A program made the translations under genes and the position numbers. DNA of 64,000 bases from Clostridia bacterium (lineage in GTDB: Bacteria; Bacillota; Clostridia; Christensenellales; UBA3700). Numbering within the stretch: position 1 is the first letter of the stretch; each line of letters starts with the position of its first letter. The notes beneath the pieces are model-generated. The model did no database searches. It saw only the letters and a program-made list of their open reading frames with translations, and was not told the DNA's origin. Where the stretch lies: NCBI GenBank assembly GCA_029061605.1, contig JAIDRT010000035.1, forward strand, positions 17,132 through 81,131. Reading direction: 5' to 3'. Shown here one piece after another: positions 1 to 64,000 of this stretch.

Positions 1-1
1 A

Positions 2-256
2 AAAGTATGCGCCTATTGCAGAAGTCAAGATGACAGCAAGACTTATTGCGAAGGCGGAGCAAAATGCGCGACCTGTACGTTTGAGATGGACAATCATATC
101 TCAAGAAGCGAACTCGCCCGCTCAGTCGTAGGCTGGTCGGATTCTCAAATTGCCAATTGGGAGGACGCAAGATCCATTATATCCATAGAAGACCTTTACG
201 TATACTGTCAACTCTGCGACGTTACGCTTGAAGACATCATCGTATTTGCTAGATAA
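2..256 (+). CDS. C-terminal fragment of a Cys-rich / HTH-like regulator (5' truncated by window edge)
   Basis: Frame 2 is open from the window start: KVCAYCRSQDDSKTYCEGGAKCATCTFEMDNHISRSELARSVVGWSDSQIANWEDARSIISIEDLYVYCQLCDVTLEDIIVFAR, stop TAA. CxxC motifs followed by an XRE-like pattern. Confidence 0.5.
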   Translation, partial: KVCAYCRSQDDSKTYCEGGAKCATCTFEMDNHISRSELARSVVGWSDSQIANWEDARSIISIEDLYVYCQLCDVTLEDIIVFAR

Positions 257-429
257 GAACATTATTTTTCGTCTTTGACGTAGACTGACAAAAACGCATA
301 GGAATACATCGGGCTTTTTTGAAAAATTTCGACATAGAACTGTATAAAATTTTCCAATTTCTATTGACATAAAGATTTTTTAACTTTATAATTTAATTAA
401 TAAAAATATAAATAACTTAGGAGGTTATT

Positions 430-2475
430 ATGAAAAAGAAAAAAATCGTTATCTCCCTATTGATAGCAGTTATGGTTCTTTCTCTCGCTTTGACGGCTCT
501 TGTCGGTTGCGGTCCAAAAGAAGACCCCAATGCTCCGCCTGCCGGATACAAGAATATGACCAAAACTTTATCATCAGTGTTGGGAGACGCACTCTTCAAT
601 TCCTCAAATGGAAAGAAGATTAACAACCTTAAGGCAAGCGCTCAATTGAAAGTAAACACCAAGTACGGTGATTCTACAAACGAATATCTTGTTAAATTCG
701 GCGCTAACGTAGCATTGAATACTGAAGACAAGAATACGACCACTTTCGGTTTGTCAATTGTTGATGTAAAGGCTAACAATGCTAACATCCTTAACGTTTA
801 TTACCAAGAGGCTCTTGCAACTTCCACAACAGACGCTAGCGGCGACCTTTACGTCGATCTCGGCAGCGGCAACAGCGCTCAACACTTTGCAATCAAAGGT
901 CTTAGCATCAAGACTGTCTTGGAAAGCGAAAATGTAAACGTGTCTGATAAAGACGCAAGCGATATTGACGACAAGATCCAAACTGTTTTGGGCAACGACG
1001 TATTCACTATCTTTGATACGGTAGCATCTCTTGGCGGTCTCTATCAATCCAACGACAACAGCGAAGTTCTTCTTCGTCTTGACCTCAACTCCATCTTTGA
1101 GAAAGCAGGTGATTTGTTGAATGCTTTGGACGTTGTTGACGAATATGCTGGCAATCTTGGTCTTACTTTGAAGTCTTCTGATCTTCAAACTCTTCTCCCC
1201 GCTTTGACAATAGATCTTCATATTAAACTTATAGGCGCTGGAGACGACGAGTTTGAAGATGCTGAATTTGCAGGCATTGAGGCAAATTTGGGCATACCTA
1301 ACAAAGATATCAAGATCACGAGAACTGACAACACAGAATTCGTTCGCATAAATATCGCTAAAGATTGCGAAATCGGACTTGGTCTTGACTTTGCATTCGG
1401 TAACAGCGCAAGCAATCCTCCTCGCCCACTCGCGAACGGCAACGATTATAAGCAAATCAGCGCAATCAACTTTACCACTAAAGGTGAACTCACACTCAAT
1501 GAGGCGATCGGCGTAAGTATTAACTTTAACAATAAGGATATGACGCTTGAGATACCTGCAGGCACCTATTCTATCGAACTTGCTGCAGACCTTGATCCTA
1601 CTCAACTTATCGGCGTAAAATTTAATGCAAATAAGACAAGCGAAATCTTGAACTTGGTTGAGACTATCGCAACTAGAGTAATCAATGTCCTCAGCATTAA
1701 GATCGTTAACTCTGATGAGACTAAGAAAATTGATGTTTCCATCAAAGACGGTAATGTTTATTTGACAGATCTTTCTTTGATTGGCGAACTTGGCGAATCG
1801 ATATCCGGTATTATTAGTAGCGACGGAATGAGTATTTCTGCTGTTATCGACGCACTTAAAGGTATACCTGGACTTATTCCTCCAGATAAGGAAGATCCTG
1901 AAGTAGGTAGCGGCGACGCTTCCGGCGAGGCTTCTGGCAACGTATCTGGTGACGCTTCTGGCTCAACTCCTTCTGGTAACACTGGAAATAAAGTAGATTG
2001 GGATGCGCTTGCTGCTCTCGTAAAGAACTTGACTTTGATCGCAAATGACGGTAAGATCAGCGTTGACGTACAAAATCACACTGTTAATCAAAACCTCAAA
2101 TATAAGACTGAAGTAAAAATTGATGAAGAAACTGGTGAAAGTGGCGAAGTAGTTGTTGTTGACAAAGATGGCAAGCCAGTAATCGACAAAAACTATGGTG
2201 ACACAACCATCAACGTTAAGGCTGAAGCAACCAAAAACGGTATTACGATCGACGCTTCACTTCTCAACATAATTCTTAATCAAGCAGAAGAACGCAAAGC
2301 AAACGTATCCGCTAAAGTAGAAGTAAACAGCAATGGCATCACCATTACGGCTAAGTCGGCTGCTAAACTCAGTGATGCGGCTGCAGAAATCGACTTTGGC
2401 AGCGGTATTAAGATGAAGATCGACTTGGTACTCAAGTTGACTGAGTTCAAATACGGCAACTGCGCTACTGAATAA
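430..2475 (+). CDS. Large secreted lipoprotein with a C-terminal SG(D/E/N)-rich linker
   Basis: RBS aggagg at about 419. Signal peptide MKKKKIVISLLIAVMVLSLALTALVGC (lipobox LVGC). GSGDASGEASGNVSGDASGSTPSGN linker. Confidence 0.85.
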   Translation: MKKKKIVISLLIAVMVLSLALTALVGCGPKEDPNAPPAGYKNMTKTLSSVLGDALFNSSNGKKINNLKASAQLKVNTKYGDSTNEYLVKFGANVALNTEDKNTTTFGLSIVDVKANNANILNVYYQEALATSTTDASGDLYVDLGSGNSAQHFAIKGLSIKTVLESENVNVSDKDASDIDDKIQTVLGNDVFTIFDTVASLGGLYQSNDNSEVLLRLDLNSIFEKAGDLLNALDVVDEYAGNLGLTLKSSDLQTLLPALTIDLHIKLIGAGDDEFEDAEFAGIEANLGIPNKDIKITRTDNTEFVRINIAKDCEIGLGLDFAFGNSASNPPRPLANGNDYKQISAINFTTKGELTLNEAIGVSINFNNKDMTLEIPAGTYSIELAADLDPTQLIGVKFNANKTSEILNLVETIATRVINVLSIKIVNSDETKKIDVSIKDGNVYLTDLSLIGELGESISGIISSDGMSISAVIDALKGIPGLIPPDKEDPEVGSGDASGEASGNVSGDASGSTPSGNTGNKVDWDALAALVKNLTLIANDGKISVDVQNHTVNQNLKYKTEVKIDEETGESGEVVVVDKDGKPVIDKNYGDTTINVKAEATKNGITIDASLLNIILNQAEERKANVSAKVEVNSNGITITAKSAAKLSDAAAEIDFGSGIKMKIDLVLKLTEFKYGNCATE

Positions 2476-2498
2476 TTCGGTTTAAACAAACATCAAGA

Positions 2499-2527
2499 CG
2501 AGTCGCTTAAATGCGGCTCGTTTTTTT
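2499..2527 (+). terminator. Intrinsic terminator after the 430-2475 lipoprotein
   Basis: gagtcgc-ttaaat-gcggctc followed by gttttttt. Confidence 0.8.
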
Positions 2528-2558
2528 ATAAATTATTTCAAAATATGTGGCAAAGCAT

Positions 2559-2587
2559 TTGACAAAACATTGCATATAATATATATT
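2559..2587 (+). promoter_or_regulatory. Putative promoter of the thiT leader
   Basis: TTGACA - 17 nt - TATATT. Confidence 0.5.
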
Positions 2588-2761
2588 TGATATATAAAAA
2601 ATAAATATATTCGCCGTGGGTGCTACCACAAGGATAGCCCCAAAAGATATAAATTTTATTAGAGAAATTTGTCATTAGGCTCGACGAGAGATCGCAGTTG
2701 TACAAAAAGTACAATAAGAGCGCTTAACAAAGCATAATGGAAAATTGATCAATAAAATTAC

Positions 2762-2838
2762 CTCTTCTTGGGACTGGCATTGTGGATTTGCTGAGATTAT
2801 ACCACTGAATCGGACAAGGTAATACTTGAACGAAAGAG
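2762..2838 (+). ncRNA. TPP riboswitch aptamer (THI element)
   Basis: P1 CTCTT/AAGAG, ggactggc...GCTGAGAttatACC, ...CTGAATCGGACAAGGTAATACTTGAACGAAAGAG. Lies directly upstream of thiT. Confidence 0.85.
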
Positions 2839-2863
2839 CGTAAAACGCAAGTAAAGTATATTG

Positions 2864-2895
2864 GCGCCCAATTTAACAATTGGACGCTTTTTATT
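2864..2895 (+). terminator. Riboswitch expression-platform terminator
   Basis: gcgcccaatt-taac-aattggacgc followed by tttttatttt, between the TPP aptamer and thiT. Confidence 0.75.
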
Positions 2896-2925
2896 TTCAT
2901 TCGTCGGCGAAAAAGGAGACAAACT

Positions 2926-3951
2926 ATGAACAACCTACTCTTGCTGATGGCTGTCAAGACGTCAGACGGCGACGAATTGCCTGATCTTCTCTTCTGGCCT
3001 ATCTTCGCATTATTCATTGCGCTTTTTGCATTTATGTTTTTGCTGTATTTGCGTAAGCGCGCCCCAAAGACTATTGGAATACTTATCTATATCGCAATAG
3101 CGCTTTGCATCGCTGCCGCAATTATTTGTATGGCGCTCATAGGCAAGTATTACGCTGACAATATCAAAAACGACGGCTATTACTCCCCTTACTTCAAGGA
3201 CGCGCCAATGTATATAAGCGCAATAGCGCTTGTCGCTGTAATCGTGGGATTGACATTTATACTAGGCAAAAACGAAAACTTTAAATTCGACTCGCGCTCC
3301 GTTGCCTTTGGCGCAATTTGCATCGCAATGAGTTTTGCGCTGTCTTACGTACGTCTGTTTAAGTTGCCTCAAGGCGGTAGCGTTACGCTTGCCTCTCTGC
3401 TCCCACTTATGATTTTCTCATATATATTCGGAGTAAAAAAGGGATTGCTTATAGGCTTAATATACGGCGTATTGCAAGCAATACAAGATCCGTACATAAT
3501 CCATCCAGTTCAATTTTTGCTGGACTATCCTATAGCCTTTTCCGCAATAGGTCTTGGTGGCGCGTTTGCTAAACTCTCAGTATTCAAAAAATGTCCTCAA
3601 GTTTCTCTCTTGCTTGGCGGTATACTTGCCAGCGTATTGAGATTTTTGTCGCATTTCCTTTCAGGAGCATTTGCCTTTGGCGCATACGCCGCTGATGCCG
3701 GACAAAACGTATACGTATATAGCCTTGCATACAATTCTTTTGTATTCGCAGATATTGCAATTGTGCTTGCGCTTGGCGTGATTCTCTTCTCGTCAAAAGC
3801 ATTTATGAATGAAGTAGTATATAAGCAAAGAGCAAAAATGCTTGCAAACCAAACTGTCGCAAGCCAAGTTAATATTGCCGTCAAAGAAGTATGCAGTACT
3901 CAACAAGACGAAGTAATAAAAGACGAATCTTCTTCTAAAGTTGATAATTAA
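2926..3951 (+). CDS. thiT: ECF-type thiamine transporter S component ThiT (YuaJ family) with N-terminal extension
   Basis: LPQGGSVTLASLLPLMIFSYIFGVKKGLLIGLIYGVLQAIQDPYIIHPVQFLLDYPIAFSAIGLGG is ThiT-like. Preceded by a TPP riboswitch and RBS aaggag. Confidence 0.9.
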   Translation: MNNLLLLMAVKTSDGDELPDLLFWPIFALFIALFAFMFLLYLRKRAPKTIGILIYIAIALCIAAAIICMALIGKYYADNIKNDGYYSPYFKDAPMYISAIALVAVIVGLTFILGKNENFKFDSRSVAFGAICIAMSFALSYVRLFKLPQGGSVTLASLLPLMIFSYIFGVKKGLLIGLIYGVLQAIQDPYIIHPVQFLLDYPIAFSAIGLGGAFAKLSVFKKCPQVSLLLGGILASVLRFLSHFLSGAFAFGAYAADAGQNVYVYSLAYNSFVFADIAIVLALGVILFSSKAFMNEVVYKQRAKMLANQTVASQVNIAVKEVCSTQQDEVIKDESSSKVDN

Positions 3952-3980
3952 ACTGTAAACGTTTATATAAGATTAAAAAA

Positions 3981-4013
3981 ACGCAGTATGTCAAATTTAT
4001 ATACTGCGTTTTC
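3981..4013. terminator. Bidirectional intrinsic terminator
   Basis: aaaaaa-acgcagtatgtcaaatttatatactgcgt-ttt, between convergent genes. Confidence 0.75.
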
Positions 4014-4022
4014 TAATCAGTT

Positions 4023-4066
4023 AAGATTTCTCCATTACGCTACGCTCCAGTCGAAATGACATAGGA
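4023..4066 (+). repeat. Dispersed short repeat family F, copy 1
   Basis: aagatttctccattacgctacgctccagtcgaaatgacatagg. Related copies at 8346, 41391, 50806, 50853, 50913 and 61907. Confidence 0.6.
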
Positions 4067-4086
4067 TTGTTTTGTAAAATTTAACG

Positions 4087-4110
4087 TGAGCGCACTAATA
4101 TATGCGCTCA
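4087..4110 (-). repeat. Hairpin overlapping the stop codon of the ABC exporter
   Basis: TGAGCGCA-N8-TGCGCTCA. The stop TGA (4108-4110 on the minus strand) is part of the stem. Confidence 0.6.
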
Positions 4111-6021
4111 TTCTAATTCGAAGGCACCGGTATACAATTGATAATACTGACCGCCTTGCGCAATAAGTTCTTCGTGATTACCGCTTTCTATAATACGACC
4201 GTGGTCAAGCACAATGATCATATCGGAGTTCTGCACTGTGGAAAGTCTATGCGCAATTACAAATACCGTTCTGCCTTCCATAAGTCTGTCCATACCTTGT
4301 TGGACAAGCGCCTCAGTGCGAGTATCTATTGACGACGTCGCCTCGTCCAAAATCATCACTGGAGCGTCGGCTACCGCCGCTCTTGCTATTGACAACAACT
4401 GCTTTTGTCCTTGCGAAAGATTTGAGCCGTCGCCTGTGAGCATAGTTTCGTAGCCGCTGGGAAGACGCGTAATAAAGTCGTGAGCGTTTGCAAGTTTTGC
4501 CGCCGCAATACAATCTTCATCAGTTGCGTCAAGTCTGCCGTAACGGATATTATCCATTATAGTACCAGTAAACAGGTTGGTGTCTTGCAAGACTATACCC
4601 AAAGATCTTCGCAAGTCGCCTTTCTTGATCTTGTTAATATTGATACCGTCATAGCGTATCTTACCGTCTGCGATATCATAAAATCTGTTGATAAGATTGG
4701 TTATCGTCGTCTTTCCTGCGCCGGTAGCGCCTACGAAAGCAAACTTTTGTCCCGGCTTGGCGTGTATCGTCACGTCGTGCAATACGAGTTTGTCAGGCAC
4801 GTAGCCAAAGTCAACTTCGTTGAGTTCTATATCTCCGGTAAGTCTTTCAAAAGTGATAGTCCCCTCTGCCTTATGAGGATGTTTCCACGCCCAAATTCCA
4901 GTACGTTCTTGACACTCGACAAGTTTTCCGTTTTCTTCTTTGGCATTAACGAGAGTGACGTAGCCTTCGTCCAACTCAGAAGTTTGGTCAAGCAAATTGA
5001 ATATTCTGTCCGCGCCCGCAGTAGCCATTACAACGGCGTTAAGTTGGGTGGAGACTTGAGAGATATTGAACGTAAACTGTCTACTCATATTCAAAAATGC
5101 CACTATTGCGCCCATCTCTATTCCGCCGACGGCAAGTCCTGTCAAAGTGAGGTTGCGAGCGCCCGCAAGCACGAGAGCGCCTCCTACGATTGCAACAACC
5201 ACGTAGAGCACGTGACCTATATTGCCAAGCGTAGGCATAAGAATATTAGCGTATTTGTTGGCTTTCTCGCTGGCTTTAAAAAGCGAATTATTGATAGCGT
5301 CAAAGTCAGACTTGGATTGCTCTTCGTGGCAGAAAACCTTGACGACCTTTTGTCCGTGCATCATTTCTTCTATGAAGCCTTCCGTCTTGCCTATCGCGCC
5401 CTGCTGAAGCATAAAGTATTTTGCGCTCTTTCCGCCAATAAGTCTTATGACCATTACCATTACGCCTACGCCTGCAAGTACCACTAAAGTAAGCCATATA
5501 CTAGATACCAACATAGTGACAAGCAACGTGATGACCGCAACAAATGCGGCATACGCTTGCGGAATACTTTGAGATATAAGTTGACGAATCGCATCTGTGT
5601 CGTTGGTGTAAATACTCATAATATCGCCGTGCGTATGAGTATCAAAAAACTTGATAGGAAGCGACTGCATCTTCTTGAACATATCGTTGCGGACGTGGTA
5701 CAAAAATCCCTGCGTAACGTGCGCCATAATTCTGGTGTATACAAACGAGGCTATCAATCCAACGATATATATACCTATCATAATACCTATAATCGTCAGC
5801 AACTTGTCTTTGACGCTGTCCCAACCGTTTTCGATTCCGGGAGTGATAACGTCGTTGACAATTCTCTCGATAAATATTGACGAACTTATTGCCGCCATAG
5901 AGTTGAACGTAATGCAAATAAGCACGACTATCAAAGGCAATTTATAGTACTTAAACATATACTTGATAAGTCTTCCGAGTATGGACATTACGCCCTTACT
6001 GCTTTTAATTCTTTGAGCCAT
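4108..6021 (-). CDS. ABC exporter subunit, TMD-NBD, canonical Walker B (DEATSSID), LSQGQ signature
   Basis: Walker A GATGAGKT, LSQGQKQLLSIARA, VMILDEATSSIDTRTEALVQQGM. Confidence 0.92.
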   Translation of the reverse strand: MAQRIKSSKGVMSILGRLIKYMFKYYKLPLIVVLICITFNSMAAISSSIFIERIVNDVITPGIENGWDSVKDKLLTIIGIMIGIYIVGLIASFVYTRIMAHVTQGFLYHVRNDMFKKMQSLPIKFFDTHTHGDIMSIYTNDTDAIRQLISQSIPQAYAAFVAVITLLVTMLVSSIWLTLVVLAGVGVMVMVIRLIGGKSAKYFMLQQGAIGKTEGFIEEMMHGQKVVKVFCHEEQSKSDFDAINNSLFKASEKANKYANILMPTLGNIGHVLYVVVAIVGGALVLAGARNLTLTGLAVGGIEMGAIVAFLNMSRQFTFNISQVSTQLNAVVMATAGADRIFNLLDQTSELDEGYVTLVNAKEENGKLVECQERTGIWAWKHPHKAEGTITFERLTGDIELNEVDFGYVPDKLVLHDVTIHAKPGQKFAFVGATGAGKTTITNLINRFYDIADGKIRYDGININKIKKGDLRRSLGIVLQDTNLFTGTIMDNIRYGRLDATDEDCIAAAKLANAHDFITRLPSGYETMLTGDGSNLSQGQKQLLSIARAAVADAPVMILDEATSSIDTRTEALVQQGMDRLMEGRTVFVIAHRLSTVQNSDMIIVLDHGRIIESGNHEELIAQGGQYYQLYTGAFELE

Positions 6022-7771
6022 TGACCTTTACCTCCCCTTCGTTGTTAGCCTTGTTTTGAGAGTAGTACACCTCTTGATATATCGCGTTGCGCGCAAGCAA
6101 CTCCTCGTGCGAGCCGATATCCGCTATGCTTCCGCCATCCATTACGATTATTTTGTCAGCGTCCTGTACTGACGCAACTCTTTGCGCTATTATAAACTTG
6201 GTAGTATTAGGTATCTCCTCCGCAAATGCCTTGCGAATTAAAGCGTCCGTCTTCGTGTCTACCGCGCTCGTCGAGTCGTCAAGTATTAGTATCTTAGGCT
6301 TTTTGAGCAATGCCCTTGCAATACAAAGTCTTTGCTTTTGTCCGCCGGATACGTTTGTGCCGCCCTGCTCAATATACGTATCGTACTTGTCAGGAAAACC
6401 CATTATAAAGTCGTGAGCCTGCGCCAACTTGCACACTCTCTCAAGTTCTTCGTCGCTTGCGTCGGGATTACCCCACCTCAAGTTCTGCTTTATCGTACCT
6501 GAGAAGAGCACGTTTTTTTGCAATACCACAGCGACTTGATTACGCAGCGTGTCAAGATCGTATTCTTTTACGTTGAGCCCGCCAACGTATACGTGACCGC
6601 TCGTCGCGTCGTAAAGTCTGGGTATCAAATTGACAAGCGAAGTCTTACTGCTGCCAGTACCGCCGAGTATGCCAACCGTTTCGCCCGACTTAATGTCGAG
6701 ATTGACGCCTTTGAGAGCGCGTCTGTCTGCCTTGACGTCATACTTAAAATCTACGTCCTCAAAGCGCACGTCACCGTTTTTGACCTCATACACAGGATTT
6801 TCTGGATTATGCAAGTCGCTCTCTTCACTCAACACTTCTACTATACGCTTTGCAGAAGTATTTGCCATTGATATCATTATCATTACCATATTGAGCATCA
6901 TAAGCGACGAAAGTATCTGCGACGCATAAACTATGAGCGAAGACATCTCCGACGATTTGTCTATGCCTTCTTTGACGCCAAACATTGGCACCAAAAAACA
7001 TATCATCAATATTGAAAACCACATACAGAATTGCATCAACGGATTGGCAAGCGCGATTATCTTTTCACCTTTGAGGAAGTCATAGCGCACGTCGTTGGAC
7101 GTCTTCTGGAATTTTTCGTTTTCATACTCGTCTCTTACGTAAGACTTGACAACTCTAATGCCCTTTATATCTTCTTGTATGGATTCATTCATAGCGTCGT
7201 ATTTTTTGAATACCCTTGTAAATATAGGGTCTACGAGCCTAAACAATATAAAGAGACCTGCTCCCAACACCGGTACGAGCGCCAAGAATATAAACGCAAT
7301 CTTTACGTTGATGACAAATGCCATAATCAACGAGAAAATCAACATTATTGGCGACCTAACCGCAACTCTTACTATCATCATATAAGCAAGTTGCACGTTG
7401 GATACATCCGTAGTCATTCTAGTAACCAAACTTGGCGCAGAGAATTTGTCTATATTGGAAAACGCAAATCCTTGAATACGGTAATACATATCCTGTCTCA
7501 AGTTCTTTGCAAAACCAGTCGACGCAGTTGCGGCAAATTTGCCAGCAAGCACTCCAAATACAAGCGAAAACGCGGCAAGCGCCAACAATATTCCGCCGTA
7601 AAGCAATATATTTGTTATGGAATTGTCGTCTTGTATTTTTGCAAGCATTTCAATCATATAAAGAGGTATAATACATTCCAAAGCCACTTCAACAGTCACG
7701 CACACCGGCGATAAAATTGATACGCCTTTGAACTGCTTGATACTTTTCATCAATTTCTTTATCGTGTTCAC
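6005..7771 (-). CDS. ABC exporter subunit, TMD-NBD, degenerate Walker B (DDSTSAVD)
   Basis: GGTGSSKTSL, NVSGGQKQRLCIARA, LILDDSTSAVDTKTDALI. Overlaps the next ABC gene. Confidence 0.92.
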   Translation of the reverse strand: MNTIKKLMKSIKQFKGVSILSPVCVTVEVALECIIPLYMIEMLAKIQDDNSITNILLYGGILLALAAFSLVFGVLAGKFAATASTGFAKNLRQDMYYRIQGFAFSNIDKFSAPSLVTRMTTDVSNVQLAYMMIVRVAVRSPIMLIFSLIMAFVINVKIAFIFLALVPVLGAGLFILFRLVDPIFTRVFKKYDAMNESIQEDIKGIRVVKSYVRDEYENEKFQKTSNDVRYDFLKGEKIIALANPLMQFCMWFSILMICFLVPMFGVKEGIDKSSEMSSLIVYASQILSSLMMLNMVMIMISMANTSAKRIVEVLSEESDLHNPENPVYEVKNGDVRFEDVDFKYDVKADRRALKGVNLDIKSGETVGILGGTGSSKTSLVNLIPRLYDATSGHVYVGGLNVKEYDLDTLRNQVAVVLQKNVLFSGTIKQNLRWGNPDASDEELERVCKLAQAHDFIMGFPDKYDTYIEQGGTNVSGGQKQRLCIARALLKKPKILILDDSTSAVDTKTDALIRKAFAEEIPNTTKFIIAQRVASVQDADKIIVMDGGSIADIGSHEELLARNAIYQEVYYSQNKANNEGEVKVNGSKN

Positions 7772-7796
7772 CTTGATCTCCTTCTCTTTTTATTTT

Positions 7797-8234
7797 TTAA
7801 ATTTTTTCTTTCTCTACGTTGTTCTTCACCTTGTCAAGCAAACGAAAAAGCGTGTCAAGTTCTTCTTCGCTCATTCCCTCTCTCAACTTGATTTCAATTT
7901 TTCCAAGTTCGCAGTCTATACTGTCGTGTATATCAAGCGATTTCTGCGTCAACGAAACTCTTTTAAGTCTGCCGTCGCCGTCTACGGAATGTCTCTCTAT
8001 CAATCCCGCTTTCTCCATTTGACTAAGCAAGTTCGTCACACTGGACCTTCTGATCGACAGATGTTCTTCTATGTCCTTTTGATAAACGTCTTTATGAGCG
8101 TTTTCGCTCAAAAAACCTATGACGTGACCGTAAATTCCCTTGATATCATTGCTTTGCAATATGGGAATTGAGTTGATTCTTCTCTTGATTTGATTGTTGA
8201 TAAAACGCAATTCAAAACTTATCGTCTTTTCCAT
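7797..8234 (-). CDS. MarR family transcriptional regulator
   Basis: Winged-helix pattern KDIEEHLSIRRSSVTNLLSQMEKAGLIERHSVDGDGRLKRVSLTQK. Heads the ABC-ABC operon. Confidence 0.88.
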   Translation of the reverse strand: MEKTISFELRFINNQIKRRINSIPILQSNDIKGIYGHVIGFLSENAHKDVYQKDIEEHLSIRRSSVTNLLSQMEKAGLIERHSVDGDGRLKRVSLTQKSLDIHDSIDCELGKIEIKLREGMSEEELDTLFRLLDKVKNNVEKEKI

Positions 8235-8244
8235 TTGCCACCAA

Positions 8245-8262
8245 TTGTTAGACTTCTAACAA
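8245..8262. promoter_or_regulatory. Putative MarR operator
   Basis: Perfect palindrome TTGTTAGA-CT-TCTAACAA 10 nt upstream of the marR start. Confidence 0.65.
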
Positions 8263-8345
8263 ACATTATATCATTTAAAATAATATTGTCAACAAAATTG
8301 TGACGGTAATTTAAAGATTTTTTTGATACTTAATGACGCGTAGAA

Positions 8346-8375
8346 TGAGATTTCTCCACTTCAGTCGAAATGACA
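8346..8375 (+). repeat. Dispersed short repeat family F, copy 2
   Basis: gagatttctccacttcagtcgaaatgacaa. Confidence 0.6.
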
Positions 8376-8387
8376 AATGCCAAACCG

Positions 8388-8488
8388 CAAGCAAGCGCAG
8401 AGATTGGCGTGCATTTCGCTTTGCGAAATTGTCCGAATAGGACTTTTTCGACCGCTCAATAGCGATATCAGCCGATATATGCGCCCAC
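8388..8488. repeat. Palindromic module type II, degenerate copy
   Basis: agcgcagagattggcgtgcattt...gccgatatatgcgccc. The arms are imperfect inverted repeats similar to those at 41499-41632 and 50945-51083. Confidence 0.5.
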
Positions 8489-8489
8489 A

Positions 8490-8651
8490 GTTCAGCGAAA
8501 AGGGAGATAGGCAATAGATAAAATAGCGGATATTTTGTCAAGATTGTCTTTGGCGAGCGTCGTCGTACTTGCCGTACGTCGGCGTGAGTCAAAGGCGATA
8601 TTGGCGGAAAAGACGCATTTTAGTTTTGCCTATCCTCGCTTTGAGCCGAAC
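8490..8651. mobile_element. MITE-like palindromic module type I, copy A
   Basis: GTTCAGCGAAAAGGGAGATAGGC...GCCTATCCTCGCTTTGAGCCGAAC with central CGTACTTGCCGTACG. Very similar along its whole length to 51201-51364. Confidence 0.7.
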
Positions 8652-8652
8652 A

Positions 8653-10338
8653 CTACATCTTTTGTGGAGTATCAATACCAAGCAGCGCCAACGCATTGCC
8701 CAGCACCTGTCTGGTGGCTTTAGTTAGTAAAAGTCGCGCATTCTTGATACCGTCTCTTTCGGTATTGATCTTGCATTCAAAATAGAATTTATTAAAGGCT
8801 TGCGCCAAATCTATAGCATATCTGGTGACTACGCTAGGCTCGTACTTCTTTGCGCTCTCTTGAAGTATTTGAGGATATTTGTCAAGAAGCGCCACGATTG
8901 CTTTACTTGAAGCATTGTCAAGTCCTGAATAATCGACCTCTTCCCCTATCTCCCCGCACTTGTCAAACAAACTATTGCACCTTGCATAAGTATATTGAAC
9001 GTACGGTCCGGTCTCGCCCTCAAAATTGAGAACTTTATCTGAAGAGAATACCATATCCTTTATTCTGCTGTTGTAAAGCACGCCAAAAAGCGTTGCGCCC
9101 ACGCCTATCTGCTCGGCAATCTTGTCCTTGTCTTCAAGGTCGGGATTTTTTTCTTCAATGACCTGCTTCGCCTTTGCAACGACACTGTTAAGTACGTCTT
9201 CAAGGAATACGACGTTGCCCTCTCTAGTAGACATTGCGCCGCTTTCCAAAGACACCATTCCGTGCGCCACGTGTACCATATCTTTTGACCACTCGCATCC
9301 CATCATCTCAAGCACTCTGAATATCTGCTGAAAGTGCAGGTTTTGCTGGTACGCTACCACGTAAAGACATTTGTCAAAATCATAGGTGTTTTTCCTATAA
9401 AAAGCCGCCGCCATATCTCTCGTGGCATAAAGCGTCGCTCCGTCAGAGCGCTGTAGCAAGCAAGGCGACATATCGTCGTCAAATTTGACGACTTTTGCGC
9501 CCTCGCTCTCCTGCAATAATCCCTTTTCCGTCAATTCATCCAGCACAGGCTGCATCTTGTCATTGTAAAAAGATTCGCCCGCGTAACTGTCAAATTTGAT
9601 ATGCAATCTCTCATAAATTCTGTTGACTTCTTTGAGTGTGATTTCTTTGAAATACTCAAACAACTCAAGCGCCTCTTTGTTGCCATTCTCAATGGCTTTG
9701 AACCAAGCCCTTGCCTCGTCTCCCAAAGAGGGATTTTTTTCCTCTTCTTTGTGGAATTTGACATATATCTCCACAAGCGCTCTTACTCCGCGCTCATTGA
9801 TATCTTTTTTGTTTCCCCACAGTTTGTACGCCACGATAAGTTTGCCAAATTGCGTACCCCAATCCCCCAAGTGATTGATGCCCACAACATTGTAACCAAG
9901 CGCGGAATATATTCTATATATCGCTCCGCCAAGCGCAGTATTGAGTAAATGCCCCATATGAAAAGGCTTGGCAATATTGACGGAAGAATAGTCTATGCAA
10001 ATCGTCTTGCCATTCCCCTCATTGCTCTTGCCGTAATCGTCACCCTTTGCCAATACGTCCGCAAGCACTTGCTTGGCAAACTTCACGTTGTTAAATTTGA
10101 AGTTGACAAATCCTGCGACGGCTGTCACTTGCTCTATCATATCTCCCTTGTCAACTGACGTTGCAATCTCTTCTGCAATGACCATAGGAGGTTTTTTCAT
10201 CTCCTTGGCAAGTTTAAAGCACGGTATGCAAAGATCGCCCATAGCGCTGTCTTTAGGCGCAGTAACGAGCGCAAGCAAATCCTGCTTGTCTATACCGTCG
10301 ATATTTATACTGTCAATAATAAGTTGTCTGTAATCCAT
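8653..10338 (-). CDS. argS: Arginyl-tRNA synthetase
   Basis: SSVNIAKPFHMGHLLNTALGGAIYRIYSALGYNVVGINHLGDWGTQFGKLIVAY; MSTREGNVV; C-terminal anticodon-binding domain. Confidence 0.96.
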   Translation of the reverse strand: MDYRQLIIDSINIDGIDKQDLLALVTAPKDSAMGDLCIPCFKLAKEMKKPPMVIAEEIATSVDKGDMIEQVTAVAGFVNFKFNNVKFAKQVLADVLAKGDDYGKSNEGNGKTICIDYSSVNIAKPFHMGHLLNTALGGAIYRIYSALGYNVVGINHLGDWGTQFGKLIVAYKLWGNKKDINERGVRALVEIYVKFHKEEEKNPSLGDEARAWFKAIENGNKEALELFEYFKEITLKEVNRIYERLHIKFDSYAGESFYNDKMQPVLDELTEKGLLQESEGAKVVKFDDDMSPCLLQRSDGATLYATRDMAAAFYRKNTYDFDKCLYVVAYQQNLHFQQIFRVLEMMGCEWSKDMVHVAHGMVSLESGAMSTREGNVVFLEDVLNSVVAKAKQVIEEKNPDLEDKDKIAEQIGVGATLFGVLYNSRIKDMVFSSDKVLNFEGETGPYVQYTYARCNSLFDKCGEIGEEVDYSGLDNASSKAIVALLDKYPQILQESAKKYEPSVVTRYAIDLAQAFNKFYFECKINTERDGIKNARLLLTKATRQVLGNALALLGIDTPQKM

Positions 10339-10356
10339 ATATCCCTCAAAAGTATA

Positions 10357-11454
10357 TTATACGTTGAAACGGAATAACACTACGTCGCCATCCTTAATCA
10401 CGTAATCTTTTCCCTCGCTTCTTACCTTGCCCTTTTCCTTTGCCGCAACGTAAGATCCGCACTCCAAAAGCACCTTCCAGTCAACAATCTCCGCTCTAAT
10501 GAAACCTCTCTCAAAATCGCTGTGGATCTTACCTGCCGCCTGAGGAGCCTTGGTGCCTCTCGTAATCGTCCAAGCCCTCGTCTCTTTCTCTCCCGCAGTA
10601 AGATAACTGATAAGTCCCAAGAGGTCATAGCAAGCCGACACTAGTTGATCCAGTCCGCTTTGCTTTATGCCGTATTCCTCTCTGAAAAGTTGTTTGTCGT
10701 CCTCATCAAGTCCGGCAAGTTCTTCTTCAAGTTTTGCGCATATCATAACGGTCTTTGCGCCTTGAGTTTCGGCAAATTTTTTCACCCTCTCAACGTATTG
10801 GTTTCCGCCGCCTGCAACGTCGTCTTCGCCCACGTTGGCCGCGTAAATAACAGGCTTGGAAGTAAGCAAAAACAAATCTCTTGCAATCTCCTTTTCTTCA
10901 TCAGTCATATCTATCAATCTTGCAGGTTTGCCCTTTTCCAGTTCAGCATATATCCTATCCATAAGGTCTGCTTCGACAAGATATTTTTTATCTCCGCCTT
11001 TTGCCGAAGTCCTTGCCTTATTTGCGCGCTTTTGCACGCTGTCCATATCTGCAAAAATCAACTCAAATTCTATAGTCTCAATGTCTCTCAATGGATCGAC
11101 GCTGCCGTCAACGTGAGTGATATTTGCGTCGTCAAAACATCTGACTACGTGCACGATTGCGTCAACTTCTCTAATGTGAGAAAGAAATTTGTTGCCAAGT
11201 CCCTCGCCCTTTGACGCGCCCTTGACAAGTCCCGCTATGTCAACAAACTCAAGCGCCGTCGGCGTAATCTTTTTGCTGTTGTAAAGTTTCGCCAAAAGAT
11301 CAAGTCTCTCGTCTGGCACGGCAACAACGCCCACGTTGGGCTCTATCGTGCAAAAAGGATAATTGGCGCTCTCTGCGCCCGCTTGCGTAATTGCATTGAA
11401 TAACGTGCTTTTTCCCACGTTGGGAAGTCCTACCACTCCAAGTTTCATATCCAC
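10357..11454 (-). CDS. ychF: Redox-regulated ATPase / GTP-binding protein YchF
   Basis: [64 protein letters not shown]-terminal TGS-like end. Confidence 0.96.
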
Positions 11455-11459
11455 CTCTG

Positions 11460-12215
11460 TTAGTTCAAATTGTCTTTTGTCTCGTCGTTCTGCGTATCTT
11501 GCAAGTCGTCGCTATCGCTACTCTCAAGAGTGTCTTGCGCCTCGTCCTGAGTAAGGATATTTTCCTTAACCTCGTTCTTTCCGACGATAGAAAGCGTATT
11601 TTCCTTGCCTTTTAAAAATCTCTTGACGTTGTCTTTGTGTCTTATAATTACGAGCAACCATATTACAAGACAGCACACGATTGCAATAATACTGTCTTTA
11701 TATTTGATACAATTGGCTATAGTCAATGCTGTTACGGCAAGATACGAGCCAATAAAGCCAATCTTGCAGAACAACAAATATATCACAAGCCCAAGCAGTA
11801 CGCAAGGTCCTACTATTGGAGTTGCAACCAAAAACATACCCAACGTCGTGGCTACGCCCTTTCCGCCTTTGAATTTGGTATACACTGGCAAGATATGTCC
11901 CAATACGGCAACTGCGCCAAGTATGAACATCCAATCCGTTGATCCGCCGTCAATAGCAAATCTGCCTATCAACGCAAACGCCGCTCCTTTGGCGCAATCA
12001 AAGGCAAAAGTCAACGCTCCCCAGCCCTTTCCGATACTTCTCATTACGTTCATAGTGCCGGGGTTGCCACTGCCGAGATTCTTGATATTTTTACCTTTTA
12101 TCGCCCCTATTATAGTCGCCATATTGATCGCGCCGACAAAATATGCAGCCAGGACAGCGACTATTTTCCAAACAATTTCCAAGTAGTTGTCTCTCCAAAA
12201 ATATTTCTTTGCCAT
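11460..12215 (-). CDS. plsY: Acyl-phosphate glycerol-3-phosphate acyltransferase PlsY (start moved to MAKKYF, 12215; the ORF track gives 12377)
   Basis: NLGSGNPGTMNVMRSIGKGWGALTFAFDCAKG and GHILPVYTKFKGGKGVATTLG are PlsY motifs. Confidence 0.9.
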   Translation of the reverse strand: MAKKYFWRDNYLEIVWKIVAVLAAYFVGAINMATIIGAIKGKNIKNLGSGNPGTMNVMRSIGKGWGALTFAFDCAKGAAFALIGRFAIDGGSTDWMFILGAVAVLGHILPVYTKFKGGKGVATTLGMFLVATPIVGPCVLLGLVIYLLFCKIGFIGSYLAVTALTIANCIKYKDSIIAIVCCLVIWLLVIIRHKDNVKRFLKGKENTLSIVGKNEVKENILTQDEAQDTLESSDSDDLQDTQNDETKDNLN

Positions 12216-12465
12216 TATTTTAACATAAATAATAAATTTGTACAACTTTTTGAGTAGTGTAAATAAACGCATAGAGAGTATAATTTTGTCCACAATGAGC
12301 AATTTGGGCGAATTTTTTGACATTTTTGAAGACTTTTCTTTTGCACGTGGTTCAACGCGCGCTATACAAAATTTCACAAAAACGTTTTAGGGTTGACATA
12401 GACTTGCGCCATAATGTATACTTTAGTAGTGATATACGCAATAAAGTATGTCGTGGGAGAGAACT

Positions 12466-13515
12466 ATGAAAAAATCAAAATTGTTAATTATTACGGCTAT
12501 ATTAGTCATTATTTCGATTACTGCCGCCGTATTTGCAGGCTGTGTCGGAAAAGCAAATCCATCAGATGCAAATCTTGACTTTGACGGATTGGCTTCGGCG
12601 CCTACGCAAGAGGCAAAGGCAAAAGCCCAGCCGGTAGACAAGAGCAAAATTGCTTTGAGCGACACTATGACGGAAGATCAAGCCGTACTTGATTCTATAG
12701 AATATCTTTTGAGACTTGCCAACAAAAATATAATTGAGACGGATTTCTTTGCAGCAGCCGCTTACGGCAACGGCGTTGCCACTGTCAGCGGAGGTATAGT
12801 AGGCTCAATGGAAACGCGCGAAGTAAGAGTGTTTGACAACGATACTTATTACTTTGACTCCTACGGTCTTATCGTCGACGGTTACACAGTAAAGAGCGAC
12901 GGATCGCACGGCAAAGTCGACGACAGTCTTTTGAGCGTGCTCGCGTCTGCTCTCAACTTTACAAAGAGAGTCTATTCGCCCAATAATCAAGATTTCTATT
13001 ACTCCGACAAAGGAGAAACCGACAAAGACAGTATCGTCAACTTCCCTGATCAAAACGCCGTCACATACAAAAGACCTAAGTCCACAAAAATGACTTTTGA
13101 CGAATATATGAAAATGACCAACTCAAGAGAAAATTATAAGGGCTTTACCACCGACAACTATGACAATGACAAGCCTATTACGGCAGGACTTTTGAAGTAC
13201 GACGAATCGACAGGTATATATTATCTCGAGTGCGATATCAACACCCAAAACAACACTTTGGAATTGTCCGTCGCAGATATGCTTGACAACGGCGCTATCA
13301 AAGAATTTGTGTACGCCAAAAAGCACTTGACAATAGAGATTTGGGATTGCGGACTTATCAGAACTTATATCAATTCCAACGTGTGGAATGCGTCAATGAT
13401 TCTGGGACTCAAAGGATCAAGCGATAACTACTACGAACAATGGTTTACCTACGACAAATCAAAACTTGACAAAATGAATATAAGCGAAGATTTGAAAAAC
13501 GCTCTGATGAAATAA
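12466..13515 (+). CDS. Lipoprotein of unknown function (start moved to MKKSKL)
   Basis: gggagag RBS; MKKSKLLIITAILVIISITAAVFAGC lipobox. Confidence 0.8.
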   Translation: MKKSKLLIITAILVIISITAAVFAGCVGKANPSDANLDFDGLASAPTQEAKAKAQPVDKSKIALSDTMTEDQAVLDSIEYLLRLANKNIIETDFFAAAAYGNGVATVSGGIVGSMETREVRVFDNDTYYFDSYGLIVDGYTVKSDGSHGKVDDSLLSVLASALNFTKRVYSPNNQDFYYSDKGETDKDSIVNFPDQNAVTYKRPKSTKMTFDEYMKMTNSRENYKGFTTDNYDNDKPITAGLLKYDESTGIYYLECDINTQNNTLELSVADMLDNGAIKEFVYAKKHLTIEIWDCGLIRTYINSNVWNASMILGLKGSSDNYYEQWFTYDKSKLDKMNISEDLKNALMK

Positions 13516-13531
13516 ACACAAGTCTGTATAA

Positions 13532-13563
13532 TTAAAGATCTCCAATAAGGAGGTCTTTAATTT
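13532..13563 (+). terminator. Intrinsic terminator
   Basis: ttaaagatctcc-aataa-ggaggtctttaa-ttt. Confidence 0.7.
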
Positions 13564-13586
13564 AACTTGGTCATATAAAGCAAAGT

Positions 13587-14147
13587 CTAATTAAATACGC
13601 TTGTTATGCTATTGTGATAGCAACTGCCTCTAGTAAGTGTGACGTCTCTTCTGTTGATTACTAACGTCTCTCCAAATTCATAATTCATTACCCATTTGGG
13701 GGCAATAACGACAAATATTCTATGTAAGACATCATCAGTGTTAGGCTCATCTAGAATAGGCGAGTTTGTCTCAAAGATAGGATAGAACTTATGATCCTTG
13801 ATTGCCAAATTCTTGTATTCGATATTCTCATCAGATGACGCAAACATAAAATTTATCAGTAAAATGACGTTGTATTCAAAATACTCCTCTGTATATCCTT
13901 CGCCTAAGATATTAAATTTCTCTAAATCTGCTAATGACGTAACTATTTCGATTTTGAAATCATAATTCAAATTCTTTACTTCACCACATTGCCTTATTGC
14001 ATTGGAAAAAATTGTATCATACTGAGGCATTACGTTTTGACTGCTGTCGTCCTTATCCTTTGGACAATTGCAACAACCAACCAACGCGCTTATCATAATG
14101 GACAACAATATGACTGCTGTCAGACTTTTTATAATATTTTTCTTCAT
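13587..14147 (-). CDS. Small lipoprotein, tandem paralog 1
   Basis: LVGCCNC lipobox. Near-identical core NLNYDFKIEIVTSLADLEKFNILGEGYTEEYFEYNVILLINFM shared with the next gene. Confidence 0.8.
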   Translation of the reverse strand: MKKNIIKSLTAVILLSIMISALVGCCNCPKDKDDSSQNVMPQYDTIFSNAIRQCGEVKNLNYDFKIEIVTSLADLEKFNILGEGYTEEYFEYNVILLINFMFASSDENIEYKNLAIKDHKFYPIFETNSPILDEPNTDDVLHRIFVVIAPKWVMNYEFGETLVINRRDVTLTRGSCYHNSITSVFN

Positions 14148-14263
14148 ATTTTCCCCTCCTTATCATTTTTAATTATACCATTCACATCTATAGCAGTCAA
14201 TACTGATTAAAAATTTTATGTATTTATTTAACGTATTTTGCGCTATTTTAGATAAAAATGCAA

Positions 14264-14299
14264 AATGCGTATGATATAAAATAAATATCATACGCATTT
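14264..14299 (-). terminator. Hairpin downstream of paralog 2
   Basis: aatgcgtatgatat-aaaataa-atatcatacgcatt. Confidence 0.5.
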
Positions 14300-14329
14300 C
14301 TATAAATGGTGAACTAAAACAAAATTAGA

Positions 14330-14893
14330 TTATTTAAACACGGTCGTTATACTATCGTGATAACGACTGCCTGCAGTGACGTCTCTTCTGTTGATCACCA
14401 ATATATCTCCAAATTCATAATTTTTTACCCATTTGGGGGCAGTAACGACAAATATACTATGACCTCCTTCATCATCAGTGCTAGGCTCATTCGGAAGACG
14501 CGAGTTTGTCTCAAAGATAGGATAAATTTTACGATTCTGAATAGCCAAATTTTTGTATTCAATATTCGTATCAGATGACGCATACATAAAGTTGATCAAC
14601 AGAATAACGTTGTACTCAAAGTACTCTTCTGTATATCCTTCGCCTAAGATATTAAATTTCTCTAAATCTGATAATGACGTGACTATTTCTATTTTGAAAT
14701 CATAATTCAAATTCTTTACTTCGCTCATACTACATTGCCTTATTGCATTGGAAAAAATAGTATCATATAGAGGCATTACGTTTTGACTGCTGTCGTCATT
14801 ATCCTTTGTGCAATTGCAACAACCAACCAGCGCAATTATCATCACTGATAACAATGCAAGCGCAATCATACTTTTTGTTATTTTAGTTTTCAT
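14330..14893 (-). CDS. Small lipoprotein, tandem paralog 2
   Basis: LVGCCNC lipobox. Highly similar to 13587-14147, including the upstream sequence. Confidence 0.8.
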   Translation of the reverse strand: MKTKITKSMIALALLSVMIIALVGCCNCTKDNDDSSQNVMPLYDTIFSNAIRQCSMSEVKNLNYDFKIEIVTSLSDLEKFNILGEGYTEEYFEYNVILLINFMYASSDTNIEYKNLAIQNRKIYPIFETNSRLPNEPSTDDEGGHSIFVVTAPKWVKNYEFGDILVINRRDVTAGSRYHDSITTVFK

Positions 14894-15006
14894 ATTTTCC
14901 CTCCTTATTATTTTTAATTATACCATTCGAACATATAACTGTCAATACGGAATATATAGAGCATACGTTTAATATTTCTTGCGAATTATGACCAAAAATG
15001 CAAAAA

Positions 15007-15036
15007 GCGTATGATATCAAAAAATACCATACGCAT
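15007..15036 (-). terminator. Hairpin related to the one at 14264, downstream of cdd
   Basis: gcgtatg...catacgc. Confidence 0.4.
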
Positions 15037-15066
15037 TGTTGACACGATATATTTTATTTTTCTTTC

Positions 15067-15462
15067 TTACTTCTTGGGCGTCATATCAAAACTGTCGGGA
15101 TAAAGTTCGCTTATATTGGTAGTGACGACGTCGCCATTGTTGTTGGACACAAATATCACGAGGTCGTTGCAAAACTCTTTGATAAACTGTCTAACTATTC
15201 CGCAAGGATAAGGCATACTCTCGCCCGAACTGACTATTGCCATTGCCAAAAAACCTTTTTCACTGCCTGCAATCGCCGTGCCCATTGCGACTTGCTCCGC
15301 GCAGATCGTAGCGCCGTAACTGACGTTTTCGATATTGCAACCTACGTAAATCTTTCCGCTTTCGCCCATAACTGCGCAACCTATCTTGTATCCCGAATAC
15401 GGCGCGTGCGCATTCTTCATTACGAGCAACGCATTCTCAAGTAATCTCTGTCTTTGCATCAT
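15067..15462 (-). CDS. cdd: Cytidine deaminase family protein with a non-canonical Zn site (PCGIV)
   Basis: GCNIENVSYGATICAEQVAMGTAI and MPYPCGIVRQFIKEF; family length and order. Confidence 0.85.
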   Translation of the reverse strand: MMQRQRLLENALLVMKNAHAPYSGYKIGCAVMGESGKIYVGCNIENVSYGATICAEQVAMGTAIAGSEKGFLAMAIVSSGESMPYPCGIVRQFIKEFCNDLVIFVSNNNGDVVTTNISELYPDSFDMTPKK

Positions 15463-15477
15463 AGTGGTAATCCTCCT

Positions 15478-16458
15478 TTATCTCCAAAATACGCTGAGAT
15501 CCTCTCTGCTCAAGACTCCCCAACGCTCGTTTTGTCTCACGATTGCTTTTCCGTCGGAAAACGGCGTAGCCACGTCATAAACAAAATCAATGATTTGATT
15601 GCCGTCTTGGTCTATATATCCGCTCTTTTCTCCCACAGTGACTGACGCAAGCCCTTCGCTAAATGACGTCGCGCAGTCAAACTTAAAATCTATGACGAGA
15701 TTATTTTGTCTGTCGATATATCCCAACTTGCCATCCTTTTCAACACAGGCCCGCTCTTCAAAAAATCCAAACGCTTCTTCATAAGACGGCGGAACAATTA
15801 CGTTGCCCTTCCAATCCTTGTATCCCCATTTACCTTTACGACAAAACTTGATAAGGCTCTTTTCCGTGAGCGGCGGTCTCTCGACTTTTTCGACTACAGG
15901 GCGCTGTCTTTTTCCCATAAGTATCTCTGCCCAGGTCATACCCGCGTACATCTTGCTAAGATACTCGTTGAGAGAATCATTCTCACTCTTTTGCTTTTTG
16001 TTTTTATTATCCCTGCGCTCTGGCTTGCCCAAATTGTTTTGAGACTTGTCTCGAGAGAAATTCTGCTGAGCGTTCTTGCCGTTGCGAGCGTCGTTTTTAT
16101 CCTTTTTCTCACCGCCGTTTTGATTGTTCTTGGCAGGTTGTTGAGGTTGAGGCGCTTCGTCTTGAGCGAACTTAACACCGAATTTTGCCATAGCCTTGGA
16201 TATCTCTATGCAATTCTTTTTGCCTATATTCTGGATTTTGTACATTTGCTGAAAAGTCCTGCACGCAAGATCTGCCACTATATTTATTCTGCCCGCTTTA
16301 AGAGCGTTGTAAGTGGCTTCGCTCAATTCCAAATCTTCAATAGGACGCGTAAGATCTTTTCCCTTATCTTTGTTGGTCTCCAAGATCTTTTGAGCGGCGC
16401 CTTGAGCGTCGAACTTTTTTTTATTATTATTTTTGTGATAAAATTTATTTTTTGACAT
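15478..16458 (-). CDS. RpoA alpha-CTD-like domain + charged linker + WG-repeat protein
   Basis: N-terminal LTRPIEDLELSEATYNALKAGRINIVADLACRTFQQMYKIQNIGKKNCIEISKAMAKFGVKF resembles alpha-CTD. C-terminal WG-type repeats GKWGYKDWKGNVIVPPSYEEA / GKLGYIDRQNNLVIDFKFD / KSGYIDQDGNQIIDFVYD. Confidence 0.82.
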   Translation of the reverse strand: MSKNKFYHKNNNKKKFDAQGAAQKILETNKDKGKDLTRPIEDLELSEATYNALKAGRINIVADLACRTFQQMYKIQNIGKKNCIEISKAMAKFGVKFAQDEAPQPQQPAKNNQNGGEKKDKNDARNGKNAQQNFSRDKSQNNLGKPERRDNKNKKQKSENDSLNEYLSKMYAGMTWAEILMGKRQRPVVEKVERPPLTEKSLIKFCRKGKWGYKDWKGNVIVPPSYEEAFGFFEERACVEKDGKLGYIDRQNNLVIDFKFDCATSFSEGLASVTVGEKSGYIDQDGNQIIDFVYDVATPFSDGKAIVRQNERWGVLSREDLSVFWR

Positions 16459-16651
16459 ATCTTCCTTAAATTTTAAGTATGCTTATCTTCAAAATACGTA
16501 TCGTTATTTCGCGCTTGACAACGATACTAACACCGTTGATAGCGAGTTATTGCATATATTTTAGCATAAATACAAATAATTTTCAATCTTTCTTAATTAT
16601 ATTTCTTGATTATGCTGTATTTTTTTGTTTTAATTTTTAAATATAGTGTGT

Positions 16652-16657
16652 TATAAT
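16652..16657 (+). promoter_or_regulatory. Extended -10 box (TGTTATAAT), 6 nt before ATG
   Basis: tgtgTTATAATactcttATG; no RBS. Confidence 0.55.
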
Positions 16658-16663
16658 ACTCTT

Positions 16664-18409
16664 ATGAAACGAAAAATCTTTGGGTTATCCTTAATATTTT
16701 GTTTAGTGCTCGTCTTGTGCTTTGCAAGCGTATTTTCTATGCGCAACGTAGCAAAGGCGGAAAACGTCGACGTACTCGTCTCATTGACAAACGACAGTTT
16801 GCTGACTGCCTACGACGATTATTTTGCATACACCAATTCAAAGGGCATTTATCTCGCCAAAGACAACAAATTGTTGAGTTTTGAAGAAAAGAGCGATTTC
16901 GACGGTTTTTTGGATATTGCAATGAATTCCACTCACATACTTGCGCTCGCGCAAAAGGGTGAACAAAAGTATCTCTGGGCATACGAGTACAACGATATGC
17001 GCATTGCAAAAATCAACTTTGCTCTCAATGATCTGCACGTGGAATATCTCGTGGGGATATATGCAAACGAAGATGGATTCTATGCCTTAGAAACCAACAA
17101 GTTGATACATATTTCGCTTGACCCTCCTGAAGTGATTTCGCAATACTTCAATTCAAACACTGACTGGACTTTAAATCCCGCTTACATAGACATTCAAGAT
17201 TTTGCCGTGCTCAACAATATACTCTATTGTATTTTGGACGGAGATTTCTATGCCATCTCAGAGCAGAATTTCCACTACCCCGACCTGTCGAAATTCCTCA
17301 AACGCAGCGGAGACTATATAGGCGTGAGCGTAGCAGACGACAGGATATTGCTTTTGAGCGCAAGCGGCGTATATGAATACAACAGCGCAGACTCCTCGAT
17401 TTCAACGTTGGTAGTCGACGGACTTGATAGCAACAGCAAGATCTGCTGGGCTTACGACAGCCAAAACGATATAAGATACGTCTACACAAAATCTAATCTA
17501 AACGCCGTCAATATGTATGTCTACACCACAGGCAATCTTGAGTACTACGGTTGTTTTGACAACAACGTATATACACATCCGACGGAGTTTGATATTGTCA
17601 AACTTTATAAAACAGGCGCAGACGTGACGCTATATTCTTCGCCGAGACATCTGCAGAGAATGGGAATAATTCCGCAAAACAGATACTTCATTGCTTTGAG
17701 CGAAAGAGACGACTTTATATACGTATATTATCACGACACAAGCGAAGACAAAACTCAATACGGCTATATCAAAAAATCAGCGGCAATAACTTTGTGTCCG
17801 GCAGAGAAAGAAGGCTTACTTGGACCGTTTGCCCAGCCGTTGCACGAAAATACGCCAATTTACAAATATCCATTTGAAGGCTCGGGAAGCGAAAAGATTC
17901 TTGACGCGTCGATATTTATGCAACTGACTGTGATTGACAACGTGGGACAAGACGGCAACTTTACTTGGGGCTGGTATAAAGTAGGTTATGTCGACAACAG
18001 CGGCAAAGCGCAGTACGGATACGTCAAGACGCAAAATCTTTCGCCGTATACCCAACTCACTGCGCCGTCGCTTTCTAAGTCAGTCAAGTTGACTTCAAAG
18101 AAACTTGGACAGTATATCACACTCTACGCCCTGCCTTTTGAAAGCGAGGAAGACGCAATAGAGATAACTCAACTCCCCGAAGGCACTTCAGTGTATCTCA
18201 AAGAAAAATTCAACAAAAAAAGCGAATGGACGGCAGTATATTACGAGGGCAAGACGGCATACGTAAGAACTGAAAATATAAAAGCGTCGGGACTTACATC
18301 TTGGCAACTTGCTTTGGTAATAACTATTCCCTGCGTGGTAGTCGCCATAGTAATAGCGGTTGTTTTGATAGTAGTCGCAAAAAATAAAAGACTCGCTTAT
18401 AAGTCCTAG
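16664..18409 (+). CDS. Membrane-anchored secreted protein, propeller-like N-terminal part and SH3-like C-terminal repeats, C-terminal TM
   Basis: Signal peptide KIFGLSLIFCLVLVLCFASVFSMRNVAKA; two GYVKTQNL/AYVRTENI SH3-like ends; C-terminal TM WQLALVITIPCVVVAIVIAVVLIVVAKNKR. Confidence 0.7.
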   Translation: MKRKIFGLSLIFCLVLVLCFASVFSMRNVAKAENVDVLVSLTNDSLLTAYDDYFAYTNSKGIYLAKDNKLLSFEEKSDFDGFLDIAMNSTHILALAQKGEQKYLWAYEYNDMRIAKINFALNDLHVEYLVGIYANEDGFYALETNKLIHISLDPPEVISQYFNSNTDWTLNPAYIDIQDFAVLNNILYCILDGDFYAISEQNFHYPDLSKFLKRSGDYIGVSVADDRILLLSASGVYEYNSADSSISTLVVDGLDSNSKICWAYDSQNDIRYVYTKSNLNAVNMYVYTTGNLEYYGCFDNNVYTHPTEFDIVKLYKTGADVTLYSSPRHLQRMGIIPQNRYFIALSERDDFIYVYYHDTSEDKTQYGYIKKSAAITLCPAEKEGLLGPFAQPLHENTPIYKYPFEGSGSEKILDASIFMQLTVIDNVGQDGNFTWGWYKVGYVDNSGKAQYGYVKTQNLSPYTQLTAPSLSKSVKLTSKKLGQYITLYALPFESEEDAIEITQLPEGTSVYLKEKFNKKSEWTAVYYEGKTAYVRTENIKASGLTSWQLALVITIPCVVVAIVIAVVLIVVAKNKRLAYKS

Positions 18410-18514
18410 CGTAATGTAGCGCAAAAATGGAATAAGTCAATTGACTTTTCCCTTCCGTTTATTTATAATATGATTTAAATTTACATAGTTTAAAAGTTTA
18501 TAGGAGGTTTGGCT

Positions 18515-19798
18515 ATGAAATTGACAATGACACAAAAAATTCTGGCTAAAAAACTCGGTATGCCTTTTGAAGAGGCAATCACTGCTCTTTCTGCCGGTAC
18601 GCTTACCCTAGTGGAAGTCGACACTGCTCTCTCCAACGACGTCACCGCGCCGGTGGCTATCGACGTGTTTAACAAGGCGGGAGGACAACTATACGACGCA
18701 GATAAAGTGACCTTCGTGCTTGACCACTTTACTCCCAACAGAGATATTCAATCTGCTGAGCAATGCAAGTGCGTACGCGCCTTTGCAAGAGCCGAGGGCG
18801 TCAAGAACTTCTTTGACGTGGGAACAATGGGCATTGAGCACGCTTTGCTCCCCGAAAAAGGCATTGCAAAGCCTTGGTCTGTGGTAATAGGTGCAGATTC
18901 GCATACTTGCACTTACGGAGCGCTCGGCGCTTTTTCAACAGGCGTTGGCAGCACGGATATCGCAGGTATTATGCTATCTGGCAAAGTATGGCTCAAAGTG
19001 CCTTCTGCAATCAAGTTCAATTTGACTGGAAAACCAAGCAAATATATTTCGGGTAAAGACGTAATACTTCATATCATAGGTATGATAGGTGTAGACGGCG
19101 CTTTGTATAAATCAATAGAATTTGCAGGCGACGGCGTTAAATATATGACTATGGACGACAGATTTACCATATGCAATATGGCTATTGAATGCGGAGCAAA
19201 GAACGGAGTCTTCCCTATTGACGATATCACTCAAGAGTACGTCAAAGTCTCTTGCGGAAAGACTTTTGAAACTATGCAAGCAGGCGACGACGAGGCGTAC
19301 GAGCAAGTGATAGATATTGACTTGTCAAAGATCAAACCGACTGTTGCATTCCCGCACTTGCCGTCAAATACAAAAGCCGTGGAAGACGTAAAGGAAGATA
19401 TTGCTATAGATCAAGTTATAATAGGCTCTTGCACCAACGGCAGAATATCCGACCTTGAAGCCGCCGCTAGAGTGCTTAAAGGCAAAAAGGTCAATCCCAA
19501 CGTGCGTACTATAATAATTCCCGCCACCAACAAGATTTATCTCGAGGCTATGGAAAAGGGATATATCAAGACGTTTATCGAGGGCGGCGCAATCGTATCT
19601 ACCCCGACTTGCGGTCCTTGCCTTGGCGGACATATGGGGATATTAGCAAGCGGCGAAGTGGCTGTGACGACTACCAACCGCAATTTCATAGGCAGAATGG
19701 GAGCAAAAGACAGTTATATCTATCTCGCTTCTCCTGCTACGGCAATGGCAAGCGCTATCGCCGGCAAACTGACCTGCGAAAGCAATTTGGAGGTGTAA
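18515..19798 (+). CDS. leuC: 3-isopropylmalate dehydratase large subunit
   Basis: [73 protein letters not shown] aggagg. Confidence 0.93.
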
Positions 19799-19800
19799 TT

Positions 19801-20289
19801 ATGTTGAAAGGAAAAGTTTTTAAATTCGGTGACGATATTGATACGGACATAATAGTCCCTGCTACATATCTGTCGACTTTTGATCCAAAAGAACTTGCAA
19901 AACACTGTATGGAATATACCAATCCTGAATTTTACAAAGAAGTAAAAGAGGGAGATATCGTCGTTGCAGGCAAAAATTTCGGTTGCGGCTCCTCTAGAGA
20001 ACACGCTCCGATAGCAATAAAGGGGTGTGGCGTGTCCATAGTAATTGCCAAATCATTTGCAAGAATTTTTTATAGAAACGCCCTCAATATCGGTCTGTAT
20101 ATCCTCGAATGTCCAGAAGCGGTCGACGGCATAAACGCAGGCGACGAAGTGAGCGTCAACGTAGATACCGGCGTAATCACCAACTTGACAAGCGGCAAGA
20201 CCTATCAAGCGCATCCATTCCCCAAGTTCATTCAAAATATTATAGAATGCGGCGGACTTATCAACGCAATAAAAGCAAAAAAGATCTAG
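19801..20289 (+). CDS. leuD: 3-isopropylmalate dehydratase small subunit
   Basis: [72 protein letters not shown]. Confidence 0.94.
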
Positions 20290-20302
20290 GAGTAAATACA
20301 AT

Positions 20303-21367
20303 ATGAGTACTTTTAATATAGCGGTAATCAAGGGCGACGGAATAGGCCCTGAAGTTACAGCGTCTGCAATGAACGTATTGACAAAAATCGGAGAAAGATT
20401 TAATCACAAATTCAACTTTACTGAAAGCGTATGCGGCGGTTGCGCCTACGACAAGTACGGCGAGCCGTTGCCCAAAGAAAGTCTTGACATTTGCCTTGCA
20501 AGCGACAGCGTACTTCTTGGCGCAGTAGGCGGTCCGCAATACGACAATCTGCCCTATGAACTTCGCCCCGAAAGAGCATTGCTCGGAGTGAGAAAGGCTA
20601 TGCAACTTTATGCAAATCTCCGTCCTGCAAAAATGTTTGAAGCGCTCAAGAGCGTTTGCCCACTCAAAAATCCAAAGAATATAGATATTATGGTGGTAAG
20701 AGAACTTATCGGCGGCATCTACTTTGGCGAAAAGGGTGTGAGAGACGGCAAGATGGGACGCGAAGGATACGACGTAATGGCATACGGAGAATTGGAAATC
20801 GAAAGAATTTGCCGTACCGCATTTGAACTTGCTCAAAAGAGACGCGGCAAGGTATCTTCGGTAGATAAAGCAAACGTACTCAAGACCTCCGGCGTATGGA
20901 GAAAGGTAGTACACGAAATACACGAAGACTACCCCGACGTACAGTTAGAGGACGTACTCGTAGACAATATGGCAATGCAACTCGTAAGAGAGCCGTCGCA
21001 ATTCGACGTCGTAGTCACAGGCAACCTCTTTGGAGATATCCTCTCTGACCTTGCGTCGCAATGCGTGGGCAGCATAGGAATACTCCCCTCCGCCTCTATA
21101 AACGAAACTACGCGAGGACTCTACGAGCCTATACACGGATCTGCCCCTACTATAGCAGGCAAGAATATTGCAAACCCAATCGCAACTATTCTATCCGCCG
21201 CTATGATGCTTAAATATGCATTCAACCTTATGGAAGAAGGCGACGCAATAGAAAGCGCCGTTGAGAAAACTCTCAACAGCGGAGCAAGAACGGCAGACCT
21301 CAGAGAAGAAGGGCACGAAGTGCTTGGCACAAGAGAAATGACCGATCTGATTATAAAAAATATCTAA
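20303..21367 (+). CDS. leuB: 3-isopropylmalate dehydrogenase
   Basis: IAVIKGDGIGPEVTASAMNVL, SVLLGAVGGPQYDNLP, YEPIHGSAPTIAGKNIANPIATILSAAMML. Confidence 0.95.
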   Translation: MSTFNIAVIKGDGIGPEVTASAMNVLTKIGERFNHKFNFTESVCGGCAYDKYGEPLPKESLDICLASDSVLLGAVGGPQYDNLPYELRPERALLGVRKAMQLYANLRPAKMFEALKSVCPLKNPKNIDIMVVRELIGGIYFGEKGVRDGKMGREGYDVMAYGELEIERICRTAFELAQKRRGKVSSVDKANVLKTSGVWRKVVHEIHEDYPDVQLEDVLVDNMAMQLVREPSQFDVVVTGNLFGDILSDLASQCVGSIGILPSASINETTRGLYEPIHGSAPTIAGKNIANPIATILSAAMMLKYAFNLMEEGDAIESAVEKTLNSGARTADLREEGHEVLGTREMTDLIIKNI

Positions 21368-21375
21368 ATACACAA

Positions 21376-21408
21376 GCGCCGTTGAGTTCTTCTCAACGGC
21401 GCCTTTTT
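21376..21408 (+). terminator. Intrinsic terminator of leuCDB
   Basis: gcgccgttgag-ttctt-ctcaacggcgc-cttttt. Confidence 0.9.
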
Positions 21409-21444
21409 CTTGCATAACACGAGCGAAATATCCTTTAGTTTTGC

Positions 21445-21473
21445 TTGAAAAACACTTTGCTATTTGCTATAAT
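21445..21473 (+). promoter_or_regulatory. Promoter TTGAAA-17-TATAAT, 6 nt before ATG
   Basis: ttgaaaaacactttgctatttgctataat tatttt ATG. Confidence 0.65.
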
Positions 21474-21479
21474 TATTTT

Positions 21480-21935
21480 ATGAATTGGTTTAATTATTAT
21501 GGACTTGCCATTATGGCAGTCATTATGATACCTAATATAATTTATGCCGCGAAGCATAAAAACGACGTTGCAAACACCTATGCAAATAAGAAAGTCGTAG
21601 TGACAGAGCAAATTGGCAGATACTGTTGTTTTGTCTTAATGATATTCAATATTCCCTATACGTACTTCAATTTCTGGTTTAATTATGCTCTTATAGTTTA
21701 TTTATCCGTAAACGGCGCTTTGTGCCTTGCGTATTTGATTTTTTGGTGTATATGTTGGAATCAAACAGGCATTTTAAGAGCGCTATCACTATCTATAATT
21801 CCGTCGTGCATTTTTTTGTTCTGCGGTATAGTTTTGGCAAATATTCCTTTAATTGTTTTTTCTATTTTATTTGCGATAAGCCATATATTTATAAGTTACA
21901 AAAGCGCTGTCAAAAAAGCAATCGTAGAAAAATAA
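21480..21935 (+). CDS. Small multi-TM membrane protein (start moved to MNWF)
   Basis: Hydrophobic segments throughout; promoter spacing places +1 at the ATG. Confidence 0.6.
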   Translation: MNWFNYYGLAIMAVIMIPNIIYAAKHKNDVANTYANKKVVVTEQIGRYCCFVLMIFNIPYTYFNFWFNYALIVYLSVNGALCLAYLIFWCICWNQTGILRALSLSIIPSCIFLFCGIVLANIPLIVFSILFAISHIFISYKSAVKKAIVEK

Positions 21936-21942
21936 ATCGCAA

Positions 21943-22737
21943 CTAAATATCAAGATTTTTTAAATCCGACAATATCTCCGCGACGCTATATAATACAACC
22001 CTGCCCGCTATATTCACAGTATTTCCGTCAACTTGGGCGTATATTATACCGCCTCTATTTGACGCTTGATAGGCTATCAATTGATTCTTATTCAACACTT
22101 TTGCCCAATATGGCGCTATCATACAATGCGTAGATCCAGTAACAGGATCTTCAATGACGTCTAATTGAGGGGCAAACACCCGAGATACGCAGTCATACTT
22201 ATCCCCTTTAGCGGTAACTGCCACGCTCACACCGTCAAGTTTCTTCAACAGTTGAGAATCGACTTTGAGATTTTCTACTTCATACTGTGATTCCAACACA
22301 AGCATTATATCTCTGGCTTTATATGCTGCTCTAGGCGTTACGCCTATTGCCTTTATCATATCTGAAGTGATGTCTATCTCATTTAACGGATATGCTCTCG
22401 TCTTCATATTCACCATTCCGCCTGTCACTGTCAACGTCAAATTGCCGTATGAAGTGTCAAATATGATAGTCTCGTGATTTGTATCGTAAAATCTATTTAT
22501 GACATAGGCGGCTCCCAAAGTTGCGTGTCCGCAAAAGTCAATTTCACCATTAGGCGTAAACCATCTTAGTAGATACTTTTCGCCACTTTTGACGGCAAAT
22601 GCAGTCTCAGAAAAATTATTTTCTTTTGCTATATTCTGCATAAGGTCATCAGACAGCCAGTTCTCCAATACGCACACTGCCGCCTGATTGCCAGAAAAAA
22701 CTCTGTCTGTAAAAACGTCAACTATATACTGTTTCAT
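21943..22737 (-). CDS. PhzF family isomerase
   Basis: VDVFTDRVFSGNQAAVCVLENWLSDDLMQNIAKENNFSETAFA; GEIDFCGHATLGAAYVI; DPVTGSTHCMIAPYWA. Confidence 0.92.
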   Translation of the reverse strand: MKQYIVDVFTDRVFSGNQAAVCVLENWLSDDLMQNIAKENNFSETAFAVKSGEKYLLRWFTPNGEIDFCGHATLGAAYVINRFYDTNHETIIFDTSYGNLTLTVTGGMVNMKTRAYPLNEIDITSDMIKAIGVTPRAAYKARDIMLVLESQYEVENLKVDSQLLKKLDGVSVAVTAKGDKYDCVSRVFAPQLDVIEDPVTGSTHCMIAPYWAKVLNKNQLIAYQASNRGGIIYAQVDGNTVNIAGRVVLYSVAEILSDLKNLDI

Positions 22738-22773
22738 AATTTTTTAAACTGTCACACGCAATAAAAAAACGGA

Positions 22774-22797
22774 GTCGCAAAACTCTCGTCTTTTTTA
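22774..22797 (-). terminator. Probable terminator downstream of acpP
   Basis: ACGAGAGT-TTTGCG-ACTCCGT followed by T-run on the minus strand. Confidence 0.5.
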
Positions 22798-22813
22798 ATG
22801 CAATTCAAATTAT

Positions 22814-23041
22814 TTACATCATTTTTTCTATATATTCAACGACGTCTCCGACCGTCTTAAATGCAAGAGCAGCGTCATCGTCTACTTGAATACCAAATTC
22901 CTCTTCGATCGACATAATTATCTCTACTATGTCAAGAGAATCTGCAAGCAAGTCCTCTTTGAGCGAAGTTGTCTGCGTAATTTTGCTTTGTTCCATACCG
23001 AGTTGATCGGCTATGATTTTACTCAACTTTTCAAGTACCAT
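22814..23041 (-). CDS. acpP: Acyl carrier protein
   Basis: LLADSLDIVEIIMSIEEEFGIQVDDDAALAFKTVGDVVEYIE; DSLD phosphopantetheine site. Confidence 0.93.
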   Translation of the reverse strand: MVLEKLSKIIADQLGMEQSKITQTTSLKEDLLADSLDIVEIIMSIEEEFGIQVDDDAALAFKTVGDVVEYIEKMM

Positions 23042-23127
23042 ATTGTCCTCCGATTGCCATAATTCAGGCCGTCTATAATTATACCATTATAAATATATTA
23101 TGTCAACCACAATTGAATACCGACAAC

Positions 23128-23568
23128 TCAGGCTAGTTGCGTGATCTCAATGTTCTGACACTGCGAGCAAATGCTGATCACATATTCCCCGCGCTTGATC
23201 GTATGTATAATATCTTCAGGAATTTGTTGATGAATAATCTCTTTTGACAAACCGTTGCCTGTCCATTTTGCATACGCCTCTATTGCTGTCCAGCGCTCAA
23301 TGCTTTTGCATATCTTGGGAGACACAACCCTGTCTGCTCGTTCGATATCTACGCCCACCTTATCGTCAAAAAACGCCATTACAAGCACACCATCCGTATG
23401 ACTTATCGAAACGCATCCTTCAGGCTTGCCACCCAAAAGCAATTGCGGAGCGCCGTTTGGCAAATGCTCTATTGTATATACCTTGCCTTTGACTTGGGAA
23501 TACTTGTCCAACACGCTCTCTTTTGCTTGCTGTAAGTCAGCATATTTAATAAGATATATATTAATCAA
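23128..23568 (-). CDS. 4'-phosphopantetheinyl transferase (Sfp-like), TTG start
   Basis: ISHTDGVLVMAFFDDKVGVDIERADR...IERWTAIEAYAKWTG; RBS ggagg. Confidence 0.85.
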   Translation of the reverse strand: MINIYLIKYADLQQAKESVLDKYSQVKGKVYTIEHLPNGAPQLLLGGKPEGCVSISHTDGVLVMAFFDDKVGVDIERADRVVSPKICKSIERWTAIEAYAKWTGNGLSKEIIHQQIPEDIIHTIKRGEYVISICSQCQNIEITQLA

Positions 23569-23597
23569 GATTTTCCTCCGACTTCAAGGCGCTAGGG

Positions 23598-23735
23598 CTG
23601 AGTGACCATTATAAAGATTGCGTAAGCGATTTGTATAATAAGAAGGATACGGATTGCAGGCGTACTGGATGTACGTCAAGATTTGTAGACGAACTTAGTA
23701 CACAAATCGGTAGTAAGATTATAATGAGAACTTAG
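23598..23735. repeat. Long palindromic module D with CGTACTGGATGTACG apex
   Basis: Arms ctgagtgaccattataaagattgcgtaagcgatttgta... and revcomp ctaagttctcattataatcttactaccgatttgtg...; centre CGTAC-TGGAT-GTACG. Abuts the stop of 23736-24788. Confidence 0.6.
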
Positions 23736-24788
23736 TCATAGTACCTTCATAAAGAACGCATCAATCTGATCCATAAATTCTTCGTCAATAGCAAATACCG
23801 TCATTCTCTCGCAATATTCATATCCCACGTTGACGTTGTATTCAAAGATATTGCTCTTGCCAAGCGAAAGTTGAGTCTTCTTTCCCTTGTGAAGTCTTCT
23901 AATTTCCTTCTCCACTTCCGGCGGACGCGACAACGTATGTCCTCTATCGTCCAAAATAACAAACTTTGCCTGCGGATTTTTATTCTTCTCATAATGGATA
24001 GCCACTGAACTGTCATACGGCACAGTCTTGTCGTCAGTGCTGTGCATAACAAGCACCGGTCCCTTATAATTATTGACGCCGTCTATTCCCTTATACAACG
24101 CTCTTTTGCCGTACAATAAGAAGTAATGCAGATAAGTCCACGGTTTGACCAAAACGACGGCTTTGCCGACATATCTCGCCATCTGATATTTACAAATACC
24201 CCAAATGTCATTAAAGCCTGACAAGGTTGCCGCTCCGGCAAGTTTTTCCGCCGTCTTGCTATTAAGTTCGCTAGCAAGACCATAACCGCCCCAACTGTGT
24301 CCATAAGCCAACAATTTATATTTTTTAAGTTCTTCAATTCCGTCAAGATATTTGATGGCGTTGTCTAAATCGACTTGGGATTGAGTAAGACCTTTCAATC
24401 CCTTACCTTCGCTTTCAAAAGTACCAGTGCAGTCAAAGCCAAATACCAAATATCCCTTTCTTGCAAAATAGTCGTATCTATTGAGATATCCCGCTCTTGA
24501 ACAACCGATACCGTGCGCCACTATCAAAACTGCTTTATACTCAGTGATATCTTTGTCAACGACAAAGTATGCCGCCAAGTTGTTCTTACCGCTCTTGAAT
24601 TTGACTGGATAAGTCTTGAGATTTGGATAATCTTCAGGCGTTAAATGATGTATCGTCTTGTTAACGCGCCTTCCAAACACAAACTTAAAAATGATCGCGG
24701 TAACTATCATTGGCAACACGATAGTTACTGCAAAAACTCCGTAAATAAGTATTATCAAAAACTCCAAAAATCTGTTATTCTTCTTCAT
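23736..24788 (-). CDS. Alpha/beta hydrolase, N-terminal TM (start moved to MKKNNRF)
   Basis: VAHGIGCSRAGYLNRYDYFARKGYLVFGFDCTGTFESEG; LLAYGHSWGGYGLASEL; VLVMHSTDDKTVPYDSS; DDRGHTL. Confidence 0.85.
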   Translation of the reverse strand: MKKNNRFLEFLIILIYGVFAVTIVLPMIVTAIIFKFVFGRRVNKTIHHLTPEDYPNLKTYPVKFKSGKNNLAAYFVVDKDITEYKAVLIVAHGIGCSRAGYLNRYDYFARKGYLVFGFDCTGTFESEGKGLKGLTQSQVDLDNAIKYLDGIEELKKYKLLAYGHSWGGYGLASELNSKTAEKLAGAATLSGFNDIWGICKYQMARYVGKAVVLVKPWTYLHYFLLYGKRALYKGIDGVNNYKGPVLVMHSTDDKTVPYDSSVAIHYEKNKNPQAKFVILDDRGHTLSRPPEVEKEIRRLHKGKKTQLSLGKSNIFEYNVNVGYEYCERMTVFAIDEEFMDQIDAFFMKVL

Positions 24789-24794
24789 ATAATT

Positions 24795-24823
24795 ATTATA
24801 GCATAGGTTTTTATAATTGCCAA
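24795..24823 (-). promoter_or_regulatory. Promoter TTGGCA-17-TATAAT, 6 nt before ATG
   Basis: ttggcaattataaaaacctatgctataat aattat ATG on the minus strand. Confidence 0.65.
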
Positions 24824-24862
24824 TAACAAAGTTAAATATTTGCATAATAAATAATATGACGC

Positions 24863-24896
24863 AAAAAATTAAAGCGTTCCGTCAAGAACGCTTTAA
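24863..24896 (-). terminator. Intrinsic terminator of the alpha operon
   Basis: ttaaagcgttc-ttgacg-gaacgctttaa-tttttt on the minus strand. Confidence 0.85.
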
Positions 24897-24916
24897 TATT
24901 GATACCATATTATCAA

Positions 24917-25444
24917 TTATTTTTTCTTTTCAGTGTTTCTTACAAGTTCCAACTTTGCCATTTCCGCGCCGTCGCCGCGTCTTTGACCAAGTCTGATTAT
25001 GCGAGTATATCCGCCTCTTTGACCAAGTTTGTTTGCTCTGTCAGCATAGAATACTGCGTGCTCTCTGAAAATCTTCTCAACAAGCGGGTGCTTAACGTCT
25101 TTAGTTCTCTCTTTATATGCGGACTTGCTTTCGCCCTCGCCCTTGTTTTCTTGAAGATCTCTAAGACTTGCCATAAGTTTTCTTCTTGCAGCCAACTTTC
25201 TTGGACCGTCGTTTACAAACTCCGTTACAACTTTTTCGCCCTTGTCGTTGGTAACCGTCTTTTGCACCTTGACGGTATCTTCATAAGTATTTATAGCGAG
25301 AGTCAACATACTCTCGGCATAACTTCTTACCTCTTTTGCTCTATCAACCGTGGTCTCGATAGATCCGTACCACAATAGTTCTGAGGCTTGATTTCTAATT
25401 ATGGCCATTCTTTCTTCGGCTGTTCTGCCCAACTTTCTTGCCAT
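24917..25444 (-). CDS. rplQ: 50S ribosomal protein L17
   Basis: KLGRTAEERMAIIRNQASELLWYGSIETTVDRAKEVRSYAE. Confidence 0.95.
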   Translation of the reverse strand: MARKLGRTAEERMAIIRNQASELLWYGSIETTVDRAKEVRSYAESMLTLAINTYEDTVKVQKTVTNDKGEKVVTEFVNDGPRKLAARRKLMASLRDLQENKGEGESKSAYKERTKDVKHPLVEKIFREHAVFYADRANKLGQRGGYTRIIRLGQRRGDGAEMAKLELVRNTEKKK

Positions 25445-25460
25445 TGTCCTTTACCTCCTA

Positions 25461-26414
25461 TTATTCATCCTTGTCCTTGAGTTTAAGACCAAGGTCGTCA
25501 ATTTTCTTCATAACTTCTTCGAGCGACTTCTTACCGAGATTTCTCACTTTAAGCATATCGTCTTCAGTTTTTTCCGTCAAATCCTTGACAGTGTTGATAC
25601 CCGCTCTTCTCAAGCAGTTGTAAGATCTTACTGACAAATCCAAATCTTCGATTGCCATTTCGTAAATCTTTGCCTGTGATTCGTTGTCTTGAGAGATAAG
25701 TATCTCTTTTTCTGCCATATTGTCAACAAGTTTTACAAAAATACCAAGGTGATCATTCATAATCTTGGCAGCCAAACTGATGACCTCATTTGGCGTCGAT
25801 GTACCGTTGGTCGCAACGTCAATGGTGAGTTTGTCAAAATTGATGTCTTGACCTTTTCTGGTGCTCTCTACCTGATAACTTGCTGCGATAACAGGCGTGA
25901 AGATAGCGTCTACCGGAATATATCCTATACCTTGCTCCTCATCCTTGTTTTCGCTTGCGCCTACGTAGCCTCTGCCTACGCCGATATAGATCTCCATCTC
26001 AATGCTTGCGCCGTCCTCAAGAGTACAAATCTCAAGTTCGGGATTGAGGATCTCTATGTCGTCGCTGTGAGATATATCTGCAGCGGTAACTACGCCGGGC
26101 GTATATTTGTTGATAGTACAAAGTTGTTTGAAGTTCTTATCTTCGGTATGAGCCTTTACTGCAAGTCCCTTGATATTGAGAATTATTTCAGTAACGTCTT
26201 CTTTGATACCGGGGATAGCGGTGAACTCGTGTTGAACTCCATTTATTCTAATACCGACTGGAGCAGCGCCCGGCAAAGCGCCCAAGAGAATTCTTCTAAG
26301 GCTGTTGCCGAGAGTAGTACCAAATCCGCGCTCCAACGGCTCGACGGAATATCTGGTTTTTCTACCCGGCTCCATATCTTCTTTATTGATATTTGGTTTT
26401 TGAATTTCTATCAT
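25461..26414 (-). CDS. rpoA: RNA polymerase alpha subunit
   Basis: VEPLERGFGTTLGNSLRRILLGALPGAAPVGIRINGVQHEF; alpha-CTD AIEDLDLSVRSYNCLRRAGINTVKDL. Confidence 0.97.
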   Translation of the reverse strand: MIEIQKPNINKEDMEPGRKTRYSVEPLERGFGTTLGNSLRRILLGALPGAAPVGIRINGVQHEFTAIPGIKEDVTEIILNIKGLAVKAHTEDKNFKQLCTINKYTPGVVTAADISHSDDIEILNPELEICTLEDGASIEMEIYIGVGRGYVGASENKDEEQGIGYIPVDAIFTPVIAASYQVESTRKGQDINFDKLTIDVATNGTSTPNEVISLAAKIMNDHLGIFVKLVDNMAEKEILISQDNESQAKIYEMAIEDLDLSVRSYNCLRRAGINTVKDLTEKTEDDMLKVRNLGKKSLEEVMKKIDDLGLKLKDKDE

Positions 26415-26464
26415 TGTTAGCCTCCTATTCAATGTTCAATGACCGAGACTGTCACAGCGTATTA

Positions 26465-27088
26465 TTATTTAGAATACAACTCGACAATCATATGCTCTTC
26501 AATCTTTTGCTCGACGTCTGCTCTCTCTGGCAAAGCAATTACGTTGCCAGTCATAGTAGCATTGTCAAAAGTCAACCACTTAGGAAGATTGAGTGTCTTA
26601 GCCTCCTTGATACCACTGAAGACCTTTTTGTCGGCTTTGTTTTCTTTGACGCCTATTACGTCGCCCTTCTTCACGAGGAATGAAGGAATATTTACGCACT
26701 TGCCGTTAACGGTGATCAAACCGTGGTTGACGATTTGTCTAGCCATTGAACGAGAAGATGCCAAACCAAGACGGTAAACGGTGTTGTCAAGACGTCTTTC
26801 CAAAAGGATAAGCATATTTTCACCGGTGATACCTCTCATCTTTTCGGCTTTGTCGTAGTAACCTCTGAATTGTTTCTCGCAAAGTCCGTAGATTCTCTTG
26901 GTCTTTTGTTTTTCTCTCAACTGTGTAGCGTATTCGCTGTTCTTTTTACGATCAGCGCCGTGTTGTCCCGGAGGAGTGCTGTTCTTTGCAAAAGGACACT
27001 TTTCCGAATAACACTTTTCGCCTTTCAAAAATAATTTTTCGCCTTCGCGTCTGCATTGACGACAATCAGGACCTGTATATCTAGCCAT
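26465..27088 (-). CDS. rpsD: 30S ribosomal protein S4
   Basis: [23 protein letters not shown]...[33 protein letters not shown]. Confidence 0.97.
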
Positions 27089-27106
27089 ATTATTGCAAAC
27101 CTCCTA

Positions 27107-27502
27107 TTACAGTCTTCTGCGCTTTGGTGGGCGACAGCCATTGTGCGGGATCGGAGATACGTCTTTGATGAGCGTAACGTTCAATCCTACGTTCTGCAAG
27201 GCTCTGATAGCAGACTCTCTGCCGCTACCCGGTCCCTTGACATATACTTCTACGTTTCTTACGCCTGCGTCATATGCGACTTTACCAGCGTCTTCACTTA
27301 CCATCTGAGCGGCAAACGGAGTAGATTTCTTGCTACCGCGAAGTTGAAGTTTACCAGAACTTGACCAACTGATTGCGTTGCCTTGCGTATCGGTAATCGT
27401 CACAATGGTATTGTTGAAAGAGGCGTGAATATGAGCGCAACCGTTTTCACCGCGGCGCTTATTTACAGTACGTTTTTTTACAACTTTTTTAGCAACTGCC
27501 AT
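27107..27502 (-). CDS. rpsK: 30S ribosomal protein S11
   Basis: [27 protein letters not shown]...[11 protein letters not shown]. Confidence 0.97.
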
Positions 27503-27515
27503 TATTCAATCCTCC

Positions 27516-27887
27516 TTATTTCTTCTTACGGCTAACGGTCTTCTTTGGACCTTTTCTTGTACGAGCGTTTTGCTTTGTACTCTGACCGCGTACCGGCAAT
27601 CCCTTACGGTGTCTCACACCGCGATAACAACCGATTTCCTGCAGTCTTTTGATGTTCATCTTGATTTCACGCTTCAAATCGCCTTCAACCATAATGTTGT
27701 TGCGGTCGATATATTCACGAATCTTGTTTACTTCTTCATCAGTCAAATCCCTAACTCTTGTATCAGGATTTATACCTGTATCAGCGAGAATCTTGTTGGA
27801 CGTAACTCTTCCTATACCGTAGATATAAGTAAGACCTATCTCAACTCTTTTCTCATTTGGCAAATCAACGCCACTAATACGAGCCAT
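27516..27887 (-). CDS. rpsM: 30S ribosomal protein S13
   Basis: [34 protein letters not shown]. Confidence 0.97.
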
Positions 27888-28020
27888 TAAAATACCTCCA
27901 ATAATTTAATAAATGTTTTATTATATTATTAAACGCTACGAGAAGTTAGATTGTCTGTTGTATTTGGAATGAAACAACCTATTAGCCGCTCCCCAACGAT
28001 TAATGTCTTTTAGCCTAGGT

Positions 28021-28049
28021 ATTATAACACGATTTAATAAATCTTGCAA
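28021..28049 (-). promoter_or_regulatory. Internal promoter for rpsM-rpsK-rpsD-rpoA-rplQ
   Basis: TTGCAA-17-TATAAT (extended TGT) on the minus strand, about 125 nt leader before rpsM. Confidence 0.7.
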
Positions 28050-28166
28050 GCGTTATAATACAATTTTTTTATTTTTTACGCAATAAAGGAATTATGGATA
28101 ACGCCATAATCCTTTTTAGCCGTTTTTAAGCGTTTTACGCTCATTTCTTATAATTAAGAGAAATTA

Positions 28167-28283
28167 TTAGCCTTGCTTTTGCTTATGCTTTTTGTATTTT
28201 GAGCAGATGATCATAACTGCTCCGTTTCTCTTTATTACCTTGCATTTGTCGCACATCGGCTTTACTGATGGTCTGACCTTCAT
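28167..28283 (-). CDS. rpmJ: 50S ribosomal protein L36 (absent from the ORF track)
   Basis: Translated: [38 protein letters not shown]. Confidence 0.95.
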
Positions 28284-28307
28284 TGTTATATCCTCCGTTA
28301 ATCTACC

Positions 28308-28529
28308 TTAATTCTTATTACGCCATACTATTCTACCTTTGGTGAGATCGTATGGACTTAATTCTACTTTGACTGCGTCCCCTTCGAGAATTTTGATATA
28401 ATTCTTTCTCAATTTTCCCGACAGATACGCTACGATAACGTGTCCGTTTGACAACTCTACTTTAAAATTGGTACCAGGCAATACTTCTATTACTTTTCCC
28501 TCTGCTTCGATTACGTCTTCTTTGGACAT
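28308..28529 (-). CDS. infA: Translation initiation factor IF-1
   Basis: [73 protein letters not shown]. Confidence 0.96.
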
Positions 28530-28538
28530 ATATACCTC

Positions 28539-28787
28539 CTATTCAACAGTATCAAGTTTACCTAATCTATCCGCGATGCTCTTATCGTCGACGTACGAAT
28601 TTATATCGCTTGCCTCTTCAATGAGTTTGACGTGCTTGACGTTCTTTTGTTTAGGACTTTCCAGCCTTCTCGACTTACCGTCGGCAATCAATATGTAATT
28701 CTCATTGAGCGTCGCTATGACAACGAAATATCTCTTTGCGTCGTGTCCGCTCTTTGATTGCACTATGTCTCCAACTTTAAAAGCCAT
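28539..28787 (-). CDS. KOW-domain (L14e-like) RNA-binding protein
   Basis: MAFKVGDIVQSKSGHDAKRYFVVIATLNENYILIADGKSRRLESPKQKNVKHV. Syntenic position between infA and map. Confidence 0.8.
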   Translation of the reverse strand: MAFKVGDIVQSKSGHDAKRYFVVIATLNENYILIADGKSRRLESPKQKNVKHVKLIEEASDINSYVDDKSIADRLGKLDTVE

Positions 28788-28794
28788 CTTTACC

Positions 28795-29541
28795 TCACAG
28801 CGACAATATCTCAACGCCGTCTTCTTTTATCCACACGGTGTTTTCGTAATGCGCCGAAGGCATTCCGTCTGCCGTAACTACCGTCCAACCGTCATTAAGC
28901 ATATACACTTCGTGCGTTCCCATATTGATCATTGGCTCAATGGCAATCGTCATATTTTTACGCAATCGCATTCCGTGTCCTTCTCTGCCGTAATTAGGCA
29001 CTTCGGGATCTTCGTGCATTTCTTTGCCTATTCCGTGTCCTACCAATGCCCTTACAACTCCGTAACCGTGGGATTCTGCATAAGACTGTATCGCGTGTCC
29101 CAAGTCTCCAAGTCTAACTCCCTCTTTGAGAATCTTGACTCCTTCAAAAAAACTCTGCTTGGTGACTTCGACTAGTTTTGCTTTTTCTTCGCTGACTTTG
29201 CCTATCATAAAGGTTCTTGCGGCGTCGCCGTTGTAACCTTTGTAGATACTTCCGCAGTCTACGCTGACTATGTCGCCCTCTTTGATCACCACTTTGTCTG
29301 ACGGAATACCGTGTACGACTTGTTCATTTATCGACGTACATATCGACGCGGGAAAACCGCTATATCCCAAAAAAGACGGTATGGCGTCGCACTTGACTAT
29401 ATAATCGTGTGCTATCTTATTGAGTTGAGCCGTCGTCATTCCCTCTTTGATTTTATCTTCGAGTAGATTGAGCGTATCTCTGACGATTTGATTAGCCTTG
29501 CGCATCAACTGTATTTCATAGTCCGACTTAATGGTTATCAT
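28795..29541 (-). CDS. map: Type I methionyl aminopeptidase
   Basis: SINEQVVHGIPSDKVVIKEGDIVSVDCGSIYKGYNGDAARTF; GHGIGKEMHEDPEVPNYG. Confidence 0.96.
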   Translation of the reverse strand: MITIKSDYEIQLMRKANQIVRDTLNLLEDKIKEGMTTAQLNKIAHDYIVKCDAIPSFLGYSGFPASICTSINEQVVHGIPSDKVVIKEGDIVSVDCGSIYKGYNGDAARTFMIGKVSEEKAKLVEVTKQSFFEGVKILKEGVRLGDLGHAIQSYAESHGYGVVRALVGHGIGKEMHEDPEVPNYGREGHGMRLRKNMTIAIEPMINMGTHEVYMLNDGWTVVTADGMPSAHYENTVWIKEDGVEILSL

Positions 29542-30151
29542 TCAATATCCTCACTATGTCGTCGAAGACTTTGTTCATTTCCTGCGTTCCGTCCACGTCC
29601 TTGAGTATTCCCATATTGCTATAGTACTCTATGAGCGGAGCAGTCTGAGCATTGTAAACTTCCAGTCTTGCCTTTACGGTGTCTTCTTTGTCGTCGTCTC
29701 TTTGATAGAGTTTCTCGCCGCACTTTGCGCATACGTCTTTGCCATACCACGATACGTGATAACTCTCTCCGCACTTGCACATTCTGCGTCCTGCAATTCT
29801 GTCTACAACAAGTTTTTCGTCTACGGCTAAGTTGATCGCGCAGGTTATCTTTGCAAAATCATTCAAAGCCTTTGCCTGTTCTATCGTTCTTGGAAAGCCG
29901 TCAAGCAAAAATCCCTTTTGGCAATCTGCCTCGGCAAGTCTTTGTTTGACAAGCCCGATCACGACTTCGTCAGGCACGAGCAAGCCTTTGTCGATATAGC
30001 CCTTGGCTTCTGCGCCCAAGGCCGTGCCCGCCTTGATGTTAGCCCTCAATATGTCTCCGGTGGAGATATGAGGTATATTATACTTTTCACATACTTTCGT
30101 CGCTTGGGTGCCTTTACCGGCGCCCGGCGCTCCTAAAAATACTAAGTACAT
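29528..30151 (-). CDS. adk: Adenylate kinase (zinc-type lid)
   Basis: LVFLGAPGAGKGTQATKVCEKYNIPHISTGDILRANI; CKCGESYHVSWYGKDVCAKCGEKLYQRDDDKEDTVKARL. Confidence 0.96.
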   Translation of the reverse strand: MYLVFLGAPGAGKGTQATKVCEKYNIPHISTGDILRANIKAGTALGAEAKGYIDKGLLVPDEVVIGLVKQRLAEADCQKGFLLDGFPRTIEQAKALNDFAKITCAINLAVDEKLVVDRIAGRRMCKCGESYHVSWYGKDVCAKCGEKLYQRDDDKEDTVKARLEVYNAQTAPLIEYYSNMGILKDVDGTQEMNKVFDDIVRILNDNH

Positions 30152-30161
30152 AAATCCTCTT

Positions 30162-31490
30162 TTACTTGAGGAAGCCCTTGTAGTGCTTCATCATAAGTTG
30201 TCCCTCAAGTTGTTTGTTGAATTCAAGCGCAACGCTTACCGCAATGAGCATACCAGTAGATGATATTGCGTTGTTTACTCCCAGTCCAGCGCCTATAAGT
30301 TGGAAGAGGACTGCCGGTACTATGGCTATAAAGCCAAGGAACAATGCGCCGAACAAAACTATTCTGTTGTTGATTTTTTGAAGGTAATCGCTTGTGGGTT
30401 TACCACTTCTGATACCCTGTATTGAGCCGCCGTACTGTTGCAAGTTTCTTGCTACGTCCTGCGGGTTGAACTGTATCTGCGCATAGAAGTATGCGAAGAA
30501 TATGATCAGAACAAGCATTACCAAATAGTAGAATACCCAGCCTACCCATTGCCATTGCGAGTTTATGCTCCCCGGATAGCAGAAGGTCATATAGTTGACA
30601 AATGCCTGGTTATCCTGTCCTGTAAATTGGAATATCATCATAGGTATCGTCATAAAGGACGACGCAAAGATGATAGGCATTACGCCCGAACTGTTGACTT
30701 TGATTGGTATAAACGTCGACTGTCCGCCGTACATCTTATTGCCCTTGACTTGCTTTGCATAGTTGACTTTGATTCTTCTCTCTCCGCCGTCTACAAATAC
30801 AATAAACGCAAACAGGAACAACACTACCAATAAATATCCAAACAAATTCCAAAGTTTTGTAGGATCGGCTTGAATTTGCGGAATCGTATTAACGAGCGCT
30901 AATCCAAAAGATGACAGTATACCGCTGAAGATTATCAGCGAAGTACCGTTGCCAATACCAAGTTCAGTAATTCTCTCGCCAAGCCACATAACTACCGTAC
31001 TGCCCGAAACGAGCAACGCGATAATCATAATAGCCGTAAGCCAACCGTTCTTTTCGCCAAACATAGGCTCAATATAGTCTTTATAAGCGACTACGATACC
31101 TATTGCCTGCACAACAGCCAAGGCTATTGCTACGTATCTGGTGATTATTGTGATTTTTTCACGCCCCTCATCACCTTGTTTTGAAAGTCTTTCAAGCGGT
31201 GGAATGATAAGTGTGAGCAACTGCATTATGATAAAACTGTTGATAAACGGCAAAATACCTAGCGCGAATAGCGTGAGATATTGCATTGAGCCGCCGCTCA
31301 TCATACTCAAAAGTTGAAATATCGTGTTGCTTTCAGCCGTACCTCCGAACTGACCTGCGTAAAAATCAGCAGATATGCCTGGAAGCGGTATCCAACAACC
31401 GATTCGGAATGCGAGAAGCAATCCGAACGTTGCGAATATTTTGTTTCTGATGCTTTTATCACTAAATGCGTTTTTGATAGTTTGCCACAT
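30162..31490 (-). CDS. secY: Preprotein translocase SecY
   Basis: IPLPGISADFY, GERITELGIGNGTSLIIFSGI, FAYFYAQIQFNPQDVARNLQQYGGSIQGIRSGKPT. Confidence 0.97.
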   Translation of the reverse strand: MWQTIKNAFSDKSIRNKIFATFGLLLAFRIGCWIPLPGISADFYAGQFGGTAESNTIFQLLSMMSGGSMQYLTLFALGILPFINSFIIMQLLTLIIPPLERLSKQGDEGREKITIITRYVAIALAVVQAIGIVVAYKDYIEPMFGEKNGWLTAIMIIALLVSGSTVVMWLGERITELGIGNGTSLIIFSGILSSFGLALVNTIPQIQADPTKLWNLFGYLLVVLFLFAFIVFVDGGERRIKVNYAKQVKGNKMYGGQSTFIPIKVNSSGVMPIIFASSFMTIPMMIFQFTGQDNQAFVNYMTFCYPGSINSQWQWVGWVFYYLVMLVLIIFFAYFYAQIQFNPQDVARNLQQYGGSIQGIRSGKPTSDYLQKINNRIVLFGALFLGFIAIVPAVLFQLIGAGLGVNNAISSTGMLIAVSVALEFNKQLEGQLMMKHYKGFLK

Positions 31491-31933
31491 TATAGCACCT
31501 CTGCTTTGCCACCTGCTTTTTCAATTATTTGCACAGATGACTTAGTAAATTTGTTTGCTTTAACCTCAAGCCTTTTTGTCAATGTACCATTGCCAAGAAC
31601 CTTCAAACCATAAGGCTCAACCTTACTAAGAACACCCTTCTCGAGGAGAAGTTCTGCAGTAACTACCGTACCGTCGTCGAACACTTCAAGATCGCTGACG
31701 TTGACGATAGAATATACTTTTTTGAAGACGTTGTTGAATCCTCTCTTAGGAATTCTTCTTACGAGTGGCATTTGTCCGCCTTCAAATCCCGGTCTTACTC
31801 CGCCGCCGCTACGAGCCCATTGCCCCTTGTGACCTTTACCGGAAGTCTTGCCGAGACCCGAGCCAATACCTCTGCCGAGTCTTTTTGACTGCGTCTTTGC
31901 TCCCTCTGCAGGAGCCATATTGTTCAATTTCAT
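31490..31933 (-). CDS. rplO: 50S ribosomal protein L15
   Basis: [50 protein letters not shown]. Confidence 0.96.
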
Positions 31934-31945
31934 ATCTAATCCTCC

Positions 31946-32125
31946 TTACGCCTGCTCAATCATTACGAGATGCGAAACTACCTTGAGCATACCCTCGGAA
32001 CAAGCGTTAGACGTGATAACGTTGCTGCTTCCGATCTTCTTGAGACCCAAAGCCTTGATTGTATCTTTTTGCTTTTGCGAGCAACCTATCGTACTCTTTA
32101 CGAGCGTAACTTTAATCTTTTCCAT
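31946..32125 (-). CDS. rpmD: 50S ribosomal protein L30 (absent from the ORF track)
   Basis: Translated: MEKIKVTLVKSTIGCSQKQKDTIKALGLKKIGSSNVITSNACSEGMLKVVSHLVMIEQA. Confidence 0.93.
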   Translation of the reverse strand: MEKIKVTLVKSTIGCSQKQKDTIKALGLKKIGSSNVITSNACSEGMLKVVSHLVMIEQA

Positions 32126-32138
32126 AAGTCGCCTCCTA

Positions 32139-32648
32139 TTAGCCTATAATATCTTCGACGCTCTTGCCTCTCAAAGCGGCGATTTGCTCAGCCGTCTTCA
32201 TCTTTGCAAGTCCGTCAAAGGTAGCCTTGACACAGTTGATTTTGTTGTTGCTGCCCATAGACTTTGTTCTCACATCCTTGATGCCTGCGCATTCAAGTAC
32301 GGCACGAACAGGACCGCCTGCGATAACACCGGTACCTGCGCTAGCCGGCATTATAATAACCTTAGAACTTCCGAAGTTGCCGATTGCCTCGTGCGGAACA
32401 GACGTGTCCAACTTAGCAATCTTTATCATATTGCGCTTTGCTTCTGCCGTTGCCTTGCGGATAGCCTCAGGAACTTCGCCTGCTTTGCCCATTCCGAGAC
32501 CGATAGAACCTTGTCCGTCGCCGACTACTATAAGAGCCGCAAATCTCATTGTTCTACCGCCCTTGACAACCTTGGTTACGCGGTTGACGCAAATGAGTTT
32601 ATTGAGCAATTCTTCTTCTTGATTGTTAAATCTCTCTTTTCTAGCCAT
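32139..32648 (-). CDS. rpsE: 30S ribosomal protein S5
   Basis: [49 protein letters not shown]. Confidence 0.97.
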
Positions 32649-32659
32649 TTTGGATCTCC

Positions 32660-33028
32660 TTAGAATTTAAGTCCGGCTTCTCTTGCGCCGTCTGCAACGC
32701 TCTTAACGCGTCCGGTATAGAGATATCCGCCTCTGTCGAAAACTACTTCGGTGATACCTGCTTGCAAAGCCTTTTTAGCAACTGCCTTGCCTACTTCGGC
32801 TGCGGCCTCAGTCTTGGTCATATCCTTGACTTTCTTAATCATATCCTTATCAAGAGTCGAGCAAGAAACGAGCGTCGTACCTTTGATATCGTCGATAATC
32901 TGCACGTTGATATTGTTGGTACTTCTGTATACGTTGAAGCGAGGTCTCTCGGCTGTGCCACTGATTTTAGATCTAACTCTTTGATGTCTTTTTTGCCTGA
33001 TGGCATTCTTATCAATCTTACTAATCAT
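32660..33028 (-). CDS. rplR: 50S ribosomal protein L18
   Basis: [61 protein letters not shown]. Confidence 0.96.
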
Positions 33029-33041
33029 TTTATCTCACTCC

Positions 33042-33584
33042 TTATTTCTTACCTGTCTTGCCTTCCTTACGTACGATAACTTCGTCTTTATAACGAATAC
33101 CGTATACGTGGTAAGGATCGGGGTTACGAACTTTTCTTATGTTGGCAGCCATTTGACCAACCAACTCTTTGTCAATACCCTTTACGACTACTTCCGTAAC
33201 GGAAACGCACTCGTAAGTGATACCCGGTATCTCTTCTATCTCAACCGGATGCGAATAACCTAGGTTGAGCACGAGTTTTTTACCTTGCTTGGTTGCCTTG
33301 TAACCTACACCGTTGAGAATCAAAGATTTCTCAAAGCCCTTGGATACGCCTTCAACCATATTTGCAATAAGTTTTCTGTAAAGACCGTGCATTGCCTTGA
33401 CCGGCTTATCGTCATTGGGTCTTGTTACGTGCACTTCTGCGCCCTCTACTTTTACGGTAATGATGCTGTTTACTTTGAGTGTCAAAGTGCCCTTTGCGCC
33501 TTTAACCGTAACAATATTTTCGGGCGATACGCTTACTTCTACGCCTGCTGGGATAGCAACAGGAAGTCTACCAATTCTTGACAT
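33042..33584 (-). CDS. rplF: 50S ribosomal protein L6
   Basis: [64 protein letters not shown]. Confidence 0.96.
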
Positions 33585-33599
33585 ATTCCTACCTCCCTA

Positions 33600-33998
33600 T
33601 TACCAAACGTAAGCGAGTACTTCGCCGCCGATATGTGCTGCGCGAGCCTTCTTGTCAGTCATAATTCCCTTGGAAGTGGAAATGATTGCTATTCCCAAAC
33701 CGTTGAGAACGACAGGAAGTTTCTCTGAGTTTGCGTACACTCTCAAGCCTGGCTTGGAAATACGCTTGATTCCGGAAATGACCTTCTCATTGTTAGGTCC
33801 ATATTTCAAATTTACCTTCATAACACTTTGAACTTCGCCTTCAACTACTTCATATCCGTTGATAAATCCTTCTTCAGTCAAGATGTCGGCGATTGCCTTC
33901 TTCATCTTGGAAAGAGGTACTTCGACGCTTTCGTGTCTTGCTACCAAAGCATTACGGATACGAGTGAGCATATCTGCGATCGGATCAGTTATCATCAT
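33600..33998 (-). CDS. rpsH: 30S ribosomal protein S8
   Basis: [66 protein letters not shown]. Confidence 0.97.
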
Positions 33999-34016
33999 AG
34001 TAAAAATACCCTCCTA

Positions 34017-34202
34017 TTACCAACTTGCCTTCTTTACTCCGGGGATCTCGCCCTTGTAAGCGAGTTCTCTGAAGCAAATTCTGCAAATTCCGTACTTTCT
34101 TAAAACTGCGTGCGGTCTTCCACAAATCTGGCATCTGGTGTATGCTCTTGTGGAGTACTTTGGAGTCTTTTGTTGTTTGTTAATCATTGCTTTCTTTGCC
34201 AT
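34017..34202 (-). CDS. rpsN: 30S ribosomal protein S14, zinc-binding type
   Basis: [40 protein letters not shown]. Confidence 0.96.
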
Positions 34203-34213
34203 AATTTAATCTC

Positions 34214-34765
34214 CTATTTCACAAAAGGCATACCGAGGAGCGTCAACAACTCCTTAGCCTCTTCGTCTGTGTTTGCCGTAGTTACGACGATAATGTCAAA
34301 ACCTCTTACCTTCTCAACCTTGTCGTATTGAATTTCTGGGAAGATGATTTGTTCCTTAACGCCCATTGCGTAGTTGCCGCGTCCGTCGAACGAATCGTTT
34401 GGCACGCCCTTAAAGTCTCTTACTCGGGGAAGAGCGACGGATATGAGTTTATCCATAAAGTCGTACATCTTCTTTCCTCTCAAAGTTACCTTTGCGCCAA
34501 TCGTCATACCTTCTCTCACCTTGAAGTTTGCAACGCTCTTCTTAGCCTTGCACTCTGCGGGAGCCTGACCTGCGATCAACTTGAGTTCTTCAACAGCCTG
34601 TTGAAGGCTCTTGCTGTTATCTTTGACGTCGCCAAGACCCATATTGAGAACTACTTTCTCGAGTTTTGGAACTTGGTTGACGTTCTTATAGTTAAACTTT
34701 TTAATCAATGCAGGAACTACTGTTGATTTATAGTATTCAAGCATTCTGTATTCTCTATTTTCCAC
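34214..34765 (-). CDS. rplE: 50S ribosomal protein L5
   Basis: [73 protein letters not shown]. Confidence 0.97.
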
Positions 34766-34780
34766 AGTCGTTGTCCTCCA

Positions 34781-35206
34781 TTAGTTTTCTGCCACGTCAG
34801 TGGTCTTCTTTGCCTTGGTGGCAGTCTTCTTAGTTGCCTTCTTAGCGGTCTTTGCTGCTTTTGCCGGTTTTACGTCCAAAGACGCTCCGCACTTCTTGCA
34901 TATACGCGTCTTGATCTTCTTGCCGTTTTCGTCAACGCTGATGTTGTGGGCAATTCTCGTAGCGCTATTGCAACTCGGGCAGAGGATCATTACGTTGGAT
35001 ACGTTTATAGACGCCTCTCTTTCGATAATTCCGCCCTTCTCTTGAGCGTTGCGAGGCTTAACGAAACACTTTACAGTTCTTAAATCCGAGCCTTGCAAAA
35101 CTACTCTTTGGGACTTGGTATCTACCGCCAATACTTGACCTGTCTTACCTTTATCGACGCCTGCGATAACCTTAACCGCATCGCCTTTCTTAACATTCAT
35201 ACTCAT
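34781..35206 (-). CDS. rplX: 50S ribosomal protein L24 with Lys/Ala-rich C-terminal tail
   Basis: VKKGDAVKVIAGVDKGKTGQVLAVD; CPSC/CKKC; tail KPAKAAKTAKKATKKTATKAKKTTDVAEN. Confidence 0.94.
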   Translation of the reverse strand: MSMNVKKGDAVKVIAGVDKGKTGQVLAVDTKSQRVVLQGSDLRTVKCFVKPRNAQEKGGIIEREASINVSNVMILCPSCNSATRIAHNISVDENGKKIKTRICKKCGASLDVKPAKAAKTAKKATKKTATKAKKTTDVAEN

Positions 35207-35221
35207 ATTGGTCTACCTCCG

Positions 35222-35590
35222 TTAGATTACCTCTGGGGCAAGAGAAATGATCTTCATATAATCTTTTTCTCTCAACTCTCTGGCAATTGGTCCAAAGATA
35301 CGAGTACCCCTAGGTTGCTTTTGATTGTCGATAATAACGGCAGCGTTGTCGTCAAATCTTATGTGAGAACCGTCAGTTCTTCTGATACCTTTCTTGGTTC
35401 TTACGATAACTGCTTTGACTACGTCGCCTTTCTTAACTGCGCCGCCCGGGGTAGCCGTCTGCACGGATGCCACGATTACGTCGCCAATATTACCGCTTCT
35501 ACGGAACGAACCGCCCATTACTCTAATACATTTGATCTCTTTTGCGCCTGAATTATCGGCAACGACCAATCTTGTCTCTGGTTGTATCAT
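35222..35590 (-). CDS. rplN: 50S ribosomal protein L14
   Basis: [44 protein letters not shown]. Confidence 0.97.
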
Positions 35591-35604
35591 TCTTGGGGTC
35601 CTCC

Positions 35605-35862
35605 TTACTTAGCCTTCTCGACGATTTCGACTACTCTCCAACGCTTATCCTTGGAAAGCGGTCTTGTTTCGACGACACGTACGGTATCGCCAATGCCACA
35701 TTCATTTTGCTCATCGTGAGCCTTGAACGTCTTTGTTCTATTGATAATCTTGCCGTAAAGAGGATGTTTAACACGCTCTTTGATAGCAACAACCACGGTC
35801 TTATCCATCTTGTCGCTGACAATAACGCCAACTCTGGTTTTTCTGAGATTTCTTTCTTCCAT
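35605..35862 (-). CDS. rpsQ: 30S ribosomal protein S17
   Basis: [45 protein letters not shown]. Confidence 0.96.
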
Positions 35863-35877
35863 ATGCTGTTATCCTCC

Positions 35878-36120
35878 TTATTTAGCCTTCTTAGCGGATT
35901 TCTTCACAGCCTTGTTTGGCTCTTGAGAAATTCCGAGTTCTCTTTGACGGATTATCGTCTTTACTCTTGCAATATCCTTTTTGCAAATTGCAAGTTGATT
36001 AGCATTCTCAAGTTGACCTGCTTTGTGCTTAAAGCGAAGATTGAAGAGTTCTTCTTTCAAAGAATTCAATTTGAGATTAAGTTCTTCGTTTGTCATTTCA
36101 AAAAAATTACTTGCTTTCAT
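35878..36120 (-). CDS. rpmC: 50S ribosomal protein L29
   Basis: [54 protein letters not shown]. Confidence 0.93.
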
Positions 36121-36538
36121 CTGCGCTCACCTCTTCTCTCTTTACAAACTTGCACTTAACTGGCAATTTGTGTGATGCAAGTCTCAATGCTTCGCGTGCG
36201 ACTTCCTCGTTTACGCCTGACATTTCGAACATTACGCGACCCGGCTTAACTACTGCTACCCAGTATTCTACGCTACCTTTACCGCTACCCATTCTGGTTT
36301 CTGCCGGTTTCTTTGTGATAGGCTTGTGTGGGAATATATTGATCCATACCTTACCGCCTCTCTTTATATAACGCGTCATTGCTATACGGGCTGCCTCAAT
36401 CTGGTTTGAGGTAATCCAACTTGGCTCAAGCGCTACAAGTCCGTACTCGCCGTATGCAACCTTGTTGCCCTTGTTAGCCTGTCCCGTCAATCTGCCGCGA
36501 TGTACGCGACGTCTTTTAACTCTTTTAGGCATTAACAT
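36107..36538 (-). CDS. rplP: 50S ribosomal protein L16
   Basis: [63 protein letters not shown]. Confidence 0.97.
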
Positions 36539-37218
36539 TACGCATTACCTCCTTCCTTGTTTTCCTTTACGTTCTTTCCGAGTACTTCACCCTTGTATAC
36601 CCATACTTTTACGCCGATAATACCAAACGTCGTATGCGCTTCTGCCGTACCGTAATCGATATCTGCTCTCAAGGTTTGAAGAGGAATAGATCCCTCGTGA
36701 TAACTCTCGGAATTTGCAATTTCTGCTCCGTTAAGACGACCCGATACCATAGTCTTGATACCTTTTACGCCACCTTTCATTGCCTTTGAGATACAACCTT
36801 TCATTGCTCTTCTGAAAGCGATACGCTTTTCAAGTTGAGCGGCGATGTTCTCTGCGATAAGTTGAGCGTCCGTGTCAGGTCTCTTAACTTCCATAATATT
36901 GATGCTTACGCTCTTTTTAGGAGCAAGTTTCATAACTTCTTTCTTGATTTGCTCAACGCCTGCGCCTGCTTTACCAATCATAATACCCGGCTTTGCAGTA
37001 TAAATCGTAACTATTACGATATCGTTTGCCGAAGAAAGTATTCTGCTGATTGTAATCTTGGAGATAGAACATTGATAATATTTCTTCTTCAAGTAAGTTC
37101 TGATCTTATGATCCTCAATGAGGTTCTTAGAAAAGTTCTTCTTGTCAGCATACCATTGAGCGTTCCAATCTTTTATTACGCCTACTCTCAATCCGTGTGG
37201 ACTAACTTTTTGTCCCAT
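36538..37218 (-). CDS. rpsC: 30S ribosomal protein S3
   Basis: [40 protein letters not shown]. Confidence 0.97.
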
Positions 37219-37235
37219 TTTTGATACCTCCTCGA

Positions 37236-37628
37236 TTATTCTGCCTTAGCCTCATCCAAGATGATGGTGATGTGGCTGGTGCGTTTGTTGATTCTTGCAG
37301 CGCTTCCCTTTGCTCTTGCTCTGATACGCTTGAGTATCGGGCCTGCGTTGGCGTAGCACTCTGCTACGTAAAGCGTGGTCTTGTCCATATTCAAATTGTT
37401 TTCTGCATTTGCAGCCGCCGAATTCAACAACTTGATGAGCGGTTCGCAAGCAGCCTTGCGGGTAAATTTGAGTATTGCCAAAGCCTCTTCGTAATTCTTG
37501 CCTCTAATTACGTCAAGCACGATTCTAACCTTGTCGGGAGAAATTCTGACGTACTTGGCTGTTGCGCTCGGACGCTTGTCTGCGTTTTCTTTACGAGCGG
37601 CGCTCTTTTCTCTTAATCTCTTTGCCAT
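37236..37628 (-). CDS. rplV: 50S ribosomal protein L22
   Basis: [59 protein letters not shown]. Confidence 0.96.
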
Positions 37629-37639
37629 CTTACGCCTCC

Positions 37640-37918
37640 TTATCTCTTACCTGTGGTTTTTTCGCCTGCGTGACCCTTAAACGTACGAGTGGGAGCAAAC
37701 TCGCCGAGTTTGCAGCCTACCATATCTTCAGTGATATATACAGGCACGTGCTTTCTACCGTCGTGTACGGCTATCGTGTGTCCTACCATCTCCGGGAAGA
37801 TTGTGGAAGATCTTGACCAAGTCTTGACAACCTTCTTTTCGTTGGCATCGTTCATTGCGATAATTCTCTTTATAAGTCTTTCTTCGACGAAAGGTCCTTT
37901 CTTTACTGATCTACTCAT
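37640..37918 (-). CDS. rpsS: 30S ribosomal protein S19
   Basis: [19 protein letters not shown]...[50 protein letters not shown]. Confidence 0.97.
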
Positions 37919-37929
37919 TTCGAATCCTC

Positions 37930-38754
37930 CTAGTTCACACGCTTGATGATGAACTTATTGCTCTTGTTCTTCTTTCTGGTCTTGTAACCCAAAGCAGGTT
38001 TACCCCAAGGAGTTACAGGACTTGGCATACCTATCGGCGACTTACCTTCACCACCACCGTGCGGGTGATCGCAAGGGTTCATTACAACACCGCGAACCGT
38101 AGGTCTAACGCCCATATGGCGCTTACGTCCTGCCTTACCCAAAGAGATAATCTCGTGTTCGAGGTTGCCGACCTGTCCAATCGTTGCTCTGCACTTGATA
38201 GGAATATATCTCATTTCGCCGCTGGGAAGTCTCAACGTTGCATACTTGCCTTCCTTAGCCATAAGTTGAGCGGAGTTTCCTGCCGATCTTGCGATTTGTC
38301 CGCCCTTGCCAGGGTGCATCTCTATATTATGGATAACGGTACCTACAGGAATTTTCTCAAGAGGGAGCGTATTGCCAGTCTTGATATCTGCATTTTCGCC
38401 GCTCATAACCGTGTCGCCCTTCTGCAATCCAAGCGGAGCGATGATATATCTCTTTTCGCCGTCCGCATAGTTGAGGAGTGCTATGTTTGCGCTGCGGTTT
38501 GGATCGTATTCTATAGATGCGACCTTTGCCGGAATGTTATCCTTATTGCGCTTGAAGTCAATTATTCTGTATTTCTGCCTGTTGCCGCCGCCGATATGTC
38601 TTACGGTAATTCTACCGGTCGCATTTCTACCGCCGCTCTTGCTCTTGGACTCAAGCAAGCCCTTTTCAGGAGTGGTCGTAGTAATTTCGGTAAATTTGGA
38701 TACCGTCATAAAACGACGAGCAGGAGAAGTAGGTTTAAATCTCTTAATAGCCAT
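37930..38754 (-). CDS. rplB: 50S ribosomal protein L2
   Basis: [68 protein letters not shown]. Confidence 0.98.
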
Positions 38755-38770
38755 TTATCTTACCTCCTAA

Positions 38771-39061
38771 TTATGCCAGACTCTCAAAGAATTCGATTGT
38801 CTTGCTATCTTCTGTCAACGTCACAATTGCTTTCTTGTAAGCGGAAGTCATACCTTCTGATCTTCCCATTCTCTTCTTCTTGCCGTTTACGTTGACGGTG
38901 TTTACTTTTGCTACTTTAACGCCGAATATATCTTCGACAGCCACTTTGATTTGAGTCTTAGTAGCATCGCTTGCTACTTTGAAAGTATATTTCTTATCTG
39001 CGATACCGTCATAACTCTTTTCCGTAAGGATAGGGGAAATAATTACATCATACTTATTCAT
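38771..39061 (-). CDS. rplW: 50S ribosomal protein L23
   Basis: [52 protein letters not shown]. Confidence 0.96.
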
Positions 39062-39680
39062 TCTTGTATGCCTCCTCTATTTTGTTTACTGCATCAACAG
39101 TGAAGATACACTTTGTGTTTGCTGCCAAATCATATACATTTATAAGGCTTGCATTGATAAGCGTCAAGTTTTGAATGTTTGCGCACGCTCTCTTGACTGC
39201 CTCGTCATCGTTGCCGACTACCAACAAAACTTTTTTATCAATCTCCATTGCCTTGAGCATTTGAGCGATATATTTTGTCTTTGCCTCTTCAAGCACCAAC
39301 TTGTCGAGTACGATAAAATCATTGTCGCTTACCTTTGCGCTCAATGCCGACAAAGTAGCCGCTACCTTCATTTTCTTGTTGATTTTTTGAGAGAAATCTC
39401 TTGGCTTTGGAGCGAAAACTACGCCGCCGCCTGTCCATTGCGGACTGCGGATACTACCCTGTCTTGCTCTGCCTGTTCCCTTTTGTCTCCAAGGCTTTTT
39501 GCCTCCGCCTCTGACTTCCGTGCGGGTCAAAGTGGACTTGGTGCCCTGTCTCTTGTTTGCCAATTGAGCAACTACTACTTGGTGGATAAGCGGCTCGTTG
39601 TATTCTACGCCGAATACGCTGTCGCTAAGTTCGATTTCGCCCACTTTCTTGGCTTTTATATCTAAAACATTAACCTTCAT
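39054..39680 (-). CDS. rplD: 50S ribosomal protein L4
   Basis: [53 protein letters not shown]. Confidence 0.97.
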
Positions 39681-39694
39681 TTTTGCTCACTCCT

Positions 39695-40315
39695 TTAACC
39701 GTTTTGCTTTACAACAACGATGTTACCCTTTGCACCGGGGATAGCGCCCTTGATGAAAAGAAGATTACGCTCGGCATCGACTCTTGCCACCGTGAGATTC
39801 TTGACCGTAACTTTTTCGTTACCCCAATGTCCCGACATCTTTTTGTTCTTGAATACTCTCGAAGGAGTAGAACAAGCGCCCATAGAACCAACGCCTCTGT
39901 GGTAACCGGAGCCGTGCGCCATAGGTCCGCAGTGATGATTCCATCTCTTGACCGCACCGGTAAATCCGTGTCCCTTTGAAGTTCCGCTTACGTCTACCAA
40001 AGAACCTTCAGCGAACTGGTCGCACTTGAGTTCTTGTCCAAGTTCGAAATTTGCGACGTCCGTCTTAAACTCGCGGAGTACTCTTCTAGGCGTAACACCT
40101 GCTTTCTTGTAATGACCCTTTATCGGCTTATTGACGTTCTTCTCTTTGATGTCGCCAAAGGCAATTTGAACTGCCTCATAACCGTCATTGTCAAGGGTTT
40201 TCTTTTGCACAACCGGACAAGGTCCCGCAAGCACTATCGTTACAGGAATAACTGTGCCGTCCGGAGCAAAAATCTGACTCATTGCCAACTTTTTTCCAAT
40301 GATTGCTTTATTCAT
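39695..40315 (-). CDS. rplC: 50S ribosomal protein L3 (start MNKAIIGKK)
   Basis: IIGKKLAMSQIFAPDGTVIPVTIVLAGPCPVVQKKT; KRWNHHCGPMAHGSGYHRGVGSMGACSTPSRVFKNKKMSGHWG. Confidence 0.96.
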   Translation of the reverse strand: MNKAIIGKKLAMSQIFAPDGTVIPVTIVLAGPCPVVQKKTLDNDGYEAVQIAFGDIKEKNVNKPIKGHYKKAGVTPRRVLREFKTDVANFELGQELKCDQFAEGSLVDVSGTSKGHGFTGAVKRWNHHCGPMAHGSGYHRGVGSMGACSTPSRVFKNKKMSGHWGNEKVTVKNLTVARVDAERNLLFIKGAIPGAKGNIVVVKQNG

Positions 40316-40379
40316 AATAAAGTTCATCCTCCTATTTATTTTGCAAAATCGCTTTAAGCAATTTTATTTGACTGATTTA

Positions 40380-40688
40380 TTAAAGTTTGATTTGAATGTC
40401 GACGCCTGCCGGCAAATCAAGTTTCATAAGAGCGTCTACCACTTTAGAAGTAGGATTGATGATATCAATCAATCTCTTGTGGGTGCGAAGTTCGAATTGC
40501 TCTCTGCTGTCCTTATACTTGTGGACTGCTCTGATAATCGTAACTACTTCTTTCTCCGTAGGGAGCGGAATTGGTCCCGATACTTGCGCGCCGCTTCTCT
40601 TTGCCGTCTCGACGATTTTTTCTGCTGCAACGTCGATAAGGTTGTGATCGTATGCTCTCAATTTGATTCTGATTGTCTGTCCTGCCAT
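40380..40688 (-). CDS. rpsJ: 30S ribosomal protein S10
   Basis: [71 protein letters not shown]. Confidence 0.97.
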
Positions 40689-40699
40689 TTTTAACTCTC

Positions 40700-40872
40700 C
40701 TTTTTACCTAACTTATTTTTTACTATACACTTCCGTGCGTTCCGCCTCCGTCCTTTTTAAAAAGGCCTGCAGTTAGCCTTTTTGTTAGTCGCCCGATTGT
40801 CGGACTCTTGTCAGCGGAAGTTCTCCTCTTAAAAAGCGGTAACCTCCCGCCTCGTCCCTTTTTGACGTAAGC
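40700..40872 (-). ncRNA. Structured 5' leader of the S10 operon (possible autoregulatory leader)
   Basis: About 180 nt GC-rich, hairpin-rich (AAAAAGGC-N9-GCCTTTTT and others) in an AT-rich context between the promoter and rpsJ. Confidence 0.45.
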
Positions 40873-40878
40873 CTAATG

Positions 40879-40907
40879 AGTATACAAATTATATAAAAAT
40901 ATGTCAA
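40879..40907 (-). promoter_or_regulatory. S10 operon promoter
   Basis: TTGACA-17-TATACT on the minus strand. Confidence 0.75.
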
Positions 40908-41070
40908 ACACTTGATTAGAATTAAAATGTAAAATTTATGTAAATTTTTTAAAATTGTGCAACTTAGTAAATAATATGGCTAAAATATATGTTCATAAAA
41001 TATATGATTGATAATCATACTTCCAGAAATAATACTACAACGCTTTTATAATATACTCAAGAAGTAAAAT

Positions 41071-41280
41071 ATGATTACATTAAATCAAATACAAACCAAT
41101 TTAGCGATGGCTATTAAATATAGCGGAATGACTCATTTGCAAATAGCAAAACTTGTAGGAGTTTCAAAATCTTGTATTAGTCATTATATTAAAGGCGATA
41201 GAATGCCCACGCTAGATGTTTTTGCTAATCTATGCAAAATACTTGATGAGTCCGCTGATTATATCTTAGGTTTAGAATAA
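41071..41280 (+). CDS. Small XRE-family HTH regulator (69 aa)
   Basis: MTHLQIAKLVGVSKSCISHYIKGDRMPTLDVFANLCKILDESADYILGL. Confidence 0.85.
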   Translation: MITLNQIQTNLAMAIKYSGMTHLQIAKLVGVSKSCISHYIKGDRMPTLDVFANLCKILDESADYILGLE

Positions 41281-41390
41281 AGCAATAGCGCGTTTATTCG
41301 ACTTAACTTCAATCAGAATGACTTGTTTAAAGCGAAATTTACACCTTGAGTGCGTCATTTGAGCGTAGGCAAAAAGTATTTATATTGATT

Positions 41391-41424
41391 GAGATTGCTC
41401 CACTACGGTCTAAATGACATTGGA
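41391..41424 (+). repeat. Dispersed short repeat family F, copy 3
   Basis: gagattgctccactacggtctaaatgacattgg. Confidence 0.55.
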
Positions 41425-41448
41425 TTGTCTCGTGCAAGCGTCAATGAC

Positions 41449-41473
41449 AAAAGCGAGAGTTCCCTCTCGCTTT
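41449..41473. terminator. Intrinsic terminator-like hairpin
   Basis: aaagcgagag-ttccc-tctcgcttt. Confidence 0.5.
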
Positions 41474-41498
41474 ATCTTCAATCATATTAAAACATTAG

Positions 41499-41632
41499 TT
41501 ACGCACAAATGCGGAGATTAGTGCAGATTTTGTCTTAGCAAGAGCGACTGAGGGAGAGCGTACTTGCCGTACGTGACCCCGAAGTCGACTCGCTGATCAG
41601 GCAAAAGGTGCGCTGATATACGCATTTGCTCA
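41499..41632. repeat. Palindromic module type II, copy C, with CGTACTTGCCGTACG apex
   Basis: gcacaaatgcggagattagtgcagattttgtc... vs revcomp gagcaaatgcgtatatcagcgcaccttttgcc...; centre cgtacttgccgtacg. Confidence 0.65.
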
Positions 41633-41648
41633 GACTATGTTCAAAGCA

Positions 41649-42614
41649 TTACAGCCCCAAAATCATTGCGGTATTGTACAACTCCTCATCAAACTTACGC
41701 GGCATCTTAAGTGCCTCTTCGATATCCACGTCGATAATTTGATTTTGTCTTACGCCTACGACTTTACCGCCCTCTTCCTTCATAAGCAAATCCACAGCCT
41801 TTACTGCGCATCTTGCGGCAAGCACACGATCGGACATCGTAGGCGCTCCGCCTCTTTGGATATATCCCAGCGTGGTGGTCTTGATAGAACCTGTCACTCC
41901 GTTGTCTTTGAGATGTTGCTTGAGGTCTTCTGCTTTGCAAACGCCTTCTGCAAGCACGATAATATCTGAAGTCTTGCCAACTCTTTGATTGAGACAAATC
42001 TTCTTGACGACTTGCTTAAGATCGTGCTGAACTTCCGGCACGAGTATGATTTCGGCGCCGCCGCAGATACCTGCGTATAGCGCAATATCTCCGCACCTTC
42101 TGCCCATAACTTCTATGATACATACTCTGTCGTGCGACGTCATAGTGTCACGAAGATTATTGATAGCAGATACGACGGTATTTACGCTGGTGTCAAAGCC
42201 AAGCGTATAATCCGTATATGCCAAATCGTTGTCAATAGTACCCGGAATACCAACTACCTTTACGCCAAACTTCTTATACAAATCCTGCGCGCCTCTAAAA
42301 CTTCCGTCTCCGCCGATTACGACCAAGCCGTCAATGCCGTACGCCTCCATATTCTCTACTGCGATCTGCATATACTTGTCCTCGACAAACTCGGGGCATC
42401 TCGCCGTCTTGAGAATAGTGCCGCCCCTCTGAATAATATCTGAGACAGAGCGCTTGTTCATCTCTTTGATATGGTTGTTGATAAGTCCGGTATATCCGCG
42501 CTCAATGCCGTATACGTCCAAACCATTGTAAATTGCATAACGAACAACTGCTCTTACGCAGGCGTTCATACCCGGCGAATCTCCGCCGCTTGTTAAAACT
42601 CCGATTTTCTTCAT
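41649..42614 (-). CDS. pfkA: ATP-dependent 6-phosphofructokinase (start MKKIGV)
   Basis: MKKIGVLTSGGDSPGMNACVRAVVRYA; VVIGGDGSFRGAQDL; VGIPGTIDNDLAYTDYTLGFDTSVNT; EVMGRRCGDIALYAGI. Confidence 0.96.
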   Translation of the reverse strand: MKKIGVLTSGGDSPGMNACVRAVVRYAIYNGLDVYGIERGYTGLINNHIKEMNKRSVSDIIQRGGTILKTARCPEFVEDKYMQIAVENMEAYGIDGLVVIGGDGSFRGAQDLYKKFGVKVVGIPGTIDNDLAYTDYTLGFDTSVNTVVSAINNLRDTMTSHDRVCIIEVMGRRCGDIALYAGICGGAEIILVPEVQHDLKQVVKKICLNQRVGKTSDIIVLAEGVCKAEDLKQHLKDNGVTGSIKTTTLGYIQRGGAPTMSDRVLAARCAVKAVDLLMKEEGGKVVGVRQNQIIDVDIEEALKMPRKFDEELYNTAMILGL

Positions 42615-42757
42615 ATGTCCTCTTATAAACCTTGCAAAACTCGGCAATATACCCAATATCGCAAGTTCAAAAATTTTTATCTACTGTATTATATCAAAGG
42701 CAAATAAATATTACCACAATTTTAAAGGTAAAATTTGAGATTTTTTTGATTAAAACT

Positions 42758-44008
42758 CTATGCAATAATACAACTTGAAGTAGCAATCGCGCCTAATTTA
42801 TTATTAGTACTGCTTTGCATAGAAATACCCTTACTGGTCAATTCGTGAGAACTCGCCAAACTTATCAAAATATAATTATCATAACCTCCATTGTATGACG
42901 GCTCGCCCACTTGTCCCCACAATGACAAATTGTCAATCAGATAATTGACGCCCACGTTGTCCACGTCTTTATATGCCCTATAGTGCGTATAACGTACGCC
43001 AGTATACGCCTTTCCCCTGTCTGCCGCAAGAGTAATTTTGTCTCCCACGCTGTGACGAGAAACTGTCGAAATAAATCCCCAATAATCATCGTAGCCTTCG
43101 CGTTCGTAACCTATAAAAGCTCTTTCTGCCACGTTGGCTACGCCTCTTTTCTCATAATAAGGCGTATCAAACGTCAATTTCATAAAACCATTGCTGCCAC
43201 TTGAAACAACAACGTCTTTATCTACACATTCTCCATAACTTTCTCTATATAAAATACCTGTATTGATTGCAACCCCATTGTATGGCAACTGTTCGCCCCA
43301 AGTATTAGTATATGTTCCGTTCTCGTCAATACGACTTTCTCTAACGGTCATTGCCGTCATATCATAGGATTTAAAAGTGTATTTGGAAGTTGGAATAACG
43401 CTTGCCTCAAATCTACCTATATAATGATCATAAGTGGCATTGTCAATAGGAAAATAATAAAATGCAACTTTGCTCTTTATCATACCAACTCTTTGATATT
43501 TGCCAAGATAATTCTTGACAAAGACGCAATAACTTACGCTAAGCGACATAACGTTTTGATTATCCGCGCAGCAAGAAGAATAGATATACTCTTTTTCTTT
43601 ATTATTAAGCAAAGCGCTGGAATCATTTACCAGTTCTGCATAGTCAATTTGGCTCTTGTCTACTTCGTTGAAAAGATAAATTGGATACAACACTGCGCCG
43701 TCTTGAGTAAATCCAATCAATTGCCAAGCAAGCACGTTGGAATTGCTATCTCTTTCAGGAATTAAGATATTGCTATTATTCAAAGCGCTTTCAAAGACAC
43801 TTTGATTTTGCTTAACAGTCTGCAAGTCTGTTATTATGGCGCTTACTCCCGAAAAATCACTGTCGTCAAGTTGCTTTTGACACCCCTCAACATTGACAAC
43901 GCCAGAGTCGGAAGAATTACACGCTGCAAAACAACAAATTAAAGAGCTCAACAAAATTGTCAAAACTATTATCCAACATATTTTACTACTCAACTTTGAC
44001 TTACTCAT
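42758..44008 (-). CDS. Lipoprotein of unknown function (start MSKSKL)
   Basis: RBS ggagg; IIVLTILLSSLICCFAAC lipobox. Confidence 0.78.
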   Translation of the reverse strand: MSKSKLSSKICWIIVLTILLSSLICCFAACNSSDSGVVNVEGCQKQLDDSDFSGVSAIITDLQTVKQNQSVFESALNNSNILIPERDSNSNVLAWQLIGFTQDGAVLYPIYLFNEVDKSQIDYAELVNDSSALLNNKEKEYIYSSCCADNQNVMSLSVSYCVFVKNYLGKYQRVGMIKSKVAFYYFPIDNATYDHYIGRFEASVIPTSKYTFKSYDMTAMTVRESRIDENGTYTNTWGEQLPYNGVAINTGILYRESYGECVDKDVVVSSGSNGFMKLTFDTPYYEKRGVANVAERAFIGYEREGYDDYWGFISTVSRHSVGDKITLAADRGKAYTGVRYTHYRAYKDVDNVGVNYLIDNLSLWGQVGEPSYNGGYDNYILISLASSHELTSKGISMQSSTNNKLGAIATSSCIIA

Positions 44009-44159
44009 AACGCATCCTCCTATCTGATACTTATATGCAATTATAGTATAACAAATAATTTTACCAGTGTCAATATGGGTTTTTGCGATTTTATACACAA
44101 ATTACAAGTACGTCACATTGCAACAAATCTCCCAATGTTTCAACATCTGCAAGAAAATA

Positions 44160-47100
44160 TTATAGATCTCTTATGACTATATTGTTAGCGCCAACGATTG
44201 CTTTGATTTGATTGACGAAGTTGCCTTTCGGGTTTACGCCTTTGCCGTACTGCATAGGCTTGTCTGCATCAAACATCTTGAATATGACTGTATCATTGCC
44301 GGGATATACTTCCAATATCTCCAAAACCTGTCTGAACTGCTGTCTGTCGTCAATCTTGATAAATACCTTATGTCTCGCAAGGCTTGGCTTTTGTTCGGCC
44401 TCTTGAAGTTTGACGTCGCTTTCTCCGCCCTCTCTGCGCCAAGGCTCTACGTCAATCACGTTGAGATTGATACGCCCATTGTTGCGTTTCACTACGGCTC
44501 TTATCAAGACTATATTGTCGTTGACAAGCAGACCTCTGTTCTTCTCATAAGTCTTGGGGAAGAATACGCCTTCCATTTCGCCGTATAGGTCTTCAACAGT
44601 GGCATACGCCATAATACCGCCGCTCTTGGTAGTCTTCTTTTCTATCTTGGACAGCATACAGCCCATTGTGACAGTCTTATTTTCATATTGCTTAATGAGT
44701 TGCTCTTCGCTTTCATCGAGTTCTTCTTCGTCAAGGTTTTTGGAAAGCAAGTCTGCAATCTTGGAGATATTGAAGTCAAACTTCTTTATCTCCTCTCTGT
44801 ATTCGTCAAGCGGGTGTCCACTGACGTATACGTTGAGCATTTCTTTCTCAAGCGCCAAGAGTTGTTTGTCTCCATACTCCTTGAGATATGAAATATTGTC
44901 CTCTTGCGTGGAATCGTCGTCTTCAAGCAATCCAAAGAGGCTCATCTGACCATTGGACTGCATTTTCTTGTCGTGCATACTCACAAGCATAATGGACTCA
45001 TAACTTGCAAGCAGCGCTGCTCTGGTATGTCCAAAGCAATCGAATGCGCCCGCCTTGATAAGACACTCCATCATCTTCTTGTTGATAGTACCTGCGGGAA
45101 GTCTGCTTAGCATTTCGCTGATAGACTTATATTCGCCGTTTTCGTTTCGCTCGTCGACAAGCGCTTTCATTGCCGCCTCGCCGACGTTCTTAATACCGCC
45201 GAGTCCAAAACGCAATCCGTCATTGTTTTCTACAGTAAAGATTACGTCAGACTTGTTGATATGAGGCGGATATATCTTCTTATCATAGTTCTTGACATAC
45301 CCAAGATACTTTGCGATTTCGTCAGACTTCGTGATACGGTTGTTGATTACGGCGGCAAAAAGTTCAAGCATATAATAGCGCTTGAGATAAGCCGTCTGAT
45401 AAGTCAGCGTCGCATACGCTGCGGCGTGCGATTTATTGAAGGCGTATTTTGCAAAGTCTGCCATTCCGTCAAATATCTTTTCTGCGTTTTCTTTAGAGAT
45501 ACCTCTCTTGATTGCGCCGTCCACCGCCGGAGCGGCTTTTTTGATTACGATACCTTGATCGTTGACGACTTCGGGCACTGCGTCGCAACCGTTGACAAAG
45601 ACTGTCTTCTCGGCGTTCATTACGTCGACTTTCTTTTTACCCATTGCGCGTCGCAAATTGTCTGCTCTGCCAAGCGTATATCCGGCGCAAGCCTGCACCG
45701 CCTGCATAACCTGCTCTTGGTATACAAAAAATCCAAAGGTTACGTCGAGAATACTCTCAAGTTGCGGAGCATCATATTTTATCAAATCCCTGTTGGCTCT
45801 TGCGTTGAGATAATCGTCAATACAACTCATAGGACCCGGACGGTAAAGCGAGATACCCGCAATAACTTCTTCCAAGTTCTTTGGTTGATAACTCTTCAAA
45901 AAGCCTTTCATACCTGCGCTTTCAAGTTGGAACACCGCTTCGGTTTCGCCGGTGCCAATCAGTTTGTATACTTCGGGATCGTCGTATCCCAATTCTTCAA
46001 AGTCTATCTTTACGCCGTGATTTTTCTCTACGTATTTAAGCGCCTTGTCTATATCCGTCAAAGTCGTAAGTCCCAAGAAGTCCATCTTGAGCATACCCAA
46101 CTCCTCGACCTCTTCTTTTTGGAACTGCGTGGTTATATCCGGACCGTTGCGTTGCAAAGGCACGTGGTCGCTGATGACTTCTTTGCATATTACGACGCCG
46201 GCGGCGTGCTTTGAGCAATTTCGCGGCAAGCCCTCTATCTTGAGCGCCATATCTATTACCCTGTGCATCTCGGGATTGTTTTCGTATATCTCAATGACTT
46301 CGGGATTGCGAAGTTTAAGGTCGTCTTCTTTGGTGCTTGGGTCTCTGCCAAGAACTTTGTCAAGCGTTACACCCGGCGCGTTGGGAATAAGTTTGGTCGT
46401 GGAATTGACTATGTCCAAAGGCACGTTATATACTCTCGCAACGTCCTTTATCGCTCCTTTGGCTTTCATTGTGCCAAGCGCAAGTATCTGGCAGACTTTG
46501 TCTTTGCCATATTTGCGTATGACGTAATCAATTACTTCGCCGCGTCTGTCCATACAAAAGTCTATGTCAAAGTCAGGCGCCGATACTCTTTCCGGATTGA
46601 GAAAACGCTCAAAGAACAGTTGGTACTTGAGCGGATCGAGATTGGTTATGCCAATCGCATAAGCAATGATTGAGCCTACGCCGCTGCCTCGTCCCGGTCC
46701 TACCGGTATGCTCTGCGTGCGAGCGTAGTTGATAAAGTCCCACACTATGAGATAATACTCTGCAAAACCAGTGCGGATAATAATGCCTAGTTCATACTCC
46801 GCTCTCTCCCTAATTTCGTCAGTTATCGTATGATATCTGCGCTCCAAGCCCTCGTAGGCAAGTTTGCGCAAATATTCTTCGGGCTTTGAGCCGTCGTCAG
46901 GCTTATAAGGCGGATATAGGTCTTCTTTTTCTATACGCACGTTGCACTTTTCCATTACCTCAACGGTGTTGGTAACCGCCTCAGGACACCAACTGAATAT
47001 CTCCATCATCTCTTCATAACTCTTGAGATAGAATTGGTCGTTGCCCATTTCCATACCAGTCGCATCGTTGATAGTCTTGCCCGTGTTGATACGCACGAGG

Positions 47101-47933
47101 ATATCCTGCGCTATGTAATCTTCTCGATTGACGTAATGCACGTCATTGGTAGCGACCAACTTGACGCCTATTTCGTCAGCAAGACGCACCAAATCGTTGC
47201 GAATAGCCCTTTGTTCTGGCAAGCCGTGATCTTGGAGTTCGATATAAAAATCTCCTTCGGCAAACATATTCTTCAGTCGCAATGCGTAAGCCTTAGCGCC
47301 TGCGTAATCTCCCGACGACAGAAGTCTGGGTATACGACCCGACAGACACGCTGAAAGACATATCACGCCTTCGCTGTGCTTTTCTAGCAAATCAAGGTCT
47401 ATTCTCGGTTTGTAATAATATCCGTCAATATAAGCAAGCGAATCCATCTTGACGAGGTTTTTGTATCCCTCGTTGTTTTTTGCGATAAGCACCAAGTGAT
47501 TACGCTCCGCGCTGTTATTGCTTTTCATATCTTCGCAAGTGTAGAATTCACAACCAATTATAGGCTTGAGGTTACGTGCGTTGGCTGACTTATAGAATGT
47601 ATATGCGCCAAACATATTGCCGTGATCGGTAAGGGCGCAACCGGGCATACCTAATTCTTTACACGCATCCAAAAGCGGGGACTTCTTACCCTTAGTAATT
47701 CTCGCAAGACCGTCCAAAAGCGAATACTCCGAGTGGAGATGCAAATGCACGAAAGGCTTTTCGTACTTGTCGTATACGCTGTCTCTCTTCTTGTCCTCTT
47801 TTGGGGGATTGGCAGACTTGGCAATTTTTTGCGCGTCAATAATTGACGCAGCCTCTTTTGTAGGCTTGTCCGCAAGCATATCTTCAATGCTGTCTAAAAG
47901 TCCTCTGCTAATGCTGTCTTTATTTTCTTCCAT
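44160..47933 (-). CDS. dnaE: DNA polymerase III alpha subunit DnaE
   Basis: FVHLHLHSEYSLLDGLARI PHP domain; VGPGRGSGVGSIIAYAIGITNLDPL; PDFDIDFCMDRRGEVIDYV; C-terminal OB fold. Confidence 0.97.
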   Translation of the reverse strand: MEENKDSISRGLLDSIEDMLADKPTKEAASIIDAQKIAKSANPPKEDKKRDSVYDKYEKPFVHLHLHSEYSLLDGLARITKGKKSPLLDACKELGMPGCALTDHGNMFGAYTFYKSANARNLKPIIGCEFYTCEDMKSNNSAERNHLVLIAKNNEGYKNLVKMDSLAYIDGYYYKPRIDLDLLEKHSEGVICLSACLSGRIPRLLSSGDYAGAKAYALRLKNMFAEGDFYIELQDHGLPEQRAIRNDLVRLADEIGVKLVATNDVHYVNREDYIAQDILVRINTGKTINDATGMEMGNDQFYLKSYEEMMEIFSWCPEAVTNTVEVMEKCNVRIEKEDLYPPYKPDDGSKPEEYLRKLAYEGLERRYHTITDEIRERAEYELGIIIRTGFAEYYLIVWDFINYARTQSIPVGPGRGSGVGSIIAYAIGITNLDPLKYQLFFERFLNPERVSAPDFDIDFCMDRRGEVIDYVIRKYGKDKVCQILALGTMKAKGAIKDVARVYNVPLDIVNSTTKLIPNAPGVTLDKVLGRDPSTKEDDLKLRNPEVIEIYENNPEMHRVIDMALKIEGLPRNCSKHAAGVVICKEVISDHVPLQRNGPDITTQFQKEEVEELGMLKMDFLGLTTLTDIDKALKYVEKNHGVKIDFEELGYDDPEVYKLIGTGETEAVFQLESAGMKGFLKSYQPKNLEEVIAGISLYRPGPMSCIDDYLNARANRDLIKYDAPQLESILDVTFGFFVYQEQVMQAVQACAGYTLGRADNLRRAMGKKKVDVMNAEKTVFVNGCDAVPEVVNDQGIVIKKAAPAVDGAIKRGISKENAEKIFDGMADFAKYAFNKSHAAAYATLTYQTAYLKRYYMLELFAAVINNRITKSDEIAKYLGYVKNYDKKIYPPHINKSDVIFTVENNDGLRFGLGGIKNVGEAAMKALVDERNENGEYKSISEMLSRLPAGTINKKMMECLIKAGAFDCFGHTRAALLASYESIMLVSMHDKKMQSNGQMSLFGLLEDDDSTQEDNISYLKEYGDKQLLALEKEMLNVYVSGHPLDEYREEIKKFDFNISKIADLLSKNLDEEELDESEEQLIKQYENKTVTMGCMLSKIEKKTTKSGGIMAYATVEDLYGEMEGVFFPKTYEKNRGLLVNDNIVLIRAVVKRNNGRINLNVIDVEPWRREGGESDVKLQEAEQKPSLARHKVFIKIDDRQQFRQVLEILEVYPGNDTVIFKMFDADKPMQYGKGVNPKGNFVNQIKAIVGANNIVIRDL

Positions 47934-48873
47934 TCTCTATCCTCTTTGCAATGTCCAAAAGTTTGTTGAGATACCTCGACAAACTCGTCTTACTCGTGCC
48001 TAAAATATCTGCAAGTTCTTGCATACTTGCGTCATAATTCTCTACTCTTGCGAGCGCAACCGCCTTGAGTTTGTCGTCGACCTTATCAAGTTCTCCGCTC
48101 TGCTGCAAAACCTCTATTGCCTGCAAATACTTCTGTGCGCTGTCGACGGCTTTTTTGTAATGCGCCATATATAGATTGCTCTGGCGATTAAAATCGTTTT
48201 CTTTTTCTCTCTCCGCCATAACGTTGTTGAGTTGAAGTACGCTGTCCACCGCTCCTGCCAAAGCAAGTATATCCGCGATGTCGTTACCGCTGCGCGATTG
48301 CAATATATTGACGCTCTTGCGCTCGTATACCTTGACGGATATTCCCATCTTCTCCAGCGCCTTGACGATACTTTCGCAAAACGCTACGTCCGAAAAGAAA
48401 ATCTGCAAGCAGTAATTGGGATAATCGGCGTTGGGAAACTGCAACTTTGCGCCGCCGTAAAGAATACCCTTGAAATACGCCTGAAATTCGTCTTTGTCAA
48501 GTATGCTTTGAAGATATCTGTTGCCATCGTCAAAGACGAACTTTTCTCCCTCAAAATGCGACAGCGACATTGCCTTAAGCAAATCGTTGGCATATCTGTC
48601 CTTTATCTGCAACTTGGGCGTCTTCTCGCCCTTTCTGCCGTCTACGACAAAGAAAGTCTCGCCGTCTGTAAACTCCTTGAGCATTGCCGCAATATCTGAG
48701 ACGTCTTCATAACTGTCGAGTTCCAAGGTCAGACTGATTGACTTTTTGTATACGTCAATACCCCCTCTCATCTTGATAAGAGCGCGCAAAAAAGCAAACC
48801 TATCTTGCCTTGCCTCGGGATCTTGAGATATTGATCTCAACAAATCGTTTTTTAACTCTAAAGTAAAATTCAT
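47920..48873 (-). CDS. whiA: DNA-binding protein WhiA
   Basis: RFAFLRALIKMRGGID (LAGLIDADG-like); C-terminal LADILGTSKTSLSRYLNKLLDIA. Confidence 0.9.
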   Translation of the reverse strand: MNFTLELKNDLLRSISQDPEARQDRFAFLRALIKMRGGIDVYKKSISLTLELDSYEDVSDIAAMLKEFTDGETFFVVDGRKGEKTPKLQIKDRYANDLLKAMSLSHFEGEKFVFDDGNRYLQSILDKDEFQAYFKGILYGGAKLQFPNADYPNYCLQIFFSDVAFCESIVKALEKMGISVKVYERKSVNILQSRSGNDIADILALAGAVDSVLQLNNVMAEREKENDFNRQSNLYMAHYKKAVDSAQKYLQAIEVLQQSGELDKVDDKLKAVALARVENYDASMQELADILGTSKTSLSRYLNKLLDIAKRIENGRK

Positions 48874-48903
48874 TATACGCCTTTGTATTGCTTGTCCGCC
48901 CTA

Positions 48904-49665
48904 TCAAGATTTGGAGCGCAACGCAAGTTTTTTGCCGTCGATATTTGCTATACGCTCTTTGGGTATATTAAACCTTTCGACAAGCGACTTTGCAAACTCG
49001 CAACTGCCCACGTCTGCGCTTTTGTGCGCGTCGGAATCAAGTACGAATTGACAGTCCGTCGCAAGCAAACATTCAATATTGCCATCGTTGGGTGTGCGGT
49101 GTCTTGAAGAGAGTTCCACGTACGTGCCGTAATCAGCGCATACCTTGCCTATCTCTTTGTAATCTATGTCAAGTCTAAAGCCGGGATGCGTGAGAATGTC
49201 TATCTTGTGTTTCTTGACAGCGTTGACGTACATTGCAGTATTGCGCGCTATCTGCCCCTTTGTGGACTTCATAGTATACTTTGTGAGCGCATTCCAAGTT
49301 ATCTTAAAATAATCTGCAAACTTATAAGGAAATGACGTCAAGTGATAGCCCGCAATAAGTATGTCCAACTTCTTCGCGTCTTCTTCAGACACGTCTATTT
49401 CGCCGTCCGTCCCCAATATATTTGCCTCTATGCCCATAAGCAAAGTGAGGTCAGGATAATGGCTTTGCGCTTCTTGCAAGTCTTTGCGAATTGCGTCATA
49501 TTTTTTGGGACTCACCCCAATGAATGGGTGGCGTACTGCGTGGTCGGTAATGGCAAGTATCTCAAGCCCCTTTTGGCTTGCGACAAGCGCATTGTCGGCA
49601 ATACTTCCCTTGCCGTGAGAATACGTAGTATGCGAATGATAGTCCGCAGTAATTCTTAAGTCCAC
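48904..49665 (-). CDS. PHP-domain phosphoesterase (YcdX-like), GTG start
   Basis: ADYHSHTTYSHGKGSIADNALVASQKGLEILAITDH; DILTHPGF; LDSDAH. Confidence 0.88.
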   Translation of the reverse strand: MDLRITADYHSHTTYSHGKGSIADNALVASQKGLEILAITDHAVRHPFIGVSPKKYDAIRKDLQEAQSHYPDLTLLMGIEANILGTDGEIDVSEEDAKKLDILIAGYHLTSFPYKFADYFKITWNALTKYTMKSTKGQIARNTAMYVNAVKKHKIDILTHPGFRLDIDYKEIGKVCADYGTYVELSSRHRTPNDGNIECLLATDCQFVLDSDAHKSADVGSCEFAKSLVERFNIPKERIANIDGKKLALRSKS

Positions 49666-49762
49666 CCTGATACCTCTAACTTAGAAATATTTACTTAAAT
49701 TTACACGCCTACCCGCTGTGTCGTCGACAGAACACAATTTTATTTATAAAATCGCTTGCGTA

Positions 49763-49866
49763 TAAACTGCGTAATTTGAGTTGGATTTCGTATGGTATCG
49801 AGGTCAAGGCGTATATATGTACGTCGACCGAGTACCGTGCGGAAGGCAACCGAAGTCCGCAGTTTA
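49763..49866. repeat. Long palindromic module E at the murB stop codon
   Basis: aactgcgtaatttgagttggatttcgtatggtatcg... vs revcomp aactgcggacttcggttgccttccgcacggtactcg...; centre gcgtatatatgtacgtcgac. Confidence 0.6.
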
Positions 49867-50760
49867 GATGTGTTCTATAGATGACATAGCGGGTAAATAT
49901 TCTATTTCATATTTTAACTTAACTCCAAACTGTTTGTCAACTTCTTGCCTTGCATAATCGGCAAGCCTTAAAAAATCCATTGAATTGGCTTCGCCTGAGT
50001 TGAGAATGAAATTGGCGTGCATATCTGATATCTGCGCTCCGCCTATTTTATATCCTTTCAGTCCTGCCTTGTCGATATAATATCCAGCGGAAGTTTCTCC
50101 AGCCTTTTTGAACACACTGCCAAGAGACTTGCCCTTAGGTTGCGACTTTCCTCTTGCAATGGCGTACCCCTTCATATCCTTTATAATTCGGCGTTTGTCT
50201 CCCTCGACAAGTCGCAGACACACGCCCACTGCTATGCCTAAATCCTTGACCTTGGAATGGCGGTAGGCAAAGTCTAAGTCCTCTGCCTTAAGCCTTTCTA
50301 TCTTGCCGTCTATCAGCAAGTCGGCATACTCTACTACGTCGCCAAGTTCTCTGCCAAAGGCTCCGCAGTTCATCACAAGTCCTCCGCCTATACTTCCGGG
50401 AATAGAACATAACCCCTCTATTCCGCTCAAAGAGTTCTCGCAAGCCAACTTGCAAATACTGCTCATTCTTTCGCCTGCAAGCAAATATAAATTATCGCCC
50501 TCAAGCGTCTTGCCCTTAAGCCGTCGGGTGGATATGACCACGCTGTCTACGCCGTCGTCACTAATAAGCGTGTTGGAACACGCTCCCAAAGTGATATATT
50601 CTACTCCCTCTGCGTCCAAAATACTAGTTGCTTTGAGGAGTTCTTCCGCCGTCTTGGGATATGCCACGCAAGCCAAATTACCACCGCTACCAAACGTGGA
50701 AAAAGACGGCACGTCTAATCCCACTTCACATATATTAGATAAAAAATACAAGTCTTTCAC
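49864..50760 (-). CDS. murB: UDP-N-acetylmuramate dehydrogenase (GTG start)
   Basis: STFGSGGNLACVAYPKTAEELLKA; SGIEGLCSIPGSIGGGLVMNCGAFG; QPKGKSLGSVFKKAG; SDMHANFILNSGEA. Confidence 0.93.
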   Translation of the reverse strand: MKDLYFLSNICEVGLDVPSFSTFGSGGNLACVAYPKTAEELLKATSILDAEGVEYITLGACSNTLISDDGVDSVVISTRRLKGKTLEGDNLYLLAGERMSSICKLACENSLSGIEGLCSIPGSIGGGLVMNCGAFGRELGDVVEYADLLIDGKIERLKAEDLDFAYRHSKVKDLGIAVGVCLRLVEGDKRRIIKDMKGYAIARGKSQPKGKSLGSVFKKAGETSAGYYIDKAGLKGYKIGGAQISDMHANFILNSGEANSMDFLRLADYARQEVDKQFGVKLKYEIEYLPAMSSIEHI

Positions 50761-50805
50761 AATGTATTATATGCAATACTGCAAAAGACTTGTTAAGATT
50801 CTATG

Positions 50806-50842
50806 TAATTTTGACCAAAGCGAAGCGAAATGAAAATCTTCT
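50806..50842 (-). repeat. Dispersed short repeat family F, degenerate copy
   Basis: taattttgaccaaagcgaagcgaaatgaaaatctt. Confidence 0.45.
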
Positions 50843-50852
50843 ATAATTGTGA

Positions 50853-50893
50853 CGTCATTTCGACCAAAGCAAAGCGGAGTAGAGAAATCTCAA
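50853..50893 (-). repeat. Dispersed short repeat family F, copy 4
   Basis: gtcatttcgaccaaagcaaagcggagtagagaaatctcaat. Confidence 0.6.
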
Positions 50894-50912
50894 TCCTTTT
50901 AGCAATTGTAGA

Positions 50913-50941
50913 GACCCCTCGACTTCGCTCAAGATGACGTA
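50913..50941 (+). repeat. Dispersed short repeat family F, variant copy 5
   Basis: acccctcgacttcgctcaagatgacgta. Confidence 0.45.
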
Positions 50942-50944
50942 GGC

Positions 50945-51083
50945 GCCGATATGAGTGCGGAGATTGGTGTGATTTTTGTCCGCTCAAAGGCGAGGTAAAG
51001 TCGTAAAGTGTATATATGTATACGTCGACTTTCTGAGACCTATAGTTAGGGCAAAAAGCGCGCCGATATACGCACTCGTATAA
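50945..51083. repeat. Palindromic module type II, copy B
   Basis: gatatgagtgcggagattggtgtgatttttgtcc... vs revcomp atacgagtgcgtatatcggcgcgctttttgccc...; centre gtgtatatatgtatacgtcgac. Confidence 0.6.
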
Positions 51084-51084
51084 C

Positions 51085-51114
51085 AAGAAGGAGTCGATTT
51101 CTCAACTCCTTCTT
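51085..51114. terminator. Strong hairpin, terminator-like
   Basis: aagaaggagt-cgatttctca-actccttctt. Confidence 0.45.
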
Positions 51115-51200
51115 GCATTATAAGGGGAACATCGGTATTATAATACCGAAAGGATAAAGGCATTGTAACTTGTCAAAGAATTGTCTACTACTAAATTACT

Positions 51201-51364
51201 TGTTCAGTGAAAAGAGAGATAGGCAAAAAATAAAATAGTAGATTTTTTGTCAAGATAGTTTTTGGCGAAAGCCGTCGTACTTGATGTACGTCGACTTGAG
51301 GCAAATGCTATATTGGCGGAAAAGATAGGTTTTAGATTTGCCTAGCCTCTCTTCTCACTGAACA
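51201..51364. mobile_element. MITE-like palindromic module type I, copy B, flanked by TTACT target-site duplication
   Basis: TTACT|TGTTCAGTGAAAAGAGAGATAGGCAAA...TTTGCCTAGCCTCTCTTCTCACTGAACA|TTACT; centre CGTACTTGATGTACG. Confidence 0.78.
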
Positions 51365-53136
51365 TTACTAAACTGACTATTGTAGAGGTCTGCATAGAAA
51401 CCTTGCTTGTCTAGCAATTGCTTGTGATTTCCGCTCTCGATAATATCTCCGTCTTTCATTACGAGTATCAAATCGGCATTCTTTATCGTAGAAAGTCTAT
51501 GGGCAATGACGAAAGACGTGCGGTCTTTCATAAGTTCATCCATTGCGCTTTGGATTTTTTGCTCCGTGCGCGTATCTACAGAACTGGTAGCCTCGTCAAG
51601 AATAAGCATAGGCTTGTCGGCAATCATTGCTCTTGCAATCGTAAGTTGTTGCTTCTGCCCCTGCGACAAACTTATTTGATCACCCAAAACCGTGTCGTAT
51701 CCGTGAGGCAACGTATGCACGAAGTGGTCAAGTCCGACGGCTTGGCAAGCCTCGTCCAACTTCTCGTCGCTTATGCCTTGAGTGTTATAGACGAGATTCT
51801 CACGAAGAGAGCCCTCAAAGAGCCAGGTGTCTTGCAAAACCATACAAAATTGCTTGTGTACTTCTTGCCTTGACATATTCTTGATAGACACTCCGTCTAT
51901 GCGAATATCGCCGTCTTTTATCTCATTGAATCTCATAAGCAGATTGACCATAGTCGTCTTGCCTGCGCCTGTAGGTCCAACGATCGCCACCTTTTGTCCC
52001 GGCTTTGCCACAGCGGAAAAGTCGTTGATAATAATCCTGTCACTGTCTTCGTATCCGAACTTGACGTGATCAAACTCAACTTCGCCCTTTATCTTGTAGA
52101 ACTCAAATATCTTGCCTTTTTCGTCTTCCATCTCTTCGGCTTCGAGGAATTCAAAGACTCTCTCGCCTGCCGCCGCTGCGGATTGAAGAGATTGCAATGC
52201 CTGTGCCATCTGCGACAAAGGTTGAGTAAAGTAACGCACGTACATCGTAAATGCTATTATCGTACCAAAACTTATCTTGCCTTTTAGCGCCAACGCCGCG
52301 CCGACTACGCAGACTGCAACGTATCCGAAGTTGCCTATAAAAGTCATTATTGGCATCATCATACCTGACATACATTGCGCCTTGAACGCGCTGTCCTTGA
52401 GATTGGCGTTCATCTCGTCAAAAGCCGCCTGCGACTTTGCTTCGCCGTTGTACGCCTTGACTACCGTATGACCTGCGTATATCTCTTCAATATGTCCGTT
52501 GATTTCGCCAAGTCGCTTTTGCTGGCGAGCAAAATACTTTTGCGACTTGCCTGCTATAAGGCTCATAAGCACAAAGCCTATTACCGTTGCGCCTATCGCC
52601 GTCAACGCCAATATCCAATTGGTGATAAACATCATCAACAACGAGCCTAGGAACAACGTCACCGCCGATACGAGCGTGCTTATGCTTTGATTGAGAGACT
52701 GTCCCACTGTGTCAACGTCGTTGGTCACTCTCGACAATACATCACCGGTGCTCGTCTTGTTGTAATACCACATTGGAAGTCTGTTTATCTTACGCGATAT
52801 ATCACTGCGCAATCCTTGCGTGATCCTCTGCGTAGTAGTTGCCATTATCCAGCCTTGCACACACGACAGCGCCAAACTGACGGAGTACATTATGATCAAA
52901 GTCACTCCTATTTGCGCGACGGCGTCCATATCTATCTGCCCAACAAGTCCCTTTTGCAAGACGTCCGTCAAGTCAGACATCTTATTGGGTCCTATCAACG
53001 TCAATACTGTACCTGCAATAGCGCATATGATAGCCACCGCCAACAAGCCATAATACTTTTTGCAATATCTGATTATCTTTCCCCAAGTGCCCTTAAAGTC
53101 CTTGGCTTTTTCAAAATTTTTTCTAGGTCCCGGCAT
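51355..53136 (-). CDS. ABC exporter subunit, TMD-NBD, canonical Walker B
   Basis: GPTGAGKTTMVNLL, SLSQGQKQQLTIARA, LILDEATSSVDTRTEQKI. Confidence 0.93.
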   Translation of the reverse strand: MPGPRKNFEKAKDFKGTWGKIIRYCKKYYGLLAVAIICAIAGTVLTLIGPNKMSDLTDVLQKGLVGQIDMDAVAQIGVTLIIMYSVSLALSCVQGWIMATTTQRITQGLRSDISRKINRLPMWYYNKTSTGDVLSRVTNDVDTVGQSLNQSISTLVSAVTLFLGSLLMMFITNWILALTAIGATVIGFVLMSLIAGKSQKYFARQQKRLGEINGHIEEIYAGHTVVKAYNGEAKSQAAFDEMNANLKDSAFKAQCMSGMMMPIMTFIGNFGYVAVCVVGAALALKGKISFGTIIAFTMYVRYFTQPLSQMAQALQSLQSAAAAGERVFEFLEAEEMEDEKGKIFEFYKIKGEVEFDHVKFGYEDSDRIIINDFSAVAKPGQKVAIVGPTGAGKTTMVNLLMRFNEIKDGDIRIDGVSIKNMSRQEVHKQFCMVLQDTWLFEGSLRENLVYNTQGISDEKLDEACQAVGLDHFVHTLPHGYDTVLGDQISLSQGQKQQLTIARAMIADKPMLILDEATSSVDTRTEQKIQSAMDELMKDRTSFVIAHRLSTIKNADLILVMKDGDIIESGNHKQLLDKQGFYADLYNSQFSNVQ

Positions 53137-54890
53137 TATTCAAGTTCCTCCTTTGACAATTGCGAATAGGCTATCTGACGGTATACGTCGCAATTTTGCA
53201 TAAGTTCGTCGTGCTTGCCTTGCCCGACTATCTTGCCCTCGTCAAGTACGATAATCCTGTCAGCGTCGCGTATAGTTCCTATTCTCTGCGCAACTATAAT
53301 TCTCGTGGAGTCTTTGCACTCCTTATCTAGCGCGTCGCGTAGCATCTTGTCAGTCTTGTAGTCCAATGCGGAAAACGAGTCGTCGAATATAAGTATCTCA
53401 GGTTTTCTGGCAATGGCTCTGGCAATAGACAGCCTCTGCTTTTGGCCGCCTGACAGATTGGCTCCGCCTTGAGCGACGTAAGAGTTGACGCCGCTTTCTT
53501 TATCTTTGACAAATTCCCACGCTTGCGCGGTCTTTATCGCATTCTCCACGTCTTCGTCATTGATTTGAGTAATACCGTCTCCAAAAGCCACGTTGGAGGC
53601 TATCGTACCTGAAAACAACGTTGCCTTTTGCGAAATATATCCTATCTTGTTGCGCAAAGCCTCCTGCTTATACTCCTTGACGTTTCTGCCGTCAACAAGC
53701 ACTTCTCCGCCGCTTACGTCGTAAAATCTCGGCACAAGATTGATAATACTGCTTTTTCCGCAACCTGTCGCGCCTATCAGCGCAACCGTCTCGCCCTTGC
53801 TTGCCTTAAACGATATGCCTTCAACAGCGTTGGAGTCTGCATTAGGATAAGCAAAACTTACGTCTTTAAATTCCACTTCTCCAAACGCGCCTTCTACGCC
53901 CTGCTCTGCTTCTCCGTCGGTTATCGCTATATCGGTGCTCAACACCTCATTGATACGCTTTGCAGCAACTTGCGCTCTTGGCATCAATATAAATATCATA
54001 ACTAGCATCATAAACGCCATAAGCACTTGCACTGCGTATTGCAAAAATACTACCATATCGGAAAAGAGTGATATTCTGTCCATCATTGCGGCTTTGTTGA
54101 TAATCACTGCGCCTATCCAATATATAGAAAGCGACAAACCGCTCAAAATCAACTGAATACTAGGCATCAAGAATGACATAACGCGTCCGGTAAATAGCGA
54201 CGTGCCTGTCAATACGTCGTTGGCTTTCTTGAACTTCTCTTCTTGATACTCCTCGGCATTATACGCTCTGACTACCCTTAAGCCGGTAAGATTTTCTCTC
54301 GTCACACGGTTTACGTCGTCAGTAAGAGTCTGCATCTTCTTAAACTTGGGAAGAGCAAGCGAAGTACATAAGAGCACCACTGCAAGCAATGCAATTACTC
54401 CAATGCCGGTAGCCAAAGTCCATTGAGGGCTTCCCGCCGATATCTTGCAAATTGCCCACACCGCCGTGATAGGCGCTTTTACTATGACCTGCAATCCAAG
54501 AGTAATGAGCATCTGCACTTGCGTGACGTCGTTGGTCGACCTTGTGATAAGACTTGCCGTAGAAAACTTGTTTATTTCACGCATTGAAAAACTCTGGACT
54601 TTGCTAAACAAATTTGCTCTCAAAGTTGCTCCAAAGTTTGAGGCTATCCTCGACGCTATCAGCGCAACCGCTACGGAACACAGCAAACTTCCCAACGCAA
54701 AGCCTAGCATTTTTGCGCCGGCTATCCATACGTCTTTCATTGCGCTTCCCGGCGTCTGCACAAGTCTTGTGATTTCCGACATATACTCGGGCATCGTCAT
54801 CTCGCACCACACGGTGAGCGTAATAAATGCGACAGCCAGAATGACCAATATCCATTCTACGACTGTAAATTTTTTAATCAACTTTAACAT
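53136..54890 (-). CDS. ABC exporter subunit, TMD-NBD, degenerate Walker B (DDSFSALD)
   Basis: GATGCGKSSIINLVPRFYD, NLSGGQKQRLSIARA, LIFDDSFSALDYKTDKML. Confidence 0.93.
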   Translation of the reverse strand: MLKLIKKFTVVEWILVILAVAFITLTVWCEMTMPEYMSEITRLVQTPGSAMKDVWIAGAKMLGFALGSLLCSVAVALIASRIASNFGATLRANLFSKVQSFSMREINKFSTASLITRSTNDVTQVQMLITLGLQVIVKAPITAVWAICKISAGSPQWTLATGIGVIALLAVVLLCTSLALPKFKKMQTLTDDVNRVTRENLTGLRVVRAYNAEEYQEEKFKKANDVLTGTSLFTGRVMSFLMPSIQLILSGLSLSIYWIGAVIINKAAMMDRISLFSDMVVFLQYAVQVLMAFMMLVMIFILMPRAQVAAKRINEVLSTDIAITDGEAEQGVEGAFGEVEFKDVSFAYPNADSNAVEGISFKASKGETVALIGATGCGKSSIINLVPRFYDVSGGEVLVDGRNVKEYKQEALRNKIGYISQKATLFSGTIASNVAFGDGITQINDEDVENAIKTAQAWEFVKDKESGVNSYVAQGGANLSGGQKQRLSIARAIARKPEILIFDDSFSALDYKTDKMLRDALDKECKDSTRIIVAQRIGTIRDADRIIVLDEGKIVGQGKHDELMQNCDVYRQIAYSQLSKEELE

Positions 54891-54952
54891 TCATAACCTC
54901 CATACTTTTGCTCTTTTAATCTAATCTTTGCATCTATTTTTCATAAATTTTA

Positions 54953-54965
54953 CTAACTGGGTTAG
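54953..54965. promoter_or_regulatory. Putative MarR operator, site 2
   Basis: CTAAC-TGG-GTTAG between marR and the ABC genes. Confidence 0.55.
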
Positions 54966-55002
54966 ATATTTTGCCAAAATAAAACAGACTTCGCAGTCCG
55001 AT

Positions 55003-55461
55003 TTATTTTTTCATCTTGAGAAAATCAGGCGGTGGCGGTTGAATCTCAACGAATACTTTCTTAATTTCGTCAGACAACTCGATATACGTTCTTATTTTCT
55101 CCATTCCCAACACGTCAATAACTTTAGATAGATGTTCTATAATCAAGTTGCGAATTTGTGATATTGTTTCTCTTCCATTATCAGTGAGGGAAATCGATAT
55201 TATTCTCGCGTCGTCTTTGTCTACGCTTCGCTCAATCAAATTCTTTGCAACCATTTTTTTAAGCAGGACCGCAACTCGCGCCGTACTGACGTTCATCTTC
55301 TTGGCAATATCTCCGCAAGTAATTCTCCCATCCGCTTCGTCAAGAATTTTAAGCACTGCTCCTATGCCTGCGTGAGTATCGTTCATTTTGTTGTTGAATT
55401 CTGTCGGTTGAGATTCGCTGAGTCTTTTAAAGACATATTCAACGTCTTTAATGTCTGCCAT
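55003..55461 (-). CDS. MarR family transcriptional regulator
   Basis: ITCGDIAKKMNVSTARVAVLLKKMVAKNLIERSVDKDDARIISISLTDNG. Confidence 0.92.
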   Translation of the reverse strand: MADIKDVEYVFKRLSESQPTEFNNKMNDTHAGIGAVLKILDEADGRITCGDIAKKMNVSTARVAVLLKKMVAKNLIERSVDKDDARIISISLTDNGRETISQIRNLIIEHLSKVIDVLGMEKIRTYIELSDEIKKVFVEIQPPPPDFLKMKK

Positions 55462-55482
55462 TTTACTTTCCCTCTTCTTTTG

Positions 55483-55495
55483 CTAACCTAGTTAG
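55483..55495. promoter_or_regulatory. Putative MarR operator, site 1
   Basis: CTAAC-CTA-GTTAG just upstream of marR. Confidence 0.6.
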
Positions 55496-55553
55496 ATTAT
55501 ATGCAAGAGAAACAACTTTGTCAATATATTTAATGTAAATAGTGTGTCAATTT

Positions 55554-57668
55554 TTAGTTGAATTTTTTCAAAATTGATTTATAAGCCTCTAAATTTTGAA
55601 TGACTTCTATCGTTGCGGAAGTTGCGCCCTTATCCTCCTCTGCTGAAGAATAATCGCCCTCGTCCGTCACCGCAGCGCCAAACGCGCTTGATGAATTTGA
55701 CAAATAGTAATTGCTGTCAAAATTATGATATTCAATATCATTATTCAAAGTATAAGAATTGTTTTCGTAAATATTTTTAGCGCATACTCCAACGATATTG
55801 CCAAAATAATTGACATTTGACGCAATCTCACCGACAAAATAACTGCCTGTGACCCCTCCGCCGAAGTATAACTGACCGCTTTGCAATTCAATCCCCACTT
55901 CGTCTACGTATCCGACGATACCTCCAACGCAAGCGACGCCGTCGCCTATTGCGGTTACGTTTATTTTATTTTGGCTTATGCAATTGAGGGTATCACCCCA
56001 GGCAAAACTATACCCTGTCAAGGTGAGCGTATAGTATATTTCGCTATATCCCAATATGCCGCCGGCGTAAATACTGTCGGCAGTAACCGTTATATCCCCG
56101 CTTGAAAGACAGTCGGTTATTCTAGCGTATGAATGAGCAGATATTCCGCCTACGTACGCTTCGCCTTTGCCAACAGCCGTTATTGAGCCGCTGTTTTTAC
56201 AACCGCCGATAGTGTTGTTGTTCAAATACGCTATGCCTGCCACCGAAACTGTGGGCAACTTGCTGTCCTGCTCGATTTTATCACAATTAGATACCGCGGA
56301 AAGCCTACCTAAATTATGGCAATCCTCCACCACGTAAGTGTTACGCGAAACAATTCCGCATACTATGGGATTCCAACCTGCGTCTGCTGACGTCTGCGAT
56401 AAGTCGGCTTGGTTTACGTTGCCTGAGAGCAGACCGCTATTGAGAGAACATACGCCGGCAATGTCAAAAGTATCGGCAACAATTTGACCTGTCACTTTGC
56501 AATCTTGCAAATATCCGTTGTTGATACCCGCTACGCCGCCGAATACGGCATTGGCGCTTGCCTCGCCGACAAGAGAAAACTGAGAATAATTTACAACGCA
56601 ATTCTTGACAGTTCCCGCAGAGTTGCTATTTCTCACGTAATTTTGAAGCACTAATCCTGCAAAGTTAAGTTCTTCCGCAACTTCAGTAGCCGTTGCTAAT
56701 GCGCTTATCTTTCCGCTAGCGTTGACGGTGACGTTCTCTATCACACCGTAATTAGTCAACGCAACAAAAGCCGTCGCCTCCGACGTCGACAAATCGGCGT
56801 TTACGTTGAAAGTCACGTTCTCTATCTTAGCGCTTTCGGAAATCAAAGTGAAAATTGCTTTTCCTGAACTTTCTATAGTCAAGTCGGACATATTCCCATT
56901 GAACGTTTTTATAGTCGCTCCTTTTTGAAAAATCAATTTATGTCCGTTACCTATTAAAGTACAGTTGACTTCTTCAATAGAGCAATTCTTCGGCACGTAT
57001 AGATCTTGATCAAGAGTATACGTCTCGTATGCCGTCAAATCATAATATTTATCAAGACGCACCGGCGCAAAAACAGAGGAAATAACCGACGAAGTTATGA
57101 TTATTGCGATTACTAATACCACGCTCAAACATATCGTGGCGATCCTCTTTTTTTCGCGGTAACTCAAAGGACGTCTGTCAATAACAATTTTGCCGACTTC
57201 AAATTTTATATTAAGAGAATATTTGATGTAATAAATAGACTTTAGACGTTCCTTGATCTCTGAAGATAAGTTGGTCATAGGATACACGTCCTTCAAATGC
57301 TTGGTCTTATCCAAAATCAAAAGCATTTCAAGCGGAGACACAACCTCGTTGAAATATAATCTCAAGCACTTGCCTGCCTTAGCGGAAAACTTTTTTGACA
57401 CTTCCAAAGGCTCTCCAAAATCTTTGACGTTCAAACTCTTTGATACGTCAGCAGATTCACGCAATGCTTTATAGGTGGTGATTTGCAAAAACTTATCTTC
57501 GTATGCGGAAAGTATCTTGCGCGACTTATAGAGATACAATAAAGAAAGCACGGGAAATCTACCAAGGCGGTATGAGCCGCATTGGGTAGTGTCCATCAAA
57601 GCGTCAAATGCTTTTAAATCATCTTTTTTTATTGCATTAAGCAAGTTCTCTTCGTTTAATTGCGCCAT
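55554..57668 (-). CDS. One-TM protein: cytoplasmic N-terminal domain, TM, extracellular GLUG/beta-helix-like repeats
   Basis: TM ATICLSVVLVIAIIITSSVISSVF; repeats such as GVAGINNGYLQDCKVTG, GIAYLNNNTIGGCKNSGSITAVGKGEAYVGGISAHS. Confidence 0.72.
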   Translation of the reverse strand: MAQLNEENLLNAIKKDDLKAFDALMDTTQCGSYRLGRFPVLSLLYLYKSRKILSAYEDKFLQITTYKALRESADVSKSLNVKDFGEPLEVSKKFSAKAGKCLRLYFNEVVSPLEMLLILDKTKHLKDVYPMTNLSSEIKERLKSIYYIKYSLNIKFEVGKIVIDRRPLSYREKKRIATICLSVVLVIAIIITSSVISSVFAPVRLDKYYDLTAYETYTLDQDLYVPKNCSIEEVNCTLIGNGHKLIFQKGATIKTFNGNMSDLTIESSGKAIFTLISESAKIENVTFNVNADLSTSEATAFVALTNYGVIENVTVNASGKISALATATEVAEELNFAGLVLQNYVRNSNSAGTVKNCVVNYSQFSLVGEASANAVFGGVAGINNGYLQDCKVTGQIVADTFDIAGVCSLNSGLLSGNVNQADLSQTSADAGWNPIVCGIVSRNTYVVEDCHNLGRLSAVSNCDKIEQDSKLPTVSVAGIAYLNNNTIGGCKNSGSITAVGKGEAYVGGISAHSYARITDCLSSGDITVTADSIYAGGILGYSEIYYTLTLTGYSFAWGDTLNCISQNKINVTAIGDGVACVGGIVGYVDEVGIELQSGQLYFGGGVTGSYFVGEIASNVNYFGNIVGVCAKNIYENNSYTLNNDIEYHNFDSNYYLSNSSSAFGAAVTDEGDYSSAEEDKGATSATIEVIQNLEAYKSILKKFN

Positions 57669-57683
57669 AATTCCTTATCAACG

Positions 57684-58412
57684 TTATTTCTTCTTGATTT
57701 TAACCTTTCTGTCTGCCGCCCACTTGTCAAAAGCGTCGAACAGATATTCCTCGTTTACGCTGCTGCCCTCTACCAACTTTTTCAAAAGCGCCGACGTTTG
57801 AGAAAACTCCGATATAAGCGTGGCAATATCCTTGCCTTGCTCGGCAACAGCCGTCGACAGTTCTTCGTTTTCCTTGCGTATTGTCTCTATTTTTTCTGCG
57901 TTTTGCTTTAGGACGGACGCAATATCTTTATTGATAAAGTCGCTAATCCTTTCGACGTTCTTATTGTAGCCGTCAAGCGATTTTTGCAATTCTTTGAGAT
58001 TGTAAGACGACTTCTTTTCCGTAATGAGATTATCTATCTGCGCAAGTTGGCTTTGCGCGCTCTTCTCGATTTTGCCAAGCGAATCTATTCTGTTGACGAC
58101 TTCGGAAAAACGCGAAGACATCTCATTTACCGCTTGAGCGTATTTCTCACTCGAAGCGGCGTATTCTTCAATCCTTCTGCCAAGTTCCTGTCCGCTCTTC
58201 GCCTGCGCGTTGATAGTTGAGTGAACTTTTTCCAGTTGATTTGCGGCATTGCCCGAAAAACTCTTTGTGAGGTTGTCAAGGTCATTGCGTATTTCTTCAT
58301 ACGACTTGCTCACAGAATGTAAACTCTCCTGCAAAGGCGCAAGCAAGTTGCGGTACGCAACAAAACTGTCTATAAGTTCTTTAATAGAATTTTCGCTGAT
58401 TTTTTCGCTCAT
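57684..58412 (-). CDS. Coiled-coil protein of unknown function
   Basis: Extended heptad-rich sequence; ATGA overlap with the upstream helicase gene. Confidence 0.7.
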   Translation of the reverse strand: MSEKISENSIKELIDSFVAYRNLLAPLQESLHSVSKSYEEIRNDLDNLTKSFSGNAANQLEKVHSTINAQAKSGQELGRRIEEYAASSEKYAQAVNEMSSRFSEVVNRIDSLGKIEKSAQSQLAQIDNLITEKKSSYNLKELQKSLDGYNKNVERISDFINKDIASVLKQNAEKIETIRKENEELSTAVAEQGKDIATLISEFSQTSALLKKLVEGSSVNEEYLFDAFDKWAADRKVKIKKK

Positions 58413-60796
58413 TGTCTTTTCCTCTTCAAATTAATGTTTGCGGCTTTTAAGTTTGCCGCTATTTCACTGCAATCGTTATTGAGTGTGTCAATTATTATTT
58501 TCTTTGCTACGTCGTTGTCCTCGACCAAGGTATAAAACCTCACTATATCGGGGTCCAGCGCGCCTCCGCCCTTTGCGCAAGCGTCCATCAAAGGGAACAA
58601 CTGCTCGTCGCCCGAGCGAGTAAACATCTCGCGCGCTTCCGTGTCCATACCCTGTCGCCAGTATTCTATGCCTGCATCGCGTATCTTGCCGTAACGCAAA
58701 TATTGCTCGTGGACGGAAATATATACAAGTTGTTTTTTACGCAATTCGTCTGAAGACAGCCTGTCCGCAGTATTCCGCGCGTTTTCGTATTGTTCAAGCG
58801 AACAAAACTTTTGTATTCTCGCGATAAATTCGTCGTCGTCAATCTCTATTCTGCCTGCGATATCTTTTAGATACGCAAGCGCGCTGTCCTTGTTCTTTCG
58901 CTCAAAACATTCGTTGAAAAGCGCATTGAAAGATTCGGGATAGTCGGATTCCACAACGAAAAGATACTGTCTTGCGCGCGATATGCCCACGTAAAACAAA
59001 TTGAAGTAATATCTAAAGACGGAATTTTCGTCGGCAGTCTTTCTATTGAGCGACATATTGTGAAGATACCGCCACTTATCGGCGTTGTCGCTCAATACGT
59101 CGGCAAGGATGACGGTATTGCGCTCCAAGCCCTTTGCTTCCGCTACCGTAAGAATCTCTATCTTGCCCAATACTTTTTTGAGTTCTTCTTTTTTCTTTTG
59201 CGAAGCCACGACGACGGTAATATTTTCAAACCTCTTATCTCCGAAAGAATAAACGAAATTTTTATCTTTTACCAATACTGCCGCAGACGGCAATGGCGAC
59301 GCAACGCTTTCCCCCTTAAGGACAAAACTGTGCGTGCCGAATCTCTGCATATTCATTTCGCCAAGTTTTTGAGCGATTCTTTCTATTCTTTGAGTACTGC
59401 GATAATTGTGCGTAAGTTGGTTTACTCCAGTAACGTCACCGTACATAAGTCGCTTTAGATATCCAAAATTAAAATACGACGGATTGATCATTTGCAACGC
59501 GTCGCCTACGCAGAACAATTTGCGGCACAACTGCTTCATAAGACATAGATTTACCTGCGTAAAGTCCTGCACCTCGTCGATCACGCCCACGGAGTACTTG
59601 GGCGCCGAAACTTTGCTCAAAATTTCTCGGCTCATAAAGTTGTTGTCGGTGTAACCGCGTTTTTTCAAAAACTCCAAATAGTCAACGGCTATTGAATAAA
59701 TGACGTCGCATTCGCGCTGCGTAAAACTGTCTTTTCTCGCCTCTATATACTCTCCTCTCCCCATCATATCGCGAGGCGCGTCAAGTTCGTACTTGCCGAA
59801 AATCATTCCGTAAATCTCTTTGTAAATTATCTCGGAAGATATATGCTTTATCTTTTCCAGCGCGCCTGAAAGACGATAGTTCTTTCCCGATCCTAAATAT
59901 TCTTTGAGGAATACGCTTTCGCCTGCCACGCGCTTCGTGTCAAACATATTGCCGTAGATGTCCTCTATCAAAAGATACTCTACCTTTTCTTTCAAAAAAG
60001 TCGCGACACGCTTTAATGCGGATATTATCTCTCCGTCCTCGTCGACAGAAAAGAGTATGCCGAGTTTGTTCTCCACCGCTTTTTTGTGGTCTCTGTCAAG
60101 GAATATTACGTTGCCGCTTTCATACGCCGAGATAAAGCCGTCGATATTCTTTGAAAACAATTGCACACGCTCGCGCGTTTCGCTCAACAGACCGCGTGAA
60201 AACGTGGTATACAACACCGCTCCGCGATAATTTCGGCAAGCGCAATATACGATTTTTTCTACGCAAACGTTGGTCTTGCCGCTGCCGGCAACGCCTTGCA
60301 CAAGCATATTGGCGTCTTCGGTCTCGACGATTTTGCGTTGTGTTGAATTGAGAAAAGGAAAGTTGACGATACCGTCTGAGCCCGACACGAGATAAAGTCT
60401 CGTCAAATCCTCTTCAGTGACAGCGTCGCGAGTATCGCGCAAAATAAGCGCAACCTTGCTATGCGAAGAGATATACTCATTAAGCCGCCTGTCAGTTCCG
60501 CCCTCGATAGAATTTGCGCTTAAGAATTTATAGAATACGATATCGCCGTCAGACAGCCTATTGTCTCCGCCCTTTTTGCGAAAGAAAAGAGTATAAAGCC
60601 CATCATCCGTCTGCGCTGTAAAACAACCGTCGGCAAGCGCTACGTTCTCTCTGAATATACTCTCCGCAACACGCGATATAAAGGCGTCAATAGCAATTAT
60701 CCTGCGCGTCAACGTGATAAATCCTTCGGTCTTGTATACCGACCGAATTGATGAGAGCGCTATCTTTCTTGTGTCTGCCGTAATTTGTTGTATCAT
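58409..60796 (-). CDS. UvrD/Rep-like superfamily 1 helicase with N-terminal extension and helical C-terminal region
   Basis: Walker A MLVQGVAGSGKTNV; motif II VIDEVQDF; GDALQMI; THNYRST; LFYVGISRARQYLFVV. Confidence 0.88.
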   Translation of the reverse strand: MIQQITADTRKIALSSIRSVYKTEGFITLTRRIIAIDAFISRVAESIFRENVALADGCFTAQTDDGLYTLFFRKKGGDNRLSDGDIVFYKFLSANSIEGGTDRRLNEYISSHSKVALILRDTRDAVTEEDLTRLYLVSGSDGIVNFPFLNSTQRKIVETEDANMLVQGVAGSGKTNVCVEKIVYCACRNYRGAVLYTTFSRGLLSETRERVQLFSKNIDGFISAYESGNVIFLDRDHKKAVENKLGILFSVDEDGEIISALKRVATFLKEKVEYLLIEDIYGNMFDTKRVAGESVFLKEYLGSGKNYRLSGALEKIKHISSEIIYKEIYGMIFGKYELDAPRDMMGRGEYIEARKDSFTQRECDVIYSIAVDYLEFLKKRGYTDNNFMSREILSKVSAPKYSVGVIDEVQDFTQVNLCLMKQLCRKLFCVGDALQMINPSYFNFGYLKRLMYGDVTGVNQLTHNYRSTQRIERIAQKLGEMNMQRFGTHSFVLKGESVASPLPSAAVLVKDKNFVYSFGDKRFENITVVVASQKKKEELKKVLGKIEILTVAEAKGLERNTVILADVLSDNADKWRYLHNMSLNRKTADENSVFRYYFNLFYVGISRARQYLFVVESDYPESFNALFNECFERKNKDSALAYLKDIAGRIEIDDDEFIARIQKFCSLEQYENARNTADRLSSDELRKKQLVYISVHEQYLRYGKIRDAGIEYWRQGMDTEAREMFTRSGDEQLFPLMDACAKGGGALDPDIVRFYTLVEDNDVAKKIIIDTLNNDCSEIAANLKAANINLKRKRQ

Positions 60797-61797
60797 AATG
60801 CTATTAGTCCGTTTATATACGAATTGAACTGCTCGTCTGTAAACGGAAAGGCAACCTTAGAAAAGGCTTTAAGTCTCATATCCGTCATAGTGTTGCTCGC
60901 CAAATCAAAGGATATTGGCGTATTCTTTTTAGAATATTGAGCAAAAACGTCCGCTTCAATACGCTTTTTCTCTGACTGCTCGTTGATTTCTTTTAAACGC
61001 TTTTGGATATTTTCCAAAGCGCGCCGTTTATTTTTGAGTTGTGACCGCTCGTCCTGACAAACGACAACAAGACCTGTCGGCAAGTGCGTCACGCGTATAG
61101 CAGTCTCCACCTTGTTGACGTTCTGACCGCCTGCTCCGCTGGAGTGAAAGACGTCTATCTTTAAATCTTTCTCCGCAATCTTTTCTACACTCGCAGAGGG
61201 CGTCACAGCAAAACACAACTCCTCGCTTCCCAACTGCTTATAGACCTTATGCGCTCCGGTAAGAGGCGTAAGCCGTGTGATCACGTCGACGCCTTCTGCA
61301 ACGAAAGATATTTCCTCAACGTATCCGCCCTTTGCTCTCACAATATTTTCGTCATCTATCTTGGCTCCGCGCGAAAACAAGTCGGACTTGATAAGATCAT
61401 ACAGCGCCACTCCCAATTTATACGAGCCTTCTTTAAATTTAAATCTGCAATACGCTCGCTCTTGAGTATGCGCGCACCCCAAAGCGTCCGCAAGTGACGA
61501 AGACAGTTGCGAAGCCTTTCGTTTTAAAGAATAAATTTCTTCATAAATAGACGTTCGTTCTTCATTAGAATTAGCGTCAGAAAGCAATTCGTAACAAGTC
61601 TTTTCCTCTTCAAGCACGGATTTGAGAGCGCAAAGTTTGTCATTTAAAGATTTGAGATTGTTGTACTTTGATAAAACAGACAAATAATACGCCTTATCAG
61701 CCTGCACTTCGGGATATTCCAAAAGTTCTTCAGTTTCGTCCAAACAATCAATGGCTCTTTCCGCCGCGCTGATCACATCGCCGTAGATTCCGTACAT
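60793..61797 (-). CDS. Divergent class I peptide chain release factor-like protein (GGQ)
   Basis: VFHSSGAGGQNVNKVETAIRVTHLPTGLVVVCQDERSQLKNKRRALENIQKRL; alpha-helical N-terminal domain. Confidence 0.85.
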   Translation of the reverse strand: MYGIYGDVISAAERAIDCLDETEELLEYPEVQADKAYYLSVLSKYNNLKSLNDKLCALKSVLEEEKTCYELLSDANSNEERTSIYEEIYSLKRKASQLSSSLADALGCAHTQERAYCRFKFKEGSYKLGVALYDLIKSDLFSRGAKIDDENIVRAKGGYVEEISFVAEGVDVITRLTPLTGAHKVYKQLGSEELCFAVTPSASVEKIAEKDLKIDVFHSSGAGGQNVNKVETAIRVTHLPTGLVVVCQDERSQLKNKRRALENIQKRLKEINEQSEKKRIEADVFAQYSKKNTPISFDLASNTMTDMRLKAFSKVAFPFTDEQFNSYINGLIAL

Positions 61798-61803
61798 AAA
61801 GTT

Positions 61804-61832
61804 ATTGTATCATTATTTCTTTAATAAGTCAA
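61804..61832 (-). promoter_or_regulatory. Promoter TTGACT-17-TACAAT, 6 nt before ATG of the RF-like gene
   Basis: ttgacttattaaagaaataatgatacaat aacttt ATG on the minus strand. Confidence 0.65.
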
Positions 61833-61906
61833 TAAGTGTGTCCAAGTAAAAATTGACGCACCTAATAAGCGAATTGCTTTAGATGCGTCATTTAAGTATT
61901 GTCAAA

Positions 61907-61942
61907 ATACTATGTCATTTTGAGCATAGTTGAGAAATCTAT
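61907..61942 (-). repeat. Dispersed short repeat family F, copy 6
   Basis: ctatgtcattttgagcatagttgagaaatcta. Confidence 0.45.
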
Positions 61943-61951
61943 TGTGTCAAC

Positions 61952-62878
61952 TCATTGTTGTTGAGTTAAAACATAATCTTGCAATTTGAGTATTTCTGGC
62001 TTTTGCGCTATTAGTTCTTTATCAATATTTTCTCCCAAATGCACAAAGAATTGAGGAATAATCTTTTCAAAAATTATCTCATCCCAAAGTTCCATTATAT
62101 AACAGCCTAAACATTTAGTATTTTTTGAAATATCAGAAACCGTTAACCTACTTATTTTGTTAAATTTTTCTAACTCCACTTCATTAAAGTAAACAAAAAA
62201 TCTAGATTCTTTGACAGATATCGATTTTACTATAATAGTATTGTTGCCATCCAAGATTGACGGAGGTATGACAATATTTGACATTGTGTAGAAACAAAAA
62301 TACAATAACCTATACATATTTTCAACCTCATTACTTTCTTTGGCTCTTTCGTCTACGCTTACGTCTTTTGCGATTTGCTCATTCAGAAGTATATATCGTT
62401 TTGCATAAGCAGATATTTCCGTTTCGTTCTTCATTTCATTTAAAAAGCACTCAACTGCTGTTGAGAAAGTTTCTAATTCTTGATTAGTTTCTTTTTGAAT
62501 AACTTTTACCTTAAATTTTTGTCCGGACGGCAATATGTACCACTTTCTTAACGTATCTACACACTCATTTTTATAAAAAGTTCTGTATTCTTTCCTGTAT
62601 TTATCAAAATTATCGCTTGTCAATTTAGTTCTGCCAGAATGAATATAAAATACGAATGTAACTTTTTTTGAAAGTTTTATCGCAAATGGAATCAACACAC
62701 AAAGTATGCTGACTGACACTCCTACGAATACACCTGACAAATTAGATAGAGAACTATGGTTATTGTTTACAGATTCTTTTATCAATATTATTGAGAATAT
62801 TAACAAAACTATCGCCATCACCACTGTTGAAATAATAACAATATTTCTCTTTAGTTTTTGTTTGTTATTGTATTTCAT
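61952..62878 (-). CDS. Two-TM membrane protein of unknown function
   Basis: NIVIISTVVMAIVLLIFSIILI and GVFVGVSVSILCVLIPFAI TM segments; RBS aaaggag. Confidence 0.7.
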   Translation of the reverse strand: MKYNNKQKLKRNIVIISTVVMAIVLLIFSIILIKESVNNNHSSLSNLSGVFVGVSVSILCVLIPFAIKLSKKVTFVFYIHSGRTKLTSDNFDKYRKEYRTFYKNECVDTLRKWYILPSGQKFKVKVIQKETNQELETFSTAVECFLNEMKNETEISAYAKRYILLNEQIAKDVSVDERAKESNEVENMYRLLYFCFYTMSNIVIPPSILDGNNTIIVKSISVKESRFFVYFNEVELEKFNKISRLTVSDISKNTKCLGCYIMELWDEIIFEKIIPQFFVHLGENIDKELIAQKPEILKLQDYVLTQQQ

Positions 62879-62902
62879 TTGTTTTCTCCTTTAAATTTTT
62901 AT

Positions 62903-63877
62903 TTATTGAGTAATTTTATTGCCACTTAAGGTGTAAGATTTTTCGTCAAAAGTCCTGTAATAAGACGGATTTTCAAGATTTGCGATATATCCTTCGTCAG
63001 TAGATGCATCTTTAATTCTTATGCTTATTTCTTGAATACCAGTGTTTGTAATCTCAACCACTTTAAATTCTCTTGCTTCATTCAATGTATTATCTACCTT
63101 GTATCCATTATCCACAATATATCTAGTAGCGCTTGCATTTTCTCCAAACACCTTGTCGCATATTGCTTTTGTTAAATTTGCTCGGTCAAATTGAATTGTG
63201 GTATTGTATGTAAAAAAATATTGTGACGTATATAAAGTTGAATCAATCTTATTTTGAAGTACATTTGCTATGTCCTCAACTTTTAACTCTTTTACGTTAA
63301 TTTGAGAATCAAAATCTGCAGAGCTCACAATTATATTTTCATAATTATTTACATTTTCATATATCATAATTAAATCAATTTTAGATATTTTATCACTGTT
63401 ACCAATATCCCAAGATACACTTAAAACTTTGCTTGTATTAAATGTTCTACCTATGCACTCTCGACCTATACTCTCAAGATAATAATCATTAAGAGCAGAA
63501 TACACTATTTCTGAATAATTCTCTATTAAATCTCTTATGCTTTCAACATACTTAGGCTTCTCTTCTTCTGGCGGATTTTCTCCACTTCCTATGTCTCCGC
63601 TTGATATCGAGCCAGACGGCAATTCAGGCTGTTGATCTCCGCTTGGAGCGTCTCCACTATCTACGCTTCCACTTAGGATAGTGTCTCCGCTGTCTATATC
63701 CCCACTATCAATGCTGCCGCTAGGTATTTCTCCGCTATCCACGCTTCCACTTGGAGCATTGCCGCTCGGCTGTCCGCTTGGCGTATCCTCATCTCCGCCC
63801 TTTTGACAAGCGCCAAATGCAATTAGCATACTCATTATGCATAATATAGCAATTATTGCAATACTTATCTTCTTCAT
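62903..63877 (-). CDS. Lipoprotein with long SG(D/S/E)-rich low-complexity linker
   Basis: LIAFGAC lipobox; PSGSVDSGEIPSGSIDSGDIDSGDTILSGSVDSGDAPSGD. Confidence 0.8.
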   Translation of the reverse strand: MKKISIAIIAILCIMSMLIAFGACQKGGDEDTPSGQPSGNAPSGSVDSGEIPSGSIDSGDIDSGDTILSGSVDSGDAPSGDQQPELPSGSISSGDIGSGENPPEEEKPKYVESIRDLIENYSEIVYSALNDYYLESIGRECIGRTFNTSKVLSVSWDIGNSDKISKIDLIMIYENVNNYENIIVSSADFDSQINVKELKVEDIANVLQNKIDSTLYTSQYFFTYNTTIQFDRANLTKAICDKVFGENASATRYIVDNGYKVDNTLNEAREFKVVEITNTGIQEISIRIKDASTDEGYIANLENPSYYRTFDEKSYTLSGNKITQ

Positions 63878-64000
63878 TTTCCACTCCTTTTAAAATATCT
63901 TTGTCTTATGTATTCCAAAAAAAGTATACTTTTCTTGAAATGACAAAAATCTTTTAAATGCTAATTATTTTATTTGTTTTAATTATAAACTATATCATAT

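Follow-up and report, generated by a model that had tools for sequence, protein, structure and literature searches.

A conserved Christensenellales protein fuses an alpha-CTD-like domain with an altered DNA face to WG repeats

The C-terminal domain of the alpha subunit (alpha-CTD) is the principal part of bacterial RNA polymerase for contacting activators and UP elements. R265 of the E. coli alpha-CTD makes contact with the UP element minor groove (PMC3828302). The domain is already known outside RpoA, as one domain of PglW from type 2 BREX has been described as structurally similar to the CTD of the RNA polymerase alpha-subunit (PMC12839542), and it is also seen in orphan proteins of the Bacillota and in small phage proteins. 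The WG-repeat family PF14903 appears in a table of repeat families that had no known structure and were modelled (PMC8078820), and our literature search found no functional paper on WG repeats. The search likewise found no paper on an alpha-CTD/WG fusion, on its near-universal presence in one bacterial family or on a rewritten DNA face of this kind, and the combination seems to be undescribed.

The window (the whole stretch of 64,000 nucleotides of Christensenellales DNA that was analysed) encodes a protein with this combination, and the features of the locus are collected in Table 1. The original prediction of an alpha-CTD-like domain fused to WG repeats is borne out by Pfam, with PF03118 (RNA_pol_A_CTD) matching amino acids 29-91 at 51.3 bits (cut-off 23.8; E 9.5e-14) and PF14903 (WG_beta_rep) matching three stretches at 107.3 bits (cut-off 25.6; E 3.5e-31), and the order of a Lys/Asn/Gln-rich linker followed by the WG part is as had been claimed. 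These are the sole significant Pfam families in the 326 amino acids. The alpha-NTD (PF01000, PF01193) is absent, and because of this the protein should not enter the polymerase as a subunit, judging from its sequence. NCBIfam rpoA models match the same stretch only, with scores far under their cut-offs. No signal peptide is evident, and an Rfam search near the gene matched no RNA element. The cytidine deaminase gene lying downstream was found at just 10 of the 80 related loci. Further along the same strand, two ORFs of 186 and 187 amino acids (13587-14147 and 14330-14893, minus strand) resemble a tandem duplication and have lipoprotein-like starts; Pfam gave no significant match for either.

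Table 1. Coordinates of the alpha-CTD/WG gene, its parts and its neighbours in the window
Feature	Positions	Strand	Basis
ORF with alpha-CTD-like domain and WG repeats, 326 aa (ATG at 16458, stop at 15478, read from sequence)	15478..16458	-	ORF listing, translation, Pfam
Basic N-terminal tail, aa 1-35 (MSKNKFYHKNNNKKKF...)	16354..16458	-	orthologue charge comparison
Alpha-CTD-like HhH domain, aa 36-98	16165..16353	-	Pfam, AlphaFold, Foldseek
K/N/Q-rich linker, aa 99-200	15859..16164	-	AlphaFold model mostly low confidence
WG-repeat domain, aa 201-326	15481..15858	-	Pfam, AlphaFold
Shine-Dalgarno-like AAGGAAG of the alpha-CTD/WG gene	16461..16467	-	read directly from sequence
Sigma-70-type promoter-like site, TTGAAA-17-TAAAAT, TG ahead of second hexamer	16558..16586	-	consensus match only
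Cytidine deaminase gene, downstream, 15 nt from the alpha-CTD/WG ORF	15067..15462	-	
Divergent neighbour, predicted membrane propeller/SH3 protein gene	16664..18409	+	HMM, AlphaFold
rpoA, reference alpha-CTD for comparison	25461..26432	-	Pfam

An AlphaFold model was built from 58 orthologues and compared with the PDB by Foldseek. The mean pLDDT is 80.6, with the alpha-CTD part at ~90, the WG part at ~96 and most of the linker below 60, the linker having short predicted helices at amino acids 160-170 and 176-181. The predicted first domain superposes on solved RNA polymerase alpha-CTDs with TM scores of 0.90-0.93 and rmsd values of 0.7-1.1 Å (PDB codes 8y5t, 0.90; 1lb2, 0.90; 1z3e, 0.92; 9dvt, 0.93), the matched structures including the Bacillus subtilis domain in complex with Spx. 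On this model the first domain is assigned the alpha-CTD fold, in agreement with what had been expected, a PF03118 match and the fold of an alpha-CTD having been found rather than those of a generic HhH domain. The WG-repeat domain is modelled as four three-stranded units compared with the three repeats recognized by Pfam, and this predicted part gives only loose propeller/hemopexin-like matches in the PDB with large rmsd values.

The genome holds two PF03118 loci, rpoA and the alpha-CTD/WG gene. Within the family of the window's genome the protein is matched at E <1e-30 in 43 of 46 genomes, the three genomes with no match being 90%, 69% and 88% complete. A profile made from 23 orthologues and used at a threshold of 1e-30 finds matches in 88 of the 297 genomes sampled from the order Christensenellales, one of which (G642) has the WG part only; carriers number up to 87 of 297 in seven families, an upper figure as several of the matches lie largely in the WG part. 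In a sample of 391 genomes from the class, the matches listed from outside the order are confined to the WG part or to the linker plus WG part, the window's genome alone passes 1e-40 among 300 genomes of the phylum, and neither sample contains a full-length match outside the order. PF14903 is found in all 58 aligned orthologues and PF03118 at E ≤1e-3 in 53 of them, and the fusion is therefore not a chance one. Values of dN/dS, calculated with the three closest relatives used (L059-L061), are 0.05-0.08 for the whole protein, 0.03-0.07 for the alpha-CTD part, ~0.026 for the WG part and 0.09-0.15 for the linker, more distant pairs being left out because their synonymous sites approach saturation. 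The conserved gene is under purifying selection, and the acidic WG domain is the most conserved part of the protein.

The alpha-CTD-like domain aligns over its whole length with the alpha-CTD of the window's rpoA, as originally proposed, the alignment being free of gaps, and the replacement of the VRS..N DNA-contact segment by EAT..N is also confirmed, Ala-48 standing at the position of R265 (E. coli numbering is the residue number plus 217). Comparison of the 58 orthologue domains with 19 RpoA sequences of the same order, and then with 35 RpoA and 12 other orphan alpha-CTDs, illustrates how far this face has been altered. All 35 RpoA have Arg at position 265, and 10 of the 12 other orphan domains have Arg or Lys there, whereas in the orthologues no column is more variable (A11 N9 E9 K8 R6 and others). 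Asn is retained at 268 in 11 of 58, and C269 and S299 are lost; these four residues together with E261 show little or no variation in RpoA from the order. The family lacks the R265/N268-type DNA-contact set, and on these substitutions the protein would not be expected to recognize UP elements in the normal manner. Other features are kept in the 58 orthologues, with basic residues of the hairpin at 291 (57), 297 (58) and 298 (58), an aromatic residue at 290 in every sequence, Arg at 284 in 53, D280 kept and E302 mostly so. The median net charge of the domain is +4 compared with 0 in RpoA; 54 of the 58 orthologues have a basic N terminus, and the linker and WG part have median net charges of +6 and -3, respectively. 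Mean identity to RpoA is 32%, and in a test for recent rpoA duplication the 58 domains form one split in the FastTree topology with weak support (0.265). As a separate observation, one genome (G819, locus L185) holds a second full-length rpoA-like gene (315 amino acids) beside its main rpoA.

Fifty-eight of the 80 related loci carry, within 4 kb, a gene that was missed by the original prediction, which had reported the domain fusion. This family was found by HMM in 59 of the 80 loci, the count within 4 kb being 58 once one misjudged ORF is set aside, and an automatic "convergent" call at locus L137 was not counted as it arises from an oversized ORF; the loci were collected by similarity and are related, so these counts are not independent. 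The AlphaFold model of the neighbour has a helix at each end, the C-terminal one long and predicted to be a membrane anchor, together with a propeller-like region rich in beta structure and SH3-like modules, and SH3_3 matches 20 of 26 family members in Pfam. The 58 pairings comprise 38 divergent pairs less than 300 nt apart, 8 divergent pairs at 2.5-3.8 kb, 8 with the neighbour co-directional upstream and 4 with it co-directional downstream, some loci having the two genes separated by 1-3 nt. Because the pairing is kept in three gene orders, a functional link is suggested between the two genes that goes beyond a shared promoter. The pairing is not universal, as several genomes of the order either have the two genes on different contigs or have no neighbour found at 1e-12, and lower-scoring members of the neighbour family also turn up where no alpha-CTD/WG gene was found. 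A TATAAT sequence (16653-16664, plus strand) ends ~5 nt 5' of the likely ATG of the neighbour (16664), a spacing which, as a reading of the sequence only, would leave its transcript leaderless or nearly so.

The reading we prefer, tentatively and at somewhat less than even confidence, is that the protein is an adaptor in the cytoplasm, binding nucleic acid with no recognition of UP elements, holding a partner on its WG domain and sharing a process with the membrane protein. The HhH domain derived from the alpha-CTD, with basic disordered segments on either side, would bind DNA or RNA via the phosphate backbone, using the kept basic hairpin and the extra positive charge for contact rather than the R265-dependent recognition of UP elements. 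Sequence-independent binding of nucleic acid is favoured because the basic hairpin is kept, positive charge has been gained and the tails are basic. The acidic WG domain would bind a protein or ligand partner, and the protein would tie this partner to nucleic acid and take part in whatever process the linked membrane propeller/SH3 protein serves. Several points weigh against an adaptor of this kind. We infer nucleic-acid binding from charge and hairpin conservation, and net charge and a kept hairpin can also help to stabilize the fold or to bind an acidic protein partner. The neighbour has a short predicted cytoplasmic tail only, so that direct contact is not evident, and in part of the order its gene is not linked or was not found.

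A free-standing alpha-CTD mimic acting on transcription had been put forward originally, and of this the alpha-CTD homology stands but not a straight copy, given the unconserved residues 265, 268, 269, 299 and 261. Such a domain would compete with or replace the polymerase alpha-CTD at sigma, NusA, Spx-like factors or activators, making the protein a transcription factor that acts in trans and signals the state of its WG domain. The nearest solved folds are indeed alpha-CTDs, the Spx-bound B. subtilis domain among them, and the window's member has acidic residues at 258, 259 and 261 (Glu-41, Asp-42 and Glu-44), but 35 of the 58 orthologues have Gly at 261, positions 267 and 269 are variable, the charge of the 285-288 region is unlike that of RpoA and the alpha-NTD is missing, and we consider this alternative unlikely. 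The looser proposal, that the domain binds another nucleic acid or a protein, is the one that we favour.

A pure protein-protein scaffold, with the HhH domain turned into a protein-binding module as other HhH domains are, the WG domain as a second docking site and no nucleic acid involved, would account for the loss of most DNA-contact residues, for the WG domain being the part most conserved and for the pairing with a membrane-protein gene. It sits poorly with the basic tails, the basic linker and the +4 charge of the domain, all retained family-wide, and seems to us rather improbable. Chance resemblance, in which a generic HhH domain has been misread as an alpha-CTD, draws on a few family members that score under the PF03118 curated cut-off and is rejected as wholly improbable, HHH_5 giving no match in a protein with a strong PF03118 match, a fold match at ~1 Å and PF03118 in nearly all orthologues.

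The cytoplasmic adaptor may be extended, quite speculatively and with a good deal of doubt, to an undescribed envelope-to-nucleic-acid module of the Christensenellales in which an extracytoplasmic propeller/SH3 protein anchored in the membrane and a cytoplasmic protein with the alpha-CTD reused as a transducer or tether would link the state of the cell surface to the nucleoid or the transcription machinery. A lineage in which a detached alpha-CTD with a rewritten DNA-reading face is kept under strong constraint in nearly every genome amounts to a natural experiment on the capacities of the fold. Present in a gut bacterium and in related organisms, the protein provides a testable entry point for WG repeats, and the conserved pairing with a membrane-protein gene is a second, independent lead to the pathway.

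Among the known systems, PglW matches the alpha-CTD/WG protein weakly over the alpha-CTD part (amino acids ~24-155), the limited extent of this match leading to rejection of a BREX PglW fragment; PglW has 1400-1600 amino acids with kinase, wHTH and other domains, none of which is present in the 326 residues here. Many unrelated WG proteins (PF14903) across the class and on plasmids match the WG part, their matches stopping short of the alpha-CTD part, and phage proteins named RNA polymerase, alpha subunit, C-terminal (e.g. A0A6J5L490) likewise have a free-standing alpha-CTD fold but with 111-135 amino acids are too short for a WG domain. A mobile or phage origin was rejected, the phage and plasmid matches being separate WG or alpha-CTD pieces with none covering 80% of the protein; a PHROGs search with the protein gave no match. 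Orphan proteins of other Bacillota (L186-L195) similarly place an alpha-CTD outside RpoA, single or in tandem; the large ones have, by eye, sigma region 4-like segments and no WG repeats, with 10 of 12 domains having Arg or Lys at 265. Six of the large ones (L186, L188, L191, L192, L194 and L195) have one to several alpha-CTD-like domains and, after these, segments resembling by eye sigma region 4 and winged-helix repeats. The alpha-CTD of RNA polymerase itself differs in being joined to an alpha-NTD, in conserving R265, N268, C269, S299 and E261, in its neutral charge and in having no WG fusion, and shares with the alpha-CTD/WG protein the sequence family, the predicted fold, the HhH hairpin NxGKK with basic residues at 291, 297 and 298 and, for the most part, E302.
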